From: an uncultured Bacteroidota bacterium | GTDB lineage: Bacteria > Bacteroidota > Bacteroidia > Flavobacteriales > Flavobacteriaceae | Assembly: GCA_902586435.1 (NCBI GenBank) | Contig: CACIHJ010000005.1 | Location: 1-64,000 of the forward strand | Direction of reading: 5' to 3' | DNA length: 64,000 bases | Part shown: piece by piece, positions 1 through 64,000 of the stretch | How positions within the stretch are numbered: position 1 is the stretch's first letter | Layout: the number at the start of each line of letters is the position of its first letter | Notes under the pieces: generated by a model | What the model was told of the DNA's origin: nothing | Database searches by the model: none | The model's input: only the letters and a program-made list of their open reading frames with translations | Position numbers and translations under genes: made by a program

Positions 1-108
1 AGCTGATGAACCAGAATTAGATGAAATAGAATAATCTGAAGATGAACTATCACCTTTAGAGCAAGCTAATAAAAATAATGAACCTATAAGATAAAAGAAC
101 AATCTCAT
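1..108 (-). CDS. Lipoprotein, N-terminal part (cut by window edge)
   Basis: The first 36 codons of a gene that runs off the left edge. The start M-R-L-F-F-Y-L-I-G is followed by a hydrophobic stretch and a lipobox L-L-A-C, then a Ser/Gly/Asp-rich linker, so the product is very likely a membrane-anchored lipoprotein. Its start codon lies 2 bases after the stop of the upstream N-formylglutamate amidohydrolase-like gene, so the two are probably co-transcribed. The functional domain is outside the window. Confidence 0.75.
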   Translation of the reverse strand, partial: MRLFFYLIGSLFLLACSKGDSSSSDYSISSNSGSSA

Positions 109-110
109 AA

Positions 111-1094
111 TTAATTAACTAGATCAATATCTAAATGAACATTGAAATATACAATAATTACTTCAGATAATGCTGATGCAAAATCATTCCATTGACTTGA
201 ATTTTGTCTTATACCTGGGGCAGGCATTTCTAATTGAATTGAGCTGATACCACCTCCAGTCTCTACTGATCCGTGAACATAAGTATTATACCCTCCGCTA
301 AAGTACCTCATACCCTCTGGGCTAGGACTAACAATACTTGGCAGGGATTCATAACCTCTTTCTTCAAGAAGATGTCCAAAACTATTAGGTCCTCTAAGTA
401 CTTCTGAAAATTTTTCAGGAGATTTATTTACTAATCCATATATACTACTCTCAGATATATCAAACTCTGTATCAAGAAATTCATCACTTTGATCTAGTTC
501 ACTCGAAGATAATAAATACCCAAGCCATGTTCTTAAATCATAGAAACCATCTGGATTTTGTCCGTGTCCATGAATATCAAGAAAAAGACCATCAGTATAA
601 TCCGTCAGAATCTTTTCTTTTGCTTTAGAGATATAATAATGAAATTCATCAAATGCCCTTTCAGCAGAAATATCTCCTTGAGCAGCTTCAACCTTATCTC
701 TATTAGCATCAAGTTTCGTTCTTTTGAGATTATTAATTATTACATGTGGTTTGATATTATGGTTAGTATCAAGAAAGTTCATTATAGCCAGTGTTAACTG
801 CTTAGTATTGGTATCAGTTACAGTAGTTCCCCAGGATCTATCAGGGATATCATCTGGAGTTAAGTCTCCACCATGCGGAGCAGATAAAATAATTGGGCTA
901 TTACCAGGGTAATATGTTATATAATTTCCAACTCCATTATAAACTTTATTAACCTCATATGGCCCATCACTTCCAAGTTCAGGAAAGCTAACTTCAATAA
1001 TTACCTCTTGAGTAAAAGTTTCTTCTTCTTCTTTACTCTTATTGCAAGATGTAAGAAAAAGTAACGAAAGGACTAATAAATTGATTTTAAACAT
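111..1094 (-). CDS. N-formylglutamate amidohydrolase-like lipoprotein
   Basis: A 327-residue lipoprotein: signal peptide ending in L-T-S-C with Cys17 as the lipidated residue, followed by a Lys/Glu-rich segment (K-S-K-E-E-E) like the surface-export signals of Bacteroidota lipoproteins. The body carries the hallmarks of the N-formylglutamate amidohydrolase / zinc-peptidase fold: A-P-H-G-G near residues 72-76, K-L-D-A-N-R-D near 127-133 and D-I-H-G-H-G near 173-178, which supply metal ligands and substrate contacts in that family. It probably cleaves an N-acyl or peptide amide outside the cytoplasm. The substrate is unknown; the family assignment rests on motifs only. A lipoprotein gene follows 2 bases downstream. 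Confidence 0.7.
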   Translation of the reverse strand: MFKINLLVLSLLFLTSCNKSKEEEETFTQEVIIEVSFPELGSDGPYEVNKVYNGVGNYITYYPGNSPIILSAPHGGDLTPDDIPDRSWGTTVTDTNTKQLTLAIMNFLDTNHNIKPHVIINNLKRTKLDANRDKVEAAQGDISAERAFDEFHYYISKAKEKILTDYTDGLFLDIHGHGQNPDGFYDLRTWLGYLLSSSELDQSDEFLDTEFDISESSIYGLVNKSPEKFSEVLRGPNSFGHLLEERGYESLPSIVSPSPEGMRYFSGGYNTYVHGSVETGGGISSIQLEMPAPGIRQNSSQWNDFASALSEVIIVYFNVHLDIDLVN

Positions 1095-1329
1095 TACTTA
1101 AAAATAACTATTATAAAAATATCTAAAAACTTAATATAATGTTAAATATGCTGCTAAAGAAAAGTTAAATTAATCTTTAATTGAGATCTTATAAAAAATA
1201 AACTTCATTTTTGACATCCCAAATCTTATTTAATACATTAACCTACTTATATGTTAATTCCTAGGTTTTCCTTTTTTAAATATTATTTGGGGTCATAATA
1301 GTTTTATTAATTATTTTGGTTTATGATTG

Positions 1330-1357
1330 GAGCCTATTAGAAATAATAGGCTCTTTT
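1330..1357 (+). terminator. Orphan intrinsic terminator
   Basis: Stem GAGCCTATTA / TAATAGGCTC (10 bp, perfect) with loop GAAA, followed by TTTT. Read on the minus strand there is no T-run, so it fits plus-strand termination only. No coding gene precedes it on the plus strand. Confidence 0.6.
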
Positions 1358-1361
1358 CATA

Positions 1362-1390
1362 TTAAAAAAGCCCCTAAAAGGGGCTTTTAA
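1362..1390 (-). terminator. Intrinsic terminator of the 1409-2131 gene
   Basis: Stem AAAAGCCCC / GGGGCTTTT (9 bp) with loop TAAAA, flanked by A and T runs, 19 bases past the stop codon of the minus-strand gene. It could work in both directions. Confidence 0.8.
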
Positions 1391-1408
1391 ATTATAAATT
1401 AAGAGTTT

Positions 1409-2131
1409 TTAAAAATCAACTCTTTCAAGAGTTGTTCTTATAGCTCCGTTCCATTCTCTAAGAGATTTATTAAAGTTTTCATTATCTATTGCATTTTGTT
1501 CCCATCCAAATTCTTCATTATAGTCTTCCTCCCATGTTGAATCATTTTCTTGCATATTTTCAAATGTGTCAAAACCAGCAAAAACTACCATAAGATTTAA
1601 GTCTCCTCCTGATGTAATGCTAAATACTCTTCTCCATGCATTTGGATCTCTTTTTGCCCATGTCATTCCAGTTCTACCTATTCTTCTTCCAATATGTGAG
1701 CCCATTCCAGGCTTGTATCTAATGACTGTTTTTTGAAGGTATTTTGGAGGACCTGATTCACCAATTTTTCCCCATTCTTCATGAAGCCATCTAACTTGTC
1801 CTGCGACCTCTTCAGCATAAGGGGCTACATTTTTATCCCAATATTCTAGTTCATCAGAACGATCAAGATCATAACTTGAAGCTTTTTGATTAACAAGATA
1901 TCTTTCATAAACACCGTTGTTATTACCTGTAAGAACTTTGTATGTTAAAATAATGTCTCCTTCTTCTGAATTAAACATTTTTGTTTTTTTGGCAACAGCT
2001 TTTTCAAACTTGTCAACCATTCCAGCCTTAGCTTTATAAGCAAAGGTACTCATATAAGTACTTTCTGAGTTTCTTTGAGATTGAACTGAGAAAGTAACTA
2101 AGAATGCTAATAAAATATATATATTTTTCAT
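1409..2131 (-). CDS. Exported protein, member of a three-gene local family
   Basis: 240 residues starting at M-K-N-I-Y; a longer frame exists upstream, but this ATG gives a good signal peptide (cleavage near S-V-Q-S-Q, about residue 19) and follows a -7 box at 2157-2164. The mature part has two similar-sized halves and the segment K-F-E-K-A-V-A-K-K-T-K-M-F-N-S (41-55), which recurs almost unchanged in the exported protein at 6721-7488. The size and alternating pattern suggest tandem ferredoxin-like (dimeric alpha/beta barrel, ABM-like) domains; this is inference. No catalytic motif is recognised. It ends with its own terminator. Confidence 0.8.
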   Translation of the reverse strand: MKNIYILLAFLVTFSVQSQRNSESTYMSTFAYKAKAGMVDKFEKAVAKKTKMFNSEEGDIILTYKVLTGNNNGVYERYLVNQKASSYDLDRSDELEYWDKNVAPYAEEVAGQVRWLHEEWGKIGESGPPKYLQKTVIRYKPGMGSHIGRRIGRTGMTWAKRDPNAWRRVFSITSGGDLNLMVVFAGFDTFENMQENDSTWEEDYNEEFGWEQNAIDNENFNKSLREWNGAIRTTLERVDF

Positions 2132-2156
2132 TATAATTTGATTTATGATTAAGTGG

Positions 2157-2164
2157 CAAATATA
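2157..2164 (-). promoter_or_regulatory. -7 box TATATTTG for the 1409-2131 gene
   Basis: An exact match to the Bacteroidota -7 consensus TAnnTTTG on the minus strand, 25 bases before the ATG. The sequence between it and the start, CTTAATCATAAATCAAATTA, is the leader motif shared with the genes at 6721 and 13204. Confidence 0.6.
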
Positions 2165-2178
2165 CAATATTGAGAATA

Positions 2179-2271
2179 TTAATATCTCCTTTTCCTTATA
2201 AATAACCACCATAATGCAATAACAATGAATGCTACTGTTAGTATAACTCTAAAAAATTCTGTATCAGACAT
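2179..2271 (-). CDS. Very small single-span membrane protein
   Basis: 30 codons starting M-S-D-T-E-F-F with a hydrophobic core (V-I-L-T-V-A-F-I-V-I-A-L) and a basic tail (R-K-R-R-Y), the pattern of a single membrane span with the C-terminus inside. Its ATG overlaps the stop codon of the upstream deacetylase gene by one base (TAATG), which favours coupled translation. No homolog is recognised. The promoter of the next gene lies just past its stop. Confidence 0.6.
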   Translation of the reverse strand: MSDTEFFRVILTVAFIVIALWWLFIRKRRY

Positions 2272-3275
2272 TAATTCGCTTTTAAGTTTGGATAAACAAT
2301 TTCTTGAATTTCCCTCCATGTAACAAGCTTTACATTATTGTCCTCTAATACTTTTTTAATCTCATCTGAATTAAAAACATCAAAGTCTAACTGTCTCCAG
2401 AGAGAACCATATTCTGGATGATCAACAGTCACTGCTCTAAGTTCTTCATTATCATAACCTAGGTGAAGTAAAAAAACATTTAGACCAGGAATTAATGATT
2501 TAATTTTTGAAGAATATAAATTAAACCAATCTTCATATTTATATATATCATTAACTATTAAAGTGTTAGCGATATCTTCACCCGCTGTATTTTCTATAAA
2601 TGATCGGTCAGCTTCAGGATATAGCATGTATATATCATTTACAGGTACAATATAGTCAGGAACAGGGAAGTCCTCATCAAACAAGTTTAAGACTCTAGAA
2701 TTTGTAGCCATGGATACTAATTTATTTTTGTAACCAACTTCTATGTAGACTCTCCATAAATCTTTATTTACTGCTATTGCTCCCATATGTGAATCAATAT
2801 GTGATGGATTTATTCCTAGAGACCTTGCATAGTCAATTTGAGCTTGAAGTTCTTTTCTAACCTCTTCAGGATTAGCATTTATATTGACGTCACGTGTGTT
2901 ATCATAAAACTCATTATATTCATTTAGCAAAGATGGGATTTCATTTGATGATGAAACACCTCTCCACTTATAATTTTTCCACTCTGCAGTTAAAGTTAAA
3001 TGTAATCCTAGATCATATTCGGGGTATTTTTTGTGAAATTCTGCTACTTCTTTTATCCATGGAGATGGAATCATTGCAGCTCCAGAGTTTATAGCGTTAT
3101 TTTTATAGGCATCAAATGATGCAATATTAATCGAGTGTGCAATACCAATATCATCAGCATGAATTATTAAAAGTTTTGCGTCTTTTTCATAACCAAGTTT
3201 TTCAGCTATATTTTTTATTTGTGAGGTTGCATTTAATGAAAATAATGCAATAATTATAGATAAAAGTTTTTTCAT
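2271..3275 (-). CDS. Exported ChbG/YdjC-family carbohydrate deacetylase-like protein
   Basis: 334 residues with a signal peptide (M-K-K-L-L-S-I-I-I-A, cleavage near T-S-Q). Family motifs are H-A-D-D-I-G (39-44), the D-L-G-L-H-L-T-L-T segment, and P-S-H-I-D-S-H-M-G, which supply the metal-binding Asp and His residues of YdjC/ChbG deacetylases. Known members remove acetyl groups from diacetylchitobiose and related sugars, but most are cytoplasmic and this one is exported. Substrate unknown. It overlaps the tiny membrane-protein gene downstream by one base. Confidence 0.8.
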   Translation of the reverse strand: MKKLLSIIIALFSLNATSQIKNIAEKLGYEKDAKLLIIHADDIGIAHSINIASFDAYKNNAINSGAAMIPSPWIKEVAEFHKKYPEYDLGLHLTLTAEWKNYKWRGVSSSNEIPSLLNEYNEFYDNTRDVNINANPEEVRKELQAQIDYARSLGINPSHIDSHMGAIAVNKDLWRVYIEVGYKNKLVSMATNSRVLNLFDEDFPVPDYIVPVNDIYMLYPEADRSFIENTAGEDIANTLIVNDIYKYEDWFNLYSSKIKSLIPGLNVFLLHLGYDNEELRAVTVDHPEYGSLWRQLDFDVFNSDEIKKVLEDNNVKLVTWREIQEIVYPNLKAN

Positions 3276-3331
3276 GTTTAGTATATGTTTTACATTAATA
3301 TAACAATATATTTATTTAAATATATATAGTT

Positions 3332-4324
3332 ATGATTCGAAATATTATTTTTATTTTTTTGAGTATAATATTTTTGGGATGTCAAGAGCAATCTCAAAAT
3401 AAAATTGCAATTGTTATTCATGGGGGTGCTGGTACAATGCAAAAAGAAAATATGACTCCTGAGCTTGAGCAAGCTTACTTATTGAAATTAGAGGAGGCTG
3501 TAAGAGTAGGTTATGACATTTTAAAAGATGGTGGTTCAAGTAAGGAAGCTGTTGAGAAGACAATTCATATAATGGAAAACTCTCCATTATTTAATGCTGG
3601 TCATGGTGCGGTATTAACTAGTGATGGAACTGCCGAACTTGATGCTTCGTTTATGGATGGGGAAACACTTAATGCAGGAGCTGTTGCAGGTATTACAAAT
3701 GTTAAAAATCCTATAAGTGCTGCTATAGCTGTGATGGAAAAATCACCTTATGTTTTACTTTCATCTAAAGGGGCTGAAGAATTTGCCTCTGATATAGGTC
3801 TTGAAATAGTCCCTAATTCATATTTTATAACAGAGAGAAGACAAAACCAATTAAAAAATATTCAAGACAAAAATGAAGTTAGTTTTTATGACTCTTATAT
3901 AAAAGAATCGAAGTATGGAACTGTTGGATGTGTAGCATTAGATATTAATGGTAATATATCTGCTGGAACTTCAACAGGAGGAAGGTCAAATAAGAAATGG
4001 GGTAGGCTAGGAGATGTTCCTGTAATAGGTGCTGGAACATATGCAGATAATCAATGCTGTGGAATTTCAGCTACTGGATGGGGTGAATTTTTTATAAGAA
4101 ATGTAGTTTCTTATGATATAGCAGCCCTTGTAAATTATAAAAAACTTAATATTAAAGAGGCTTCTAGGATTGCACTTAATAAAGTAAAAGATTTAGGGGG
4201 TGATGGTGGAGTTATTGTCCTAGATAAAAATGGAGATGTGTCCATGGATTTTAATACTGCAGGAATGTACAGAGCTTATATTAATAATGAGGGTGAATTA
4301 ACAGTTAAAATATATAACGACTAA
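3332..4324 (+). CDS. iaaA: Isoaspartyl peptidase / L-asparaginase (type 2, Ntn hydrolase), lipoprotein
   Basis: 330 residues. The precursor should self-cleave before Thr197 in K-Y-G-T-V-G-C; the segments I-H-G-G-A-G, N-A-G-H-G-A-V-L and G-T-S-T-G-G complete the plant-type asparaginase fold. It hydrolyses isoaspartyl dipeptides and/or asparagine. The N-terminus has a lipobox (I-F-L-G-C, Cys17), so the enzyme is probably anchored in the envelope and salvages damaged or external peptides. It converges on the penicillin acylase gene, and the two stop codons overlap by 4 bases. Upstream sequence is very A/T-rich with no clear box. Confidence 0.88.
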   Translation: MIRNIIFIFLSIIFLGCQEQSQNKIAIVIHGGAGTMQKENMTPELEQAYLLKLEEAVRVGYDILKDGGSSKEAVEKTIHIMENSPLFNAGHGAVLTSDGTAELDASFMDGETLNAGAVAGITNVKNPISAAIAVMEKSPYVLLSSKGAEEFASDIGLEIVPNSYFITERRQNQLKNIQDKNEVSFYDSYIKESKYGTVGCVALDINGNISAGTSTGGRSNKKWGRLGDVPVIGAGTYADNQCCGISATGWGEFFIRNVVSYDIAALVNYKKLNIKEASRIALNKVKDLGGDGGVIVLDKNGDVSMDFNTAGMYRAYINNEGELTVKIYND

Positions 4325-6660
4325 TCTGAAGGGTAATAGACTTTTCTGCTTGAAAGATTCCTTAGAATTTTACTTTTGGAGTAAAGTAATGGGAAATAGA
4401 TATCATTAGCCCAGTCCTCATAAAGATTATTATAGAACTCACTATTTGGGTCTCCAGATTGACCAGGCGAATTGGTTGCATAACTATCATCCCAATCTCC
4501 TGTGTTTATTAAAACCCTAAAACTTCCACCTGAAGATTGGTTTAAATTATACCCAGTAGAACCAGGAGTATATCCATTTCCTCCTCTAGGATAAGCTTTC
4601 AAAGAAATAAGATTATAGATAGAATCATTAACAACTTCTTCTAAAGGGTGTTTGATTTTTACATGTTTGTAATTTTCTTGACCATAGACCCAATTTTCAG
4701 TTTCTTCTCCAAACCAAGTAATCATCAATTCAACAGCTTGGTTAAATGAAGATTTTATAAATCTATTTCTATCCCTTTGAGAAAAACCTTCAAGTTTCTC
4801 AATTATTCTTGATAACTGCATTTGTATATATTTCTGAACCCTAATAGGTACAAATTCCTTATTAAATTCCATTAACACAGTTAATTCCCAGGCATTATAT
4901 AGCCCAGCTGCTACTGAATCTTTTGATAACTTATTATCCCATGTTGATAAAAGTTTATAATATTTATTTTGTTCATCAAAAGATTGAGATAGCATTTCTA
5001 TTAGTTTCTCAGAAGACTTTGAATGATAATCTACTTGAAGATTAATCATATCTTCCATGGAAAAATCTGAACTATTTGTTAGAACATCATCTATTCTATC
5101 TCCTCTAAATGGATCTGACCAATCAAAACCAATAGCATTCCATTTGTCATAATCATCAGGTGTAACATTTTGATTCGCAGTCTGAATATATTTCTCTTCT
5201 GGATTAAATTTGCTTGGTTTATCAATTATAGGTAGATAGCCATCCCACTCGTAGTTACCATCTCCCATAACTGGAACTAATCCACTATGTGTATTTCTAA
5301 TAGGAGCTATACCTACTGATTGCCAACCAATATTACCATCTTTATCAGCCCAAACCATGTTTTCTCCTGGAATATTACTATAATTACAAGCATCCCTAAA
5401 CTCTTCCCAACTTTTAGATTGGTCCATCCTTAAAGATGCTAAATAAGGTGATCCTCCTACTTCTAGCCATCCGCATTTTACTGCATAAGCTTTATTTCTT
5501 TTTTTATCAATAAATGTAACAGGTCCGTGTACTGAATAATAAAGCTCTACCTCTTTATCATCTTTATCTTTTATAGAAACTGTTTCTTTAATAATTTCAA
5601 ATTTTTCCCATTTTCCATTGTGAAAGTACTCTAAAGGATTATTAGGGTTTAAATTATATACATATAGATCTTCAGCATCAGTTCTAAAAACAGTCAATCC
5701 CCATGCTCCATAACCATTATGTCCTATAGAAATGCCTGGTATCTCTGGTTCACCACCTCCGATTACATTCCAACCAGGTGCAACTAAATGAGCCATATAT
5801 CTCAAAGAAGGAGCAACTATTGTTCTATGAGGATCATTTGCTAAGAGGGGGTATCCATTAAAAGACTTTTCACCTGATATAGCCCAGTTATTGCTGCCTA
5901 TTGAGTATTTATCAGACATTTCTTTGATTTCTACTTCTGCAAGTTGATCATTATCTGATCTGTATTTTTTTAGAATATAATTTGATTTAAAATCTATAGG
6001 ACCTCTATATGCATTATATAGCTTAAGAATATCATTTTCTAGATCTTGTTTAGTAATTCTAGGATCTAATTTTATTGAAGGTTCTTTTGGGTGAAACCAC
6101 ATTAGATCTTTTACTTTGTCCTCTCCAATAATAGAAACAGCCCTTCCAATATTAAGTTCGTCTTCAATATTACCTAATAAACCTTGATGTCGAGATATTA
6201 CAACCTCTGGAGTCCATTCCATTGGTTCTATGCCAAGTAATTTAAATTCTAAAGGGAGTTCTATGTTATTTTCTTTAATTTCTTTTATATATGCATTAAC
6301 ACCATCTGTATAGGATGTTATTATTTCAAAACCATTTTCATGATAATGGTTTAATTCTTCTTCTATGTCTCCTCTGAATTTAAATAATCTTGTGCCTAGA
6401 TCTCTTTCAAACTCTTCTTCACCAAAGATTTCTGCAACTGTTCCGGTTGCTTGTCTTCTCCATATCTCAAATTGAAATAATCTATCTTTTGCAGCTAAGT
6501 ATCCTTGCATAAAGAAGAGATCATTTTCATTGTTAGCATAAATATGATTTATCCCATAATCATCTCTAAGCACCTCAACTTCTTCTTCTAGACCATTAAT
6601 TTTTTGATTATTTGAACAAGAAAATGAAAGAAATAATATTAGCAGTAATGGTTTTTTCAT
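4321..6660 (-). CDS. Penicillin acylase family lipoprotein (Ntn hydrolase)
   Basis: 779 residues from M-K-K-P-L-L-L; a nine-codon upstream extension is less likely because this start gives a compact lipoprotein signal (S-F-S-C, Cys15). The alpha-chain region holds D-Y-G-I-N-H-I-Y and Q-G-Y-L-A-A-K-D-R. The beta-chain nucleophile is Ser256 in I-G-S-N-N-W, followed by L-L-A-N-D-P-H. Members hydrolyse amide bonds of N-acyl compounds, including penicillins and acyl-homoserine lactones; the substrate here is open. It starts just after the terminator of the upstream gene. Confidence 0.88.
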   Translation of the reverse strand: MKKPLLLILFLSFSCSNNQKINGLEEEVEVLRDDYGINHIYANNENDLFFMQGYLAAKDRLFQFEIWRRQATGTVAEIFGEEEFERDLGTRLFKFRGDIEEELNHYHENGFEIITSYTDGVNAYIKEIKENNIELPLEFKLLGIEPMEWTPEVVISRHQGLLGNIEDELNIGRAVSIIGEDKVKDLMWFHPKEPSIKLDPRITKQDLENDILKLYNAYRGPIDFKSNYILKKYRSDNDQLAEVEIKEMSDKYSIGSNNWAISGEKSFNGYPLLANDPHRTIVAPSLRYMAHLVAPGWNVIGGGEPEIPGISIGHNGYGAWGLTVFRTDAEDLYVYNLNPNNPLEYFHNGKWEKFEIIKETVSIKDKDDKEVELYYSVHGPVTFIDKKRNKAYAVKCGWLEVGGSPYLASLRMDQSKSWEEFRDACNYSNIPGENMVWADKDGNIGWQSVGIAPIRNTHSGLVPVMGDGNYEWDGYLPIIDKPSKFNPEEKYIQTANQNVTPDDYDKWNAIGFDWSDPFRGDRIDDVLTNSSDFSMEDMINLQVDYHSKSSEKLIEMLSQSFDEQNKYYKLLSTWDNKLSKDSVAAGLYNAWELTVLMEFNKEFVPIRVQKYIQMQLSRIIEKLEGFSQRDRNRFIKSSFNQAVELMITWFGEETENWVYGQENYKHVKIKHPLEEVVNDSIYNLISLKAYPRGGNGYTPGSTGYNLNQSSGGSFRVLINTGDWDDSYATNSPGQSGDPNSEFYNNLYEDWANDIYFPLLYSKSKILRNLSSRKVYYPSD

Positions 6661-6663
6661 ATT

Positions 6664-6671
6664 TAAATATA
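6664..6671 (-). promoter_or_regulatory. -7-like box TATATTTA at the edge of a terminator
   Basis: Minus-strand TATATTTA follows directly after the T-run of the terminator at 6671-6702 and ends 4 bases before the penicillin acylase ATG. It differs from TAnnTTTG only in the last base. If used, the transcript would begin at or next to the start codon. Confidence 0.4.
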
Positions 6672-6702
6672 AAAAAAAAGACCTCAATAAGAGGTCTTTT
6701 TT
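6671..6702 (-). terminator. Intrinsic terminator of the 6721-7488 gene
   Basis: Stem AAAAAGACCTC / GAGGTCTTTTT (11 bp, loop AATAA) with flanking A/T runs. It sits between the stop of the exported-family gene and the start of the penicillin acylase gene on the same strand. Confidence 0.85.
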
Positions 6703-6720
6703 AATATATAGTATTAATCT

Positions 6721-7488
6721 TTAATTCCCTCTTGAACCCCAAGGAGAACTTAATTCAGGTAAGTATTCATGATGACGGACTCTCATACCATCTGGCATAA
6801 GTGATTCCTGCATTTTATCGCCATCTTGTTCGTATGAATCATTACCATACATCTCATTATACTTAGCTATATAATTTTCAAGAGGCTCCCCATTAGTTTC
6901 TGCTTGACCAGTGAAGCTATCATGATGGAATCTAACTTGAACCCAATTCCCATTACATCCTGATGCACAGTAAAAAACACTCATTCTACCAGGGAAACTA
7001 GAAGCTTCCATTGCTTTTGCAACACGCTGTCTAAACCTCCAAAAATCTTGTCTTTTAGAATCTTTATAATTATAGAATATGATTCTTCTTATTTTCTTTG
7101 GACCATCATTTGTTCCAGGGTTATATGAAACTCCATTATTTCTCCACCAGAATTGACCTCCTTCAGCAGTATGAAGAGGACCAACAGTCTTTTGCCAATA
7201 TGCGTTTCCTACAGTATCAACATTGTCAAACATTTCCCATGAAGTTTCTAATTGAGCTCTAACATAATTGTTAGCATTTGGACCAGTTAAAATTCTAAAA
7301 GTTAACCATCTTGCTGTTCCTTCTTTGCTGTTATACATTTTAGTTTTTTTAGCAACAGCGCTTTCAAACTTTTGTACATCTTCTGCATCAACATTCAAAA
7401 GTCTGGTTTGCATTATCCAGTTTTGTTCTTGTGCATTTATAGATGTTAAAAATAAAGTAGTAAATAATAGTAAAAATAATTTTCTCAT
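6721..7488 (-). CDS. Exported protein, second member of the local family
   Basis: 255 residues with a signal peptide (M-R-K-L-F-L-L-L, cleavage after I-N-A-Q at 20). Residues 40-57 (K-F-E-S-A-V-A-K-K-T-K-M-Y-N-S) closely match the protein at 1409-2131, and the mature length is similar; the remainder is more diverged and rich in Trp, Arg and Asn. A Cys pair (C-A-S-G-C) sits in the second half, which the other two members lack. Likely periplasmic or secreted. Fold guess: two ferredoxin-like halves. Function unknown. It ends at a strong terminator and has the shared leader upstream. Confidence 0.8.
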   Translation of the reverse strand: MRKLFLLLFTTLFLTSINAQEQNWIMQTRLLNVDAEDVQKFESAVAKKTKMYNSKEGTARWLTFRILTGPNANNYVRAQLETSWEMFDNVDTVGNAYWQKTVGPLHTAEGGQFWWRNNGVSYNPGTNDGPKKIRRIIFYNYKDSKRQDFWRFRQRVAKAMEASSFPGRMSVFYCASGCNGNWVQVRFHHDSFTGQAETNGEPLENYIAKYNEMYGNDSYEQDGDKMQESLMPDGMRVRHHEYLPELSSPWGSRGN

Positions 7489-7520
7489 TTTAAATTGATT
7501 TATGATTAAGATGCTAATAT
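7489..7520 (-). promoter_or_regulatory. Shared leader and -7-like box of the exported family
   Basis: On the minus strand the start codon is preceded by CTTAATCATAAATCAATTTAAA, nearly identical to the leader of the gene at 1409-2131 and similar to that at 13204-13950. A TATATTAG box lies just upstream. The match continues to the start codon, so it could be a regulatory or translation signal as well as a promoter edge. Confidence 0.5.
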
Positions 7521-7530
7521 AAAAGGAAAA

Positions 7531-7770
7531 TTATTTATTCTTATTCTTTTTCTTCTTTTTATCCTTTGAATCTTTTTTGTGAATTAATGCCTCCAAAGTT
7601 AGTCCGTAATCTTTTGCTTGCGCTTTTAAGGTATCAATCATTACTTCAATTTTTTCAACATCAGTATCTACAGGAACTGTAATTTCTACATTAACAGAAT
7701 CAGGGAATTGAAGTGAGATGCATGAATTAAGAGAAATTAACGCAATTAGAACTAATATTATTTTTTTCAT
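7531..7770 (-). CDS. Small lipoprotein with lysine-rich tail
   Basis: 79 residues from M-K-K-I-I-L-V; an upstream extension lacks a signal peptide. The lipobox is L-N-S-C, followed by a short acidic/hydrophobic middle and a C-terminal run of Lys and Asn (K-D-K-K-K-K-K-N-K). The segment V-N-V-E-I-T-V-P-V resembles a beta strand. The start is preceded by TTTAAATTGATTTA, part of the leader seen in the neighbouring exported genes. Function unknown. Confidence 0.7.
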   Translation of the reverse strand: MKKIILVLIALISLNSCISLQFPDSVNVEITVPVDTDVEKIEVMIDTLKAQAKDYGLTLEALIHKKDSKDKKKKKNKNK

Positions 7771-7823
7771 TTTAAATTGATTTATTTTTTTACTAAGTAA
7801 CAATAATTTATTTAAATTGTAAT

Positions 7824-7988
7824 ATGAAGATACTAACACCAATAGTTATACTATGTGCATCAATAGCTGTTAATACACTAGCAGTATTAATGATAGTAGA
7901 TATTATAGATCACTTTATAGATCCTTATATAATATTAGGTATAGGTTTTCTTCTTTTTATATCTACTTTATTTTTTGTTAAGAAATAA
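7824..7988 (+). CDS. Small two-span membrane protein
   Basis: 54 codons starting M-K-I-L-T-P-I-V with two hydrophobic stretches (about residues 5-25 and 37-51) separated by D-I-I-D-H-F-I-D-P, and ending V-K-K. A TAAATTGT box lies 3 bases before the ATG, as at the small gene at 11527. The next small gene begins 3 bases after its stop. No family recognised; reality is supported by the membrane-protein pattern and tight packing. Confidence 0.55.
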   Translation: MKILTPIVILCASIAVNTLAVLMIVDIIDHFIDPYIILGIGFLLFISTLFFVKK

Positions 7989-7991
7989 CCT

Positions 7992-8102
7992 ATGAGAGAC
8001 TTTATAAATTATGGAACTTCTATTGATATTAAAATACTAATCTTAGTAGTTGTCTTAATAGCAATTTGGAAATTTAGAAAGTTTGTAATACGAAATAAAT
8101 AA
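7992..8102 (+). CDS. Small single-span membrane protein
   Basis: 36 codons (M-R-D-F-I-N-Y-G) with one hydrophobic helix (I-L-I-L-V-V-V-L-I-A-I-W) and a strongly basic C-terminus (K-F-R-K-F-V-I-R-N-K), so the tail is probably cytoplasmic. It directly follows the 54-codon membrane protein and is likely in the same transcript. Function unknown. Confidence 0.5.
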   Translation: MRDFINYGTSIDIKILILVVVLIAIWKFRKFVIRNK

Positions 8103-8115
8103 TTTTGTAAATTAG
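8100..8115 (+). promoter_or_regulatory. Overlapping -7 boxes TAATTTTG / TAAATTAG
   Basis: Two -7-like boxes overlap head to tail: TAATTTTG (8100-8107, exact TAnnTTTG) and TAAATTAG (8108-8115). They lie 21-29 bases before the start of the Ig-like/beta-propeller gene. Confidence 0.55.
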
Positions 8116-8136
8116 TTTTCCCTAAAAATAAAAAAC

Positions 8137-10155
8137 ATGAAAAATACAAAGAACATTCTATTGCTTTTTACATTAATGCTATCATTTACAGTTGTTTCTC
8201 AAGAATTATCTGTAGAATCTAATCTAGAAGGAATAACTTTAAAAATTGGTGAAGAATTTTCACCAAATTCGTATGCAGTTGATAGAACAGGAAAGAAAAT
8301 TGATTGTGCAGGAGTCATATATTACAATAAGAAAGGAGTATTCAGTAGAGCAGATGGAATTATAGTTGATCGAGACTTAGGTAAAATAATTGCTAATAAA
8401 CCAGGAAATCATGAGGTTGTTGCCTTATGTGTTAGCCAAGATGGTCAACGACTAAGTAGAACTTTTAATGTAGAAGTTAATTATCCAAAAACTAAGGAAA
8501 TTAAAATTGAATTAGGAGGAGATAAAATATATTCTGACACTTATGTTCCCCTTAATTTTGAAGTAATTGATGAGCTTGGATATAAGAGGGATAATGTCTT
8601 ATTTAAGCTTAGTTCATCTAATAATGTTCTAGAAGTAGACAACTATAATAACGTAAAAGCTATAAAGCCTGGATCAGCTTCGCTTGAAGCTTCATATGAT
8701 GGTATTTCAGCAAATATTAAAATAAATGTTCTAAAAAACCCTGTAACAAAAATTGAAATTAACTCAAATCTAGAGGTTGCAAGAACTGGGGATGTTGTTG
8801 AATTTAAAGCTACTGGTTATGATTCTAGAGGTAGAGAGGTGAACAATTTACCTTTTGAGTATTCCTTTTCTGGTAAAGCTGTTGATAAAACGACTACTGC
8901 TTCTGGCTTAATGCTTGATGATGGTCGATTTGTAGCAGAGATAATTGGGGATTATTTAATTTCAGCTTCTTTAGGTAATATTTCTTCTTCTAAAAGGTTA
9001 AAGGTAATTAGTAGAGGAGTTGAGAGGGAGATTATTAAAGTAGGTAAAGGAGTAGTAACGGATAAGCATACTTCTGATTTTTGGGTATTTGAAGGAGTTG
9101 ATGGAAGAGATTATGCTGTAACCGGAACATGGGGTGCTGATGGAACATCTTTTTTCTGGGATGTAACAGATCCATCAAATATTAAAAAAACAGATAGTGT
9201 TAGAGTTGATGCAAGAACTGTAAATGATGTTAAGGTTTCAGAAGATGGTAGAATATCTGTAATTAGCAGAGAAGGTGCATCAAATAGAAAGAATGGGATA
9301 ATAATTATTGATGTCTCAAATCCATATGATGTTGAAATAATTTCAGAATACACAAAAAATTTAACAGGTGGTGTTCATAATGTTTTTATTTATGATAATC
9401 ACGTATATGCTTTAAGTGGAGGTCAAAGATACTACGTAATAAATATTGAAGATCCAGCTAATCCATATGAGGTTGGTATGTTTGAAGTTGGAAAAGAAGG
9501 GCAATCAATTCATGACGTATGGGTTGAAGATGGTATTGCATACTCATCAAATTGGAGAGATGGAGTATATCTTGTTGATGTTGGTAATGGAATTGCCGGA
9601 GGCTCTCCTTCTAATCCTGTAGCTTTTGCAAATTATGATTATCCATCAGGTGCTCACCATGCAACGTTTCCTTTTAAAAGTAAATCAACAGGAAAGTTTT
9701 ATACTTTATTAGGAGATGAAATATTTCCAGATGGAGTTGATGAAAATAACCCTAATATAACTGCTGGATTTGTTCATTTTGTTGACTTTTCAGATCTAGA
9801 AAATCCTAAAGAAGTAGCAAGGTATGAGCTACCAGGTCAAGGTTCACATAACTATTGGATAGAAGACGATGTTCTTTATGTTGCTATGTATGGTGGAGGT
9901 GTTAGGATTGTAGATATTAGTGGTGACTTGATAGGTGATCTATATAGACAAGGAAGAGAGATTGGTTATATAATGACTGGAACATCAAATGGTTATATTC
10001 CAAACGCTACAATGTCTTGGGGAGCTCAATTATATAAAGGCTATGTTTTTTATTCAGATTGGAACAGTGGCTTAGGAGCTTCAAAAGTTTCTAAATTAAA
10101 GCCTGATACATCAAAAGAGAATCAGTATATAAATAATGTTCCATTAATAGACTAA
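8137..10155 (+). CDS. Secreted Ig-like (BIG2-type) and LVIVD-type beta-propeller protein
   Basis: 672 residues with signal peptide (cleavage near V-V-S-Q, residue 22). About three bacterial Ig-like domains fill 23-292 (strand patterns with V-K-A-I-K-P-G-S-A-S-L). From about 300 the chain has LVIVD-type repeats such as G-I-I-I-I-D-V-S-N-P, Y-V-I-N-I-E-D-P-A-N-P and V-R-I-V-D-I-S-G, which build a seven-bladed propeller. Likely a cell-surface or secreted binding protein. The stop overlaps the start of the next propeller gene by one base, so the two are coupled. Ligand unknown. Confidence 0.82.
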   Translation: MKNTKNILLLFTLMLSFTVVSQELSVESNLEGITLKIGEEFSPNSYAVDRTGKKIDCAGVIYYNKKGVFSRADGIIVDRDLGKIIANKPGNHEVVALCVSQDGQRLSRTFNVEVNYPKTKEIKIELGGDKIYSDTYVPLNFEVIDELGYKRDNVLFKLSSSNNVLEVDNYNNVKAIKPGSASLEASYDGISANIKINVLKNPVTKIEINSNLEVARTGDVVEFKATGYDSRGREVNNLPFEYSFSGKAVDKTTTASGLMLDDGRFVAEIIGDYLISASLGNISSSKRLKVISRGVEREIIKVGKGVVTDKHTSDFWVFEGVDGRDYAVTGTWGADGTSFFWDVTDPSNIKKTDSVRVDARTVNDVKVSEDGRISVISREGASNRKNGIIIIDVSNPYDVEIISEYTKNLTGGVHNVFIYDNHVYALSGGQRYYVINIEDPANPYEVGMFEVGKEGQSIHDVWVEDGIAYSSNWRDGVYLVDVGNGIAGGSPSNPVAFANYDYPSGAHHATFPFKSKSTGKFYTLLGDEIFPDGVDENNPNITAGFVHFVDFSDLENPKEVARYELPGQGSHNYWIEDDVLYVAMYGGGVRIVDISGDLIGDLYRQGREIGYIMTGTSNGYIPNATMSWGAQLYKGYVFYSDWNSGLGASKVSKLKPDTSKENQYINNVPLID

Positions 10156-11219
10156 TGAAAAATACATTAGTTTTTATCTATCTGTTATCTATAAATTTTC
10201 TTTTATCTCAAGATTACTATGTCTATGTAACAGCAGAATCAGAAGATGAAGTCTCATTGATCAAATTTGATGGAGAGGATGCTTATGAAAAGGAAAAGAT
10301 TCAAGTTGGAATTATGAAAACAGAGATTGAAGGCCCTCATGGAATAACTGTTGGCCCAGATGGTAAATACTGGTATTTGTCTCTAGCTCATGGAAATCCT
10401 TTCGGAAGTTTAGTTAAATATTCAACAGAATCAAATAGACCTGTCTCTAAGACCAAATTAGGCCTATTCCCTGCAACTATGGAAATATCTCCTGTTACAG
10501 GCCTTCTTTATTGTGTTAATTTTGATCTTCATGGAGATATGAAGCCAAGTTCAGTATCTGTTGTGGATCCTGATACAATGACTGAAATAAAAAAAATTAC
10601 AACAGGCTCAATGCCACATGGATCTAGAATTTCTCCAGATGGTTTATTTCAATATTCTGTTGCAATGATGTCAGGTGAACTATTTGAGGTTGATGCACTA
10701 AGTCTTAAAGTAAACAGGGTCCTAAATCTAGAGCCTATGATGCACAACGATCACTCTCATTCTTCAATGATGATGCATTCTTCTGTTGAGCCTACATGGG
10801 TGATACATCATCCATCTGATAATTTTGTTTATGTTGCTGGTAACGCCTCAAATGAGATCATTAAGATTGATCTTAAAAGTTGGAAGATTATTAAAAGAGT
10901 TAAAACTGGTAAAGGGCCTTATAATCTTGATGTTTCAAAAGATGGTAAGTATTTAATAGCAACGATTAAAGGCGAAGGTAAGACGGGTGTATGGAGATTA
11001 GATGACCTAAGCTTTATTATGAATATTAAAAATTCCGGAAGTGTATCTCATGGGATCGCTATTTCTCCGGATAGTAAGTATGCTTTTATTTCTCTTGAGG
11101 GCAGGGGAGGTGAACCAGGAATTGTTGATGTCATAAGCCTTGATAAATTAGAGGTTGTGAGTTCTGTTGAGATAGGTAAACAGGCAGGAGGTATAGCTTT
11201 CTGGAAAATGGAAGACTAA
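10155..11219 (+). CDS. Exported YVTN-type beta-propeller with His/Met-rich loop
   Basis: 354 residues with signal peptide (ending L-L-S-Q). Repeats of the YVTN/lactonase-like propeller type are visible: G-P-H-G-I-T-V-G-P-D-G-K, M-P-H-G-S-R-I-S-P-D-G, G-P-Y-N-L-D-V-S-K-D-G-K and S-H-G-I-A-I-S-P-D-S-K. A mid-protein loop M-M-H-N-D-H-S-H-S-S-M-M-M-H-S is rich in His and Met and could bind copper or another metal; that is inference. It is translationally coupled to the Ig/propeller protein, suggesting the two act together at the envelope. Confidence 0.8.
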   Translation: MKNTLVFIYLLSINFLLSQDYYVYVTAESEDEVSLIKFDGEDAYEKEKIQVGIMKTEIEGPHGITVGPDGKYWYLSLAHGNPFGSLVKYSTESNRPVSKTKLGLFPATMEISPVTGLLYCVNFDLHGDMKPSSVSVVDPDTMTEIKKITTGSMPHGSRISPDGLFQYSVAMMSGELFEVDALSLKVNRVLNLEPMMHNDHSHSSMMMHSSVEPTWVIHHPSDNFVYVAGNASNEIIKIDLKSWKIIKRVKTGKGPYNLDVSKDGKYLIATIKGEGKTGVWRLDDLSFIMNIKNSGSVSHGIAISPDSKYAFISLEGRGGEPGIVDVISLDKLEVVSSVEIGKQAGGIAFWKMED

Positions 11220-11222
11220 AAG

Positions 11223-11501
11223 CTATTTTTTTACAACAACTGTAGTAGGAACATATAAACCAAAAGTCAAAATACTTATAGCTCCATCTATTGGATTTAT
11301 TTTTATCTCTACTTCGTAATTTTTTTCATTTTTAATCTCCTCTATTACTGGTGAGGTCTCAGAAATTATTCCAAAAAGAAAGTTGTGTTGCTTATCTTTT
11401 TTTGTAAAACCTTCTATTGGTCCACTACCATGTGATATTCTATGAACATAACAAGATGAGAAGATAAGAGGTATAAATAATATCAATAAGATTTTTTTCA
11501 T
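11223..11501 (-). CDS. Bor-like small lipoprotein
   Basis: 92 residues with a lipobox (I-F-S-S-C). The layout resembles the lambda Bor family: a short segment with H-N-F-L-F-G-I after the lipid anchor and a C-terminal L-T-F-G-L-Y-V-P-T-T hydrophobic signature like the I-T-L-G-I-Y-T-P of Bor. Bor in phage lambda is an outer-membrane lipoprotein linked to serum resistance; chromosomal homologs are of unknown role. Assigned by motif recall only. It converges on the propeller operon with a 3-base gap. Confidence 0.55.
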   Translation of the reverse strand: MKKILLILFIPLIFSSCYVHRISHGSGPIEGFTKKDKQHNFLFGIISETSPVIEEIKNEKNYEVEIKINPIDGAISILTFGLYVPTTVVVKK

Positions 11502-11526
11502 TTTATAAATATATTAAATTGTATTT

Positions 11527-11628
11527 GTGAAAAAAGCAATAATAGTAATAGTTATAATTTTAATTCTATATCTATGGGTTGAGCTTGGAGTAGGAATTTT
11601 TTTTCAAGACAGTTGGGGAGGTAGTTAA
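11527..11628 (+). CDS. Very small membrane protein (GTG start)
   Basis: 33 codons from GTG: V-K-K-A-I-I-V-I-V-I-I-L-I-L-Y-L, then a short polar tail ending Q-D-S-W-G-G-S. A TAAATTGT box (11515-11522) stands 4 bases upstream, the same arrangement as the small gene at 7824. It sits in the gap between two minus-strand genes. Function unknown. Confidence 0.5.
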   Translation: MKKAIIVIVIILILYLWVELGVGIFFQDSWGGS

Positions 11629-11645
11629 ATACTAAGATTCAATTA

Positions 11646-12134
11646 TTAAGAAAACCATTTGTGAGTTCCAAACTGATTTTTTTTAACAGGAACCTTATTG
11701 GTTAAATACCAATCATATCCTTTTAAAACATTATCTAAATATTTAGATAACCCTGGTTTAATAAAGAAAACATAATAAAACAGGTATGGAATAACAGCTT
11801 TCTCGCTAAAGATGTATGGATAAACTGATATCTTTAAGATTGAATTATTTTTATTTTTAATAACCTCCCATATAACTTTTGATTTTTTCTTTCCCTCTTC
11901 TCCAATATAAAGTTTGTATCCTTTACCTTCTTCCCACTCAAAAAATTCTCTTATATATGTTCTATTGTTATAATATAATAGACTATCTGAGTGGCTATTG
12001 TTATCCCATTTAATTACTTTGTTTGATTTGCAAAATGGATGAACTAGATTAAGATTCTCGGGTAGAGAAATTAAATCCCATAGAATTTCTGTGTTAGATT
12101 TTAGTTTGATTTTTCTTGATACTGGAAGAATCAT
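11646..12134 (-). CDS. SRPBCC (START-like) family protein
   Basis: 162 residues without a signal peptide. The opening pattern, a beta strand followed by S-N-T-E-I-L-W-D-L-I-S-L-P-E-N-L, then a strand ending W-D-N and a C-terminal helix, fits the polyketide-cyclase/START-like helix-grip fold that binds hydrophobic ligands. No catalytic residues can be named. Two small genes follow upstream on the same strand, spaced by a few bases, suggesting a short operon with the thioredoxin-like gene at 12593-13147. Confidence 0.6.
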   Translation of the reverse strand: MILPVSRKIKLKSNTEILWDLISLPENLNLVHPFCKSNKVIKWDNNSHSDSLLYYNNRTYIREFFEWEEGKGYKLYIGEEGKKKSKVIWEVIKNKNNSILKISVYPYIFSEKAVIPYLFYYVFFIKPGLSKYLDNVLKGYDWYLTNKVPVKKNQFGTHKWFS

Positions 12135-12140
12135 TGTTTG

Positions 12141-12311
12141 TTATTTAGGCTCTCCATGCCTGTCATAATATTCTTTTTGATTGTAAACTTCTTTCCTGCT
12201 TAAAAAAGATCCAATAATAACAAGAGTAGTAACAATAAGCCCTAGGATGAATATAGTCCTAGTAATATCTCCTAGAACAAGTTTCTCTAGGGTTCTGTAG
12301 AAAGAGTTCAT
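12141..12311 (-). CDS. Small single-span membrane protein
   Basis: 56 codons starting M-N-S-F-Y-R-T-L-E-K-L with one hydrophobic helix (I-F-I-L-G-L-I-V-T-T-L-V-I-I-G) and a charged C-terminal segment (S-R-K-E-V-Y-N-Q-K-E-Y-Y-D-R-H). It ends 6 bases before the SRPBCC gene. Codon use and charge pattern look like a real gene. Function unknown. Confidence 0.6.
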   Translation of the reverse strand: MNSFYRTLEKLVLGDITRTIFILGLIVTTLVIIGSFLSRKEVYNQKEYYDRHGEPK

Positions 12312-12426
12312 AAAGTAATTTACAATAAAGTATGTTAAGTTATTGCTATATAAGAAATTAAGATGGAATATAATTTTTTCTTATAGACTATTCTTATTTT
12401 TCTCATTTTATAAATATAAAAAAACA

Positions 12427-12591
12427 TCATAATCTCTCTACTATTTCATACAAATCATCCAATTCATCTAGAACCCAGTCCTTATTTATCCCTTTCTCCA
12501 TATTCTCTATTATATAATTAAGTTTGCCTATCTCAGCACTCCATTCCCTTTTAATGTGGGATTTGTTTTTATTTTTTTTGTTCCAAAACAT
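12427..12591 (-). CDS. Small soluble acidic/basic protein
   Basis: 54 codons starting M-F-W-N-K-K-N-K-N-K, then an amphipathic helical-looking chain (L-N-Y-I-I-E-N-M-E-K-G) and an acidic end (D-E-L-D-D-L-Y-E-I-V-E-R-L). No membrane span or signal. Its start is one base after the stop of the upstream thioredoxin-like gene, so co-translation is likely. No family recognised. Confidence 0.6.
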   Translation of the reverse strand: MFWNKKNKNKSHIKREWSAEIGKLNYIIENMEKGINKDWVLDELDDLYEIVERL

Positions 12592-12592
12592 G

Positions 12593-13147
12593 TTATTTCC
12601 ATTTAATGTTACAACCTATACTTGGCTTTTGAATTTTATCATTTTCTTTTCCTTCCAAAAGACAATCTATAGCATTTTTTAAATCAGCACCGTCACATTC
12701 TAACTCATTTCCTGGACGAGAGTCATCTAATTGTCCTCTATAAACAAGTTTTAACTCTGAGTCAAATAAATAAAAATCAGGAGTACATGCTGCATCATAA
12801 TCTTTTGCAACCTTTTGTGATTCATCATATAGATATGGAAAATTGAAATTATTTTCAGTTGCATTGCTTTTCATTAATTCTGGGCCATCTTCTGGGTAAT
12901 TAATTACGTCATTACTTGAAATAGCAATAAAGTTAATTTGATTTCCATGGTAATCATGACCCATAGATGCCAATGTATGGTTAACATGCTTGACAAAAGG
13001 GCAATGATTGCATATAAACATTATCATTGTTCCAACTTCTCCTTTTAAATTATCTAGGGAAGCTGTTGTGTTATTAGTTACATCAATTAGATTGAAATTA
13101 GGAGCCTTTGTTCCTAATGGTAGCATATTTGAAGGTGTTCTTGCCAT
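12593..13147 (-). CDS. Thioredoxin-like (AhpC/TSA) redox protein
   Basis: 184 residues of the thioredoxin-fold peroxiredoxin-like family. The active-site pair is Cys46-N-H-Cys49-P in M-F-I-C-N-H-C-P-F, followed by V-K-H-V-N; further conserved pieces are A-P-N-F-N-L near the start and the cis-Pro segment C-T-P-D-F-Y-L. There is no signal peptide, so it probably acts in the cytoplasm as a thiol-disulfide oxidoreductase or peroxidase. It heads a tight set of minus-strand genes (12141-13147). Its start lies 18 bases past a terminator, with a TATCTTTA box between. Confidence 0.82.
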   Translation of the reverse strand: MARTPSNMLPLGTKAPNFNLIDVTNNTTASLDNLKGEVGTMIMFICNHCPFVKHVNHTLASMGHDYHGNQINFIAISSNDVINYPEDGPELMKSNATENNFNFPYLYDESQKVAKDYDAACTPDFYLFDSELKLVYRGQLDDSRPGNELECDGADLKNAIDCLLEGKENDKIQKPSIGCNIKWK

Positions 13148-13157
13148 GTGTTTTGTT

Positions 13158-13165
13158 TAAAGATA
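13158..13165 (-). promoter_or_regulatory. -7-like box TATCTTTA next to a terminator
   Basis: Minus-strand TATCTTTA abuts the T-run of the upstream terminator and stands 10 bases before the ATG of the thioredoxin-like gene. It differs from TAnnTTTG only at the last base, like the box at 6664-6671. Confidence 0.4.
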
Positions 13166-13193
13166 AAAAAACCCTCTTGAAGAGGGTTTTTCT
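13166..13193 (-). terminator. Intrinsic terminator of the 13204-13950 gene
   Basis: A hairpin with ACCCTCT / AGAGGGT core arms and flanking A and T runs, 11 bases past the stop codon of the exported-family gene. Symmetrical enough to work both ways. Confidence 0.8.
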
Positions 13194-13203
13194 ATTTAGT
13201 TAA

Positions 13204-13950
13204 TTATTTTCCCATAACAAATTTAAGTTGCAGCCATCCGTGCAATTCACGAGATGCCATTCCATACTTTGTCATCATTTGGTCTGTAAAAGATTGTTCA
13301 GAGTTAGAATTACTATTCTCTTTATTAATCTCAAAAATTGTATGTGTAATAGGTTCATATGCATTATCTGATCTGTCAATTATTTCAGATAAGTCCCACC
13401 AGTACTTGTTTCCTTTATGTTGTTCTCTAAAATATTGTTTTTCAAATTCAACATAGTCATCATTTAAAGCTTCCATACCAAGATAGGCAGCAGTAACAGT
13501 TCCTTCAGGATCTAATCCTTCTTCAGAAAGATTTGATATACTTAGCATATTATAAGTTCTAGTACTAGCTCTATATTTATTTTCAGTACTTTCCTTAACG
13601 TACTTTTTAATTATAGATCTTTTTGTTTTTCCTTTATGTGCTTCTTGAAGTAATTCCATCCAATTAACATCAGCTTCCATTTGCTCTTTACTTTGATAGA
13701 TATTTACAATTATGTAATCTGCCCATGGATTATCGTCATTGCTACTTGGATCAACTTTCCAGATTGACCATCCAGCTTGAATTCCATCGGCTATTGCTTT
13801 TTCTTTAGCAACACCCCAAAAGGCTTCAAACTTCTCGTATTCTTCTTCCATCCCTTCATTTAATACAACATGTTCACTTGTCCAGTAGAACTGAGCGTTT
13901 AATGAAATTGAGAAAAATAGAGCTATAAATGTGTATAATATATTTTTCAT
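13204..13950 (-). CDS. Exported protein, third member of the local family
   Basis: 248 residues with a signal peptide (M-K-N-I-L-Y-T-F-I-A, cleavage after L-N-A-Q at 20). The segment Y-E-K-F-E-A-F-W-G-V-A-K-E-K-A (38-52) lies where the other two members have K-F-E-x-A-V-A-K-K-T, and the overall length and Trp/Lys-rich pattern agree, but similarity is weaker. The two-half layout again suggests tandem alpha/beta-barrel (ABM-like) domains. The leader AATCATAAAACAATTAAA matches the shared motif. It is followed by a terminator. Function unknown. Confidence 0.75.
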   Translation of the reverse strand: MKNILYTFIALFFSISLNAQFYWTSEHVVLNEGMEEEYEKFEAFWGVAKEKAIADGIQAGWSIWKVDPSSNDDNPWADYIIVNIYQSKEQMEADVNWMELLQEAHKGKTKRSIIKKYVKESTENKYRASTRTYNMLSISNLSEEGLDPEGTVTAAYLGMEALNDDYVEFEKQYFREQHKGNKYWWDLSEIIDRSDNAYEPITHTIFEINKENSNSNSEQSFTDQMMTKYGMASRELHGWLQLKFVMGK

Positions 13951-14007
13951 TTTAATTGTTTTATGATTATTAATAATTAAAAATAATAAATTATTAAATT
14001 GCCACTT

Positions 14008-14934
14008 ATGAATAGACTAATAATATTTACTCTTTTTTTAATATCATGTCAGATTACTAGCTCTGACTATGAGTATATAATTAAAAATCAAAATTATAGA
14101 ACTGAAGTACTAAAGAATGCTAAAGGAGAATATGTGGAGCTATCTGATGGATTTACATATTTTGAAGAAGCAAATAAGGATTCTAATCAGGGAAATGTTG
14201 TCTTAGTCCATGGCTATTCAATACCTTCATATATTATGGAAACAACATTTAATTCTCTAAAAGACAGAGGTTACAGAGTCCTTATGATGGATCTTTATGG
14301 AAGGGGCTATTCTGATAATCCAGATATACCTCAAACTGACTTTTTAAGGGCAAACCAAGTAATTGAATTAATGGAGTATAGAGGAATTGAAAATGCAGTT
14401 CTTGTTGGATTATCAAATGGAGGAAGAATAATTTCTAAAATAGCTGATTTAGATTCTGAAAAAGTAAACTCGCTATTCTATATAGCATCTGCAGGGTTTT
14501 TTGAACATATTGAAGTATCTGATAAATCTGTCTCTCAAGAAGAGATTGATAAATTTATTCAAGGATATCCTGAATTATCAGAAAGTCAGAAGAATGATTT
14601 TTTTAATCCAGAAAAATTTCCAAATTGGTCAAAAAAATATGATGAATTATTAACTCATTTTGGTTTTGCAAAAGCATTAATATCTACTACTAAGAATTTA
14701 GTTTCACTCGATGATATACATTATAAGATCGACTCTCTTGATATCCCGGTCTATACTTTTTGGGGAAGACATGACAATGTTGTTGTCTATGATGATTTTA
14801 AAGATAGGTTAGAAAAAATGCTTCCAAATAGGAAAGAGTTTTTTATAGAAAACTCAGGACATCTTCCACATATGGAAAATCAAGATGATTTTGAAAAATT
14901 GTTTTTTAAAGGTCTTAGTGAAGTAATTAAATAG
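14008..14934 (+). CDS. Alpha/beta hydrolase, lipoprotein
   Basis: 308 residues starting at the ATG (M-N-R-L-I-I-F); a TTG three codons earlier is less likely because the ATG gives a tidy lipobox L-I-S-C (Cys14). The fold is canonical: oxyanion H-G-Y-S (68-71), nucleophile Ser136 in V-G-L-S-N-G-G, acid Asp in G-R-H-D-N-V and base His in S-G-H-L-P-H-M. Substrate unknown; likely an ester or epoxide outside the cytoplasm. It is transcribed away from the exported-family gene and ends before a shared terminator region. Confidence 0.82.
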   Translation: MNRLIIFTLFLISCQITSSDYEYIIKNQNYRTEVLKNAKGEYVELSDGFTYFEEANKDSNQGNVVLVHGYSIPSYIMETTFNSLKDRGYRVLMMDLYGRGYSDNPDIPQTDFLRANQVIELMEYRGIENAVLVGLSNGGRIISKIADLDSEKVNSLFYIASAGFFEHIEVSDKSVSQEEIDKFIQGYPELSESQKNDFFNPEKFPNWSKKYDELLTHFGFAKALISTTKNLVSLDDIHYKIDSLDIPVYTFWGRHDNVVVYDDFKDRLEKMLPNRKEFFIENSGHLPHMENQDDFEKLFFKGLSEVIK

Positions 14935-14954
14935 TCTTTTGGAAAGATAAATAA

Positions 14955-14981
14955 ACAAAGGATCCTTATTGGACCCTTTGT
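14955..14981 (-). terminator. Hairpin between convergent genes
   Basis: Arms ACAAAGGATCC / GGACCCTTTGT (10 of 11 pairs, loop TTATT). On the minus strand it is followed by TTATTTATC, so it best serves the fasciclin gene; it may also stop the hydrolase transcript. Confidence 0.65.
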
Positions 14982-14993
14982 CTATTCTCAAAA

Positions 14994-15500
14994 TTATTGA
15001 GGAATTACTACAGTATCAATTGCATGAATTACTCCATTTGATGTTTTTACATCTGTAATTATAACTTTGGCTTTATTGCCGCTATTATCTTTTACATACA
15101 CATCGCCTTCCCAAAGCTTTAATTCCAACTCTGAACCTTGCAATGTTCTTACCATAAATGAACCTCCGTTTTCTTTAATTGCATTTACTACATCTGTAGC
15201 ATAGAATTCACCTGATACAACATGATATGTTAGTATTGACTGAAGTGTCTCAATGTTAGATGGATCTAGTAATGATTCTAGAGTTTCGTTTGGTAATTTA
15301 CCGAATGCATCATTTGTTGGTGCAAATACGGTAAATGGTCCTTCTGATGAAAGAGCATCAACTAACTCTCCTGCTTGAACAGCAGTAACAAGAGTTGAGA
15401 ATGCTTCATTAGCAACAGCAGTTTCAACAATGTTTTTATCTTCCGCTGATAGCGATAGAATTAAACTAATAATTGAATATTTAATGTAAGTTATTATCAT
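14994..15500 (-). CDS. Exported fasciclin-domain protein
   Basis: 168 residues from M-I-I-T-Y-I-K-Y; an 11-codon upstream extension is unlikely because this start places the hydrophobic signal at the N-terminus. One fasciclin (FAS1) domain covers nearly all of the mature protein: F-S-T-L-V-T-A-V-Q, G-P-F-T-V-F-A-P-T-N-D-A-F, the L-T-Y-H-V-V-S-G box and the closing N-G-V-I-H-A-I-D-T-V-V-I-P. FAS1 proteins mediate adhesion or matrix contact. A single-domain, short version common in marine bacteria. Confidence 0.9.
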   Translation of the reverse strand: MIITYIKYSIISLILSLSAEDKNIVETAVANEAFSTLVTAVQAGELVDALSSEGPFTVFAPTNDAFGKLPNETLESLLDPSNIETLQSILTYHVVSGEFYATDVVNAIKENGGSFMVRTLQGSELELKLWEGDVYVKDNSGNKAKVIITDVKTSNGVIHAIDTVVIPQ

Positions 15501-15668
15501 AGTATTTAAGATTTGGTTAAAAATAAGCGGCAAATATTCTTTAAATTATTTGTAATAAAAATTTTTACATAAATTTTAACTTTGAATTAACATCCTTACA
15601 AAACAAAGACTAGAATTTATTGGTAATAATTAAATCTAATTTTTAATCTTCAGTTAATGGAGTTTTTA

Positions 15669-15676
15669 TAAATTTG
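15669..15676 (+). promoter_or_regulatory. -7 box TAAATTTG
   Basis: Exact TAnnTTTG, 15 bases before the ATG at 15692. An in-frame TTG codon lies inside this box, which argues against an upstream start for the membrane protein. Confidence 0.65.
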
Positions 15677-15691
15677 AAAAAAACCAAAGAG

Positions 15692-16396
15692 ATGAAAGAG
15701 GAATTAATACCCGTCTATATAATTGAATTTATGTCTCAGGAATGGATTACATGGACATCTATTTCTTTAATCTTTATATCATTACCCCTAATTATTGCTA
15801 AATATCTTAATAGAGATCAAAAGGTGTCATTTACTTATATAGTGAGTGTAATTTTAATAATTGACCTAATAACTGAGCACTATGGTTATATTTCTGCAGG
15901 AAATTGGAGTATAGAATACAATTTACCACTTCAATTATGCGGAATTTCTGGTTTGATTCTTATTTTCTTACCCTTTTTAAAAAATAAGCAAAAGCTATTT
16001 CAATTTGTATACTATGCCGGTATAATAGGTGGTATTATGGCAATACTAACTCCGCAGATGAACTATTTTGATGGTTCGCTTAGGTATTATTTAAATTTCT
16101 ATGTTTCACACAGCTTATTAATTTGTATGCCAATATTTTACTATATGCATTTAAATTTAAAACTTCCTAGACTCTCGTGGTTCAGACTTTGGGTAAACTT
16201 AAATATTATTCTTGCTATAATAATGCCTTTAAACTTTTTGATTAATTCTAATTATTTGTATCTAGCTCAACCACCTGAAGTTTCCAACCCCTTAGTTATT
16301 GGTGAATGGCCATACTACATTATGCTTTGGGAGGTGTTTATACTTATAGTTGCATATATAGTTTACATTATAACTAAAAGACGAATTACACTTTAA
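15692..16396 (+). CDS. TIGR02206 (YwaF-like) membrane protein
   Basis: 234 residues with about seven membrane spans. Start chosen at the ATG after the -7 box at 15669-15676; a later ATG (M-S-Q-E-W) is also possible. The conserved signature L-P-L-Q-L-C-G and the segment S-H-S-L-L-I-C-M-P match the TIGR02206 family of integral membrane proteins of unknown role. It starts the plus-strand run 15692-20064 together with the ParB-like gene 5 bases downstream. Confidence 0.8.
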   Translation: MKEELIPVYIIEFMSQEWITWTSISLIFISLPLIIAKYLNRDQKVSFTYIVSVILIIDLITEHYGYISAGNWSIEYNLPLQLCGISGLILIFLPFLKNKQKLFQFVYYAGIIGGIMAILTPQMNYFDGSLRYYLNFYVSHSLLICMPIFYYMHLNLKLPRLSWFRLWVNLNIILAIIMPLNFLINSNYLYLAQPPEVSNPLVIGEWPYYIMLWEVFILIVAYIVYIITKRRITL

Positions 16397-16401
16397 TACT
16401 T

Positions 16402-16842
16402 ATGTATTCAATACAAGTCGATGATAATATTATTGTAGGTATTAAAGAAATAGAAGTTGATATAGTTATGCCTCATGAAAAGGTACTCCTAGATAAAAAA
16501 GAAATATTAAAAAATAATTTAAAATATAAAGATGAGTACCTAATAATCTCTACAATACTTGTTTGTAGTAACTCTAATATGATAATTGATGGTCATCATA
16601 GGTATGCTGCACTTAAGGAGTTAGGATATAAAAAAATCCCTGTTACTTTAATAAATTATTTTTCAGATAAGATTATGACAGATAAAGATAACAGTCTTTT
16701 AAAAGAAGATATTATTAAGCACTCTGAGACAGGAAATCTATATGAGCCAAAGAGTACAAAGCATCTTATTTTTTGTAATGAATCGAAAAAATGGCATCCT
16801 ATTACACTTGTTTCATCCCTATATAATTTATCATTAAAATAG
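16402..16842 (+). CDS. Stand-alone ParB/SerK-like domain protein
   Basis: 146 residues. The core V-D-I-V-M-P-H-E-K-V, the strand I-I-S-T-I-L-V-C and the hallmark I-I-D-G-H-H-R-Y-A-A-L-K-E-L-G-Y belong to the ParB/sulfiredoxin-like fold. The D-G-H-H-R variant is typical of free-serine-kinase (SerK)-like members, not partition ParB, and no DNA-binding HTH follows. A kinase or nucleotide-using role is therefore possible but unproven. It lies between the TIGR02206 membrane protein and a ThuA protein. Confidence 0.65.
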   Translation: MYSIQVDDNIIVGIKEIEVDIVMPHEKVLLDKKEILKNNLKYKDEYLIISTILVCSNSNMIIDGHHRYAALKELGYKKIPVTLINYFSDKIMTDKDNSLLKEDIIKHSETGNLYEPKSTKHLIFCNESKKWHPITLVSSLYNLSLK

Positions 16843-16847
16843 ATGTA

Positions 16848-17585
16848 ATGAGACTATTAATTGTGTTTATTCCATTTCTTTTATTTCTCCCTAAAAAAGA
16901 TTTGGATTGTTTAAACTGTTCAGATGATAACAAATTCTCTGTTCTAGTTATAACTGAAACAAATGGTTTCAAGCATAAATCAATAAATGCAGGCCTATAT
17001 TTAATTAAACAATTGGGGAATGAAAATAAGTTTAATGTATACTCATCGAATAACTCTGATTCTATAACAGCTAAAAACCTTGAGAATATTAGTTCAATTA
17101 TATTCTTAAACACTTCAGGAGATATTCTAAATTTAAAACAACAAGAAGTTATGGAGGAGTTTATTAAAGAAGGAAAAGGTTTTGTTGGAATCCACTCGGC
17201 AACTGACACAGAATATGATTGGGATTGGTATGGAGGTCTTGTTGGAGCTTATTTTAAAAGTCACCCTATAGGCACTGCCAAGGCAAAAATTAATACAATT
17301 ATTAGTGAGCATATATCAACAAAACATTTAGAAAAAGAATGGGAAATAAGAGATGAGTGGTATAACTTTTATAATATCAACCCAAACATTAATATTCTAC
17401 TTAATCTTGATGAGACTTCATATAGAGGGGGAAAGCATGGTCAGAATCACCCAATTACATGGTTTCATGAATATAGTGGTGGAAGATCTTTCTATACTGG
17501 GTTAGGTCATTTAGTTGGAACATATTCAGATGAAAGATTTATAGATATATTAAGGGGTGGAATCTTGTATGCATCTGGAGAATAA
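16848..17585 (+). CDS. ThuA-domain protein (class I amidotransferase-like)
   Basis: 245 residues with an N-terminal hydrophobic signal. The ThuA fold is clear: V-L-V-I-T-E-T-N-G-F-K-H near the start, G-K-G-F-V-G-I-H-S-A-T-D-T in the middle (the position of the nucleophile elbow in amidotransferases is replaced by His-Ser), W-Y-G-G-L-V-G-A-Y-F and W-F-H-E-Y-S-G-G-R-S-F-Y-T-G-L-G-H at the end. ThuA proteins take part in sugar (trehalose and related) use. A sugar porter follows 15 bases downstream, supporting a carbohydrate role. Confidence 0.85.
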   Translation: MRLLIVFIPFLLFLPKKDLDCLNCSDDNKFSVLVITETNGFKHKSINAGLYLIKQLGNENKFNVYSSNNSDSITAKNLENISSIIFLNTSGDILNLKQQEVMEEFIKEGKGFVGIHSATDTEYDWDWYGGLVGAYFKSHPIGTAKAKINTIISEHISTKHLEKEWEIRDEWYNFYNINPNINILLNLDETSYRGGKHGQNHPITWFHEYSGGRSFYTGLGHLVGTYSDERFIDILRGGILYASGE

Positions 17586-17589
17586 TTAT

Positions 17590-17597
17590 TAGATTAG
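17590..17597 (+). promoter_or_regulatory. -7-like box TAGATTAG before the sugar porter
   Basis: TAGATTAG ends 3 bases before the ATG at 17601, the spacing seen at several other plus-strand genes here. A transcript from it would be leaderless or nearly so. Confidence 0.4.
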
Positions 17598-17600
17598 AGT

Positions 17601-18917
17601 ATGAATAGATTAACTAAGTGGTCATTAACTGCTGCTCTTGCAGGTTTTCTTTTTGGATTTGATACTGTTGTAATATCTGGTGCAGATCAAAAGCTTCAAC
17701 TCTTATGGAATTCAACTGATATTTTTCATGGTTCAGTGGTTATGGCAATGGCTCTATGGGGAACAGTTGTAGGAGCTATATTCGGTGGAATACCAACTAG
17801 AAAAATTGGTAGGAAGAAAACATTGTTGTGGATTGGTATTTTTTATACTCTTTCTGCAATTGGATCAGCATTGGCTAATGATCCAATCACATTTGCTATA
17901 TTTAGATTTATAGGTGGAATAGGGGTAGGGATATCAGGAATAGCTGCCCCAGCATATATCTCAGAAATTGCTCCTGCAAAAAGTAGAGGTAGACTTGTTG
18001 GACTCTACCAATTCAATTTAGTTGTTGGAATATTAATTGCATTTTTATCAAATTATCTTTTGAGTGGCCTTGGAGAAAATGATTGGAGATATATGATGGG
18101 TATTGAAGCTCTGCCTGCATTTTTATACACAGTATTAGTTTTATCAATTCCAAAAAGTCCAAGATGGCTTTATTTAAATAATCAACAAGATGAAGCAGAA
18201 AAAATAATAAGGGATGCATACTCAGAAAATGATGCAGATGAATTAATTAGAGAAATAATAAAAGATAAAGAGTCAAGTGTTAAATCAGAATCAATTTTTC
18301 AAAAGAAGTATAGTTTTATATTAATGCTAGCCTTTTTAGTTGCAGCTTTTAATCAATTTTCTGGTATTAATGCATTTTTGTATTATGCACCTAGAATATT
18401 TGAGGAAGGTGGTCTTGGTCAGAGTGCAGCATTATTAAGTAGTGTTGGTATTGGTCTAACGAATGTCATCTTTACATTTATAGGTATTAGTCTAATTGAT
18501 AAGCTTGGTAGAAAAATTTTGATGTATATAGGTTCAATAGGATATATAATCTCACTCACCCTGATAAGCCTATCATTTATTCTTGATTGGGGCGGTATAG
18601 CACTTCCTATTTTTCTTTTTCTCTTTATTGCATCTCATGCAATTGGACAAGGAGCTATAATTTGGGTATATATTTCTGAAATATTTCCAAATCATATTAG
18701 AAGTTATGGCCAATCATTCGGAGTTTCTACTCACTGGGTTTTAGCTGCTATAATACCATCATTTATTCCATTTTTATTTGGTTGGATAGGACCAGGGATT
18801 GTATTTGCATTTTTTGCTTTTATGATGATTCTACAATTACTCTTTACTCATTTTATAATGCCAGAGACAAAAGGTGTATCTCTTGAGGAGTTAAGTAAAA
18901 AGTTAATTAGAAATTAA
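17601..18917 (+). CDS. Sugar porter, major facilitator superfamily
   Basis: 438 residues with 12 predicted spans. Sugar-porter signatures are present: G-F-L-F-G-F-D-T-V-V-I-S-G in span 1, R-K-I-G-R-K-K-T-L between spans 2 and 3, P-K-S-P-R-W-L at the end of the first half, N-Q-F-S-G-I-N-A in span 7, and the closing P-E-T-K-G-V-S-L-E-E-L. It likely imports a hexose or pentose by proton symport in the inner membrane. The ThuA gene upstream fits shared sugar use. Confidence 0.9.
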   Translation: MNRLTKWSLTAALAGFLFGFDTVVISGADQKLQLLWNSTDIFHGSVVMAMALWGTVVGAIFGGIPTRKIGRKKTLLWIGIFYTLSAIGSALANDPITFAIFRFIGGIGVGISGIAAPAYISEIAPAKSRGRLVGLYQFNLVVGILIAFLSNYLLSGLGENDWRYMMGIEALPAFLYTVLVLSIPKSPRWLYLNNQQDEAEKIIRDAYSENDADELIREIIKDKESSVKSESIFQKKYSFILMLAFLVAAFNQFSGINAFLYYAPRIFEEGGLGQSAALLSSVGIGLTNVIFTFIGISLIDKLGRKILMYIGSIGYIISLTLISLSFILDWGGIALPIFLFLFIASHAIGQGAIIWVYISEIFPNHIRSYGQSFGVSTHWVLAAIIPSFIPFLFGWIGPGIVFAFFAFMMILQLLFTHFIMPETKGVSLEELSKKLIRN

Positions 18918-18936
18918 TTAATTTTATAAAAAAAAG

Positions 18937-19095
18937 ATGAGTAGTAAATATTTTTCAAATAGACTTGATGATCAAAAAACAAAAGGTAAACGTCAAGTTA
19001 AAGGTTCTAAAAAAAATACCAACAAAAAGATACAATCAAAAGGTGTCGGAAAATCAAATATGTCTGGTATTAGAAAGGTTGGCAGAGGAAATTAA
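18937..19095 (+). CDS. Small highly basic protein
   Basis: 52 codons starting M-S-S-K-Y-F-S-N-R-L-D and then very rich in Lys, Arg, Gly and Ser (K-G-K-R-Q-V-K-G-S-K-K-N-T-N-K-K), ending I-R-K-V-G-R-G-N. No membrane span. The composition suggests a disordered nucleic-acid or ribosome-binding protein; the M-S-S-K-Y-F start and closing R-G motif resemble small conserved proteins I recall from flavobacteria, without a family name. It sits 20 bases after the sugar porter. Confidence 0.65.
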   Translation: MSSKYFSNRLDDQKTKGKRQVKGSKKNTNKKIQSKGVGKSNMSGIRKVGRGN

Positions 19096-19110
19096 TTAAA
19101 CTAATTAAGT

Positions 19111-20064
19111 ATGCTCAGACTAATCTTGATTTTTCTAATAGTCCTTGGCTGTTCCAGAAATGAAGATAATTTAAACGAGAAGATTTCGAATAAGGATTTC
19201 TCAGAAGAGAATTTCTCATATTATGAAGGTCTTTCAAATTTTAATATTGTCCATGATGGCTATAGAAGAGAGTATTTTATTTATATACCTCCAAATATTG
19301 AATCACGAGAAAATCTTCCTGTAATTTTTAATTTCCATGGCTACTCAGGTCAAGCACAGCAATTTTTTAACATGACTGATTTAAGAGGTATAGCAAACGA
19401 AAATGGAGTTGTGTTAGTTTATCCTCAGGGTGCTCCATTAGATGGAGGAGCTTCTCACTGGAATGCTGCACCTCTTAACTCCTTAACACCATCATTTGTG
19501 AATAAAAGTAATATGAAAGATCTAGACTTTTTTTTAGCATTACTAGATGAGGTTAATCAAAATAATATACTTGATCTAAATAGAGTATATGCAATAGGAT
19601 ATTCAAATGGAGGTATGTTTTCTCACTTTTTAGCATGTAACACAAATAATATTTTTGCAGCAATAGGCGACGTAGCTGGAACTATGTTGGAAGCTACATA
19701 CAATAACTGCAATCCTTCATCACCTATTCCAGTTTTAAAAATACATGGAACATCAGATCCTGTGGTTGCTTATAATGGATTTGAGCAGGAAGGATTCAAA
19801 ACTGTGGACGAAGTAATAAATTTCTGGAGATCTAACAATAATTCAAATGGAGAAGTAATTTTTGATGATCTTGGTAATAGTCAATCTTTTAATAATCAAG
19901 TAGGATTTGAGAAATATACATATGAATCAAATGAGAATAATTCTTCTATAGTTCATTACAAAATGGTAAGAGGAGGACATTGGTGGGATTATAGTCTTGA
20001 CGATAATCTAAAAACCAGTAGATTACTATGGGATTTTTTTAAAAATCATACTAAAAGTGATTAA
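19111..20064 (+). CDS. PHB-depolymerase-family esterase, lipoprotein
   Basis: 317 residues with lipobox V-L-G-C (Cys14). The esterase family is shown by F-N-F-H-G-Y-S-G (oxyanion region, 73-80), V-Y-P-Q-G, the nucleophile Ser165 in I-G-Y-S-N-G-G, Asp in H-G-T-S-D-P-V-V and His in G-G-H-W-W. Members (LpqC-like) split polyhydroxyalkanoates, feruloyl or other esters of polysaccharides. The lipid anchor places it in the envelope, possibly at the surface. An SGNH hydrolase gene follows 11 bases later. Confidence 0.85.
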   Translation: MLRLILIFLIVLGCSRNEDNLNEKISNKDFSEENFSYYEGLSNFNIVHDGYRREYFIYIPPNIESRENLPVIFNFHGYSGQAQQFFNMTDLRGIANENGVVLVYPQGAPLDGGASHWNAAPLNSLTPSFVNKSNMKDLDFFLALLDEVNQNNILDLNRVYAIGYSNGGMFSHFLACNTNNIFAAIGDVAGTMLEATYNNCNPSSPIPVLKIHGTSDPVVAYNGFEQEGFKTVDEVINFWRSNNNSNGEVIFDDLGNSQSFNNQVGFEKYTYESNENNSSIVHYKMVRGGHWWDYSLDDNLKTSRLLWDFFKNHTKSD

Positions 20065-20075
20065 ATTGAATTAAT

Positions 20076-21218
20076 ATGGATAAAAGACTAATTGTTAAAA
20101 TACTGATTATACTCGTTCCCTTAGAACTTTTATTATGGTATCATGTATTTAATAATTCAGAAGGAACATCTGATAATAATTTAGAAGAAATATCTGATAT
20201 TAGATATTATGGTAAGGATTTCTTTTTACTTGAAGGAACTGAGATTGCAGATTCTCTTAAAGAAAGTCGTTATGATAGATTACCATTATCTTTAAAAAAT
20301 GTTGTAAGAGAGCCTGTTTGGAATTTATCAAAATCTTCTGCAGGAATGTCAATTAGATTTTTATCTAATACTACCTCTATCAATGTTAAATGGACTGTTC
20401 TAAATAATAACAAGATGCCTCATATGCCTGAGTCAGGAATAAAAGGAGTTGATTTATATTTTAATAATAACGGTAAATTTCAATACTTAAATACAGCTAT
20501 ACCATCAGGTATTGAAAATGAGTTTCTATTGATGCAAAATATGTCCAATGAAATGAGGGAGTACAAAATGTTTTTGCCTCTATATGATGGATTAGTTAGC
20601 ATTGAAATAGGGATTGACTCAGATAGTCAGATTCTTAAGGCTGATAAAAATATGGCTAAGCCTATAATATTTTATGGAACAAGTATAACCCAAGGTTGCT
20701 GCGCTAGTCGTCCAGGAATGGTTCACACTAATATTATTTCAAGAAAACTAAATGTCGATGTAATTAATTTTGGTTTTAGTGGAAATGGCATGATGGAGAA
20801 CCCAATTAATGAGCTGATCTCTGAATCTGATCCCCTTTTATATGTAATCGAATGTTTACCAAATATGTCATCAGAACAGGTTACTGAGAGAACAGTACCT
20901 CTAGTTAAAACAATACGTGAAAAACATTCAAAAACTCCAATAATTCTTGTTGAGAATTTTATATATGATAGATCTGTTTTGGATATGGAAGATGATGAAA
21001 TGATAACCAACAAGAATAAAGCTCTAAGAGATGAATATATAGAATTGATAAATAGTGGTTATGATTATGTTTATTATGTAGAAGGAGATAATGCCAATGG
21101 AGAAGACTATGAGGGGACAAATGACACAGTTCACTTTAATGACCTTGGATATATGAGATATGCAGATTATTTAATAGGTAAATTTGTAGAATTTGGATTA
21201 ATAAACTTAACGGATTAA
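20076..21218 (+). CDS. SGNH/GDSL hydrolase with N-terminal accessory domain
   Basis: 380 residues with an N-terminal hydrophobic anchor (I-L-I-I-L-V-P-L-E-L-L-L). After a beta-rich N-terminal domain (about 60-190), the SGNH domain starts: I-F-Y-G-T-S-I-T-Q-G with Ser203, F-G-F-S-G-N-G block III and the catalytic Asp/His region N-D-T-V-H-F-N-D-L-G. Such enzymes deacetylate or de-esterify carbohydrates. Its stop meets the start of the next gene with no gap, so the genes 20076-22812 are probably one operon. Confidence 0.85.
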   Translation: MDKRLIVKILIILVPLELLLWYHVFNNSEGTSDNNLEEISDIRYYGKDFFLLEGTEIADSLKESRYDRLPLSLKNVVREPVWNLSKSSAGMSIRFLSNTTSINVKWTVLNNNKMPHMPESGIKGVDLYFNNNGKFQYLNTAIPSGIENEFLLMQNMSNEMREYKMFLPLYDGLVSIEIGIDSDSQILKADKNMAKPIIFYGTSITQGCCASRPGMVHTNIISRKLNVDVINFGFSGNGMMENPINELISESDPLLYVIECLPNMSSEQVTERTVPLVKTIREKHSKTPIILVENFIYDRSVLDMEDDEMITNKNKALRDEYIELINSGYDYVYYVEGDNANGEDYEGTNDTVHFNDLGYMRYADYLIGKFVEFGLINLTD

Positions 21219-21563
21219 ATGAGAAAACTTTTAATATTATTAATAATTAGTCAATTTGCATATTCACAAGAATATAAGATAACTAATGTAAATGGTTGGA
21301 ATGCAAGACTTTTTAATAGTAAAGTAATGATTAAGGATGATACTATATCATTCACCTACAGAAAAAGACCTCCTGCTCATGTAAAGATTTCTAGTACTGA
21401 AATGAAAAATGAGAAAAAATATTTTTATGCACAAGTTGAATCTCCTCTTGAGGAATCATATTATATCCTTTATAATGATGGTAGGAAGACTATTTTAGAG
21501 AACTATATGATAGTTAATGGTGAAAATATAGAAATAAAAATGCGACTATCTAAAATTGATTAA
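21219..21563 (+). CDS. Small exported protein of unknown function
   Basis: 114 residues with a signal peptide (M-R-K-L-L-I-L-L-I-I, cleavage near A-Y-S-Q). The mature part is mostly beta-strand-like with many Lys and Glu residues; no motif recognised. It is embedded in a compact operon (0 bases after the SGNH hydrolase, 2 bases before the nitroreductase), which supports its being real. Confidence 0.7.
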   Translation: MRKLLILLIISQFAYSQEYKITNVNGWNARLFNSKVMIKDDTISFTYRKRPPAHVKISSTEMKNEKKYFYAQVESPLEESYYILYNDGRKTILENYMIVNGENIEIKMRLSKID

Positions 21564-21565
21564 AC

Positions 21566-22120
21566 ATGGAAAAAGATATAATTAATAAAATTATTAGGAA
21601 TAGAAAATCAGTTTACCCAAAAGACTACTCAAAAAAAGAAATACCAAAGAAATTAATTGAAGAAGTTCTTATAAATGCTAATCATGCTCCAACCCATAGG
21701 TTAACTCAACCATGGTTTTTTAAGGTTTATGAAAAAAGTTCAAAAGAAAAACTTTGTTGGTTAATAAGTCAGATAGATAGTTCAAAATATTCTCCTACAA
21801 AAATTCAAAAATATATTGACAAGATTAATCAATCTGATACTGTAATATCAGTCTTTATGAATAGGGATAAGCAGAATCGTCTTCCTGAATGGGAGGAAAT
21901 TGCAGCTGTCTCTATGGCTGTTCAAAATATGTGGCTAACTTGTTATGCAAATAATATTGGATGCTACTTAAGCACTCCTGGATTTAAAGATGAATATGGT
22001 AAATTGATTGGTCTAGAAGAGAATGAAAGATCACTTGGTTTTTTCTTCATGGGCAGCTTTGATCATAAAGAATCAAAAAAAAATAGAGATGACATTAATG
22101 CTAAAGTAGAATGGATATAA
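21566..22120 (+). CDS. Nitroreductase family protein
   Basis: 184 residues. FMN-binding features of the family are visible: R-N-R-K-S-V-Y near the N-terminus, A-N-H-A-P-T-H-R-L-T-Q-P-W with the phosphate-contacting region, A-A-V-S-M-A-V-Q-N-M-W-L and the G-C-Y-L-S-T-P-G segment near the C-terminus. It likely reduces nitro-compounds or quinones with NAD(P)H in the cytoplasm; the short YdjA-type length fits. Operon partner of the LOG-family gene 11 bases on. Confidence 0.85.
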   Translation: MEKDIINKIIRNRKSVYPKDYSKKEIPKKLIEEVLINANHAPTHRLTQPWFFKVYEKSSKEKLCWLISQIDSSKYSPTKIQKYIDKINQSDTVISVFMNRDKQNRLPEWEEIAAVSMAVQNMWLTCYANNIGCYLSTPGFKDEYGKLIGLEENERSLGFFFMGSFDHKESKKNRDDINAKVEWI

Positions 22121-22131
22121 AAACGTGAAAT

Positions 22132-22812
22132 ATGAAAAATAAAAAATGGGAATTTACTAAACCTAAGAAGGATAACTCTTGGTCAATATTCAAAATAATG
22201 GGAGAGTTTGTAGAGGGATATGAAAAATTAAGCGCTATAGGTCCTTGTATATCTTTTTTTGGATCTGCTAGAACTAAAGCTGATAACAAATATTACAAAC
22301 TTGCAGAAGAAATTGCTTCTGAAATTGTTGGTAGGGGTTATGGGGTAATAACAGGTGGAGGGCCTGGTATTATGGAAGCTGCTAATAAAGGCGCTAAAGA
22401 GAATAAAGGTAAGTCTGTTGGTCTATGTATCGATCTGCCTTTTGAAGTACCCAACAAGTTTATAGACGAAGACAAACTCTTAAAGTTTGATTATTTCTTT
22501 GTTAGAAAAGTTATGTTTATTAGATACTCTCAAGGATTTGTTGTTATGCCTGGAGGGTTTGGAACCTTAGATGAAGTTTTTGAAGCGGCAACCTTAATCC
22601 AAACCAAAGAAGCTGAAAAGTTTCCAATAATCTTAGTATGTTCTGAATATTGGGGCGGAATAGTTGATTGGATAGAAAAAACTATGCTTTTAGAAAATAA
22701 TCATATAAGTAAAGAAGATTTAAGTTTACTTAGAATTGCTGACACAAAAGAGGAGGTAATAAGTATTCTTGAAGAGTTTCATAATAATTATGAATTTGGT
22801 CCTAATTTTTAA
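22132..22812 (+). CDS. LOG family protein (nucleotide 5'-monophosphate phosphoribohydrolase)
   Basis: 226 residues with both LOG signatures: G-G-G-P-G-I-M-E-A-A-N-K-G-A and P-G-G-F-G-T-L-D-E-V-F-E. These enzymes remove ribose-phosphate from nucleoside monophosphates, including cytokinin precursors. The longer N-terminal part (P-C-I-S-F-F-G-S-A-R) is typical of TIGR00730. It ends the 20076-22812 gene set and overlaps the stop of the opposing SGNH-like lipoprotein gene by 4 bases. Confidence 0.9.
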   Translation: MKNKKWEFTKPKKDNSWSIFKIMGEFVEGYEKLSAIGPCISFFGSARTKADNKYYKLAEEIASEIVGRGYGVITGGGPGIMEAANKGAKENKGKSVGLCIDLPFEVPNKFIDEDKLLKFDYFFVRKVMFIRYSQGFVVMPGGFGTLDEVFEAATLIQTKEAEKFPIILVCSEYWGGIVDWIEKTMLLENNHISKEDLSLLRIADTKEEVISILEEFHNNYEFGPNF

Positions 22813-23582
22813 AATATAACTTCATCCGATATTTGCTGAAGAAAAGTTAGAACTTCATCCTCTACTATACTGTAATATATATCTACTCCCTTATTATCTA
22901 ATCCCTTGTATCTTTTCGATAAATTTAGTGATGATTGAGAGCTTATATGAGAAAAAATAATACAGCTAGCTAGATATGATCCATTTGAGTTTGGATGTTT
23001 ATTATCTTCCATTAATAGGTTGTACTCGGGATATTTGTCATTAAAAAGCCTAAATGCTCTCCCTACAGGTATGATTCTAGTAGCAGTTCCATCAATTATC
23101 TCTTTAATGCTCTCTTCTATTGGATATTCTTCATTATTAATATTGAACTGTTCAATTGATTCATACATCCATGTTGAAAAGAAATGGACTTGAGTAGTTC
23201 CTGGTATTAATGAAGTAATTTGACCAAAATAAAATTCTGTTTCGTTAGGATCAGTTAGAGGTCTAGTGCTGTGCTCTTGAATTATTATGTGATCAAAAGT
23301 TTCAGTTTCAAGAATTGACTTTAAATCTGGATTATTCCATAATATTTCTAAAGTTGCAGAGGGCACTGTGAAATGTTTTACATCCCAATTTAATCCTCTT
23401 TCTATAGACATCTTTTCAACTTGAGAAGGAAGGTTCCAATAAAAAGTGAAACTATTTCCAATAAATAGTATTTTTTCATTTATTATTTCAAATGGAAAAG
23501 ACCCAGTGTCTTCAGTTGACAATTCTGTCGCATTAGAGCATGAGATAAATACTAAAATTGTTAAATACTTTAAAAACTTCAT
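22809..23582 (-). CDS. SGNH-like lipoprotein
   Basis: 257 residues with lipobox F-I-S-C. The SGNH hydrolase pattern starts with I-L-F-I-G-N-S-F-T (block I with Ser), a mid-block I-I-I-Q-E-H-S and a C-terminal K-H-P-N-S-N-G-S region supplying the His. It resembles the DUF4886-type family. An ester hydrolase in the envelope is likely, but the substrate is unknown. Convergent with the LOG gene; a small beta-barrel-like gene lies 3 bases upstream on the same strand. Confidence 0.75.
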   Translation of the reverse strand: MKFLKYLTILVFISCSNATELSTEDTGSFPFEIINEKILFIGNSFTFYWNLPSQVEKMSIERGLNWDVKHFTVPSATLEILWNNPDLKSILETETFDHIIIQEHSTRPLTDPNETEFYFGQITSLIPGTTQVHFFSTWMYESIEQFNINNEEYPIEESIKEIIDGTATRIIPVGRAFRLFNDKYPEYNLLMEDNKHPNSNGSYLASCIIFSHISSQSSLNLSKRYKGLDNKGVDIYYSIVEDEVLTFLQQISDEVIF

Positions 23583-23585
23583 ATG

Positions 23586-24041
23586 TTAATGATGCATTTT
23601 CATCTTTTTCCCTAGGTTAAAAATAGGAGTCATTATGCCAATGGTTTTCATCATTTCTGATTGATTGTAAAAAATTTTGAGTTTTCTATTTTTAAAAAGT
23701 TTAAAATCAATTCCAATGTATGGTTCTGAATCCATACTTGAACTATGCATCTCCATATGATCCATTTTCCCCATTTCGTGAGTCATTATTCCAGCTGCAA
23801 CATTAAATCTACCTAAATTGTATTTCACATTGTACATTATCTCGTAATCACCATCTACATCAAATGGTGTAATCATAACTCCAGCACCTAATGTAACTTT
23901 TGGCAGTATCATATAATTGATACCCACTCCTAATTTGGAGATATCGTTTTCTAAATCCATTGCACCAGATACACCAACATGTGCTTGTGAGTATATGCTC
24001 AAAGAAAATAAAGTAAAAAGCAAGGTTAATAATTTTTTCAT
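23586..24041 (-). CDS. Small beta-barrel-like exported protein with Met/His-rich loop
   Basis: 151 residues with a signal peptide (cleavage near I-Y-S-Q). Alternating strand segments such as V-G-I-N-Y-M-I-L, V-T-L-G-A-G-V-M-I and F-N-V-A-A-G-I-M-T suggest an eight-stranded outer-membrane barrel. One loop, M-G-K-M-D-H-M-E-M-H-S, and the C-terminus K-K-M-K-M-H-H are rich in Met and His and may bind a soft metal such as copper; this is inference. Function unknown. Likely transcribed with the SGNH-like gene 3 bases downstream. Confidence 0.65.
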   Translation of the reverse strand: MKKLLTLLFTLFSLSIYSQAHVGVSGAMDLENDISKLGVGINYMILPKVTLGAGVMITPFDVDGDYEIMYNVKYNLGRFNVAAGIMTHEMGKMDHMEMHSSSMDSEPYIGIDFKLFKNRKLKIFYNQSEMMKTIGIMTPIFNLGKKMKMHH

Positions 24042-24126
24042 ATCTTTTTTTTATAAATGTAAGGCTCTAATTATAGATACTAAAATAATATTTTGTTAAA
24101 TAAATTATAATAGAATAATCATTTTT

Positions 24127-24134
24127 TATATTAG
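24127..24134 (+). promoter_or_regulatory. -7-like box TATATTAG
   Basis: TATATTAG ends 4 bases before the ATG of the TPR lipoprotein gene at 24139; one of a repeated set of such boxes close to starts. Confidence 0.45.
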
Positions 24135-24138
24135 ATAT

Positions 24139-25041
24139 ATGAGAAGACTTTTCCTAGTTACTTTTTTGATAATATTTTCTTGTGATTCTTCCAATAATTT
24201 AAAGAATCCTATACAAACTATAGAGGCAATAACATTGTTAGGAGATACTCTAAGAAGTCCCGAAATAGAAAATGGAAAATCATTTGATCAATTTAAATCA
24301 GCACAAATCACCTACTTTGATAATAAAAATAGTGCTGAAGCTTTAATCTGGTATGGGCGAAGGGCAGCTTATCTAGGATACTATAAAGAAGCTATTAAGC
24401 TTTTCACTATAGGAATAGAAACTCACCCTAATGATGCTCGCTTTTATCGTCACAGAGGTCATAGGTATATTTCTACCCGACAATATGATAATGCAATAAG
24501 TGATTTTGAAAAAGCAGTAAAATTAATTGATCAAAAGGCAGATCAAGTAGAACCTGATGGTTTGCCAAATGCAAAAAATATCCCCCTAAGCACACTTCAT
24601 GGTAATATATGGTATCATCTTGGACTTGCGTATTATCTTAAAAATGACATGGATAATTCGCTTAAAGCGTTCAGTAATAGAAGTGTTGCTCATAAATACG
24701 ATGACAATATTGTTTCAAGTGGTCACTGGTTATATATGATCTATAGAAGGCTAAATAAAATTGAAGAATCCGTTAATGTTTTAAATGAAGTTGATAAAGA
24801 CATGGATATAATAGAAAATATGAGTTATCATCAAACATGTTTATTCTACAAAGGTGTACTTCAGGAGTCTGAAATGGTAATTGATGAGGTTGCTTTATAT
24901 AGTCTAGCTAACTGGTATGTATATGAAAAAAAAGATATCTTAAAAGCTAAGCAATATTACCAAGAATTACTTAGTACAGGAAACCCCTACTCATTTGCTT
25001 ATATAGCTGGAGAATCTGACTGGTCTAGACTATTTGAATAA
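24139..25041 (+). CDS. TPR-repeat lipoprotein
   Basis: 300 residues with lipobox I-F-S-C (Cys15). Tetratricopeptide repeats are recognisable: A-L-I-W-Y-G-R-R-A-A-Y-L-G-Y-Y-K-E-A-I, D-A-R-F-Y-R-H-R-G-H-R-Y-I-S-T-R-Q-Y-D-N-A-I-S-D-F (in pieces) and L-G-L-A-Y-Y-L-K-N-D. TPRs serve as protein-protein docking surfaces. An envelope scaffold role is likely; the partner is unknown. It stands alone on the plus strand, with a -7-like box next to its ATG. Confidence 0.8.
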   Translation: MRRLFLVTFLIIFSCDSSNNLKNPIQTIEAITLLGDTLRSPEIENGKSFDQFKSAQITYFDNKNSAEALIWYGRRAAYLGYYKEAIKLFTIGIETHPNDARFYRHRGHRYISTRQYDNAISDFEKAVKLIDQKADQVEPDGLPNAKNIPLSTLHGNIWYHLGLAYYLKNDMDNSLKAFSNRSVAHKYDDNIVSSGHWLYMIYRRLNKIEESVNVLNEVDKDMDIIENMSYHQTCLFYKGVLQESEMVIDEVALYSLANWYVYEKKDILKAKQYYQELLSTGNPYSFAYIAGESDWSRLFE

Positions 25042-25061
25042 AACTTTATAGTAAATAGGTT

Positions 25062-25298
25062 CTAATCAGATTCGATATCTAAAATCGTATCATTGTTTTT
25101 AATAATCAATATTCTATCATTAGTTATATTAACTCTATCGGAGTAGTTTTTGTTTTTGTATGAATCTATAATGTCAATTTTATAATTCCCATCACTGAAT
25201 TCATTTATTATAGTTGTTGAAATTACTAAAACAGCTAAAAGTTTAAAAATTAGAAGTGATAGAGCAATTATACCTAAAATTTGTAGAGTTTTTTTCAT
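25062..25298 (-). CDS. Small membrane-anchored protein
   Basis: 78 residues: an N-terminal membrane span (I-L-G-I-I-A-L-S-L-L-I-F-K-L-L-A-V-L-V-I) and a polar tail of about 45 residues rich in Asp, Asn and Ile, probably outside the cytoplasm. No cleavage site is evident. No family recognised. Confidence 0.55.
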   Translation of the reverse strand: MKKTLQILGIIALSLLIFKLLAVLVISTTIINEFSDGNYKIDIIDSYKNKNYSDRVNITNDRILIIKNNDTILDIESD

Positions 25299-25370
25299 AC
25301 TGCAATATAGTTATTAGGATTTTATAATTGAAAAATTTTTAAAAAAACAAAACCTAGAGCCGAATTATTT

Positions 25371-25541
25371 CTAACTTATATTTTTTGATTTACCCCTTCC
25401 TTTTATAATTGCCCATATCCATATAAATATTGCTAAAAAAATTGGCCCATACATCCAATCTTCATCTCCATAAGCCCAGCTAACATCTGTCATTAGTGAA
25501 CCTAAAATAAAGAAACCACAACAATACTTGATTATTTTCAT
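25371..25541 (-). CDS. Small membrane protein
   Basis: 56 codons starting M-K-I-I-K-Y-C-C-G-F. A first hydrophobic stretch could be a signal (ending T-D-V-S-W-A), then Y-G-D-E-D-W-M-Y-G and a second hydrophobic helix (F-L-A-I-F-I-W-I-W-A-I-I) with a basic end. It starts 6 bases after the stop of the methyltransferase gene, so co-transcription is likely. Function unknown. Confidence 0.55.
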   Translation of the reverse strand: MKIIKYCCGFFILGSLMTDVSWAYGDEDWMYGPIFLAIFIWIWAIIKGRGKSKNIS

Positions 25542-25547
25542 TTGCTT

Positions 25548-26255
25548 TTAATTAAAGTTAAATAAATCGGGTAATTTATCAATCTCCCATAAGCAAATAC
25601 ATTTATCAGAGTAAATTCCGTCCATTTCTTCACATTCTTCATTAATAGCTATTATTGGTTCTGGGAAATTAAAAGGTTTTTTTTGTAAATTAATTGGTCT
25701 CCAATTAGCTGTTAAGATATCTGAGTTTGTTTTAAGGTTTATAAAAGAAGTAGTCATTAAGTATTTTGATTTAGACTGTTTTATTCTAAATATTGACTTT
25801 TTAATATCCTTAAAAGAGAAATGGACAAGACAATCTCTTACAAACATTAAATCACCTTTAGGTAATTCCGAACTTGTAATATCAGAGAGATAGAAGTTTA
25901 CATTATTTTTTTTATATTTTTTATTATTCTCATCTATAGCTTTTTGAACAATATCTAGACCTGTATAGTTAATGTTTTTCATATTGAGTTTTCTCATCCA
26001 GTTAAAATCTCCGCAGGGTACATCAACAATTGACTTTATGTCATACTTTTCTATTATATCTTGCAAACCTTGAAGTAGAATTTTAGTGTTTTTGATTTCA
26101 GACCCAATACCAGATCTACTCTCTTTACTTTCCCAATAATTTTCATTATATATTATTTCAAATCTTTCTTTTATGTTATGGTTTGAAAATTTTGATTTTG
26201 AAAAGTTCTCATAATATGAGATTTCATATTTAGTTTTTTTTATCTTCTTATTCAT
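25548..26255 (-). CDS. Class I SAM-dependent methyltransferase
   Basis: 235 residues without signal. Motif I reads V-D-V-P-C-G-D-F-N-W (77-86), followed by Y-T-G-L-D-I-V (motif II acidic residue) and V-R-D-C-L-V-H-F (motif IV region); the C-terminal sheet is Y-L-M-T-T-S-F. The V-P-C-G-D-F-N-W form is typical of small-molecule methyltransferases found next to glycan or lipid loci. Substrate unknown. Followed by a small membrane-protein gene. Confidence 0.75.
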   Translation of the reverse strand: MNKKIKKTKYEISYYENFSKSKFSNHNIKERFEIIYNENYWESKESRSGIGSEIKNTKILLQGLQDIIEKYDIKSIVDVPCGDFNWMRKLNMKNINYTGLDIVQKAIDENNKKYKKNNVNFYLSDITSSELPKGDLMFVRDCLVHFSFKDIKKSIFRIKQSKSKYLMTTSFINLKTNSDILTANWRPINLQKKPFNFPEPIIAINEECEEMDGIYSDKCICLWEIDKLPDLFNFN

Positions 26256-26279
26256 ACAATATTTAAATTTAAGATTTTT

Positions 26280-26287
26280 TATATTAG
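26280..26287 (+). promoter_or_regulatory. -7-like box TATATTAG
   Basis: TATATTAG then AGAT directly before the ATG at 26292; same layout as at 29202 and 30577. Confidence 0.5.
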
Positions 26288-26291
26288 AGAT

Positions 26292-28388
26292 ATGAAAAGG
26301 ATCATTCTAATAATTATTTCATGTTTTGTTTTGCAGTTTTCACCTGCTCAATATGATGGTTATTCCTCCAACTCATGGGAGAATCAGCTTGAAATTGAAG
26401 ACCTGTTTCTAAAACATATAGATAAAACATCTTTTAAAAAACATCTTCAAAAACTTACCGAACGACCGCATGTAGTTGGAAGTAAAACCAACGAAGACGT
26501 TATAAGATATATAGGTGAGGTAATGAATAAAGCAGGGTTAGATGTAATTAACTATCCCTATGATGTATATCTTCCAAAACACCCTGGAAGTTCATTAATT
26601 GAAATTGTAACCCCATCAAGACAGGTTCTAAATCAAAAAGAAGATATCATATCTGATGATCCTTTTACGAAAGATTCTCTTCTTTGGAAGGGCTGGAATG
26701 CTTTTTCGGGTAGCGGAGATGTTACTGCTGAAATCGTTTATGCAAATTATGGGCGAAAGGAAGATTTTGAAACCCTAAAAGAACTTGGTGTTGATATCAA
26801 AGGTAAAATAGTTATAGCTCGATATGGCGGAAATTTTAGAGGTTATAAAGCTAAATTTGCAGAAGCTAATGGTGCTGCAGGACTTATAATATATACAGAT
26901 CCAAAAGATAGTGGTTTTGCTAGAGGTTTAGTTTATCCTGAAGGACCTTATTATAATGAATCTACTATACAAAGAGGTTCATTGCTGACAACTGATTTTA
27001 CAGGAGATCCATTAACACCCTTTGAACCAGCATTACCTTTAGATGGTAAAAAGAAAATCAAACGTCTAGACCCAAAAGAAGCTCAACTGCATACTATACC
27101 AGTTACACCTATTGGTTATGGTGAAGCTGAGAAAATATTAGGTCAAATGAAAGGAGTAGTTGTACCTCAGTCTTGGCAAGGAGGGCTTCCATTTACTTAT
27201 AGATTAGAGGGTGGTAGATCTTTAACTATTAGATTGAAAGTAGATCAAAAGATTGATTTTGTTAGAGCTACAAATGTTATTGGAACATTAAAGGGAAGTG
27301 AGGCACCTAATGAATGGATTATTTTAGGATGTCATTTAGATTCCTGGGGATTTGGTGCAACAGATCCAAGTAGTGGAACGGCAATGTTGCTTAGTTTAAG
27401 TCAAACTCTTGGTAAACTTAAAGAAGATGGGTTCACTCCTAAACGTTCAATTTTAATAGGTCATTGGGATGCAGAGGAACATGGTGTTATTGGTTCAACT
27501 GAATGGGTAGAGCAGATGAGAGATCAATTAAATGCTAAAGGAGTAGTTTATATGAATTTTGATGGGGCTGTATCTGGTAAAGGTTTTGGTGCTTCAGCAG
27601 CGCCAACCTTGAAAAAATTATTGGTGGAAACTTCTAAAAATGTTCAATACCCTTATACAGACCAAACTCTATATGAATTTTGGAATAAAGAAAACATGAG
27701 TGAACCTCCAATAGGAAACTTAGGAGGAGGGTCTGATCATATTGCATTTTACATGCATGTTGGTGTCCCTTCAATGAGTGGGGGAGCAGGAGGTCCAAAT
27801 GTATATCACTCTAATTATGATAGCTTTAGATTTTATGAAAAGTTTGTAGATCCTGAATTCCAAATGGGATCTATGGTTGAGCATATAGCTGGACTAATGG
27901 CACTTCGAATGGCTAATGGAGATATTATCCCTTATAATCTTAATAGATATGCAGCTGATTTAAAAATGCATTTTGGGAATGCTGAGAATAAAATTAGGGA
28001 ATATGATAAAGAATTTGAAGGATTTAAGTTAACAGGAGAAGCAATTAAATCTCTTAAAAACACTTCAGAAAAACTGACTATGAAAATAAAATCTTATTTA
28101 GAAGAAGGGAATTATTCTAAGAGAGAGCTTAAGAGATTAAACAAACAGATGATTGCTTTAGAAAAGAGTTTTATATCTGACCAGGGAATGTACTTTGGAT
28201 CTTGGTATAAATCACTATATGCTTCTTCAGACCCCTTCAGTGGATATGCAGCTTGGATTCTTCCAGGGTTAGAATATGAAATTGCATTAAAGTCTTCTAA
28301 TAGGCTTGAAGAGTGGGATGAAAGATATTCAGCCGCTGTTGGTTCGTTAAATCTAAAAATGAATAAATTAATAGCAGAAATAGAATAA
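26292..28388 (+). CDS. M28 family metallopeptidase with PA domain (glutamate carboxypeptidase II-like)
   Basis: 698 residues with signal peptide (cleavage near S-P-A-Q, residue 20). A protease-associated domain (about 130-300, with G-K-I-V-I-A-R-Y-G-G) is inserted before the catalytic domain. Two-zinc site residues are all present: His348 (C-H-L-D), Asp358 (D-P-S-S-G), Glu395/Glu396 (D-A-E-E-H-G), Asp424 (N-F-D-G) and His506 (V-Y-H-S-N-Y-D). The C-terminal helical region (about 555-690) matches the transferrin-receptor-like dimerisation domain. It trims C-terminal acidic residues from peptides in the periplasm or outside. Confidence 0.93.
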   Translation: MKRIILIIISCFVLQFSPAQYDGYSSNSWENQLEIEDLFLKHIDKTSFKKHLQKLTERPHVVGSKTNEDVIRYIGEVMNKAGLDVINYPYDVYLPKHPGSSLIEIVTPSRQVLNQKEDIISDDPFTKDSLLWKGWNAFSGSGDVTAEIVYANYGRKEDFETLKELGVDIKGKIVIARYGGNFRGYKAKFAEANGAAGLIIYTDPKDSGFARGLVYPEGPYYNESTIQRGSLLTTDFTGDPLTPFEPALPLDGKKKIKRLDPKEAQLHTIPVTPIGYGEAEKILGQMKGVVVPQSWQGGLPFTYRLEGGRSLTIRLKVDQKIDFVRATNVIGTLKGSEAPNEWIILGCHLDSWGFGATDPSSGTAMLLSLSQTLGKLKEDGFTPKRSILIGHWDAEEHGVIGSTEWVEQMRDQLNAKGVVYMNFDGAVSGKGFGASAAPTLKKLLVETSKNVQYPYTDQTLYEFWNKENMSEPPIGNLGGGSDHIAFYMHVGVPSMSGGAGGPNVYHSNYDSFRFYEKFVDPEFQMGSMVEHIAGLMALRMANGDIIPYNLNRYAADLKMHFGNAENKIREYDKEFEGFKLTGEAIKSLKNTSEKLTMKIKSYLEEGNYSKRELKRLNKQMIALEKSFISDQGMYFGSWYKSLYASSDPFSGYAAWILPGLEYEIALKSSNRLEEWDERYSAAVGSLNLKMNKLIAEIE

Positions 28389-28393
28389 ATTAG
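28386..28393 (+). promoter_or_regulatory. -7-like box TAAATTAG
   Basis: TAAATTAG overlaps the stop of the peptidase gene and ends 4 bases before the DUF2911 ATG at 28398; it could give the downstream gene its own leaderless transcript. Confidence 0.4.
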
Positions 28394-28397
28394 AAAT

Positions 28398-28976
28398 ATG
28401 AAAACATCAAATACTACAATAACATTATTCACCTCGCTAATCATGATTCTTGTATCAAGTAGCTCTTTTGGACAATCTAATCAGATAAGGCAGAGCCAAA
28501 AGTCAAGTGTCACTCAATATGTTGGAGTGGATACGCAGATAACTATCAACTACAGTCGTCCTGCAGTTAAAGGGAGAGTGGTCTGGGGTAATCTAGTCCC
28601 TTATGGATTAGGTACATCTGAAAGATATGCTGGTGGAAAACCGTTCCCATGGAGAGCGGGTGCAAATGAGAATACAACGATAGAATTAAACAATGATGTT
28701 AAAATAGAAGGATCTGCATTGCCAGCAGGTAAATATAGTATTCATATGATTCCTTCAAAGACAGATTGGATTATTATATTCAATAAAAATAATAACCAAT
28801 GGGGAAGCTTTAGTTATGATGAATCTGCAGATGCGCTAAGAGTGACAGTTACGCCAGTTCAGGGTCCTTTTGAGGAACTTCTTACCTACAGATTTGGAAG
28901 TATTACTGATAATTCTGTGGTTGGATTCCTACATTGGGAAAAACTAAAAATTCCATTTCAAATAACCCTTAATTAG
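28398..28976 (+). CDS. DUF2911 exported protein
   Basis: 192 residues with signal peptide (ends S-S-F-G-Q). The DUF2911 pattern is recognisable: I-N-Y-S-R-P-A-V-K-G-R, V-W-G-N-L-V-P-Y-G, W-R-A-G-A-N-E-N-T-T-I-E, L-P-A-G-K-Y-S-I-H-M-I-P and a strand-rich C-terminus. The family is widespread in Bacteroidota and of unknown function. It lies 9 bases after the M28 peptidase gene and may be co-expressed with it. Confidence 0.9.
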   Translation: MKTSNTTITLFTSLIMILVSSSSFGQSNQIRQSQKSSVTQYVGVDTQITINYSRPAVKGRVVWGNLVPYGLGTSERYAGGKPFPWRAGANENTTIELNNDVKIEGSALPAGKYSIHMIPSKTDWIIIFNKNNNQWGSFSYDESADALRVTVTPVQGPFEELLTYRFGSITDNSVVGFLHWEKLKIPFQITLN

Positions 28977-29011
28977 TTATTATATCAACTGAAATCTATT
29001 AAATCATAAAT

Positions 29012-29209
29012 ATGAAGCAATGTAAAAATTGTGCTGAAATGTATGATATTCCACATCCTACAGAAGGAATTGGTAAGTTTGGTTTATTTGGAGATTATTG
29101 CCCATATTGTAAGACTTTTAATTCCCATATGAATAAATATTCAATTATTAGTCTGGTAATCCTTGTTATTATTGGTTCAATAATTTATTTAAGTAATTCC
29201 TTAAATTAG
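29012..29209 (+). CDS. Small zinc-ribbon-like membrane protein
   Basis: 65 residues: Cys4-x-x-Cys7 (C-K-N-C) and a later C-P-Y-C pair form a plausible zinc-ribbon, followed by a single membrane span (S-L-V-I-L-V-I-I-G-S-I-I-Y-L). Related small Cys-pair proteins sit near housekeeping genes in many bacteria. Its stop is followed 4 bases later by the DUF502 gene. Confidence 0.6.
   Translation: MKQCKNCAEMYDIPHPTEGIGKFGLFGDYCPYCKTFNSHMNKYSIISLVILVIIGSIIYLSNSLN
29202..29209 (+). promoter_or_regulatory. -7-like box TAAATTAG
   Basis: TAAATTAG followed by AGAT and the ATG at 29214; it coincides with the end of the preceding small gene. Confidence 0.45.
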
Positions 29210-29213
29210 AGAT

Positions 29214-29840
29214 ATGAAAAACTTGAACCGTTTAAGAAATTATTTCATTTCAGGTCTTCTTTTCTGGATACCTCTAATTTTAAGTATCATTGTTATTAAG
29301 TCCTTTCTAGAGCTTATTAATAGTCTTATTCCACAACAATACCTACCAGAAGTTATATTTGATTTAGACACTACTATTCCAGGGTCTGGAATTATCTTGG
29401 TGTTGATAATCATACTTATCACAGGAGTATTGGTTACTAATATATTAGGTCGAAAGTTAGTTGCTCTATGGGAAAGGATACTTAATAAAATTCCAGGTTT
29501 TCGAAACATATATAACATATTAAAAAAAGTTTCTGATACTGTATTTAATACTTCTGATAAAAGCTTCAAAAAGGCATTTTTAATTCAATATCCAAGCAAG
29601 GGGATTTGGGTAATCGCATTTCAATCAGGTGATTACAAAGGAGAAGCTGAATCTATTATCGGTGAAGAAACTATAAATCTTTTTGTGCCAACCACCCCTA
29701 ATCCAACTTCAGGTTTTTTTGTATTGATGCCGAAAAAAGATGCATTCGAACTTGACATGAGTGTTGAAGCGGCATTCAACCTTGTTATCTCTGCAGGGGT
29801 TGTGACGCCTAACTCAGTTAAAATCAAGGATAAAACTTGA
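29214..29840 (+). CDS. DUF502 membrane protein
   Basis: 208 residues. Two N-terminal spans (F-I-S-G-L-L-F-W-I-P-L-I-L-S-I and G-I-I-L-V-L-I-I-I-L-I-T-G) are followed by a soluble domain with the family signatures P-G-F-R-N-I-Y, G-I-W-V-I-A-F-Q-S-G and V-P-T-T-P-N-P-T-S-G. DUF502 proteins are widespread and uncharacterised. The lipoprotein gene downstream overlaps by 4 bases. Confidence 0.9.
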   Translation: MKNLNRLRNYFISGLLFWIPLILSIIVIKSFLELINSLIPQQYLPEVIFDLDTTIPGSGIILVLIIILITGVLVTNILGRKLVALWERILNKIPGFRNIYNILKKVSDTVFNTSDKSFKKAFLIQYPSKGIWVIAFQSGDYKGEAESIIGEETINLFVPTTPNPTSGFFVLMPKKDAFELDMSVEAAFNLVISAGVVTPNSVKIKDKT

Positions 29841-30571
29841 GAAAAATAACTACATACTTAAGCATTCTGTTTCTTTTATTCTCTTGTGATAAAGGGGTCG
29901 ATTTAGATGTTGTAGAAACGAGTATTCCTGAAACTGCAGAGATTTATTTGTTAAACAATTTAGATCCTGGTTTTGTATATCCTGAAAATCTTCAATATAT
30001 GTCATCACGAGAAGTCAAGAGTAGTATTTGCCTAGACATAAATAGATATATAAATGTTAGTATTACTAGACCTTCTACTCCTCCTATTGTTGATCCTAGT
30101 AATCCTACTGCAGGTACACCTAACACTCAGGCTTCTCAGAATAATGGTGCAGGTCTTGATAAGCCTTTACAAGGCCATACTTGTCATTCTGAACAAAAAC
30201 GTAATTTGCTTGGCGGTGATTTTGAAAGTGGAGGCATTTCTTCTGATCAAGGTTTTGATGTTTCCAAAATTAGTAAGGGTGAGTTTAACCTTCCTTTTTA
30301 TAATGTCTGTATGGAGGTGGAAAATGTGGGGTCTTCTTCTCGTTTAATTCTTCGTGAATGTGATAAAAACCCTAAACAACAATTTGTTTTTGAGGATGAT
30401 GGTAAAATCAAGCAGGTGAATGATCTTAGTTTATGCTTGACTGCTTCTGCAGATTATAGTTGGTATGGAGGTGGATACAAACCTATTATGATTGTTCGTG
30501 ATTTATTTATGAGTCCTTGTGATGCCTCTTTTTCTAAAAGACAAAGCTGGGGTTTAAGATCGTCTTATTAA
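29837..30571 (+). CDS. Lipoprotein with ricin-type (beta-trefoil) lectin-like domain
   Basis: 244 residues from a TTG start that overlaps the DUF502 stop (TTGA); the lipobox L-F-S-C and good length support it. A Ser/Pro/Thr-rich middle leads to a C-terminal region (about 150-244) with V-C-M-E-V-E-N, Q-Q-F-V-F-E-D-D-G-K-I, L-C-L-T-A-S-A and the end K-R-Q-S-W-G-L, the Q-x-W pattern of ricin-type lectin repeats. It may bind carbohydrate at the cell surface. Motif-based, so moderate certainty. Confidence 0.6.
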   Translation: MRKITTYLSILFLLFSCDKGVDLDVVETSIPETAEIYLLNNLDPGFVYPENLQYMSSREVKSSICLDINRYINVSITRPSTPPIVDPSNPTAGTPNTQASQNNGAGLDKPLQGHTCHSEQKRNLLGGDFESGGISSDQGFDVSKISKGEFNLPFYNVCMEVENVGSSSRLILRECDKNPKQQFVFEDDGKIKQVNDLSLCLTASADYSWYGGGYKPIMIVRDLFMSPCDASFSKRQSWGLRSSY

Positions 30572-30576
30572 TTTCT

Positions 30577-30584
30577 TAAATTAG
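30577..30584 (+). promoter_or_regulatory. -7-like box TAAATTAG
   Basis: TAAATTAG, then AGAT and the ATG at 30589, identical in layout to 29202-29214. Confidence 0.45.
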
Positions 30585-30588
30585 AGAT

Positions 30589-30975
30589 ATGAAAAAAACT
30601 CTATCAGTTTTATTAATTACTTTTTTTACTTCTCAGCTTACATTTGGTCAAATAGGTTATGGCTATACTGGAGATAAGAGAGCTAATATAGATGACTGGA
30701 GTAAGATGGTTAAAGAATATAGAAATAATGGGCAGAGAGCTCTTGATGAATCTAAATTTGATAAATTAACAGATAGGGTAAGAGAAAAAGTTGCAAGAGA
30801 GCTTGGGTGGTCATCTTATGCTGAAATGGTTATTGCAAGAAAGGAAAAAAGGAAGCATCTTAGAAATGAGAGAAAAATACAAAGGTTTGAGCAAAGGATT
30901 ATCAAAAGAAAAAGAAATGCTGAATTAAGGAGAATTAAAAAAGAAGAACGGTTAAAAAGAAAAAATAAAAATTAG
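30589..30975 (+). CDS. Exported protein with strongly basic coiled tail
   Basis: 128 residues with signal peptide (ending L-T-F-G-Q). The first part of the mature chain has G-Y-T-G-D-K-R-A-N-I; from about residue 60 it becomes a Lys/Arg/Glu-rich helix (R-K-E-K-R-K-H-L-R-N-E and R-R-I-K-K-E-E-R-L-K-R-K). Probably a coiled-coil or nucleic-acid-binding tail exported to the periplasm. No family recognised. Confidence 0.65.
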   Translation: MKKTLSVLLITFFTSQLTFGQIGYGYTGDKRANIDDWSKMVKEYRNNGQRALDESKFDKLTDRVREKVARELGWSSYAEMVIARKEKRKHLRNERKIQRFEQRIIKRKRNAELRRIKKEERLKRKNKN

Positions 30976-30979
30976 ATAT

Positions 30980-31084
30980 ATGGAATTTTTAAAGAGTAAA
31001 AAGTTTTGGAAAATATTTATAATTGCATTTATAGTAGGTGTTATTATAGGTGGTACTTTAGAGTATATTAAACTAACATCATAG
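30980..31084 (+). CDS. Very small membrane protein
   Basis: 34 codons: M-E-F-L-K-S-K-K-F-W-K, then one span (I-F-I-I-A-F-I-V-G-V-I-I-G-G) and a short tail. It starts 4 bases after the preceding basic-tail gene and ends 2 bases before the next small gene, suggesting one transcript. Confidence 0.5.
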   Translation: MEFLKSKKFWKIFIIAFIVGVIIGGTLEYIKLTS

Positions 31085-31086
31085 AT

Positions 31087-31245
31087 ATGACAAAGAACAC
31101 ATATAATATTATAAGTTCTGTATTAATAGGAGTTGCTGTAGGAGTAGGAATGTACTTTGATTTAACTATTTTGGAGCGAATTCTTGTAGTAATTATTTTA
31201 CCGGGTTCGTTTTTATTAATCTACAGGAAAAAATTGAAGAAATAG
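31087..31245 (+). CDS. Small two-span membrane protein
   Basis: 52 codons starting M-T-K-N-T-Y-N-I-I; hydrophobic stretches S-V-L-I-G-V-A-V-G-V-G-M and I-L-V-V-I-I-L-P-G-S-F-L-L-I separated by F-D-L-T-I-L-E-R, and a basic tail Y-R-K-K-L-K-K. Last of the tight series 29012-31245 on this strand. Function unknown. Confidence 0.5.
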   Translation: MTKNTYNIISSVLIGVAVGVGMYFDLTILERILVVIILPGSFLLIYRKKLKK

Positions 31246-31265
31246 TGAGTCATAATGAAACTTCC

Positions 31266-31283
31266 TTATTTCCCGATGCGGAA
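31266..31283 (-). other. att-like copy of the mnmE 3' end
   Basis: Read on the minus strand this 18-mer is TTCCGCATCGGGAAATAA (F-R-I-G-K-stop). The true end of mnmE at 33043-33060 is TTCTGTATCGGAAAGTGA (F-C-I-G-K-stop). 13 of 18 bases agree, in the same orientation, 1.78 kb apart. The surroundings are more G/C-rich than usual here. Could be one end of a small inserted element; chance cannot be excluded. Confidence 0.35.
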
Positions 31284-31324
31284 TATAACCTTCTTTTGAA
31301 TCCCATTACTCATAGTACTTAACA

Positions 31325-31360
31325 ATCGATACATTTTTTTTATCGACGTATATCGACGAT
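31325..31360. repeat. ATCGAY repeats upstream of the DUF285 lipoprotein
   Basis: Three ATCGA(C/T) boxes: ATCGAT at 31325 and a tandem 10-bp repeat TATCGACGTA-TATCGACGAT at 31341-31360. The 10-bp spacing is one DNA turn, as for paired regulator or recombinase sites. They lie 60-96 bases before the gene at 31421. Confidence 0.4.
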
Positions 31361-31408
31361 AGATTTGTACCTGTATTTTACTGTTAACCAAATTGTTGAT
31401 AAATTCCT

Positions 31409-31416
31409 TAATTTAG
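31409..31416 (+). promoter_or_regulatory. -7-like box TAATTTAG
   Basis: TAATTTAG ends 4 bases before the GTG start at 31421, matching the close -7 layout of other genes here. Confidence 0.4.
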
Positions 31417-31420
31417 TGTC

Positions 31421-32986
31421 GTGAAAAAATTTTTACTTCTTTCGGTATTGTTAATTCTTAGCTGTTCTAAAGAGGACAACTCTGCTTTAATAGCTCAATA
31501 TGAACAACAAATATTAAGTTTAAATAATCAAATAACATCTATTAATAATCAAGTTTCTAATCTAACTAATCAAGTAACTTTAATAACTGAGAGTAATAAT
31601 AATTTGTTAACTGAAAATGATAATTTGTTAACTGAAAATGCAGTGCTAACTTCTCAAAATTCTAATATTAACAGCCTACAGGAAGATTATGACTCAATTT
31701 TAAGTTTGTATAATGAATTACAAGATTCTTATGCAGCTCTCCAAGAATCCTTTAACTCTCTAAGTACGAATAATGAAACACTTACTGCATTAAATTCAAC
31801 TTTAACATCTTCAAATAGTACTCTTACTGAGCAAGTTTCAACCCTTACAACTCAAGTTGCAAACCTTACAGCAGAAATAACTGGTCTTGTGAACGGTACT
31901 TCATCAACAACAGAAACAGAAACCACAACAACAGAAACTACAAGTACCGAAACAGAAAGTACCTCTTCAGAGACCACAACTACTTCATATCAACTTACAA
32001 TTAACTCAACTAATGGGGGTAGTACTTCTATAGGATCTGGAACATATAATTCTGGTCAGCAAGCTTCCGTTACTGCTAATCCTGAAGCTGGTTATAGATT
32101 TACTGGTTGGACTGGAGATTTAACTTCATCAGACCAGTCTATTTCAATTACTGTTGATTCAAATAAAACGATTACCGCAAATTTCGAATTATTAGATATT
32201 TTCTTGGATTCAAATGGTGTGACACTGAAAGTTGGTCCAGATGTTAAAGTAGGAGAAGAAATAGAGTATAATGGTAGTACTTACACGGTTGTAAATATCG
32301 CTACACTTAAAGCTATGATTCTAAATAATCTCGATGTAACAAAAGTTATTACATCAAGAATAACTGATATGGGAAAATTGATGTTCGCCCTGGGAAATCA
32401 AAGCTATTCTGATGCTTTCAATCAAGATATATCCTCTTGGGATGTCTCAAATGTAACATCTATGTTTGAAGCGTTCCGAGGTATAGAATATTTAAATGTA
32501 GATATCTCAAAATGGGATGTGTCTAATGTTACTAACATGCAATCAATGTTTCAAGATACTGACAATTTCAATGGAGATATATCATCTTGGGACGTTTCAA
32601 GTGTTACTAATATGTGGAGTATGTTTGCTGGAGCACATGCTTTTAATCAAGATATATCAAGTTGGGATGTGTCTAATGTTACTAATTTTTATCGTTTCAT
32701 GGAAGGAGCACATGATTTTAATCAAGATATATCAAGCTGGGATGTTTCAAATGCTACTAAAATGCAACAAATGTTCGCTATTACACATGATTTTAATCAA
32801 GATATATCAAGCTGGGATGTCTCTAATGTAACTAACATGCAAACAATGTTTTGGCTTGCAGATGCATATAATCAAGACCTTTCTGGGTGGGATGTTTCAA
32901 ATGTAACTAATTGTTATAATTTTTCCCTGAATGCAAATCTTTGGGCACAACCTAAACCAAACTTTACAAACTGTAACCCTGATTGA
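31421..32986 (+). CDS. Surface lipoprotein with coiled coil, InlB-like repeat and DUF285 (BspA-type) repeats
   Basis: 521 residues from GTG. Lipobox L-S-C (Cys15) is followed by S-K-E-D, a fit to the Bacteroidota surface-lipoprotein export signal. Residues 20-155 form an Asn/Leu/Thr-rich coiled coil; 160-190 is a Thr/Glu/Ser linker; 190-257 is a Listeria-Bacteroides (InlB B) repeat (G-Y-R-F-T-G-W-T-G-D); 335-510 holds seven 25-residue DUF285 repeats with the core D-I-S-S-W-D-V-S-N-V-T. This is a long-stalked surface adhesin-like protein. It stands between mnmE and an mnmE-end-like sequence and converges on mnmE. Confidence 0.9.
   Translation: MKKFLLLSVLLILSCSKEDNSALIAQYEQQILSLNNQITSINNQVSNLTNQVTLITESNNNLLTENDNLLTENAVLTSQNSNINSLQEDYDSILSLYNELQDSYAALQESFNSLSTNNETLTALNSTLTSSNSTLTEQVSTLTTQVANLTAEITGLVNGTSSTTETETTTTETTSTETESTSSETTTTSYQLTINSTNGGSTSIGSGTYNSGQQASVTANPEAGYRFTGWTGDLTSSDQSISITVDSNKTITANFELLDIFLDSNGVTLKVGPDVKVGEEIEYNGSTYTVVNIATLKAMILNNLDVTKVITSRITDMGKLMFALGNQSYSDAFNQDISSWDVSNVTSMFEAFRGIEYLNVDISKWDVSNVTNMQSMFQDTDNFNGDISSWDVSSVTNMWSMFAGAHAFNQDISSWDVSNVTNFYRFMEGAHDFNQDISSWDVSNATKMQQMFAITHDFNQDISSWDVSNVTNMQTMFWLADAYNQDLSGWDVSNVTNCYNFSLNANLWAQPKPNFTNCNPD
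32416..32935 (+). repeat. Seven 75-bp tandem repeats (DUF285)
   Basis: The TGGGA(T/C) core recurs at 32438, 32513, 32588, 32663, 32738, 32813 and 32888, exactly 75 bases apart, inside the lipoprotein gene. Units 3-6 are the most alike, so recent copy-number change is possible. Confidence 0.9.
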
Positions 32987-33042
32987 TTTTAGTATTGTTT
33001 ATAACTGTTTAGAGTAAATAGGGTAGTGTTTAGAAGCTTTAA

Positions 33043-33060
33043 TCACTTTCCGATACAGAA
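33043..33060 (-). other. mnmE 3' end, potential integration site
   Basis: The last 18 bases of mnmE, TTCTGTATCGGAAAGTGA, code F-C-I-G-K-stop. In other bacteria the same segment of mnmE/trmE is the attachment site of SGI1-type islands. A degenerate direct copy lies at 31266-31283. No integrase is present in the window. Confidence 0.4.
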
Positions 33061-34440
33061 TTTAGAGAATATAGAGCCTAATATGTCCTGATCTATATCG
33101 ATTTTACCTGTAATTATAGAAATATTAAGTATAGCCTCATTAAGATCTACGCTAAGTAAATCCCCAGATAATCCATCTTTTAGTCCCTTTTTAACAGATT
33201 CAATTGCAGAAATAGACTTTTTAAGTGCATCTAGGTGTCTTGAATTTGAGACAACAACACTATTCTCTGAGCTAAGATTTATGTTTTTAGAGACCTCTGA
33301 CTTTAGATTCTCTACATCTTTATTATCGAGGGTAGAAATTCGCATTAAATTGACTTCTTTTTTATTAAAATAATCATTTAAGTTATCTTCTAAAGTATCT
33401 GTATTAGAGTTATTTAACAAATCTATTTTGTTTTCCACTAGATATATCTGCAAATCATCCCTTTGAAAGGTATTTATCTCATTTTTTAGCTCTTCAAAGC
33501 TAATATCTGACCTATCATATAGGTATATTAACACCCTTGATTTACCAACTTTACTTTTAGCTTTTTCTACACCAATTGATTCTATAGTATCTTTTGTCTC
33601 TCTTATACCAGCAGTATCAATAAACCTAAATTTAATACCATTTATAACGCATGTATCCTCTATAGCATCCCTTGTTGTACCTGGAATCTCTGATACTATT
33701 GCCTTATCATCATTCAATATAGCATTAAGTAAAGAGGATTTTCCAGCATTTGGTTTACCTGCAATTGTAACGGTAACCCCTTCTTTTATTACGTTTCCAT
33801 AGGAGAATGAGTCTATAAGTTTAGATAGTTTAGTGTCTAACTCATCTAACAACTTGTTTAAATCACCTCTATTGGCAAATTCTACATCTTCCTCAGAGAA
33901 ATCTAGTTCTAGCTCTATTAACGACTTAAAATCTATTAATTTCTCTCTTAAAAGCTCTATTTCAGTTGAATAACCGCCTCTCATCTGATCCATAGCTACT
34001 CTATGGGCTTCTTTTGACTCAGAAGCAATTAGATCTGAAACAGCTTCAGCTTGAGAAAGGTCTTTCTTATTGTTTAAGTATGCTCTTAGGGTAAACTCAC
34101 CTGGAGAGGCTAGTCTTACTTTTTTATCTAGAAATGTTGAAATAATTCTTTGCTGTATATAAGGTGATCCATGGCATGATATTTCAACAATATCTTCGCC
34201 AGTGTAAGAGTGAGGCGCCCTATATATAGATATTACAACCTCATCAATAACTTCTTTTCCATCAGAAAGAACTCCATAAGTAAGACTTTGACCTTGAAGT
34301 TTTGACAATGGCTTATTAGAATTAGACTTAAAAATTTTATCTGTTGTTGCTATTGCATCCTTTCCGGAGAGCCTAATTATAGAAATAGCACCTGATCCAG
34401 GAGGCGATGATAGAGCTATTATAGTTCCTTCAGTATACAT
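33043..34440 (-). CDS. mnmE: tRNA uridine-5-carboxymethylaminomethyl modification GTPase MnmE
   Basis: 465 residues. The N-terminal folate-binding domain opens with T-I-I-A-L-S-S-P-P-G-S-G-A-I-S-I-I-R; the G domain has the P-loop G-K-P-N-A-G-K-S-S-L, G3 D-T-A-G-I-R and N-K-I-D; the conserved C-terminus is F-C-I-G-K. With MnmG it adds the carboxymethylaminomethyl group to wobble U34 of tRNAs. Its start shares one base with the stop of the acetyltransferase-like gene upstream. The 3' end may be an integration site. Confidence 0.97.
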   Translation of the reverse strand: MYTEGTIIALSSPPGSGAISIIRLSGKDAIATTDKIFKSNSNKPLSKLQGQSLTYGVLSDGKEVIDEVVISIYRAPHSYTGEDIVEISCHGSPYIQQRIISTFLDKKVRLASPGEFTLRAYLNNKKDLSQAEAVSDLIASESKEAHRVAMDQMRGGYSTEIELLREKLIDFKSLIELELDFSEEDVEFANRGDLNKLLDELDTKLSKLIDSFSYGNVIKEGVTVTIAGKPNAGKSSLLNAILNDDKAIVSEIPGTTRDAIEDTCVINGIKFRFIDTAGIRETKDTIESIGVEKAKSKVGKSRVLIYLYDRSDISFEELKNEINTFQRDDLQIYLVENKIDLLNNSNTDTLEDNLNDYFNKKEVNLMRISTLDNKDVENLKSEVSKNINLSSENSVVVSNSRHLDALKKSISAIESVKKGLKDGLSGDLLSVDLNEAILNISIITGKIDIDQDILGSIFSKFCIGK

Positions 34441-35576
34441 TATACTATGCTTTTTGTAAAGGTAGCCCTGTTTTTATGCTGATTATTCTCATAGTTTTTC
34501 CATAGTTGTTGGATAGCAGCATTTTCAATTAGCTCAGGATTTGTTTCGACTTCCTTAATTCCAAATTTGTTATAAAATTTTTGAAGTTCATTAAATAGAA
34601 TTGCTATTATCCCCTTGTTTTGAAGATCAGGTCTAACACCAATTAAGTATAAAGAGCCTTTACTATTATAGTTTTTAGCATATAATAGTCTAAGAAGTCC
34701 TATAAAGTTAACCTTACCGTTGATTTTTTTAAGAGCATTTGAAAAAGATGGCATTGTTATAGCAAAGGCAACAAGTTTGTCATCTTGATCTGTGACACAC
34801 TTTATAAACCCTGGGTTTATATATTTCAAGTATTTATCCTTATAGTATTTTACTTGGTAATCTTGAATAGGAACAAAGGTTTGGAGATTATTATATGTCT
34901 TTCCAAGAAGATCAAACATCTGGTCAACATAGGGTTCGATTTGTTTTGTTGAGGTAAAATTTAGTTTTTTAAGATTATACCTCTTTAAGATTATATCTGA
35001 AAACTTTTTAATTTTTTCAGGAGCATCTTCATAATCCGCAATTTTAAGCTCATATTCAACCCATTCTGCTTGTTTTTTATAACCATGAGCATTCATGTGA
35101 TCTTGATAATAAGAGTAATTATATAGAGTAATCATTGTATTCTTCTTCTCAAAACCTTTTATAAGAATCCCTGCCTTATCCATATTAGAAAACCCCATTG
35201 GACCTTCAATTGATTCAAGATGGTTTTCTTTTCCAATTTCTATAACCTTTTCTAAAAGTGCTTTAGATACATTTTTATCATCAATAAAATCGAACCAACC
35301 AAACCTTACCTTCTTCTTTTTGATCTCATTAACTTCAATCCAGTTAATAAGAGCTGCGACCCTCCCAACTATTTTTCCATCTATATATGCTAAGAAATAA
35401 TTAGCATCAGCATTATTGAAAACGGGATTAACTTCCTTGTCAAGAACTTCTAATTCCTCTTTAATAATTGGAGCTACCCAATACTTAGAATCTTTATATA
35501 AATCAAAAGGGAACATTACAAATTTCTTTAAATCCTCTTTTGATTCAATTTCCTTTATTTTGATTTCAGAGCTCAT
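34440..35576 (-). CDS. GNAT-fold acetyltransferase-like protein
   Basis: 378 residues from M-S-S-E-I-K-I; an upstream in-frame ATG adds an unlikely 13 residues. The N-terminal half has G-R-V-A-A-L-I-N and an adjacent G-P-M-G-F-S-N-M-D; the C-terminal part has S-L-Y-L-I-G-V-R-P-D-L-Q-N-K-G-I-I-A-I-L-F, which is the acetyl-CoA-binding R/Q-x-x-G-x-G/A-like segment of GNAT enzymes. Conserved in Bacteroidota next to core genes; substrate unknown. One-base overlap with mnmE suggests co-transcription. Confidence 0.75.
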   Translation of the reverse strand: MSSEIKIKEIESKEDLKKFVMFPFDLYKDSKYWVAPIIKEELEVLDKEVNPVFNNADANYFLAYIDGKIVGRVAALINWIEVNEIKKKKVRFGWFDFIDDKNVSKALLEKVIEIGKENHLESIEGPMGFSNMDKAGILIKGFEKKNTMITLYNYSYYQDHMNAHGYKKQAEWVEYELKIADYEDAPEKIKKFSDIILKRYNLKKLNFTSTKQIEPYVDQMFDLLGKTYNNLQTFVPIQDYQVKYYKDKYLKYINPGFIKCVTDQDDKLVAFAITMPSFSNALKKINGKVNFIGLLRLLYAKNYNSKGSLYLIGVRPDLQNKGIIAILFNELQKFYNKFGIKEVETNPELIENAAIQQLWKNYENNQHKNRATFTKSIV

Positions 35577-35657
35577 AATAATTTTGCAAGGCAATTTACC
35601 AATAAATTTAATCATAGTATAATACTAAATTTCATTAAATTTGATAAAGGTTTATTC

Positions 35658-35858
35658 ATGAAGTTTTTATTAATTTTTCTCACAATATATATTGTCTTAA
35701 GATATGTATTGCCTCTACTAATAAGACTTATCTTCGCAGATTTACTGAATAAACAGCAAAAAAAATCAGATTTTAAATCAAAATCATCAAATTCAAAATC
35801 TAAAAAAAGTAATGAAAAATATGGTGAGTATATAGACTATGAAGATATTGATGAATAA
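35658..35858 (+). CDS. DUF4834 small membrane protein
   Basis: 66 residues: one N-terminal span (L-L-I-F-L-T-I-Y-I-V-L-R-Y-V-L-P-L-L), then a Lys/Ser-rich linker (K-S-K-S-S-N-S-K-S-K-K) and an acidic end E-Y-I-D-Y-E-D-I-D-E, as in the DUF4834 family of Bacteroidota. It immediately precedes and overlaps the YfhO-like gene, the usual neighbour. Confidence 0.85.
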   Translation: MKFLLIFLTIYIVLRYVLPLLIRLIFADLLNKQQKKSDFKSKSSNSKSKKSNEKYGEYIDYEDIDE

Positions 35859-38241
35859 ATTGTTATCTAAAGATTTAAGAATCCATATATATGTTACTAT
35901 TGGATTTGTACTCGTATCTCTATTATTCTATCATCCTCTCTTACAAGGCAAAAAATTATTTCAGTCTGATATTTCACAATATGAAGGAATGTCAAGAGAG
36001 ATAAAAGAAAATAGAGAAAAGTTTGATAAAGAGATATATTGGATAGATAATGCCTTTGGAGGAATGCCAACTTATCAACTTGGAGCTAAATACCCTTATG
36101 ATATTCTTGCACCTCTTCATTATCTGTTTAGGTTTATTCCAAGACCTGCTCATACATTTTTTCTTTATCTAATTTCAATGTATTTGCTTCTTTTAGTATT
36201 TAAAGTTCCTTGGAGAATATCTCTAATTGGCTCAGTTGCCTTTGCCTTTTCAACTTATCTATTAATTATACTTCAGGTAGGACACAATACAAAAGCCTTG
36301 GCAATTTCATATATACCTCTTGTAATTGCAGGACTTATATTATTAAAAAACAATAAAAAAATCTTAGGCTTTATTCTTAGTCTTATCGCTTTATCACTTC
36401 AAATAAGAGCGAATCACTATCAAATGACATACTATTTATTATTTATAATAGCCTTATTTATTATTGTTTATTTGTTTGATTCATTCAGAAGGGGAGAAGT
36501 AAAGCCTTTCATAAAGAGTATTTCTCCATTTTTTTTAGCCGGAATACTTTCTTTAGGTTTAAATGCACCTAATATTTTGTCTACTTATGAATATTCTAAA
36601 TTTAGTACTAGATCTGCAAGTGAGTTAAAACTTAACCCTGATGGATCAGAAAAAGAAAAAAGTACTGGACTTGATTATGACTATATAACCCAATATAGTT
36701 ATGGAATCTTTGAAAGTCTAAATATAATCATACCAAGGATTCAAGGGGGTGCATCAACTGAAGATATTGGAGAAGATTCAAACCTGTATAAGTTTTTGGT
36801 AGATTATAATGTACCAAGAGATCAAGCCTCTGGTTTTGTAAAAAGAGTTCCAACATATTGGGGAAATCAACCAATATTAGAGGCCCCTGCATATATCGGT
36901 ATTACTGTATTTTTTCTTTTTATCCTATCACTATTTATGATAAGGGGACCTACAAAGATTTGGCTTTTATCTTGTATAATACTTTCAGTTCTACTTTCAT
37001 GGGGAAAGAATTTTCCTCTACTGACTGATTTTTTTATTCAGAATTTTCCAATGTACAATAAGTTTAGAGCTGTCTCATCAATTCAAATTATTCTTGAGTT
37101 CGCAATTCCTCTATTAGCAGCTATAGGTCTTTATAATTATATAAAAGAAGGTCAGCTTAAACAATTAAATAAAACCCTTCTTATTGTTATAATTCCTCTT
37201 GTAATACTTCTTTTGATTAAATCTTCAATCTCGTTTATAGGGCCAAATGATGAATATTACAAATCAATATTTGGTGAGCAGATAGTTAACCAAATAGTCT
37301 TTGAAAGAGCAGATATGTATTCAGCTGATATTATAAGAGCTATAATCTTCTCATCTGTTATGTATTGTATCTTAAGGTTTAGAAACTCTTTTGGGGTTGT
37401 AATATTATCTGGGCTTGTAGTTGGATCTATCCTTGTTGATTTAATTGGAGTAGGTAATAGATATTTAGATAGTGAATTATTTATAGATGAAGATGAAACA
37501 TACTTTACTGAAAATCAAACGGATATTGAAATACTTAATGATAGATCAGATTACAGAGTATATAATGCCTCTCAGGGTCTAAATGGGGCAAATACGTCGT
37601 TCTTTCATAATTCAATTGGTGGTTATCATGCTGCAAAACTTAGAAGGTTTCAAGAAGTATATGACTATTTCAGATTTCATAATAAGGATTTGAGCTTACT
37701 TAATATGCTGAATGCTAAGTATATCCTGTCTGATACAGAGACCGGAAAAGATCTTTATACTAACGATGATGCGCTTGGAAATGTTTGGGCAGTTGATTCT
37801 ATTTCTATAGTGGATAGTGCTGATGAAGTTCTTGATATGCTTAAAGATATAGATGTTAAAAAACATGCTGTAACATTTAGTGATAGTTATACTTCTAATA
37901 ATCTAAATCAGTTTAATTCTAATGATTTATTAGAGATTAACTTTAATAGAAATTCAAGTAAGCATATGACTTATAAGTATAATGCAATTACTCCTCAGCT
38001 ATTGATTTTTTCAGAGATATACTATCCAAAAGGGTGGAGTGTATTTATTGATGACAAGAAATCTGAATACTTTGATGTTAATTATATCCTAAGAGGAATG
38101 GTTGTTCCTGAAGGTAAACATAAAATTGACTTTTATTTTGAACCTAAAATTGTAAAGTTGGGAATTAATGTTCGATTAATTTCAATATTACTTACCTTTA
38201 GTTTTATTGGCTATATGTTTTATAAAAAAAATAAAATATGA
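35851..38241 (+). CDS. YfhO-like large membrane protein (glycosyltransferase-C type)
   Basis: 796 residues from the ATG at 35851; the ATG at 35839 (four residues longer) lies deeper inside the DUF4834 gene. About 12-14 spans with a long periplasmic C-terminal domain (about 560-770) ending near one last span. Features such as G-G-M-P-T-Y-Q-L-G-A-K-Y-P in the first loop and G-H-N-T-K-A-L-A match the YfhO/GT-C membrane proteins of Bacteroidota, thought to transfer sugars from lipid carriers. The next gene, a flippase, overlaps it by 4 bases, supporting envelope glycan synthesis. Confidence 0.8.
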   Translation: MNKLLSKDLRIHIYVTIGFVLVSLLFYHPLLQGKKLFQSDISQYEGMSREIKENREKFDKEIYWIDNAFGGMPTYQLGAKYPYDILAPLHYLFRFIPRPAHTFFLYLISMYLLLLVFKVPWRISLIGSVAFAFSTYLLIILQVGHNTKALAISYIPLVIAGLILLKNNKKILGFILSLIALSLQIRANHYQMTYYLLFIIALFIIVYLFDSFRRGEVKPFIKSISPFFLAGILSLGLNAPNILSTYEYSKFSTRSASELKLNPDGSEKEKSTGLDYDYITQYSYGIFESLNIIIPRIQGGASTEDIGEDSNLYKFLVDYNVPRDQASGFVKRVPTYWGNQPILEAPAYIGITVFFLFILSLFMIRGPTKIWLLSCIILSVLLSWGKNFPLLTDFFIQNFPMYNKFRAVSSIQIILEFAIPLLAAIGLYNYIKEGQLKQLNKTLLIVIIPLVILLLIKSSISFIGPNDEYYKSIFGEQIVNQIVFERADMYSADIIRAIIFSSVMYCILRFRNSFGVVILSGLVVGSILVDLIGVGNRYLDSELFIDEDETYFTENQTDIEILNDRSDYRVYNASQGLNGANTSFFHNSIGGYHAAKLRRFQEVYDYFRFHNKDLSLLNMLNAKYILSDTETGKDLYTNDDALGNVWAVDSISIVDSADEVLDMLKDIDVKKHAVTFSDSYTSNNLNQFNSNDLLEINFNRNSSKHMTYKYNAITPQLLIFSEIYYPKGWSVFIDDKKSEYFDVNYILRGMVVPEGKHKIDFYFEPKIVKLGINVRLISILLTFSFIGYMFYKKNKI

Positions 38242-39698
38242 GTATAGTTGTTAAACAATCATTTTTCAATTTAATTACCATAGGGGTTGCATTTATAATT
38301 GGAGCAATTAATACTCTCTACTTATATCCAACATTTTTAGGAAGTAAATTACAGGGGTTAGTTATAGCACTTCTTGCAATTTCAAACATAATACAACCTT
38401 TTTTATCATTTGGGACTCAGCATGCTGTAATTAGATTTTACTCTAGGTATAGGTCAAATAAAGAAAAAAATGCTGTTCTAACCTTATCATTAATAATACC
38501 TATTATTGTTACTGCTATTGTAATTCCTCTGTTTTATCTTTACTATGATCAAATTAAAGTCCTCCTCTTTCAAACTGAAAATGCCTTTTCTCAATATGCA
38601 TATGTTATCCTGTTTATTGCTGTCTCAACATCATTTTTTGAAATATTTTATTCGTGGGTAAGAGTTAAATTAAAGTCAGTATTTGGTAATTTTCTAAAAG
38701 AGTTATATCCAAGACTACTAGTTACATTTTTACTAATATCCTATACTTTGGATTATTTAGATTTTGAAAACTTTATACTTTATTTAATATATGGTTACTA
38801 TTTAAGACTATTAATAGTAATGGTCTACTCATTTATAATAAATAAACCTAAGATTAGTTTTTATTTTAAAAATGACTTTAAAGAAATTCTTAGATATTCA
38901 TTTTTAATTCTTCTTTCGGGTGCAGCTTCAAGTATAATTCTTGATATAGATAAATCAATGCTTTCATCTATACTTACAGTTGAGAATGTTGCATATTATT
39001 CTGTTGCAATATTTATTGCTGCAGTAATTGAAATTCCAGGAAGGGCGATGTTTCAAATTTTAAGTCCTATTGTAGCTGAGGTTATAAACAAAAACAATAA
39101 AAAGAAATTAAAATATCTCTTGAAGAAAAGCTCTACAAATTTAGTTTTAGTATCTAGTCTCTTCTTCTTAATAATTAACCTAAATCTAAATGACTTTTAT
39201 GAAATGCTTAATCAAGAAGGGTATAATAAAGGTATCCCAATTGTCATTATTGTGTCTTTTGCTAAATTATATTCAATGTCTATTGGATGTGTAAATAATA
39301 TAATTAGTAATTCAAAGTATTATTATTATATATTTTGGTTTTCAATAATTTCATCAGTCTTGGCAGTTGTTCTGAATCTTTACCTAATTCAAGATTATGG
39401 TATTATTGGAGCTGCATATGCAACTTTTCTTGTTATTCTAATAATGAATTCTTTAAAACTATATTTAGTTAATATTAAATTTAAAATACATCCTTATAGC
39501 TATGATACAATTAAGATTATTATTCTTACAACTTTTATATATATAATTTTCAATAACTTAAAACTAACTTTTGATCCTGTAATATCAATTGCTATCAAAT
39601 CAGCTCTAATATTAATTTTATATACACTTGCAGCTTATATATTTAAATTAAGTGATGATGTAAATATATTTATTGATAAATTCAATAAGAATTGGTAG
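38238..39698 (+). CDS. Polysaccharide/lipid-carrier flippase (MATE/Wzx-like)
   Basis: 486 residues with about 12-14 spans and few charged residues between them; the pattern N-L-I-T-I-G-V-A-F-I-I-G-A-I-N near the start and the mid-protein G-A-A-S-S-I-I-L-D-I-D-K-S-M-L are typical of the polysaccharide biosynthesis (Wzx/RfbX, MVF) family that flips undecaprenyl-linked sugars. Coupled to the YfhO-like gene. It ends next to the uvrA stop codon on the opposite strand. Confidence 0.85.
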   Translation: MSIVVKQSFFNLITIGVAFIIGAINTLYLYPTFLGSKLQGLVIALLAISNIIQPFLSFGTQHAVIRFYSRYRSNKEKNAVLTLSLIIPIIVTAIVIPLFYLYYDQIKVLLFQTENAFSQYAYVILFIAVSTSFFEIFYSWVRVKLKSVFGNFLKELYPRLLVTFLLISYTLDYLDFENFILYLIYGYYLRLLIVMVYSFIINKPKISFYFKNDFKEILRYSFLILLSGAASSIILDIDKSMLSSILTVENVAYYSVAIFIAAVIEIPGRAMFQILSPIVAEVINKNNKKKLKYLLKKSSTNLVLVSSLFFLIINLNLNDFYEMLNQEGYNKGIPIVIIVSFAKLYSMSIGCVNNIISNSKYYYYIFWFSIISSVLAVVLNLYLIQDYGIIGAAYATFLVILIMNSLKLYLVNIKFKIHPYSYDTIKIIILTTFIYIIFNNLKLTFDPVISIAIKSALILILYTLAAYIFKLSDDVNIFIDKFNKNW

Positions 39699-42476
39699 TT
39701 AAATTTTATTTTTTAAATATTTCCCGGTATATGACTTTTTAGACTTAATAATCTCTTCAGGAGTTCCTTTTGCGACAACTTCTCCACCTTTATTTCCACC
39801 TTCAGGACCTAAGTCAATTATATAATCAGCACATTTTATCATTTCAAGATTATGCTCTATTACTAACAAACTATGCCCCATTACTTTTAGTTTTTCAAAA
39901 GTGGATAACAATTTTTTGATATCATTAAAATGTAAGCCAGTTGTAGGTTCATCAAAAATGAAAAAAGTTTTTTCTATTTGCTCCCCCTTACCGATAAATG
40001 AAGCTAGCTTAATTCTTTGAGCTTCTCCTCCTGATAAAGTGTTAGAAGATTGACCAAGAGAAACATAACCAAGACCAACTGATTGTAGAGGAATTAATTT
40101 ATTAACAATTCTATTCTGATTATATTTTCTAAATAATGAAATTGCATCATCTACTGTCATATTTAGAAGCTGATCGATACTTATTCCATTGTACTTTATG
40201 TCTAGCACTTCATCTTTAAATCTTTTTCCATTGCATGCTTCACATTCTAGTTCTACGTCAGCCATAAACTGCATTTCAATTTTTATTTTACCTTCACCCT
40301 TACATTCATCACATCTTCCACCATCAGTATTAAATGAAAAGGCCCTAGGTTTAAAATCTCTTTTTATCGCTAAGGGTTGTTTTGAGTATAAATTTCTTAT
40401 ATCATCATATGCCTTTAGATATGTGATTGGATTAGATCTAGAAGATCTTCCAATAGGATTTTGATCAATGAATTCTACAGATTTAATTTTACTTAAATCA
40501 CCTGAAATGTGATCAAAATTTCCTGGTTTTTGTGAATAATTTTTGAAATAGTTCAAAAGAGCAGGATATATAATCTTCTTAACTAATGTGCTTTTGCCAC
40601 TTCCTGAAACACCAGTTATCATCGACAAACAACCAAGTGGTATTTTTAAACTAATATTTTTTAAATTATTTTCCTTTGCCCCTTTGACTTTAATAAAATA
40701 TTTTGACTTTTTTCTTTGTTTTGAATATTCAATTGTGTCAATTTTATTTAAGTATTGAGATGTTAGAGAATTACCTTTTAGGATACTTTCTAGACTTCCA
40801 TTTGCAACAATTTCTCCTCCAAAAGTTCCAGCTTTTGGCCCTATATCAATAATATGATCAGCAGATAAAATTATTTCTTCATCATGTTCTACTATTATTA
40901 CTGTATTACCTATATCTCTCAGGTTTTTTAATACTTTAATTAATCTATTATTATCTCTACTATGTAATCCAATCGATGGTTCATCTAGAATATATGTAGA
41001 TCCAACTAAACTACTCCCAAGTGATGATGCTAGATTAATTCGTTGTGTCTCTCCTCCAGAAAGTGTATTTGCTTTTCTGTTAAGCGTTAGGTATCCAAGT
41101 CCGACATTTAACATATAGTCTATTCTACTTTTTATCTCTTTTATAATTCGTTTTGAAATTTCTGAATCTACCTTATTTAATTTTATTGTTTTAAAAAATT
41201 CTTCTAGTTCACTTATTGACATTTTTAGAATATCAGGTAAATTCTTTTTATCAACCTTCACATAATAAGCTTCCCTTCTAAGTCTACTGCCGTTACATAC
41301 ATTACATAATGTCTTTCCTCTATATCTTGATAATAATACACGATTCTGTATTTTATAGTTTTTCCTTTCAAGTTTTTTGAAGAAGGCTTCAATCCCAATA
41401 AAATGTTCATTGCCAGTCCATAAAATTTTCTTTTCTTCATCATTTAAATCATCATATGGTTTATCAATTGGAAACCTGAACTTTTCTGCATTATTCATCA
41501 GCTTCATATAATATCTTCGAAGACCTGTTCCTCTCCAGGGTGCAATTGCATCATCACTTATGGATAATGACTTATCTGGAATGACTAGATCCATGTCAAT
41601 ACCTATAGTCTCTCCAAATCCTTCACAGTTTTTACAAGCTCCAAAAGGATTATTAAAACTAAATAGGTTTAGGCTAGGTTCGATAAAATCAATATTATCT
41701 AGTTGGAATTTATTTGAAAAACCAGTCATTTTCTCGGAATCTATCTCATAAATTGAACAAAGTCCTTTTCCTTCATATATTGCTAATTCAACAGAATCAG
41801 CTACCCTTTTCTTAAAATCAACATTATTCTTTATCACCAACCTGTCAATTACAAGGCTATAATTAGATAAATCAAAATCTATTTTATCATTTAAATTATA
41901 AATCTTGTCAGATTTGAATATTCTTGTAAACCCTTGTTTTTTTAGTATCTCTAATTTTTTTGAACCACTAATATTGTCTTTTGATTCAACAGGACATAGA
42001 AGTAATATTTTTTTATCTATCTCTAGACTTACAACAAAGTCAACTATGTCCGATACAGAATCCTTTTTAACAATTTTATTAGAAATTGGAGAATATGTTT
42101 TTCCTATTCTAGTAAAAAGTAATTTTAGATAATCATAAATTTCGGTTTTTGTCCCAACAGTAGATCTAGGATTAGATGTATTAATTTTTTGTTCAACTGC
42201 TATAGCCGGAGAAATACCTTTAATATAATCTACTTTAGGTTTATTCAGTTTTCCCATAAATTGTCTTGCATATGAGGATAAACTTTCGATATACCTTCTT
42301 TGTCCTTCTGCATATAGTGTATCGTAAGCAAGAGTGGATTTACCTGAACCAGATAAACCTGTTATGACAGTCATTTTATTCCTTGGAATTACAACATCGA
42401 TATTCTTAAGATTATGAAGCTTAGCACCCTTAATTATTATATTTTGTTTCGGGTCTGCTTTTAAAACATCACTCAT
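39699..42476 (-). CDS. uvrA: Excinuclease ABC subunit A
   Basis: 925 residues. Two ABC ATPase modules are complete: G-L-S-G-S-G-K-S-T and G-V-S-G-S-G-K-S-T Walker A motifs, two L-S-G-G-E signatures, and zinc modules C-x-x-C at C-K-N-C-E-G-F-G, C-N-V-C-N-G-S-R, C-D-E-C-K-G-E-G and C-E-A-C-N-G-K-R. UvrA detects bulky DNA damage and loads UvrB. A TAATTTTG box precedes the start. Adjacent convergent flippase gene ends one base away. Confidence 0.98.
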   Translation of the reverse strand: MSDVLKADPKQNIIIKGAKLHNLKNIDVVIPRNKMTVITGLSGSGKSTLAYDTLYAEGQRRYIESLSSYARQFMGKLNKPKVDYIKGISPAIAVEQKINTSNPRSTVGTKTEIYDYLKLLFTRIGKTYSPISNKIVKKDSVSDIVDFVVSLEIDKKILLLCPVESKDNISGSKKLEILKKQGFTRIFKSDKIYNLNDKIDFDLSNYSLVIDRLVIKNNVDFKKRVADSVELAIYEGKGLCSIYEIDSEKMTGFSNKFQLDNIDFIEPSLNLFSFNNPFGACKNCEGFGETIGIDMDLVIPDKSLSISDDAIAPWRGTGLRRYYMKLMNNAEKFRFPIDKPYDDLNDEEKKILWTGNEHFIGIEAFFKKLERKNYKIQNRVLLSRYRGKTLCNVCNGSRLRREAYYVKVDKKNLPDILKMSISELEEFFKTIKLNKVDSEISKRIIKEIKSRIDYMLNVGLGYLTLNRKANTLSGGETQRINLASSLGSSLVGSTYILDEPSIGLHSRDNNRLIKVLKNLRDIGNTVIIVEHDEEIILSADHIIDIGPKAGTFGGEIVANGSLESILKGNSLTSQYLNKIDTIEYSKQRKKSKYFIKVKGAKENNLKNISLKIPLGCLSMITGVSGSGKSTLVKKIIYPALLNYFKNYSQKPGNFDHISGDLSKIKSVEFIDQNPIGRSSRSNPITYLKAYDDIRNLYSKQPLAIKRDFKPRAFSFNTDGGRCDECKGEGKIKIEMQFMADVELECEACNGKRFKDEVLDIKYNGISIDQLLNMTVDDAISLFRKYNQNRIVNKLIPLQSVGLGYVSLGQSSNTLSGGEAQRIKLASFIGKGEQIEKTFFIFDEPTTGLHFNDIKKLLSTFEKLKVMGHSLLVIEHNLEMIKCADYIIDLGPEGGNKGGEVVAKGTPEEIIKSKKSYTGKYLKNKI

Positions 42477-42494
42477 GATAATTTGTCAAAAATG

Positions 42495-42502
42495 CAAAAT
42501 TA
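42495..42502 (-). promoter_or_regulatory. -7 box TAATTTTG for uvrA
   Basis: Exact TAnnTTTG on the minus strand, 18 bases before the ATG. Confidence 0.55.
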
Positions 42503-42592
42503 CTGAATAACACGGGGAATTCAATATATGTTTTTAAATAATATTAAGAAAGTCTTTTGATATTTCTTCTTTTGTCTAATTTAAAAAATTTA

Positions 42593-43237
42593 CTAAATAA
42601 GTTTATTGATTATACTCTTCCTGCCAATAGTCTTTGTTATTATGTCATTGTTTATATCCCAGCCTCTAGCTGGAGAGAATTCTCTACCATAGTATATTAT
42701 TCTTAAGTGAAGGCCATTCCATTTATCTTTAGGAAAAATTCGTTTAGCATCTCTTTCTGTTTGAACTACATTCTTGCCATTTGATAAACCCCATCTATAC
42801 ATAAGTCTATGAATATGTGTGTCAACTGGAAATGCCGGTATTCCAAATGCTTGTGAAATAACAACTGATGCAGTTTTATGTCCAACTGCGGGTAAATATT
42901 CTAAATCTTCTAGGTTGTTAGGAACTTCTCCTTCATGTTTTTCAATTAAAATTTTAGACAATCCCCAAATCCCTTTTGATTTAGCTGGAGAAAGACCTAC
43001 AGGTTTTATAATATTTCTGATTTGATCAACAGATAATTTTATCATATCATAAGGATTGTCAGCTTTTTTAAATAAGAGAGGGGTTATCTCATTTACCTTC
43101 TTATCTGTGCTCTGAGCAGACAGAAGAACTGCAATTAAAAGCGTATAGGGATCTTTATGATTTAGAGGAATATCTAGTTTAGGATATATTGTCTCTAATT
43201 CATTTATTAAAAATTCTACTTTCTCTTTTAATTTCAT
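42593..43237 (-). CDS. nth: Endonuclease III-type DNA glycosylase, no iron-sulfur loop
   Basis: 214 residues. The helix-hairpin-helix L-P-A-V-G-H-K-T-A-S-V-V holds the catalytic Lys, and P-V-D-T-H-I-H-R the catalytic Asp. The C-terminal [4Fe-4S] Cys loop of classical Nth is absent: L-H-L-R-I-I-Y-Y-G-R-E-F-S-P-A-R-G is followed by a short tail with no cysteine. It removes oxidised pyrimidines in base-excision repair. The cluster-free form occurs in several Bacteroidota, so it is probably active. Divergent from the Bcp gene. Confidence 0.93.
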   Translation of the reverse strand: MKLKEKVEFLINELETIYPKLDIPLNHKDPYTLLIAVLLSAQSTDKKVNEITPLLFKKADNPYDMIKLSVDQIRNIIKPVGLSPAKSKGIWGLSKILIEKHEGEVPNNLEDLEYLPAVGHKTASVVISQAFGIPAFPVDTHIHRLMYRWGLSNGKNVVQTERDAKRIFPKDKWNGLHLRIIYYGREFSPARGWDINNDIITKTIGRKSIINKLI

Positions 43238-43263
43238 TTAACTATTTTTATTAAAAATATATT

Positions 43264-43713
43264 ATGTTAAAAATAGGAGAAAAAATACCAAATTTAGATT
43301 TAATTACACATAAGGGTGAAAAAATAAATTTGAATGACTTTAAAGGAAAAAAAATTGTTCTATTCTTTTATCCAAGAGCTAATACACCTGGGTGTACTGC
43401 AGAAGCGTGTAACTTAAATGATAACTATTCTGACTTTATAAATAAAGGTTATGAGATAATAGGTGTAAGTCCTGATGAGGTTAAGAAGCAAAATAATTTT
43501 GCTGAAAAATTTGGCTTTAAATATAATTTAATTGCGGATGACTCTAAAGAACTTATTAAGGCATTTGGAGTTTGGGGTAAGAAAAAGTTATATGGGAAAG
43601 AATATTTTGGTGTTATTAGGACAACATTTATAATTAATGAAGAAGGTAAAGTGGAGAGAGTAATTGAAAAGGTTAAAACTAAAGAACACTCAAGTCAGAT
43701 TCTAGAGAACTAG
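43264..43713 (+). CDS. bcp: Thioredoxin-dependent thiol peroxidase (Bcp type)
   Basis: 149 residues. Peroxidatic Cys44 lies in P-G-C-T-A-E-A and the resolving Cys49 five residues later (A-C-N), the arrangement of atypical 2-Cys Bcp/PrxQ enzymes. It reduces hydroperoxides in the cytoplasm using thioredoxin. Divergently placed next to nth with a 26-base gap; it converges on the conserved hypothetical gene with a 1-base gap. Confidence 0.94.
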   Translation: MLKIGEKIPNLDLITHKGEKINLNDFKGKKIVLFFYPRANTPGCTAEACNLNDNYSDFINKGYEIIGVSPDEVKKQNNFAEKFGFKYNLIADDSKELIKAFGVWGKKKLYGKEYFGVIRTTFIINEEGKVERVIEKVKTKEHSSQILEN

Positions 43714-43714
43714 T

Positions 43715-45145
43715 TTATTTATGCCCAAACATTTTCTTTTTTGTTATCATATCTGATATTCCAGTTGGCACCTTATCTTCCCAACCCCCTTTGTTTTCTT
43801 TTATTTTTTCAAGAATATTTTTTGAATAAATTTCAAGATATTCGGGAGTAAAATCATCTATATCAACAATTTTATTATTGTATTTGAAATATTTGTAAAA
43901 TTCTTTAACCTTTGTCTTTAATTTTAAAGTATTAGAGTTTATATAGCCTTTTTCATTACCATTTTTAGCTGGGTAGAGGTATATCTTCATATTATTATTA
44001 AAGATATTTCCAAATGCTTCAAGAATACCTCCACGAAGATCATCATAATATTGATCATCAAAGATTTCAACAAAATTTATAACACCCATTGTTAAGCCTA
44101 GTTGTTTTTTAGTGTATTGCGTTAAGTATTTCACAAGCTTGTAATATTCTTTGAAATTTGAGATTAAAACATTATGACCTAAAGAACTTAGTAATTTCGC
44201 TCTATCGAGAAAATCACTATCTTCTATTTCACCACTAGACCTTAAGTTAGAAAGCGTTATCTCAAATATTACTATAGTGTCTTCAGGGTCTACATTCTTT
44301 TCTTTAATAAATATTTCGTAAGATTTTTTAAACATCTCTTCATTAACTTTTGTAACAGGTCTAAAACTACCTCTTAGAGTTAATATGTTCTTTTTATATA
44401 AGACTTGAGCAGGAAGAACATTCATACCATCTTTGTTAAACATTACCGCATCTGTCATTCCAAGTTTAACAAGCTCAAGACTAATTAACCTATTATCTAT
44501 ATCTTTAAAAAGCGGTCCATTAAAATTTATTGTATCTATTTCAATTGCATCTTTATCTATTCCATCATATAGATATCTCATCATTTTTAGTGGTTCATCA
44601 TGTTTGTAAAAAGCCCCGTAAATTAGGTTAACGCCCATTATTCCAAGAACTTCTTGTTGAAGCTTTGCCTCATTCTGTTTAAATCTAACATGAAGAGATA
44701 TTTCAGAATACTCATCTTTTACTGATGTTTGAAACCTAATCCCCATCCATCCGTGACCTTTGAATTTTTTTACAAAATCAATTGTTGCAACAGTATTTGC
44801 ATAAACAAAGAAGAACCTATTAGGATATTTTTTTCTTGAAATTCTCTTCTCTAATAAGTCCATTTCATGATCAAGCATTTTAGAAAGGCGGTTTTGAGTA
44901 ACGTACCTTTTATCTTCTTCTTTACCATAAATTTGATCACTAAAATTCTTATCGTAAGCACTAATTGATTTTGCTACCGTTCCAGATGCACCTCCAGCTC
45001 TGTAGAAATGTCTTGCCACTTCTTGTCCTGCGCCAATCTCAGCAAAGGTTCCATAGATATTCTCGTTTAGATTAATACGTAAAGATTTCTTCGTAAGTGA
45101 AGGTTCTGGATCTAATTCTTTATCACCTGGTAGAATGACAGACAT
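43715..45145 (-). CDS. Conserved flavobacterial protein of unknown function
   Basis: 476 residues, no signal peptide and no membrane span. Recognisable only as a conserved hypothetical of this lineage: features include G-A-G-Q-E-V-A-R-H-F-Y-R-A-G-G-A-S-G-T near residue 38, G-H-G-W-M-G-I-R-F-Q-T in the middle and many charged helices. The glycine-rich A-G-G-A-S-G-T resembles no catalytic motif I can name. Automated labels for relatives are inconsistent, and I do not assign a function. It has its own TAATTTTG promoter box. Confidence 0.85.
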   Translation of the reverse strand: MSVILPGDKELDPEPSLTKKSLRINLNENIYGTFAEIGAGQEVARHFYRAGGASGTVAKSISAYDKNFSDQIYGKEEDKRYVTQNRLSKMLDHEMDLLEKRISRKKYPNRFFFVYANTVATIDFVKKFKGHGWMGIRFQTSVKDEYSEISLHVRFKQNEAKLQQEVLGIMGVNLIYGAFYKHDEPLKMMRYLYDGIDKDAIEIDTINFNGPLFKDIDNRLISLELVKLGMTDAVMFNKDGMNVLPAQVLYKKNILTLRGSFRPVTKVNEEMFKKSYEIFIKEKNVDPEDTIVIFEITLSNLRSSGEIEDSDFLDRAKLLSSLGHNVLISNFKEYYKLVKYLTQYTKKQLGLTMGVINFVEIFDDQYYDDLRGGILEAFGNIFNNNMKIYLYPAKNGNEKGYINSNTLKLKTKVKEFYKYFKYNNKIVDIDDFTPEYLEIYSKNILEKIKENKGGWEDKVPTGISDMITKKKMFGHK

Positions 45146-45158
45146 CCTTAGTTTTTTA

Positions 45159-45166
45159 CAAAATTA
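45159..45166 (-). promoter_or_regulatory. -7 box TAATTTTG
   Basis: Exact TAnnTTTG on the minus strand, 13 bases before the start at 45145. Confidence 0.55.
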
Positions 45167-45212
45167 CAAAGATTGTTTAACTTAAAGCAATAAATTGTGA
45201 TAGATTTAAGTA

Positions 45213-45983
45213 ATGATTAAAATAACTTTTTTAGGAACTGGGACTTCTCAAGGCATACCTGTCATAGGAAGTGATCATCCCGTTTCCTTAAGTGAGAATT
45301 TAAAAGATAAAAGACTTAGGTCTTCAGTATTAATTTCTTGGGATAATTTTAACTTACTTATTGATTGTGGTCCTGATTTTAGGCAACAGATGATAAGATC
45401 TAATTGTAGTAAACTTGATTCAGTATTATTTACTCATGAACATGCTGATCATACATCAGGATTAGATGATATAAGACCTTTTTCTTATAGACAAGGTAAA
45501 ATCCCAATCTATCTTCACAAAAGAGTCTTAAATTCACTTGAAACAAGATTTGCTTATATTTTTAATGAGAACCAAAGATATGCTGGAGCTCCAGAATTTA
45601 CAGTTAATTTGATAGATAAAGAAAATAAATTTGAAATAGGAGGAAAGGCTATTACACCAGTTGAAGTATTGCACCAGAAGTTACCTATCTTGGGTTTTAG
45701 AATTGAAAATTTTGCCTATTTAACAGATGTCAAGACAATAGAGTCTAAAGAAATTGATAAAATTTATGATCTAGATGTATTGGTCTTAAATGCTTTAAGA
45801 TTCGAGCCACACCCAACTCATCTGAATATTGATGAAGCATGTGAAATTATTGATAAGATAAAGCCAAAAAAAACATATTTAACACATATTAGTCACAATA
45901 TGGGATTTCATGATGAAGTGTCAAAAAAACTTCCAGAAAATGTCTACTTGTCATATGATGGTCTCGAAATTAAAATTAGCTAA
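45213..45983 (+). CDS. Metallo-beta-lactamase-fold hydrolase (PhnP-like)
   Basis: 256 residues. The start T-F-L-G-T-G-T-S-Q-G-I-P, the metal motif T-H-E-H-A-D-H-T-S-G and the downstream V-E-V-L-H, L-T-D-V and L-T-H-I-S-H-N segments are those of PhnP/RNase-Z-like MBL hydrolases acting on cyclic or linear phosphodiesters. Cytoplasmic. Convergent with the esterase gene, overlapping by 4 bases. Confidence 0.9.
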   Translation: MIKITFLGTGTSQGIPVIGSDHPVSLSENLKDKRLRSSVLISWDNFNLLIDCGPDFRQQMIRSNCSKLDSVLFTHEHADHTSGLDDIRPFSYRQGKIPIYLHKRVLNSLETRFAYIFNENQRYAGAPEFTVNLIDKENKFEIGGKAITPVEVLHQKLPILGFRIENFAYLTDVKTIESKEIDKIYDLDVLVLNALRFEPHPTHLNIDEACEIIDKIKPKKTYLTHISHNMGFHDEVSKKLPENVYLSYDGLEIKIS

Positions 45984-46624
45984 ATATTTGTGCTATCTAT
46001 CCATTTTAGCATACTAGAAAGATTATCTTGATTAATTGTGTGACCTGATTTAAATTCCTCAAATGTTATATTATCATTACACTTAATTAGTTCTAATATT
46101 GCTTCTTTAACTAAAGAAATGGGAATAATATCATCATATAAACCATGAGAGGTATATGCTAAAATATTGTTGTATTTGTCAATCTTACTATTAAATGTAT
46201 CTAGGTTTATATATGAACTAATAGGTAAAATTCTTCTAATTTTTCTAGAATAGTCTAAACCTAATTTCCAACAAATACTACCTCCTTGACTAAATCCGAG
46301 AACAGTAATGTCAGACTTATTTAATCCATGCTCTCCTGATAATTTATCAATATTCTTAATAATTATATCAGCAATATTATCTACATCATCTTTCTTCTTA
46401 TAATATGATCTGTTAATTATGTCTGCTTGATCTACTTCAAACCAAGTGAATCCGCCAAATGGAAGTTTGATAGGTGCCTCTAAGGAAATAACTGTATGGT
46501 CTTTTGGTAAGAATCCTTCTAATGAAAAGAGATCTTCTTTATTGCTTCCATATCCATGAAGTAAAAATATACTAGGACTATCTTTTTTAGATTCGGAATG
46601 TCTAATCAGATAATTTAAATCCAT
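45980..46624 (-). CDS. Alpha/beta hydrolase, carboxylesterase/phospholipase type
   Basis: 214 residues without signal. L-H-G-Y-G-S-N-K-E-D-L (oxyanion region), nucleophile Ser in L-G-F-S-Q-G-G, and a late His in F-E-E-F-K-S-G-H-T-I-N identify a YpfH-like esterase. Likely hydrolyses short carboxylic esters in the cytoplasm. It overlaps the dihydroorotase-like gene by 10 bases and is probably co-transcribed with it. Confidence 0.85.
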   Translation of the reverse strand: MDLNYLIRHSESKKDSPSIFLLHGYGSNKEDLFSLEGFLPKDHTVISLEAPIKLPFGGFTWFEVDQADIINRSYYKKKDDVDNIADIIIKNIDKLSGEHGLNKSDITVLGFSQGGSICWKLGLDYSRKIRRILPISSYINLDTFNSKIDKYNNILAYTSHGLYDDIIPISLVKEAILELIKCNDNITFEEFKSGHTINQDNLSSMLKWIDSTNI

Positions 46625-47877
46625 AGTTTACTCTCATATAAATTGTTGTTGTTTATAACCCCATAAACCTTTCCATTCATTTTTTGGCCTATAAAAGCAC
46701 AATTTTTTGAAGTTGATAGTATATGTTCTTCTTTAAAAGTATATGTAAAGTCAGGGTCAAATAATGTCATCTCAGCTTTTGAGCCTACTTGTATTTTATT
46801 CTGAGTAATAGATAAATTATTTTTACCTCTGGTAAGAATGTCGATTGTTTTGTCTAATGGAAACATATTTGATAACCCTCCAAACATACATTCTAATCCA
46901 ATACTTCCAGAAAGGGCATTATCAAATTCTACTTTTTTATTATCAATGTCAATAGGCTCATGCATACTTGTAACGTAGTTTATTGTGCCGTCAAGCAGAG
47001 CTTTCTTTAATTTATTTGAATCTTCTTTAGATCTGAGAGGAGGAGATAATTTTAAGTTTGTATTGTAATCTAATAAGTCTTTTTCATTTAAAATTAGATG
47101 AGCTAGACTAACACTAGATGTTACATTTAATCCTTTTTTCTTGGCATCCATAATCATATTTATACTTTTCTCTGTAGAGATATAAGGAATATGTAAATTA
47201 CCGCCTGTATACTCGAGGATTTCAAGATCTCTAAAAATTTGTATAGACTCAGAAACATTAGGTATACCTTTAAGACCTAATGAGGTACTTATTATTCCCT
47301 CATTCATTACACCATTAGAGGATAAACTATCATCACTAGGATATGAAATAACTATTCCTCCAAAACTTTTAGAATATTCTAGAGCAATTTTTATAAGACT
47401 TGAATCCTTAATCGATTTTTTGTGATCCCCATAGGCAATAGCTCCAGCTAATTTCATATCATATAGTGAGGCCAACTCCTTACCTCCAGCATTTAATGTT
47501 AAATTCCCAATGGGGTAAAGCGTTGTTGTATGATTTTTTGATTTTTTAATAATATGAGAAACTGAGGAATGAGAATCATTTAAAGGGTTTGTATCTGGAT
47601 TTAGCAGCAAACAGGTAAAACCACTTGAGGAAGCTGTGTTTAAACCATTTTCAATGTTTTCCCTTTCTTCATAACCTGGCTCACCAAAGGAAACAGATGT
47701 GTCTAGCCAACCTTCAGATATATGAAGATTTTTATATTTAATTATCTTGTCTGCCTTAGATTCAATTTTATCAGAAATATCAGTAATAAAACCATTTTCA
47801 ATTAATATATCTTTTGTTTTGAAATTTAGGTCACTTGTCTTATCAACAAGTGTTGCTGATTTTATAAGAAGTTTCAT
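46615..47877 (-). CDS. Dihydroorotase-like protein lacking metal-binding residues
   Basis: 420 residues of the amidohydrolase superfamily, closest in layout to dihydroorotase (P-D-T-N-P, P-P-L-R-S, D-G-T-I-N-Y). The metal ligands are missing: the H-x-H after the first strand reads D-T-S-V-S-F-G-E-P-G (59-68); the later histidine positions read H-I-P-Y-I-S-T and S-L-A-H-L; and the catalytic D-H-A-P-H is S-M-H-E-P. It may be a non-catalytic partner of aspartate carbamoyltransferase, as known for inactive PyrC-like subunits, or a separate protein. The active PyrC is not in the window. Confidence 0.8.
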   Translation of the reverse strand: MKLLIKSATLVDKTSDLNFKTKDILIENGFITDISDKIESKADKIIKYKNLHISEGWLDTSVSFGEPGYEERENIENGLNTASSSGFTCLLLNPDTNPLNDSHSSVSHIIKKSKNHTTTLYPIGNLTLNAGGKELASLYDMKLAGAIAYGDHKKSIKDSSLIKIALEYSKSFGGIVISYPSDDSLSSNGVMNEGIISTSLGLKGIPNVSESIQIFRDLEILEYTGGNLHIPYISTEKSINMIMDAKKKGLNVTSSVSLAHLILNEKDLLDYNTNLKLSPPLRSKEDSNKLKKALLDGTINYVTSMHEPIDIDNKKVEFDNALSGSIGLECMFGGLSNMFPLDKTIDILTRGKNNLSITQNKIQVGSKAEMTLFDPDFTYTFKEEHILSTSKNCAFIGQKMNGKVYGVINNNNLYESKLWI

Positions 47878-47940
47878 ACTTTCTAGGGAAATTCCCAGAC
47901 AAAATTAATAAACTAATTTATATAAGAAAGAAAGACTGCA

Positions 47941-48705
47941 CTAAAACTTTTCATTAACACCAAGCCCGAATAATGCAAAATCATATTTTACTGGATCTTC
48001 TCTGTCCATCTCTCTTAGCTTTTTATCTAATTCATTTACAGCTAAATAATCATTTTGAGCTCTTTTTAATAAACCAAGTTTTCTTGCTATGTTACCTGTA
48101 TGGATATCTAATGGACACGATAGTTGTGAAGGAGAAATAGATTTCCATAATCCAAAATCTACACCCTTCTTATTTGATCTTACCATCCACCTTAAAAACA
48201 TATTAAATCTTTTTGCAGCCGAACCATTTGATGGATCAGGGAGATGTTTTTTTGTTCTTTTCTTGTGGTTTAACTTAAAAAAGATTTTTTTAAAATTTGA
48301 TATTCTCTCCTGAAGATTTTCACCATTACTAGGATTTGACATTATTCCCTCTATCCCATTATAATTAGTATAAATATTCTTAAGTGACTTAATAAAATAA
48401 ACTAAGTCTTCGGAGTTAAATGTTCTATGAATAGATCCATTTATGTTTTTTAAGTCATTGTATGAATGATTTAATATAAAGTCAGAAGGGGAGTGATCTA
48501 GTAAATCTATTATTTTATATCCACTATTAATAATTGATTTCCTATTCCCCCAAGAAATTATTGATATAAGAAATCCTGATATTTCAGTATCTAATTTACT
48601 ATCGAATTGATGAGGAATTAAAATAGGATCGTTTTGAATAAATTGTTTTTGTTCGTAAAAGTCTGCTTTTTCATCCAAAAATTCTTTTAATTCTTGAGAT
48701 GTCAT
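47941..48705 (-). CDS. TIGR02757 (DUF2400) family protein
   Basis: 254 residues. Recognised by I-S-I-I-S-W-G-N-R-K-S-I, H-R-T-F-N-S-E-D-L-V-Y-F, K-R-F-N-M-F-L-R-W-M-V-R and the helix-hairpin-like end P-L-D-I-H-T-G-N-I-A-R-K-L-G-L, as in this Bacteroidota-wide family of unknown function. The pattern is distantly reminiscent of helix-hairpin-helix DNA glycosylases, which would suggest nucleic-acid handling; that is inference. Coupled to lolD by a 4-base overlap. Confidence 0.9.
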   Translation of the reverse strand: MTSQELKEFLDEKADFYEQKQFIQNDPILIPHQFDSKLDTEISGFLISIISWGNRKSIINSGYKIIDLLDHSPSDFILNHSYNDLKNINGSIHRTFNSEDLVYFIKSLKNIYTNYNGIEGIMSNPSNGENLQERISNFKKIFFKLNHKKRTKKHLPDPSNGSAAKRFNMFLRWMVRSNKKGVDFGLWKSISPSQLSCPLDIHTGNIARKLGLLKRAQNDYLAVNELDKKLREMDREDPVKYDFALFGLGVNEKF

Positions 48706-49391
48706 TTAGCGCTTTTTCCTAATGAGATTTTACCATCATTAATTATAAAGTGTTTATCCGCTCCCTTAGCTAAAGATTGATCATGGGTAACTATTATAAA
48801 GGTTCCTCCAAAACGCTTTCTATAATTCCAAAAAATATTATAAATAGTCTCGGTGTTTTTAGAGTCTAAGTTCCCGCTTGGTTCATCTGCAAGAATAATC
48901 TCAGGGTTATTAATCAGTGATCTTGCAATAGATACTCTTTGTTTCTCACCTCCTGATAAAGTTGCTGGTTTCATCTTAACCTTGTCTTCAAGGCCCAATA
49001 TCTCAAATAAACTCATAGCTCTATCCTCTATTTCACTGATATTTTTACTGTTATCTATCCATCCTGGAAGGCAAACATTTTCTAAACATGTAAATTCTGG
49101 AAGCAATTCATGAAATTGAAATACAAATCCAATATTTTTATTTCTAAATTTTGAAAGTTCTCTATCGTCTAATGTAAAAATATCTGTGTTACATATTTTA
49201 AGAGAAGATTTATCTTTAAAGTCTGGGGTTTCAATTGTTCCAAGTATATTAAGTAGGGTAGTCTTTCCAGCACCTGAAGAGCCGGTAATCACAATAATTT
49301 CCCCTTGATTAATTGATAGGTCAACAGAATCTAGAACTTTTGAGCTATCAAAACTCTTAGAAATATTTTTCGCTGATAATATCTTTTGCAT
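48702..49391 (-). CDS. lolD: ABC transporter ATP-binding protein (LolD-like)
   Basis: 229 residues: Walker A G-S-S-G-A-G-K-T-T-L, signature L-S-G-G-E-K-Q-R-V-S-I-A-R, Walker B I-I-L-A-D-E-P-S-G-N-L-D and the H-loop V-T-H-D. The E-P-S-G-N-L-D form is typical of the MacB/LolD class. As LolD it would power release of outer-membrane lipoproteins, fitting the many lipoproteins here. The membrane partners (LolC/E) are not in the window, so substrate assignment is tentative. Confidence 0.85.
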   Translation of the reverse strand: MQKILSAKNISKSFDSSKVLDSVDLSINQGEIIVITGSSGAGKTTLLNILGTIETPDFKDKSSLKICNTDIFTLDDRELSKFRNKNIGFVFQFHELLPEFTCLENVCLPGWIDNSKNISEIEDRAMSLFEILGLEDKVKMKPATLSGGEKQRVSIARSLINNPEIILADEPSGNLDSKNTETIYNIFWNYRKRFGGTFIIVTHDQSLAKGADKHFIINDGKISLGKSAK

Positions 49392-49430
49392 AATTTTACA
49401 ATATTAATATTTTTTGATTTAAAATCTAAG

Positions 49431-49958
49431 ATGATAAGGACTATATATTTTGGAGGTGGTTGTTTCTGGTGTGTAGAATCAATATATCTTAAAATAAATG
49501 GAGTTGTTGATGTAAAGCCTGGATATATGGGAGGATCAACTATTAATCCTACTTATGAAGAGGTTTGCGAAGGAAGCACTGACCATGTTGAGGTTGCTAA
49601 AGTTATGTTTGATGAAACTATAACATTAAGCGATTTATTAAAAGTTTTTTTTTCAATTCATGATCCGACAACACTTAATAGACAGGGTGCTGATGTTGGC
49701 ACTCAATATAGATCAGCAATTTTTTGTGAAATTTCAGATAGAGCTCAGATAATTGACTTTATTAAAAACATTGAAAAATCTGATATTTTTAAAGATAACA
49801 TAGTGACTGAAGTCAATGAAGTTGTCGAATTTTACGAAGCTGAAGAATATCACCATAACTACTTTAAAAACAACCCGAATAACAGTTATTGTCAAATCGT
49901 TGTATCTCCAAAAATTGAAAAATTCAATAAGGAATTCTCTTCATTAATCTCGAAATAG
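49431..49958 (+). CDS. msrA: Peptide methionine sulfoxide reductase A
   Basis: 175 residues from M-I-R-T-I-Y-F; the frame is open further upstream, but this start gives the family's usual length. The catalytic Cys11 is in G-G-G-C-F-W-C, with G-Y-M-G-G, Y-E-E-V-C, H-V-E-V-A-K-V and H-D-P-T-T-L-N-R-Q-G-A-D-V-G-T-Q-Y-R as further MsrA signatures. Repairs oxidised methionine in proteins. Converges on the DUF6787-like gene, overlapping by 15 bases. Confidence 0.95.
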   Translation: MIRTIYFGGGCFWCVESIYLKINGVVDVKPGYMGGSTINPTYEEVCEGSTDHVEVAKVMFDETITLSDLLKVFFSIHDPTTLNRQGADVGTQYRSAIFCEISDRAQIIDFIKNIEKSDIFKDNIVTEVNEVVEFYEAEEYHHNYFKNNPNNSYCQIVVSPKIEKFNKEFSSLISK

Positions 49959-50246
49959 AAAACCAAAACCAAACAGTTTCATAAATTTCTTGACGAACTT
50001 AAAGAAGAAGTTAAATTGAAAAAAAATAAATCCAAAAAAAAGTAAAAGGACTTGGTAAATTGGCATTATAATAATTAATTGAAGAATAAATTTTAAAAAT
50101 CCATTTATATTAAGATCACCAAAAAGATATTCGATTGTAGGCCCAGATATAGCGGCACTTACCGAACCTGTTATCCCAAATACAATAAAGATTATTACTA
50201 ATTGAAAGTTAGAAGTAATTCCCCATTTTTCCTTTAATTTTTTCAT
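49944..50246 (-). CDS. DUF6787-like small membrane protein
   Basis: 100 residues, three hydrophobic segments (L-V-I-I-F-I-V-F-G-I-T-G, I-L-Q-L-I-I-I-M-P-I-Y-Q-V-L-L-L, and F-F-G-F-I-F-F-Q-F) with the W-G-I-T-S-N start and the closing K-L-F-G-F-G characteristic of a small flavobacterial membrane family. Function unknown. It overlaps the end of serA by 4 bases, so it is probably the last gene of the serC-serA transcript. Confidence 0.75.
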   Translation of the reverse strand: MKKLKEKWGITSNFQLVIIFIVFGITGSVSAAISGPTIEYLFGDLNINGFLKFILQLIIIMPIYQVLLLFFGFIFFQFNFFFKFVKKFMKLFGFGFLFRD

Positions 50247-51193
50247 TTTAATAGTTTAATAATTTTATCAGCTAACTCAATGCCAATTCTATCTTGTGCT
50301 TCAAGAGTAGCAGCACCTATATGAGGTGATAATGAAATCTTAGAATTCATTAGTATTTTAATTTTAGGTTTAGGCTCATCTTCAAAGGTGTCTATTGCTG
50401 CAAATGCCAATTTATTAGAGTCTAAGGCTTTTAATAATTCCTCTTCATTTATTACACCTCCTCTAGCAAGATTAACAATTCCTGAGCCATCTTTCATTAG
50501 ACTTATTTCTTTTTTATCAATTAAATATTTATCTGAGGCAGGTACATGTAGAGTCACAAAATCAGAACTTTTTAATAAAACATCAATTTTTGTTGAATTT
50601 AGTTTGAAATTCAATTTTTGATTATCGAAGTATTTGATCTCTATTTCCTGCTCACTAATAAACTTATCAGAGAATAATACTTTCATTCCTATACCAATTG
50701 CAATTTTAGCAACTTCTTGTCCAATTCTTCCAAATCCAATTATTCCAAGGGTTTTTCCATGAAGCTCACGTCCAGCAGCACTAGATTTTTTTAAATCTTT
50801 AAAATGTGTATCTCCTTCTAACGGCATATCTCTATTAGAATTATGGATAAACCTAACACAGCCAAATAAATGAGAAAAAACTAATTCTGCAACAGATTTA
50901 GAGGATGCGGCAGGAGTGTTAATTACTTCTATATTTTTTGATTTAGCATAGTCTACATCAATATTATCCATTCCAACACCTCCTCTTCCAATAATCTTTA
51001 ATCCTTTGCATTCATCAATAATATCTTTTCTAACTTGTGTAGCACTTCTTACTAATAATACTGTAATATTATTATCATTTATAAACTTAGGTAATTGTTC
51101 CTGTGCTACTTTAGTTAATTCAACGTCAAATCCATTCTTTTCAAGAAGTTCTACTCCTGATCTAGATATTCCGTCATTTGCTAATACTTTCAT
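50243..51193 (-). CDS. serA: D-3-phosphoglycerate dehydrogenase
   Basis: 316 residues, short form without ACT domain. The Rossmann motif is G-I-I-G-F-G-R-I-G-Q, preceded by L-H-G-K-T-L; catalytic Arg, Glu and His fall in N-L-A-R-G-G-V, F-E-D-E-P and L-S-P-H-I-G-A. First step of serine synthesis: 3-phosphoglycerate to 3-phosphohydroxypyruvate. Five bases after serC, so the two form an operon for serine biosynthesis. Confidence 0.93.
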   Translation of the reverse strand: MKVLANDGISRSGVELLEKNGFDVELTKVAQEQLPKFINDNNITVLLVRSATQVRKDIIDECKGLKIIGRGGVGMDNIDVDYAKSKNIEVINTPAASSKSVAELVFSHLFGCVRFIHNSNRDMPLEGDTHFKDLKKSSAAGRELHGKTLGIIGFGRIGQEVAKIAIGIGMKVLFSDKFISEQEIEIKYFDNQKLNFKLNSTKIDVLLKSSDFVTLHVPASDKYLIDKKEISLMKDGSGIVNLARGGVINEEELLKALDSNKLAFAAIDTFEDEPKPKIKILMNSKISLSPHIGAATLEAQDRIGIELADKIIKLLK

Positions 51194-51198
51194 GTATT

Positions 51199-52266
51199 TT
51201 AAATTAAAGATTCTAGTTTTTTCATACAGTCTATAAGTGCCTCAACACTATCTATTTTAAGTGCATTATATAAAGAAGCTCTGTAACCACCTACTGATCT
51301 GTGACCATTAACACCAATAATTCCTTTCTCTTTACATAGTTTTTCAAATATCTCAGAGTTATTCTCATCATTTAGATTAAACGTAACATTCATATAACTT
51401 CGATCTTCTGTTTCTGCAAATCCATCAAAACATGGGTTGTTGTCAATCTCCTCATATAAAAGCTCTGCTTTAGCTTTATTTTCTAATTCGATATTTTTTA
51501 ATCCTTTGGATTTGATCTCTCTTAAATTAATTAAGCATGCATATATTGAAAAAACAGGAGGCGTATTAAAAGAACTTTCTTTTTCTATGTGAACTTTATA
51601 GTTAAGCATAGAAGGCACCTCTCTATTTATTTTTTCAATCATTTGATTTTTGATTACCACTATCGTAGCTCCAGCAGGTCCAATATTTTTTTGTGCACCT
51701 GCATAAAATAAATCAAAAGCAGAATAATTAATTTCTCTTGAAAATATATCTGAGCTCATATCCGCAACTAATGTCTTATCAAATTTTGAGAATGAACTTA
51801 TTTGGGTTCCATATATAGTATTGTTAGTTGTAATATGTATATAATCTAGATTAGTAGGAATTATATAATCTTTAGGAATATAATTGTAATTTTTGTCTTT
51901 CGATGATGCTAATTCGGTAACATTTCCAAAATGTTTAGCCTCTTTTATAGCCTTATCAGACCAGCTGCCCGTATTAAGGTATCCTGCTTGATTATATAGA
52001 AAATTATAAGCAACCATTAAAAACTGAGTGCTTGCTCCACCTTGAAGGAAAAGACAAGAATACTCGTTTGAATCAAGATTACTAATATTAAGAACCAATT
52101 CCTGAGCTTCACTCAAAATACTTTTGAAATCATTACTTCTATGGGAGATTTCAAGAATTGACAATCCAGATCCATCAAGATTAACTATTGATTCAGATGT
52201 TTTTTTAAAAATTTCCTTTGGTAATACTGATGGTCCAGCATTAAAGTTGTGAATTTTTTTGCTCAT
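51199..52266 (-). CDS. serC: Phosphoserine aminotransferase
   Basis: 355 residues. The SerC opening N-F-N-A-G-P-S-V-L-P, G-G-A-S-T-Q-F, the D-M-S-S-D and A-G-A-Q-K-N-I-G-P-A-G (PLP Lys) segments, and the closing G-H-R-S-V-G-G-Y-R-A-S are all present. It makes phosphoserine, and also serves pyridoxal synthesis. First gene of the serC-serA-DUF6787 operon, divergent from the ferredoxin gene. Confidence 0.96.
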   Translation of the reverse strand: MSKKIHNFNAGPSVLPKEIFKKTSESIVNLDGSGLSILEISHRSNDFKSILSEAQELVLNISNLDSNEYSCLFLQGGASTQFLMVAYNFLYNQAGYLNTGSWSDKAIKEAKHFGNVTELASSKDKNYNYIPKDYIIPTNLDYIHITTNNTIYGTQISSFSKFDKTLVADMSSDIFSREINYSAFDLFYAGAQKNIGPAGATIVVIKNQMIEKINREVPSMLNYKVHIEKESSFNTPPVFSIYACLINLREIKSKGLKNIELENKAKAELLYEEIDNNPCFDGFAETEDRSYMNVTFNLNDENNSEIFEKLCKEKGIIGVNGHRSVGGYRASLYNALKIDSVEALIDCMKKLESLI

Positions 52267-52359
52267 AATTCATGCAAATATCTAAACTTAGAATCAATTT
52301 TCAGAGTACTAATTTCTATTTTATGTAAAAATTGTTAACAAAGATTAAATATTTGATAT

Positions 52360-52367
52360 TACTTTTG
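52360..52367 (+). promoter_or_regulatory. -7 box TACTTTTG
   Basis: Exact TAnnTTTG, 17 bases before the GTG start of the ferredoxin gene. Confidence 0.55.
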
Positions 52368-52384
52368 CAGTTAAAATATATAAA

Positions 52385-52732
52385 GTGGCTATTATAATAA
52401 CAGACGAATGTATTAATTGTGGAGCATGTGAGCCAGAATGTCCAAATACGGCAATTTATGAGGGATTAGAGAAATGGACTTATAAACAAGGTACTAGCTT
52501 GTCTGGAAATGTTGTTTTGCCAAATGGCAATAAAGTAGATTCAGAAATTGATAATGAACCTATTTCTGATGAAGTTTTTTTTATAGTGCCTGATAAATGC
52601 ACAGAATGCAAAGGTTTTCATGATGAGCCACAATGTGCTGCTGTTTGTCCTGTTGATTGCTGTGTGCCGGATGATAATAATGTAGAGTCAGATGATGAGC
52701 TTCTGGCTAAACAAAAATTTATGCACGATTAA
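52385..52732 (+). CDS. Two-cluster [4Fe-4S] ferredoxin
   Basis: 115 residues from GTG. Two Cys sets: [12 protein letters not shown] near the start and C-T-E-C with [10 protein letters not shown] near the end, the dicluster ferredoxin layout with a longer inserted middle. Carries electrons at low potential in the cytoplasm. It is the first plus-strand gene of the 52385-57783 run (ychF, parE, parC). Confidence 0.92.
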
Positions 52733-52736
52733 ATAG

Positions 52737-53828
52737 ATGAAAGCAGGAATAGTAGGACTCCCTAATGTTGGAAAATCAACATTGTTTAATTGTTTATCTG
52801 ATAGCAAAGCTCAAAGTGAAAATTTTCCCTTTTGTACTATTGATCCAAATATTAGTATAATAAATGTTCCTGATTTAAGACTTGATCATTTAAAGGAAAT
52901 AGTTGATCCTGAAAAATTAATTCCAACTACAGTTAAAATAGTTGATATTGCAGGTTTAGTAAAAGGAGCTAGTAAAGGTGAGGGCTTAGGAAACAAATTT
53001 CTCTCAAATATAAGAGAAACAGATGCTATACTTCATGTTTTAAGATGTTTTGATGACCCAAACATTGTTCATGTTGACGGAAGGGTTGATCCAGTTAATG
53101 ATAAAGAAATAGTCCAATATGAACTACAGTTAAAAGATTTAGAGATAGTTAATAAACGTTTAGAGAAATTAAAAAAAACATTAAGGTCTGGAAATGATGA
53201 TTCAAAAAAGGAGATATTAATTTTAGAAAAAATTAAAAATAATTTAGAAAACTCTATTATAAATAAAGATGATTTTAATGAGGACGACTACTTGACTTTT
53301 ATCAAGCCTTTAGAGTTAATTACATTTAAGCCCGTGCTATATGTTTGTAATGTTAGTGAGAATGACTTATTAAATGATAATGAATATGTTACAAAAGTTA
53401 AAGAATTTGCCTCTAAAGAAAATGCTGAGGTAATTTTGATATCTGCAAAAATAGAATCAGAAATAAATGAATTAGATTCTCTTGAAGAAAAGAAAATATT
53501 TTTAGAAGATATAGGTATGCAAGAGCCGGGTTCTAGTAAATTAATTAGATCTACTTATAAACTTCTTAACCTTCATACATTTTTTACAGCAGGCAAAAAG
53601 GAAGTCAGAGCATGGACTGTTGGAATTGGTCAAAATGCATATGATGCAGCTGGTCAAATTCACTCTGATTTTCAGAAAGGATTTATTTGTTCAGAAGTTA
53701 TATCTTATAACGACTATATCAATAATGGATCAGAGATAAAATCAAAGGAGGCTGGTAAAATGAGGTTAGAAGGGAAGGATTATATAGTAGAAGATGGAGA
53801 TATTATGCACTTTAGATTTAACATTTAG
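52737..53828 (+). CDS. ychF: Ribosome-binding ATPase YchF
   Basis: 363 residues of the Obg-related YchF family: P-loop G-L-P-N-V-G-K-S-T-L, D-I-A-G-L-V-K-G-A-S, C-N-V-S-E in place of N-K-x-D (ATP preference), and the C-terminal TGS region with F-T-A-G-K-K-E-V-R-A-W. A translation- and stress-linked ATPase. Four bases after the ferredoxin gene. Confidence 0.97.
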   Translation: MKAGIVGLPNVGKSTLFNCLSDSKAQSENFPFCTIDPNISIINVPDLRLDHLKEIVDPEKLIPTTVKIVDIAGLVKGASKGEGLGNKFLSNIRETDAILHVLRCFDDPNIVHVDGRVDPVNDKEIVQYELQLKDLEIVNKRLEKLKKTLRSGNDDSKKEILILEKIKNNLENSIINKDDFNEDDYLTFIKPLELITFKPVLYVCNVSENDLLNDNEYVTKVKEFASKENAEVILISAKIESEINELDSLEEKKIFLEDIGMQEPGSSKLIRSTYKLLNLHTFFTAGKKEVRAWTVGIGQNAYDAAGQIHSDFQKGFICSEVISYNDYINNGSEIKSKEAGKMRLEGKDYIVEDGDIMHFRFNI

Positions 53829-53843
53829 TATATTTATAAAATA

Positions 53844-55712
53844 ATGCCAGAGACTTCAAACTACACCGAAGAAAATATTAAATCCCTTGATTGGAGGGAA
53901 CACATAAGGCTTAGACCAGGAATGTACATAGGGAAATCAGGTGATGGATCTTCTCCTGATGATGGTATTTATGTTTTACTAAAAGAAGTTATAGATAACT
54001 GTATTGATGAGTTTGTTATGGGAGAAGGAAAGGTTATAGATATAACAATAAATGATGATTATGTATCAGTTAGAGACTATGGAAGAGGTATTCCATTAGG
54101 AAAATTAGTTGAGGTTGTGTCTAAAATGAATACCGGGGGTAAATATGATACAAAAGCATTTAAAAAATCTGTAGGTCTTAATGGAGTTGGAACAAAAGCT
54201 GTTAATGCTTTATCATCAAAATTTAATGTTTCATCTACAAGAGAAGGAAAAACTAAAATTGCTGAGTTTGAATTAGGAATTTTAAAAAATGAAAATCTTG
54301 ATTCAAGTGATCAAAAAAATGGAACATATGTTCTCTTCTCTCCAGATGAATCTATTTTTAAAAATTACAAATATAGGATGGAGTATGTGGAGAAAATGAT
54401 TAGATATTATGTCTTTCTTAATCCAGGCCTTACGATAGTTGTTAATGATAAAAAGTTCTTCTCAGATAATGGATTAAAAGATCTTCTTGAAGATCAGTCA
54501 AACATAAATGATTTTCTTTACCCTATAATTCATTTAAATGGTAAAGATATAGAAGTTGCCATTACCCACAGCAGGACTCAATATAGTGAAGAGTACTATT
54601 CTTTTGTTAACGGTCAATATACTGTTCAGGGCGGTACTCATCAATCTGCATTTAGAGAAGCTATTGTTAAAACAATTAGAGAATTTTATGGGAAAAATTA
54701 TGAATCCTCAGATATAAGAAAATCAATAATCTCAGCAATTAGTATAAAAGTAATGGAGCCTATTTTTGAATCTCAGACAAAAACAAAATTAGGTTCTACA
54801 GATATGGGTAAAGGAATGAAGTCTGTAAGAGTATTTATCAATGACTTTATTAAAAAGAATTTGGATGATTACTTACATAAAAATCAGGATGCAGCCGAGA
54901 AAATTCAGAATAAAATAATTGATGCAGAAAAAGAGAGAAAAGAACTTTCTGGTATCAGGAAATTAGCTAAAGAGAGAGCTAAAAAAGCAAATATCCATAA
55001 TAAAAAACTTAGAGATTGTAGAGTCCATTTAAATGATTTAAAAAAGTCAAAAAGACTAGAGTCAACAATTTTTATTACTGAAGGTGATTCTGCAAGTGGG
55101 TCTATAACAAAATCTAGAGATGTTAATACCCAAGCTGTATTTAGTTTAAAAGGTAAACCGTTGAATAGCTATGGAATGTCAAAGAAAATTGTTTACGAAA
55201 ATGAAGAATTGAATCTACTTCAATCTGCACTTAATATAGAAGAAAGTATCGAAGGCTTGAGATATAATAATATTGTTATTGCTACTGATGCAGATGTTGA
55301 CGGTATGCATATTAGACTACTAATAATAACTTTCTTTTTACAGTTCTTCCCTGAATTAATTAAATCTGGACACTTATATATACTACAAACGCCAATTTAT
55401 AGAGTCAGAGATAAACAGAATACATATTATTGTTATAGTGAAGAGGAGAAGAATGATATAGTTAATAGCTCAAAAATAAATTATGAAATTACCAGGTTTA
55501 AAGGTCTTGGTGAAATTTCACCTGATGAGTTTAAGAACTTTATTGGTGAAAACATTAAACTCGATCCAGTTATAGCTGACTATTCAACAACAATTGATAA
55601 ATTATTATCTTTCTATATGGGTAAGAATACTCCAGACAGACAGCAGTTTATAATTGATAATTTAAAGGTAGAGCTTGATATTGTCGAATCAAAAGAAGAT
55701 AAGAATGAGTGA
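53844..55712 (+). CDS. parE: DNA topoisomerase IV subunit B
   Basis: 622 residues. GHKL ATPase motifs [16 protein letters not shown] and [10 protein letters not shown], then the TOPRIM domain with E-G-D-S-A-S-G-S and D-A-D-V-D-G-M-H-I. ParE rather than GyrB is favoured by partner parC directly downstream and by the length without the GyrB insert. Decatenates daughter chromosomes. The stop overlaps the parC start by 8 bases. Confidence 0.94.
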
Positions 55713-57783
55713 CGGTGAAATAGTAAGCTCTAATGAATCAAATTCTCTTCTTAAGGTAGGAGGGATGTATAAAGATTGGTTCCTTGACTATGCTTCATAT
55801 GTAATATTAGAAAGAGCAGTACCTGATCTATTTGATGGTTTAAAGCCAGTTCAAAGAAGAATTCTTCACTCAATGAACACTCTCGAAGATGGGAGATATA
55901 ATAAGGTTGCCAATATCGTAGGAACAACTATGCAATTTCACCCTCATGGTGATGCAAGTATTTCTGATGCTATTATCCAATTAGGTCAAAAAGACTTATT
56001 AATTGATATGCAAGGTAACTGGGGGAATATATATACTGGTGATAAAGCAGCAGCATCCAGATATATTGAAGCTAGACTTTCAAAATTTGCATTAGAAGTT
56101 GTCTTTAATTCAAAAACAACTAAATGGCAATTATCTTACGATGGTAGGAAAAAGGAGCCTATACACTTACCTATAAAGTTTCCTCTATTGTTGGCTCAAG
56201 GTGCAGAGGGTATTGCGGTTGGATTATCTACAAAAATTCTACCTCATAATTTTAATGAACTTATAGATTCAAGCATAAAACATCTTAAGGGTAAAAGATT
56301 TAAGCTTTATCCAGATTTTCAAACAGGTGGATTTATTGATATTAAAAATTATAATGATGGGAATAGGGGCGGAAGAGTAAAGGTTAGAGCTAAACTAGAA
56401 AAACTAGATAAAAATTCAATTATCATTAAGGAAATCCCTTATGGAACAACCACTGCTTCAGTTATTGAATCAATAATTAAAGCCTCAGATAAAGGTAAGA
56501 TCAAATTAAAAAAGATAGAAGACAATACATCTTCAAATGTAGAAATAATAGTTTATCTAAAAACAGGATCGTCTATTTCTAAAACTATTGATGCCTTATA
56601 TGCTTTTTCTCAATGTGAAGTTTCTATATCTCCTCTTTCTTGTATTATCTCGAATAATAAACCTGAATTTATTGGAGTTAGTGATATTTTAAAAACATCA
56701 ACTGAAAACACTAGAGAGCTGCTGAAAGAAGAGCTGGAAATTGAATTAGAGGAACTAAACAATCAATGGCATAATATTTCATTAGAAAAAATATTTATAG
56801 AGAATAGGATCTATAGAGACATTGAGGATAAAACATCATGGGAGTCAGTTCTCTCCTCAATTGAAGAAGGGCTTAAGCCATTTACTAAAAAACTTAGAAA
56901 ACAAGTATCTCTAGACGATATTAAAAAGCTAACAGAAATACCAATCAAGAAAATATCAAAATTTGATTTAAATAAAGTGAATGAGAAGCTTAAGAGCATT
57001 AATACTAATATTGATGAGGTGAAAAATAATTTAGAGCATATAACAGATTATGCAATTAAATATTTTGAGTATTTAAAGAAGGAGTATGGTTCAGAAAGAA
57101 AAAGAAAAACAAAAGTTCAGGAATTTGATGATGTTGATAAAAAAGACATATCAATTAAGAATCAGAAACTTTATGTAAATAAAAAAGATGGATTTATTGG
57201 GACTGGAATGAAGAAAGATGATTACCTGTTTGATTGTTCTGACCTCGATGATATTATTGTATTTACTAATGAAGGTCTGATGAAAGTTGTTAGAGTTGAC
57301 AATAAGGTTTTTATAGGCAAGAATATTGAAAAGGTTCTGCTCTTTAATGATGATATTAAAAAATTAATATATAATCTAATTTATAGAGATGGAAAAAATG
57401 GGACAAGCTTTATAAAACGTTTTAAAATATCTGGGCTTATAAGGGACAAGATATATTATCTTACCCAGGGTAAGCAAGGGTCTAAGTTACACTATTTTAA
57501 ATATCATAAAGAAGGAGATCCGGCTGACAAGGTAATATATAGACTTAGCGATAATAAGGCTACAAAAAATCTAAGGATTAAAGAATTTGACCTTGACTTC
57601 GAAGATTATGGAATAAAAGGAAGAGATTCAAAAGGTAATATTGTTAGTAAACATACTATTGCAAAGGTATCATATAAAGAGAAAAGTACAATTTCATCCA
57701 GTTCTATTGATGATATAAACAAAATTGAAGTTAACGATGAAAACGAACTACCTAATGATGAGCCACAGACTAAGTTGTTTTAG
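55705..57783 (+). CDS. parC: DNA topoisomerase IV subunit A
   Basis: 692 residues from M-S-D-G-E-I-V-S; the open frame begins ten codons earlier inside parE. Catalytic Tyr120 is in A-A-S-R-Y-I-E-A-R, with the winged-helix start [10 protein letters not shown]. The coiled coil and C-gate follow to about 480, and only a short beta-pinwheel-like C-terminal part remains (to 692), less than in the long relatives (about 850-900) common in this class. Acts with ParE. Confidence 0.94.
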
Positions 57784-58151
57784 CCTTTGATGCGTTTAAC
57801 CGTGCCTCTTTTGATAATAATTGGTTCATTTATAGACGAGTACTCAAAATCATAAGAATCTTCGTAAGTTCTAAGTATTTTAATCCTAACCGGTCTTTTC
57901 TCCTGATTTGTTCTAGGATTTAGCTTAGTTAATAGAAATTCACAGTTATTAACCCATTTAATTGATGAAGAATCAATTACACCGTTATATTCTTCTATTT
58001 CATAATTCAATGTTCTTGTAAATCTTGACTTTTGGACAGTATCGTTTATTTTATAAGAGAATTCGAATTCCCCAGTCATAAATTGATTGCATTCTCTCTC
58101 AGAATTGTAGCAAGAAGTGAATAATAGTAGGATAAACAATCTTTTTATCAT
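57780..58151 (-). CDS. Lipoprotein beside topoisomerase IV genes
   Basis: 123 residues with lipobox L-F-T-S-C. The mature part starts Y-N-S-E-R-E-C-N-Q-F, then F-E-F-S-Y-K-I-N-D and strands ending W-V-N-N-C-E-F-L-L-T. Relatives next to parC in flavobacteria are often labelled topoisomerase IV by transfer of the neighbour's name; the sequence itself is an envelope lipoprotein with no topoisomerase feature. Convergent with parC, overlapping by 4 bases, and 3 bases downstream of the XRE gene. Confidence 0.8.
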   Translation of the reverse strand: MIKRLFILLLFTSCYNSERECNQFMTGEFEFSYKINDTVQKSRFTRTLNYEIEEYNGVIDSSSIKWVNNCEFLLTKLNPRTNQEKRPVRIKILRTYEDSYDFEYSSINEPIIIKRGTVKRIKG

Positions 58152-58154
58152 AGA

Positions 58155-58544
58155 TTATTTCTTTTTTAATATTTCAAATTTATCATTTTGATAGACAAGA
58201 ATAACAGATTTTAACACTTCTTCATCAATTTTAGGTCTTTCTTTAGTATCCTCTTTAATATCCAGCTCAGGAAAAAGGGTCATGTTCTTATTATCTAAAT
58301 CACTCTTAGAATCTTTATCCATAGGGGGTAAGACCTCACCTTTTAGTAGAAAATCAGCGTTAATATCATCAAAATTTCGTAGTATTTTAATTATTAAATC
58401 AAGACTTGGATTATTTCTCCCACTTAATATATGTGATATAGATGATCTTGGAACACCTATCTTGTCAGCAAACGAGGAGTTTGATAATCCACTATCAGAT
58501 ATAATCCTTTTAATTCTCTCAATAATCTTAGACTGCTCTACCAT
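58155..58544 (-). CDS. XRE-family transcriptional regulator
   Basis: 129 residues. An N-terminal helix-turn-helix (about 15-60): G-L-S-N-S-S-F-A-D-K-I-G-V-P-R-S-S-I-S (in pieces) with recognition helix S-S-I-S-H-I-L-S-G-R-N-N-P-S; the rest is an acidic C-terminal arm. Probably a dimeric repressor or activator. A palindromic candidate operator (58608-58637) lies in the gap before its start, so autoregulation is possible. Confidence 0.9.
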   Translation of the reverse strand: MVEQSKIIERIKRIISDSGLSNSSFADKIGVPRSSISHILSGRNNPSLDLIIKILRNFDDINADFLLKGEVLPPMDKDSKSDLDNKNMTLFPELDIKEDTKERPKIDEEVLKSVILVYQNDKFEILKKK

Positions 58545-58607
58545 AAACTAAAGATTTAATAATTAACTATAAAACACTGATAAACAGCTCTATAATTTGT
58601 ATTAATT

Positions 58608-58637
58608 CACAATTGTATACATACTGGTACAATTGTA
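58608..58637. promoter_or_regulatory. Paired palindromic candidate operator
   Basis: Two ACAATTGTA copies (58608-58617 and 58628-58637, the second a perfect TACAATTGTA palindrome) are 20 bases apart, and an outer inverted repeat AACACTG (58573-58579) / CAGTGTT (58642-58648) flanks them. They lie between the XRE gene (minus) and the Lrp-family gene (plus). The 20-base spacing equals two DNA turns. Confidence 0.5.
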
Positions 58638-58745
58638 AAAACAGTGTTAAATGTATAAAAAAAAAGTGATAATAATATAATAACTAAGGTAGATTACGTA
58701 AAACATTAAGAAAAATTAAGTAAATTCGCTTAAAGTTTAAAAATT

Positions 58746-59267
58746 ATGCAAAAAATTGATGATATTGACAGAAAAATACTTGATATTCTAATCGATAATA
58801 CAAGAACCCCCTTTACAGATATTGCAAAAAGACTTCTAATCTCTGCTGGTACAGTGCATGTAAGGGTTAAAAAGCTTGAAGATTCAGGAATAATAAAGGG
58901 TTCCTCACTTAACCTTGATTATAATCTCTTAGGTTATAATTTTGTTGCATATATTGGTGTTTTAGCTGATAGATCTGGTCAATCGTATGATATTCTTGAA
59001 TCACTTAATAAGATTCCAAACGTTACTGTGGCCCATCTTATGACAGGGAAGTATAATGTTATTTGTAAAATTCGTGCTAAGGATACTAAACACGCTAAGG
59101 ATGTAATTATGGAGATTGAAAAAATTGCTGGTATCCAAAGGCTTGAGAGTATGATATCATTAGAAGAATCAATCAATGATAAGAAAAGATTAATGAAATC
59201 TATTTTTACTGAATTGACTCCTAAATCAAGGGTAAATACTAATAATGGTGAGGACCGATCAACTTAA
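58746..59267 (+). CDS. Lrp/AsnC-family regulator
   Basis: 173 residues: an N-terminal winged HTH (D-R-K-I-L-D-I-L-I-D-N-T-R and V-H-V-R-V-K-K-L-E) and a C-terminal RAM ligand-binding domain (F-V-A-Y-I-G-V-L, H-L-M-T-G-K-Y-N-V). Such proteins sense amino acids and adjust their metabolism. It is slightly longer than usual, with a polar tail. It converges on aroB with a 4-base overlap. Confidence 0.93.
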   Translation: MQKIDDIDRKILDILIDNTRTPFTDIAKRLLISAGTVHVRVKKLEDSGIIKGSSLNLDYNLLGYNFVAYIGVLADRSGQSYDILESLNKIPNVTVAHLMTGKYNVICKIRAKDTKHAKDVIMEIEKIAGIQRLESMISLEESINDKKRLMKSIFTELTPKSRVNTNNGEDRST

Positions 59268-60292
59268 TCATTATAAAACTCAAACGCTTTAAAAAAAAGT
59301 TCATTGTCTACTTCTTGATCAATTACTGGATTACCAATACTTTTTAGTAAAACATATTTCACAGCATTGTCATAGTTTTTCTTGTCATAGCTCATTATTT
59401 TGAGTATTTCCTTTTGATCTATATCTTTAAATTTAACCTTATTAAAGTGCCTAAATAGCTCTTCTTTTATTGATATGATCTCATTATGATCAAATCCATG
59501 TATTTTATGCGAAATATAAAGTTCTGTTATTAAACCTATTGCAATAGCTTCCCCATGCTTTAATTTATTCATATTCTTTGAAATAATTGAATAGGATTCG
59601 ACAGCATGTCCTATAGTATGTCCTAGATTTAGTACTTTTCGGTGATTTGACTCATATAAATCCAATTCAACTACTTTGTTTTTAATACTACTGTACTTAT
59701 GAATTATCTCATTAATATCCTCTCTAAAGTCAAATTTGATTAGGTTTTTAAATTGAAGTTCAACATTGTCAGTAATTAAGCTATGTTTATATATTTCAGC
59801 AAATCCGTTGATATATTCTTCTTTACTAAGTGTTTCCAGATAATCAATATCAATCAAAACACCTTTAGGCTTATTAATTACTCCAATTTGATTCTTTATA
59901 GACTTAAAGTTTATTCCTGTCTTTCCTCCAAAAGCAGCATCAACCATACAGAGAACTGTAGTAGGAACATTTATAAAATCAATACCCCTTAAATAAGTGC
60001 TAGCTATAAATCCTCCAAGATCTGTTACTACACCACCTCCAATATTTATTAAAAGGCTTTTTCTATCTCCATTATTTGAATTTAAATATTCCCATACATA
60101 TTCACATGTATCTATACTTTTACTTTCTTCCCCATCCTTTACTACAACTTTTTTAAAGTCTGTAATACCAGACTTTTTAATAAATAAATCTAAACAGTGA
60201 TTATCTGTGTTAGTATCAAGTAATAGGAAAACTGATGAATATGAATTCTCTGCAATTATTTGATTAATATTTGAATAGTTGTCAATTATCAT
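59264..60292 (-). CDS. aroB: 3-dehydroquinate synthase
   Basis: 342 residues. NAD site G-D-G-E-E-S-K-S and G-G-G-V-V-T-D-L-G-G-F-I-A, the product-binding K-T-G-I-N, and zinc ligands in G-F-A-E-I-Y-K-H, H-R-K-V-L-N-L-G-H-T-I-G-H-A-V-E and K-H-G-E-A-I-A-I-G are all present. Second step of the shikimate pathway. Divergent from proline dehydrogenase across a 47-base gap. Confidence 0.97.
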   Translation of the reverse strand: MIIDNYSNINQIIAENSYSSVFLLLDTNTDNHCLDLFIKKSGITDFKKVVVKDGEESKSIDTCEYVWEYLNSNNGDRKSLLINIGGGVVTDLGGFIASTYLRGIDFINVPTTVLCMVDAAFGGKTGINFKSIKNQIGVINKPKGVLIDIDYLETLSKEEYINGFAEIYKHSLITDNVELQFKNLIKFDFREDINEIIHKYSSIKNKVVELDLYESNHRKVLNLGHTIGHAVESYSIISKNMNKLKHGEAIAIGLITELYISHKIHGFDHNEIISIKEELFRHFNKVKFKDIDQKEILKIMSYDKKNYDNAVKYVLLKSIGNPVIDQEVDNELFFKAFEFYND

Positions 60293-60331
60293 TGTTAATT
60301 TTTGTTTAGATTTACAGCAAAATTAGCTAAT

Positions 60332-60339
60332 TATTTTTG
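60332..60339 (+). promoter_or_regulatory. -7-like box TATTTTTG at the start codon
   Basis: TATTTTTG directly abuts the ATG at 60340. It is an exact TAnnTTTG match, but a start this close to the box would leave no space for the transcription start, so it may be fortuitous. Confidence 0.25.
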
Positions 60340-61548
60340 ATGCTTTTTGATAATACTAAAATTGGTTTCGATCTTAAGTCTGACTTCGAGTTAAAAAGGG
60401 CTCTTTTTTTATTCAAAGTTATCTCAAATAGTACTATAACAAAAATAGGCACAAGTCTTCTAAAGTTATATAGCTCTATATGGTTCTTGTTTTTTAAGCA
60501 GTATGACATTTTCTCTGCTATTTTTTTAGAACAAATCTATAGGCAATTTTGTGCTGGATTGGACCATAAAACTTCAATGAAAACAGTTAATAAGCTATTT
60601 TCAAAGAATGTCTACTCATATCTTCATTATTCTGTAGAAGGTGGAAAGAATGATGCTTCATTTGATATACATTGCCAATCTGTTATTAATTCGATAGAGT
60701 TTGCATCTACAAAGAAGAATTTGCCATTTACTGTTTTTAAACCTACAGCTATTGGCAGAATAACAGAATATGAAAAATCTGATGTTAACCAATCTATATA
60801 TAATAGGTTTGATAGAATATGTAAAATAGCATTTGAAAAAAATATAAAAATATTAATAGATGCAGAAGAGAGTTGGGTTCAGGACTCTATTGATAATTTA
60901 GTAGAGATGATGATGAAAAAGTATAATAAAGAAAATACAATTGTTTTTAATACAGTTCAGATGTATAGACATGATAGATTGGATTATTTAAAAACACTTC
61001 TAGAATCTGCTAAAAAAAACAATTTTAAAATAGGAGTAAAGCTAGTTAGGGGAGCATATATTGAAAAAGAAAATAAGAGAGCTAAATCTTTAAAATATGA
61101 ATCTCCAATTTGCGTTTCAAAACAAGCTACAGATGCAAATTTTGATAAAGGTGTTGATTATATTTTGTCAAACCTAAATGTGTTTAGTCTTTTTTGTGGA
61201 ACCCATAATGAGGAGAGCTTATATAAGATAATTGATAGTATAAAATACAAAAGACTTGAAAAAAAATCGAATAAAATTTGGCTTGCTCAACTATATGGTA
61301 TGAGTGACCATATTACATTTAATTTAGCTAATGAGAATTTTAACGTTATTAAATACCTTCCTTGGGGCCCAATACATCAAGTTCTTCCTTATCTAATTAG
61401 AAGAGCAGAGGAGAACACTTCTGTGAAAGGACAGACTTCTAGAGAATTATCATTAATTCGAAATGAAATTTCAAGAAGAAAAAAGGTTAAAAAAACTGGC
61501 TTGCATTTAAAAAAGAAGAAAGCTAGAAAATCTGGACCACATTTATAA
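60340..61548 (+). CDS. Proline dehydrogenase
   Basis: 402 residues from M-L-F-D-N-T-K (one base after a TTG that may only look like a start). PRODH barrel motifs: F-K-P-T-A-I-G-R, I-D-A-E-E-S-W, N-T-V-Q-M-Y-R, K-L-V-R-G-A-Y-I-E-K-E, F-C-G-T-H-N-E, Q-L-Y-G-M-S-D and Y-L-P-W-G-P with the closing R-R-A-E-E-N-T-S. FAD-dependent oxidation of proline to P5C. A Lys/Arg-rich C-terminal tail is unusual. Its end overlaps the opposing DUF4258 gene by 26 bases. Confidence 0.95.
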   Translation: MLFDNTKIGFDLKSDFELKRALFLFKVISNSTITKIGTSLLKLYSSIWFLFFKQYDIFSAIFLEQIYRQFCAGLDHKTSMKTVNKLFSKNVYSYLHYSVEGGKNDASFDIHCQSVINSIEFASTKKNLPFTVFKPTAIGRITEYEKSDVNQSIYNRFDRICKIAFEKNIKILIDAEESWVQDSIDNLVEMMMKKYNKENTIVFNTVQMYRHDRLDYLKTLLESAKKNNFKIGVKLVRGAYIEKENKRAKSLKYESPICVSKQATDANFDKGVDYILSNLNVFSLFCGTHNEESLYKIIDSIKYKRLEKKSNKIWLAQLYGMSDHITFNLANENFNVIKYLPWGPIHQVLPYLIRRAEENTSVKGQTSRELSLIRNEISRRKKVKKTGLHLKKKKARKSGPHL

Positions 61549-61876
61549 ATTCAGAACAATTTTTAATTTCTAGGACCACTTCTGCATTATTCCAAGAACT
61601 AATTATCCTATAAATACCGCAAGGCTTATTTCTTGAATTACTGTTTTTAAAATCAACCTTGCCATTTGAAATAATATCTTTAATATTCTCAGTTGTGAAA
61701 GATATATTTTCGCTTTGTGTAAACTGAATAGAATCTTTGCTTATTATATTCTCAATTACCCTGGCATTTGGCATATAATTGAAAGAGGCATTTTTCCCAC
61801 GAAAAATAAAAATCATTAAAAAAATTCCAATTATTAAACCAATTGAAAAAAAATAAAGTCTTTTTCTAAAAATCAT
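61523..61876 (-). CDS. DUF4258 membrane-anchored protein
   Basis: 117 residues: one N-terminal span (F-S-I-G-L-I-I-G-I-F-L-M-I-F-I-F) followed by a small alpha/beta domain with Y-M-P-N-A-R-V-I and an end V-V-L-E-I-K-N-C, as in DUF4258 proteins conserved in flavobacteria. The fold is related to toxin-like BECR domains, though this one is membrane-anchored and function is unknown. It overlaps the stop of tsaE by 4 bases and is probably co-transcribed. Confidence 0.7.
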   Translation of the reverse strand: MIFRKRLYFFSIGLIIGIFLMIFIFRGKNASFNYMPNARVIENIISKDSIQFTQSENISFTTENIKDIISNGKVDFKNSNSRNKPCGIYRIISSWNNAEVVLEIKNCSEFINVVQIF

Positions 61877-62280
61877 TTTACCATTTTTATTGATCTGATA
61901 TTATCTCCTTTTTCTATTAAGAATTTGTTATAGCTAGCTTTAATTTTATTTTCAATCATATTGCCCCATTCTATAAAACAAAGATTATTTGATTCAAGAT
62001 ATTCAAATAATCCAATCGAATGAAGTTCATCAATATTTTTTATTCTATATAGATCAATATGATATATTGTTTTTTTATCCTCAGAAAGATATTCGTTTAT
62101 TATTGAAAATGTAGGACTGTTAACATTATCATTGACTTTAAGGATTTTTAATATTTCCTTAATTAGTGTAGTTTTTCCAGCACCAACTTCTCCAGATAGT
62201 AAAATTATATTTGAATCTATTTCCTGAGTTACTTTTTTAGCAACTTTCTGAATTTCATCAAGTTTGTAATTAACATTCAT
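61873..62280 (-). CDS. tsaE: tRNA threonylcarbamoyladenosine biosynthesis ATPase TsaE
   Basis: 135 residues. Walker A G-E-V-G-A-G-K-T-T-L, S-P-T-F-S-I-I-N-E-Y and H-I-D-L-Y-R, then F-I-E-W-G-N-M-I identify TsaE, which with TsaB, TsaC and TsaD makes the t6A37 modification of ANN-decoding tRNAs. First gene of the pair with the DUF4258 gene; divergent from lpxD. Confidence 0.95.
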   Translation of the reverse strand: MNVNYKLDEIQKVAKKVTQEIDSNIILLSGEVGAGKTTLIKEILKILKVNDNVNSPTFSIINEYLSEDKKTIYHIDLYRIKNIDELHSIGLFEYLESNNLCFIEWGNMIENKIKASYNKFLIEKGDNIRSIKMVK

Positions 62281-62317
62281 ATTAAGTCGTTAAATATAAG
62301 GATTTAACATAATTGTT

Positions 62318-62325
62318 TAATTTTG
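62318..62325 (+). promoter_or_regulatory. -7 box TAATTTTG for lpxD
   Basis: Exact TAnnTTTG ending 5 bases before the ATG at 62331; a transcript starting here would be leaderless or nearly so. Confidence 0.55.
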
Positions 62326-62330
62326 CACTT

Positions 62331-63347
62331 ATGAATTTAACTACTAAGCAAATTGCTGAAGAGATAAACGGTACAGTAGAAGGAGATACTGAAATTCAGA
62401 TTTCTCAATTATCTAAAATTGAAGAAGGTGAAAATGGTTCAATCTCTTTTCTTGCAAACCCAAAATATACTGAGTATATATATTCTACTAAAGCATCAGC
62501 AGTTGTAGTTTCTAATGATTTTAACCCCTCTGAAAAATTATCTACAACACTAATTAGGGTTAAAGATCCTTATCAATCATTTACTGACTTATTAGAGCTT
62601 TATAATTCTAATGAAAAAAGTTCAAAAGGAATATCAAAAACATCAGTAATAGATAAGACTTCTTCTTTGGGAGACAATGCTTTTATAGGTGAATATGTTA
62701 TAATCAAAAAAAATTCAATCATTGGAAAGGATTGTGAAATAAGCAGTCATTCATTTATTGGATCAAATGTAAGGATTGGAGATAATGTTGTTATATATCC
62801 TGGAGTTAAAATACTTAATGACACAATCATTGGAGATAATTGTATAATCCATAGCTGTTCTGTTATAGGATCTGATGGATTTGGTTTCGCACCTCTAAAG
62901 GATGGCACTTATAAAAAAATTCCTCAAACAGGTAATGTAATAATTAAGGATAATGTGGAAATTGGATCAAACTCTTCAATAGATAGAGCAACTATAGGAT
63001 CAACAATAATAAACAATGGTGTGAAACTTGATAATCAAATCCAGATAGCGCATAATGTAGAGATTGGAGAAAACACTGTTATTGCAGCTCAATGTGGAAT
63101 CGCAGGTTCAAGTAAAATTGGAAAGAACTGTATGTTTGGAGGGCAGGTAGGAGTTATAGGACATGTAAAGGTTGGTAATAACGTTAAGATTGCAGCTCAA
63201 TCTGCTGTATCATCTGATATTAAGGATAACGAAATAATTAAAGGATCTCCGGCCATTCCAACTATGAATTTTAACAGATCATATATTCATTTTAAAAACC
63301 TACCTGAAATAGTTAAAAAAATTGATAAAAAGAGTAAGAATAAATGA
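62331..63347 (+). CDS. lpxD: UDP-3-O-acylglucosamine N-acyltransferase
   Basis: 338 residues from M-N-L-T-T-K-Q; the six codons before it belong to the promoter region. The N-terminal uridine-binding domain (I-S-F-L-A-N-P-K-Y) leads into left-handed beta-helix hexapeptide repeats (about 110-310) with the catalytic His in I-A-H-N-V-E-I-G. Third step of lipid A synthesis. Its end overlaps the start of lpxC by 4 bases. Confidence 0.97.
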   Translation: MNLTTKQIAEEINGTVEGDTEIQISQLSKIEEGENGSISFLANPKYTEYIYSTKASAVVVSNDFNPSEKLSTTLIRVKDPYQSFTDLLELYNSNEKSSKGISKTSVIDKTSSLGDNAFIGEYVIIKKNSIIGKDCEISSHSFIGSNVRIGDNVVIYPGVKILNDTIIGDNCIIHSCSVIGSDGFGFAPLKDGTYKKIPQTGNVIIKDNVEIGSNSSIDRATIGSTIINNGVKLDNQIQIAHNVEIGENTVIAAQCGIAGSSKIGKNCMFGGQVGVIGHVKVGNNVKIAAQSAVSSDIKDNEIIKGSPAIPTMNFNRSYIHFKNLPEIVKKIDKKSKNK

Positions 63348-64000
63348 TAAGAAGAACCATACCACAAAAGACTATTTCTAATGAAGTTGAACTTAATGGT
63401 GTTGGACTTCATTCTGGTCAAAAGGTAAATATTAAATTTAAGCCAGCACCTGTTGATACTGGTCTAGTGTTTGTAAGGGAAGATTTATCAGAGAATAACA
63501 TGATAGATGCGAATATTAAACATATATCGAATACTGATAGAGGAACAAATATTGATAATGGTACAGTTAGGATTCAAACTTCTGAACATGTTCTAGCCGC
63601 TTTAGTTGGCTTAGGTATAGATAATTGTTTTATCTCTCTTAATGGTCCTGAGGTTCCTATTATGGATGGTTCATCAAAAGATTTTATTCAAGTACTTGAA
63701 AAAGCAGAAATTAAAGAGCAAGGCGTCTTAAGGGAAGAATTCTTTCCAGATAGTACAATTACTTTTAAAGATGAAGAATCAGGAGGAGAGATTTCTCTAG
63801 TCCCATATGAAAATTATTCATTAGATACTACAGTAGATTATGGAACAGAAGTGTTGGGTACTCAAAAGGCCTATATAGATGATATATCAGAATTTAAAGA
63901 AGAAATTTCAATAGCCAGAACATTTAGTTTTCTCCATGAGTTGGAAATGCTTTTAGATAATGGATTGATAAAAGGAGGGGATCTTAATAATGCAATAGTC
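63344..64000 (+). CDS. lpxC: UDP-3-O-acyl-N-acetylglucosamine deacetylase, N-terminal part
   Basis: The first 219 residues of a gene that runs off the right edge. LpxC signatures: N-G-V-G-L-H-S-G-Q, the zinc/active segment T-S-E-H-V-L-A-A-L and I-M-D-G-S-S-K-D-F. In Bacteroidota lpxC is often fused to fabZ; whether that is so here lies beyond the window. The ATG overlaps the lpxD stop (ATGA), so the two are translationally coupled for lipid A synthesis. Confidence 0.96.
   Translation, partial: MIRRTIPQKTISNEVELNGVGLHSGQKVNIKFKPAPVDTGLVFVREDLSENNMIDANIKHISNTDRGTNIDNGTVRIQTSEHVLAALVGLGIDNCFISLNGPEVPIMDGSSKDFIQVLEKAEIKEQGVLREEFFPDSTITFKDEESGGEISLVPYENYSLDTTVDYGTEVLGTQKAYIDDISEFKEEISIARTFSFLHELEMLLDNGLIKGGDLNNAIV

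Follow-up and report, generated by a model that had tools for sequence, protein, structure and literature searches.

A degenerate copy of the end of mnmE lies, on the same strand, on the far side of a single repeat-rich lipoprotein gene. The question raised by this arrangement is whether the gene between the two copies arrived by integration at mnmE, and if so in what form. The window, i.e. the whole stretch of 64,000 nucleotides that was analysed, is contig 5 of a 1.02-Mb genome (G000) that is 84% complete. Together with 24 congeners of 0.8-1.3 Mb it formed a comparison set of 25 genomes of one genus, and the hosts are ultra-small, tiny-genome marine flavobacteria.

The mnmE end and its lipoprotein neighbour

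The relevant features of the window are the following.

33043 to 34440, minus strand: mnmE, tRNA-modifying GTPase and host of the attachment site (Pfam MnmE_helical, TrmE_N, MMR_HSR1)
33043 to 33060, minus strand: core attachment site, the last 18 bp of mnmE and mnmE-side cassette boundary (TTCTGTATCGGAAAGTGA; codes F-C-I-G-K-stop)
32987 to 33042, no strand assigned: short left end between cargo and mnmE core, without the ~185-bp arm-repeat region
31421 to 32986, plus strand: cargo of cassette 1, a 521-aa lipoprotein with a GTG start (Pfam PF03382, E 5.8e-94, and PF18998, E 2.1e-18; NCBIfam TIGR02167)
31342 to 31357, minus strand: two GTCGAT arm repeats 10 bp apart (31342, 31352), putative integrase arm-binding sites
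31284 to 31405, minus strand: right arm of type A, preceding the distal core and common to G016 and G009 (outer limit set by eye)
31266 to 31283, minus strand: distal core, a direct repeat of the mnmE tail, 13/18 identical (TTCCGCATCGGGAAATAA)
30969 to 31245, plus strand: putative older cassette unit with a small ORF (30981-31085) and the gene of a 52-aa membrane protein (31087-31245), 96.4% identical in nucleotides to G016 over 275 bp
30589 to 30975, plus strand: probable older cargo, with an 82% (aa) homologue in G007
29837 to 30571, plus strand: probable older slot cargo, a lipoprotein with a ricin-type beta-trefoil domain (Pfam PF00652, E 3.7e-7; slot content varies among congeners)
29214 to 29840, plus strand: DUF502 gene, conserved far edge of the variable slot (PF04367, E 7.5e-34)

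An earlier note on this DNA had placed the two copies at 33043-33060 and 31266-31283, on one strand and agreeing at 13 of 18 positions, and the sequence confirms this. It had also described a single gene between them with a coiled coil, an InlB-like repeat and DUF285 repeats. One gene alone was indeed found between the two cores, and Pfam and NCBIfam recover this architecture: a signal ending in LSCSKEDN is followed by a coiled coil, an InlB-like Flg_new_2 domain and DUF285/PARCEL repeats. The best reading of the product is a PARCEL/BspA-like surface lipoprotein. The KED after the lipobox cysteine resembles the Bacteroidetes lipoprotein surface-export signal. The ATCGAY repeats reported near one end are real and are the arm repeats at 31342 and 31352.

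The 13/18 repeat at 31266-31283 is not significant alone. At six further non-mnmE places in the window, one of them within the slot at 31940, the tail is matched at 13 or more of 18 positions, and the match in uvrA reaches 14/18; the warning in the note about short chance matches was right. The 18-mer alone was rejected as proof, given these comparable matches elsewhere in the window, and a 13-base core was rejected as a genome-wide signal, being at chance level. Both results favour an explanation by ordinary gene turnover, in which homologous recombination exchanges genes in an mnmE-DUF502 hotspot and the tail-like 18-mers are there by chance. Since the 13/18 match is weak alone, the case for integration rests on the relatives.

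Boundaries of the variable slot in congeners

The mnmE protein is 72-77% identical to the congener copies and its upstream synteny is kept, with an acetyltransferase gene, a large membrane protein gene, uvrA and others in the same order wherever the contigs of mnmE-bearing congeners extend. On the upstream side synteny is essentially perfect, whereas downstream, as far as the DUF502 gene, different genes are found in every species. A DUF502 homologue lies 3-8.6 kb from mnmE in G005, G010, G011, G015, G016, G020, G021 and G022. Contigs break within or soon after mnmE in several genomes (G006:C11, G012:C56, G017:C30 and G016:C15/C18), as would be expected if the slot varies within populations.

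Neither mnmE nor the neighbouring acetyltransferase gene was found in G001, G002, G003, G004, G014, G018 and G023, although G018 is assembled in 2 contigs and is 87% complete; a clade-level loss is possible. A core of the mnmE-tail kind with a GTTACT/AGATA left half was seen in mnmE-less congeners (G018:C1:68340, G002:C1:7208, G003:C2:57443 and G001:C27:132; loci L140, L141, L144 and L301). Its neighbours there are a large BNR-type gene on one side and a DUF4295-like gene on the other, and the position may be a second site for attachment.

Direct repeats of the mnmE tail stand at both boundaries in G000 (33043-33060 and 31266-31283), and at least eight congeners show a like design. The congeneric 18-mers lie 1.4-3.9 kb from mnmE, with another at 13.5 kb in G009, which has three boundaries in 13.5 kb; two each were found in G005, G011 and G013. 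Across the 25 genomes the degenerate tail pattern TNNYGYATHGGNAARTRR gave 36 matches, compared with 4 for the reversed control. Its matches in G002:C26, G022:C2 and G005:C5:3370, which lie inside ordinary genes or are without arms, were set aside as chance.

The main boundary cores are each preceded, in mnmE orientation, by a conserved arm of 60-145 bp. A typical arm has two GTMGNN repeats 10-11 bp apart, then ~40-60 bp, then the core. Type A arms were found in G000, G016 and G009, type B in G009, G011, G012 and G017, type C in G005, G009 and G019, and a fourth family in G013, G022 and G006; the full arm is missing at a few boundary cores (G011 3703, G013 1847, G007). In type A, 60 bp of arm plus core are 85-87% identical (G016, G009), and homology stops exactly at the core end. 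The GTCGAT pair of G000 occupies the same place as GTAGAT/GTAGCG/GTCGAA pairs at other boundaries.

An arm-plus-core profile built from 11 boundaries and run on all 25 genomes gave zero matches below E 1e-7 outside the mnmE-DUF502 slot. The type A arm of G000, a training member, matches the R1 profile with E 1.9e-15, and strong matches beyond the training set were obtained at G006:C11, G013:C23:8442 and G012:C32. Weaker matches (E 1e-6 to 4e-4) comprise an isolated arm whose core is degraded in G005:C5, one of two sites in G007, and the second-place cores in G018, G001 and G002; G013:C17 and the weaker matches with E above 5e-4 were treated as noise. Judged by this comparison with relatives, the tail-like cores are far beyond chance, and the distal core at 31266-31283 is probably the boundary between cassette 1 and an older cassette.

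The alignments between genomes place the exchange points at these cores. DNA from left of 31266 joined directly to mnmE, which had been proposed beforehand as a check, was found in G016: the mnmE tail is followed there by the 275-bp block, 96.4% identical to the window, and the cassette stands at 96% compared with 71.6% for the backbone upstream of mnmE. The first 22 bp after the core mismatch, with equal spacing in both, and the G016 contig starts only 34 bp inside mnmE. The proposed search for other cargo in front of the same type A arm and 18-mer gave a restriction-modification-like pair in G009 and the 52-aa membrane protein in G016. This 52-aa gene adjoins mnmE in opposite orientations in G010 (L042) and G016 (L145). 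Further to the left in the window, the gene at 30589-30975 has its G007 homologue in a module between two tail-like 18-mers.

Positions 443-924 of G016 correspond to 1-482 of G021 at 91.5%, and the identity begins at base 1 of the mnmE-tail core. Relative to G021, G016 carries a 442-bp insertion made up of a 424-bp cassette, with the 52-aa gene as cargo, and a duplicated core; by this alignment the empty site that corresponds to the G016 cassette is present in G021, exact to the base. G017 and G019 have a common cassette, 97.8% identical from inside the core, behind unrelated arms (cassette 98%, backbone 77%), and G009 and G016 have a 145-bp arm in common up to the last core base and diverge beyond it. 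Alignment ends, not all of which are independent, fell at cores 29 times, compared with 2.6 expected at random positions (0/2000 trials). By comparison of the genomes, site-specific recombination has acted at the core, and cassettes appear to have been exchanged recently between species.

Integrases at mnmE and the probable movement of small cassettes

An integrase for the site, another of the proposed checks, was found within the genus in G008 and family-wide. The G008 enzyme (378 aa, Phage_integrase and SAM-like domains) starts ~190 bp past the mnmE core, and the same stretch codes for an HTH_17 protein and two cytosine methylases. G028 is organised comparably, with an integrase and an HTH_17 protein beside mnmE. 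When the G008 integrase was used as query against 299 family genomes, 29 of the best 30 loci lay within 1.5 kb of an mnmE tail and the 30th at a contig end. Such an integrase is present within ~2 kb downstream at ~20 of 80 public Bacteroidota mnmE loci. The integrase-bearing elements have distal cores matching at 17/18 at 8.9 kb (L281) and at 16/18 at 16.9 kb (L279). In front of each core stand two repeats with a spacing of 11 bp (GTACC, GTTGCC), whose position matches that of the GTCGAT pair. This integrase family appears dedicated to the mnmE end across Bacteroidota. A different integrase, G006:C35, lies away from mnmE and was rejected as the enzyme of this site. Neither the four arm patterns nor the integrase had a match on IMG/VR viral contigs, and a phage or satellite origin was rejected on these grounds.

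The specificity of the arm-plus-core profile for the slot, the switch of homology at the cores and the tie of the integrase family to mnmE all argue against ordinary gene turnover by homologous recombination, to which we attach hardly any probability.

In G000, at 84% completeness, no integrases were seen other than two Xer-like proteins, which weakens the case for an mnmE-specific enzyme in this host. Xer-like recombinases, two of which occur in nearly every congener, could point to Xer/dif-type modules that rely on the host's XerC/XerD for their movement, and there are known examples of modules with dif-like sites at their flanks. Xer proteins, however, are not known to use adjacent arm repeats, and the cores here are mnmE tails with arm repeats. 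Inspection of the cores by eye revealed no dif-like half site, and the site is targeted by a dedicated integrase family; movement by XerC/XerD is in our view extremely improbable.

We therefore prefer a reading in which 31266-33042 is, very probably, a non-autonomous att-bounded cassette: the lipoprotein gene and a right arm between two mnmE-tail cores, inserted by a tyrosine integrase that is specific for mnmE and acts in trans. It is best read as the newest, mnmE-proximal member of a tandem array. At entry, the core of a presumably circular cassette would recombine site-specifically with the 18-bp mnmE tail (attB). The tyrosine integrase, similar to the one that adjoins mnmE in G008, would be supplied in trans and would bind the two arm repeats. 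The incoming core would restore the mnmE end and so leave the gene whole; as every new arrival would land beside mnmE, older cassettes would be pushed outward into a tandem array. Cassettes seem to be added one after another at the mnmE end, almost always without an integration enzyme of their own.

The repeat-rich lipoprotein gene is just one of many cargoes. The cassettes measure 0.4-3.5 kb, with one of ~10 kb, and carry lipoproteins, an HsdR-N protein, a DUF418 protein and small membrane proteins; in one cargo, a protein that weakly matches PD-(D/E)XK nucleases adjoins an N6/N4 methylase. Outside the focal genus, mnmE-tail repeats with lipoprotein cargo and no integrase were also observed at L185 (Flavobacteriaceae bacterium PRS1) and L162, and the integrase-free units of L185 have the same core and arm design.

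The cassette could instead be a relic, left as immobile att-bounded cargo when a larger integrase-bearing element decayed in situ at mnmE. Integrase-bearing elements do occupy the site in G008 and G028, and decay is a described route to such elements, known as CIMEs (PMC5704250). The G000 cassette is also without the ~185-bp left arm-repeat region that is present in G005, G006, G008, G013 and G022, so that it may move only with help, or be frozen. Against a relic, cassettes of 0.4-3.5 kb carry the same arm with quite different cargo, and they are 96-98% identical across species whose backbones are 72-77% identical, which implies movement in small form. We regard decay in situ as unlikely. The earlier note had suggested a small island at the mnmE 3′ end, cargo-only or decayed in the absence of an integrase. 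The congeners support an island at this place, and the cassette does lack an integrase; what changes is that the single decayed island gives way to a non-autonomous cassette, the mnmE-proximal unit of an exchanged tandem array.

Several cassettes point to a further behaviour. In five of them (G005, G006, G013 twice, G022) a core in inverted orientation is found at a distance of 180-192 bp from the preceding one. The ends of the two G013 cassettes are exchanged: a 45-bp end, nearly exact, and an arm of 140 bp stand in opposite orientation, which is what inversion between inverted cores would leave behind. Cargo between inverted cores with swapped end arms was seen in the slots of G013 (L038, 187-4829) and G006 (L046, 187-269). 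This suggests that the G013 and G006 cassettes are invertible. The locus as a whole might then be phase-variable, with cargo flipping between inverted cores to switch surface proteins; the swapped arms in G006 and one G013 cassette and the flipped 52-aa gene in G010 are in line with this. A strong inverted core was sought in the G000 cassette and none was found, and species differ in cargo content, not in orientation only. For G000 we consider a phase-variable locus quite improbable and retain the cassette placed by integration.

Comparison with known systems

In the literature searched, mnmE has not been described as an integration site in Bacteroidota. What would be new relative to that literature is the phylum, the miniature size of the cassettes, the occurrence of common arm families in several species and the dedicated integrase family. 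Streamlined ocean bacteria of ~1 Mb retain gene diversity, for which the mnmE docking site would offer a concrete, testable route. The slot predicts where variable surface and restriction genes lie in many flavobacterial genomes, and its core, arms and integrase may serve for site-specific integration in a phylum for which genetic tools are few.

The closest precedent for the site is given by the SGI1-type islands of Gammaproteobacteria, whose attB is the terminal 18 bp of trmE/mnmE and for which tandem insertions have been reported (PMC3285670, PMC6531882, PMC5704250). The attB, the imperfect 18-bp direct repeats and the tyrosine recombinase are alike. SGI1, however, is 42 kb long with its own int and xis, whereas the units here are of 0.4-3.5 kb (one ~10 kb), mostly integrase-free and in Bacteroidota. 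Membership of the SGI1 family was rejected for the G000 cassette, which holds one gene only, without int/xis or the SGI1 backbone.

CIMEs and the tandem accretion of ICESt1-related elements are similar in being att-bounded, in lacking integration and transfer genes and in standing in tandem at one site (PMC5704250). The G000 cassette likewise keeps attL and attR and has no integration or transfer genes, its attL side being without arm repeats. The literature derives CIMEs from ICEs or IMEs by decay (PMC5704250), whereas the present units look mobile in small form and have recurrent arm families. For the G000 cassette no intermediate stage of such a decay was seen.

The mnmE slot, with repeated insertions at one site and varying content, has the properties of an additive flexible genomic island. 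In the part of the account of Ca. Methylopumilus fGI-2 considered here, repeats of a host-gene end also recur and bound variable inserts in a small-genome planktonic bacterium; the host gene there is tRNA-Lys, with no recombinase named (PMC10872708), whereas here it is mnmE, and arms and an integrase family were identified. The Dehalococcoides ssrA islands are likewise tandem, with direct repeats of one gene's 3′ end and about half of them with an integration module, but they use a serine recombinase and a tmRNA gene and are larger (PMC3146451).

The 25-residue PARCEL repeat, which the G000 cargo carries, has been described as spread by horizontal transfer on mobile vehicles (PMC2996958). The vehicle here is a site-specific cassette, and only the cargo domain is in common.

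Integrons resemble the array in having small tandem cassettes, a site at one end and insertion beside a fixed point, so that the tail core could be equated with attI and the arms with attC folded as single strands. The arms fold no better than shuffled sequence (z -1.4 to 0.8), the integrase scores 31.8 bits against an integron-integrase cut-off of 265, and cargo is found in both orientations. Integron membership, as judged by attC folding and IntI, was rejected with fold z-scores about 0 and the IntI model far below cut-off, and an integron-like array is very improbable. With less than even confidence, we tentatively propose a cassette system distinct from integrons. It would combine an attB in the mnmE tail, right ends that bear arms and an mnmE-specific tyrosine recombinase that is seldom present, and by these means single-gene cassettes (down to ~0.4 kb) would be captured, stacked, flipped between inverted cores and exchanged among species. 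If this is true, the system would provide a streamlined lineage with an evolvable slot for surface and defence genes.
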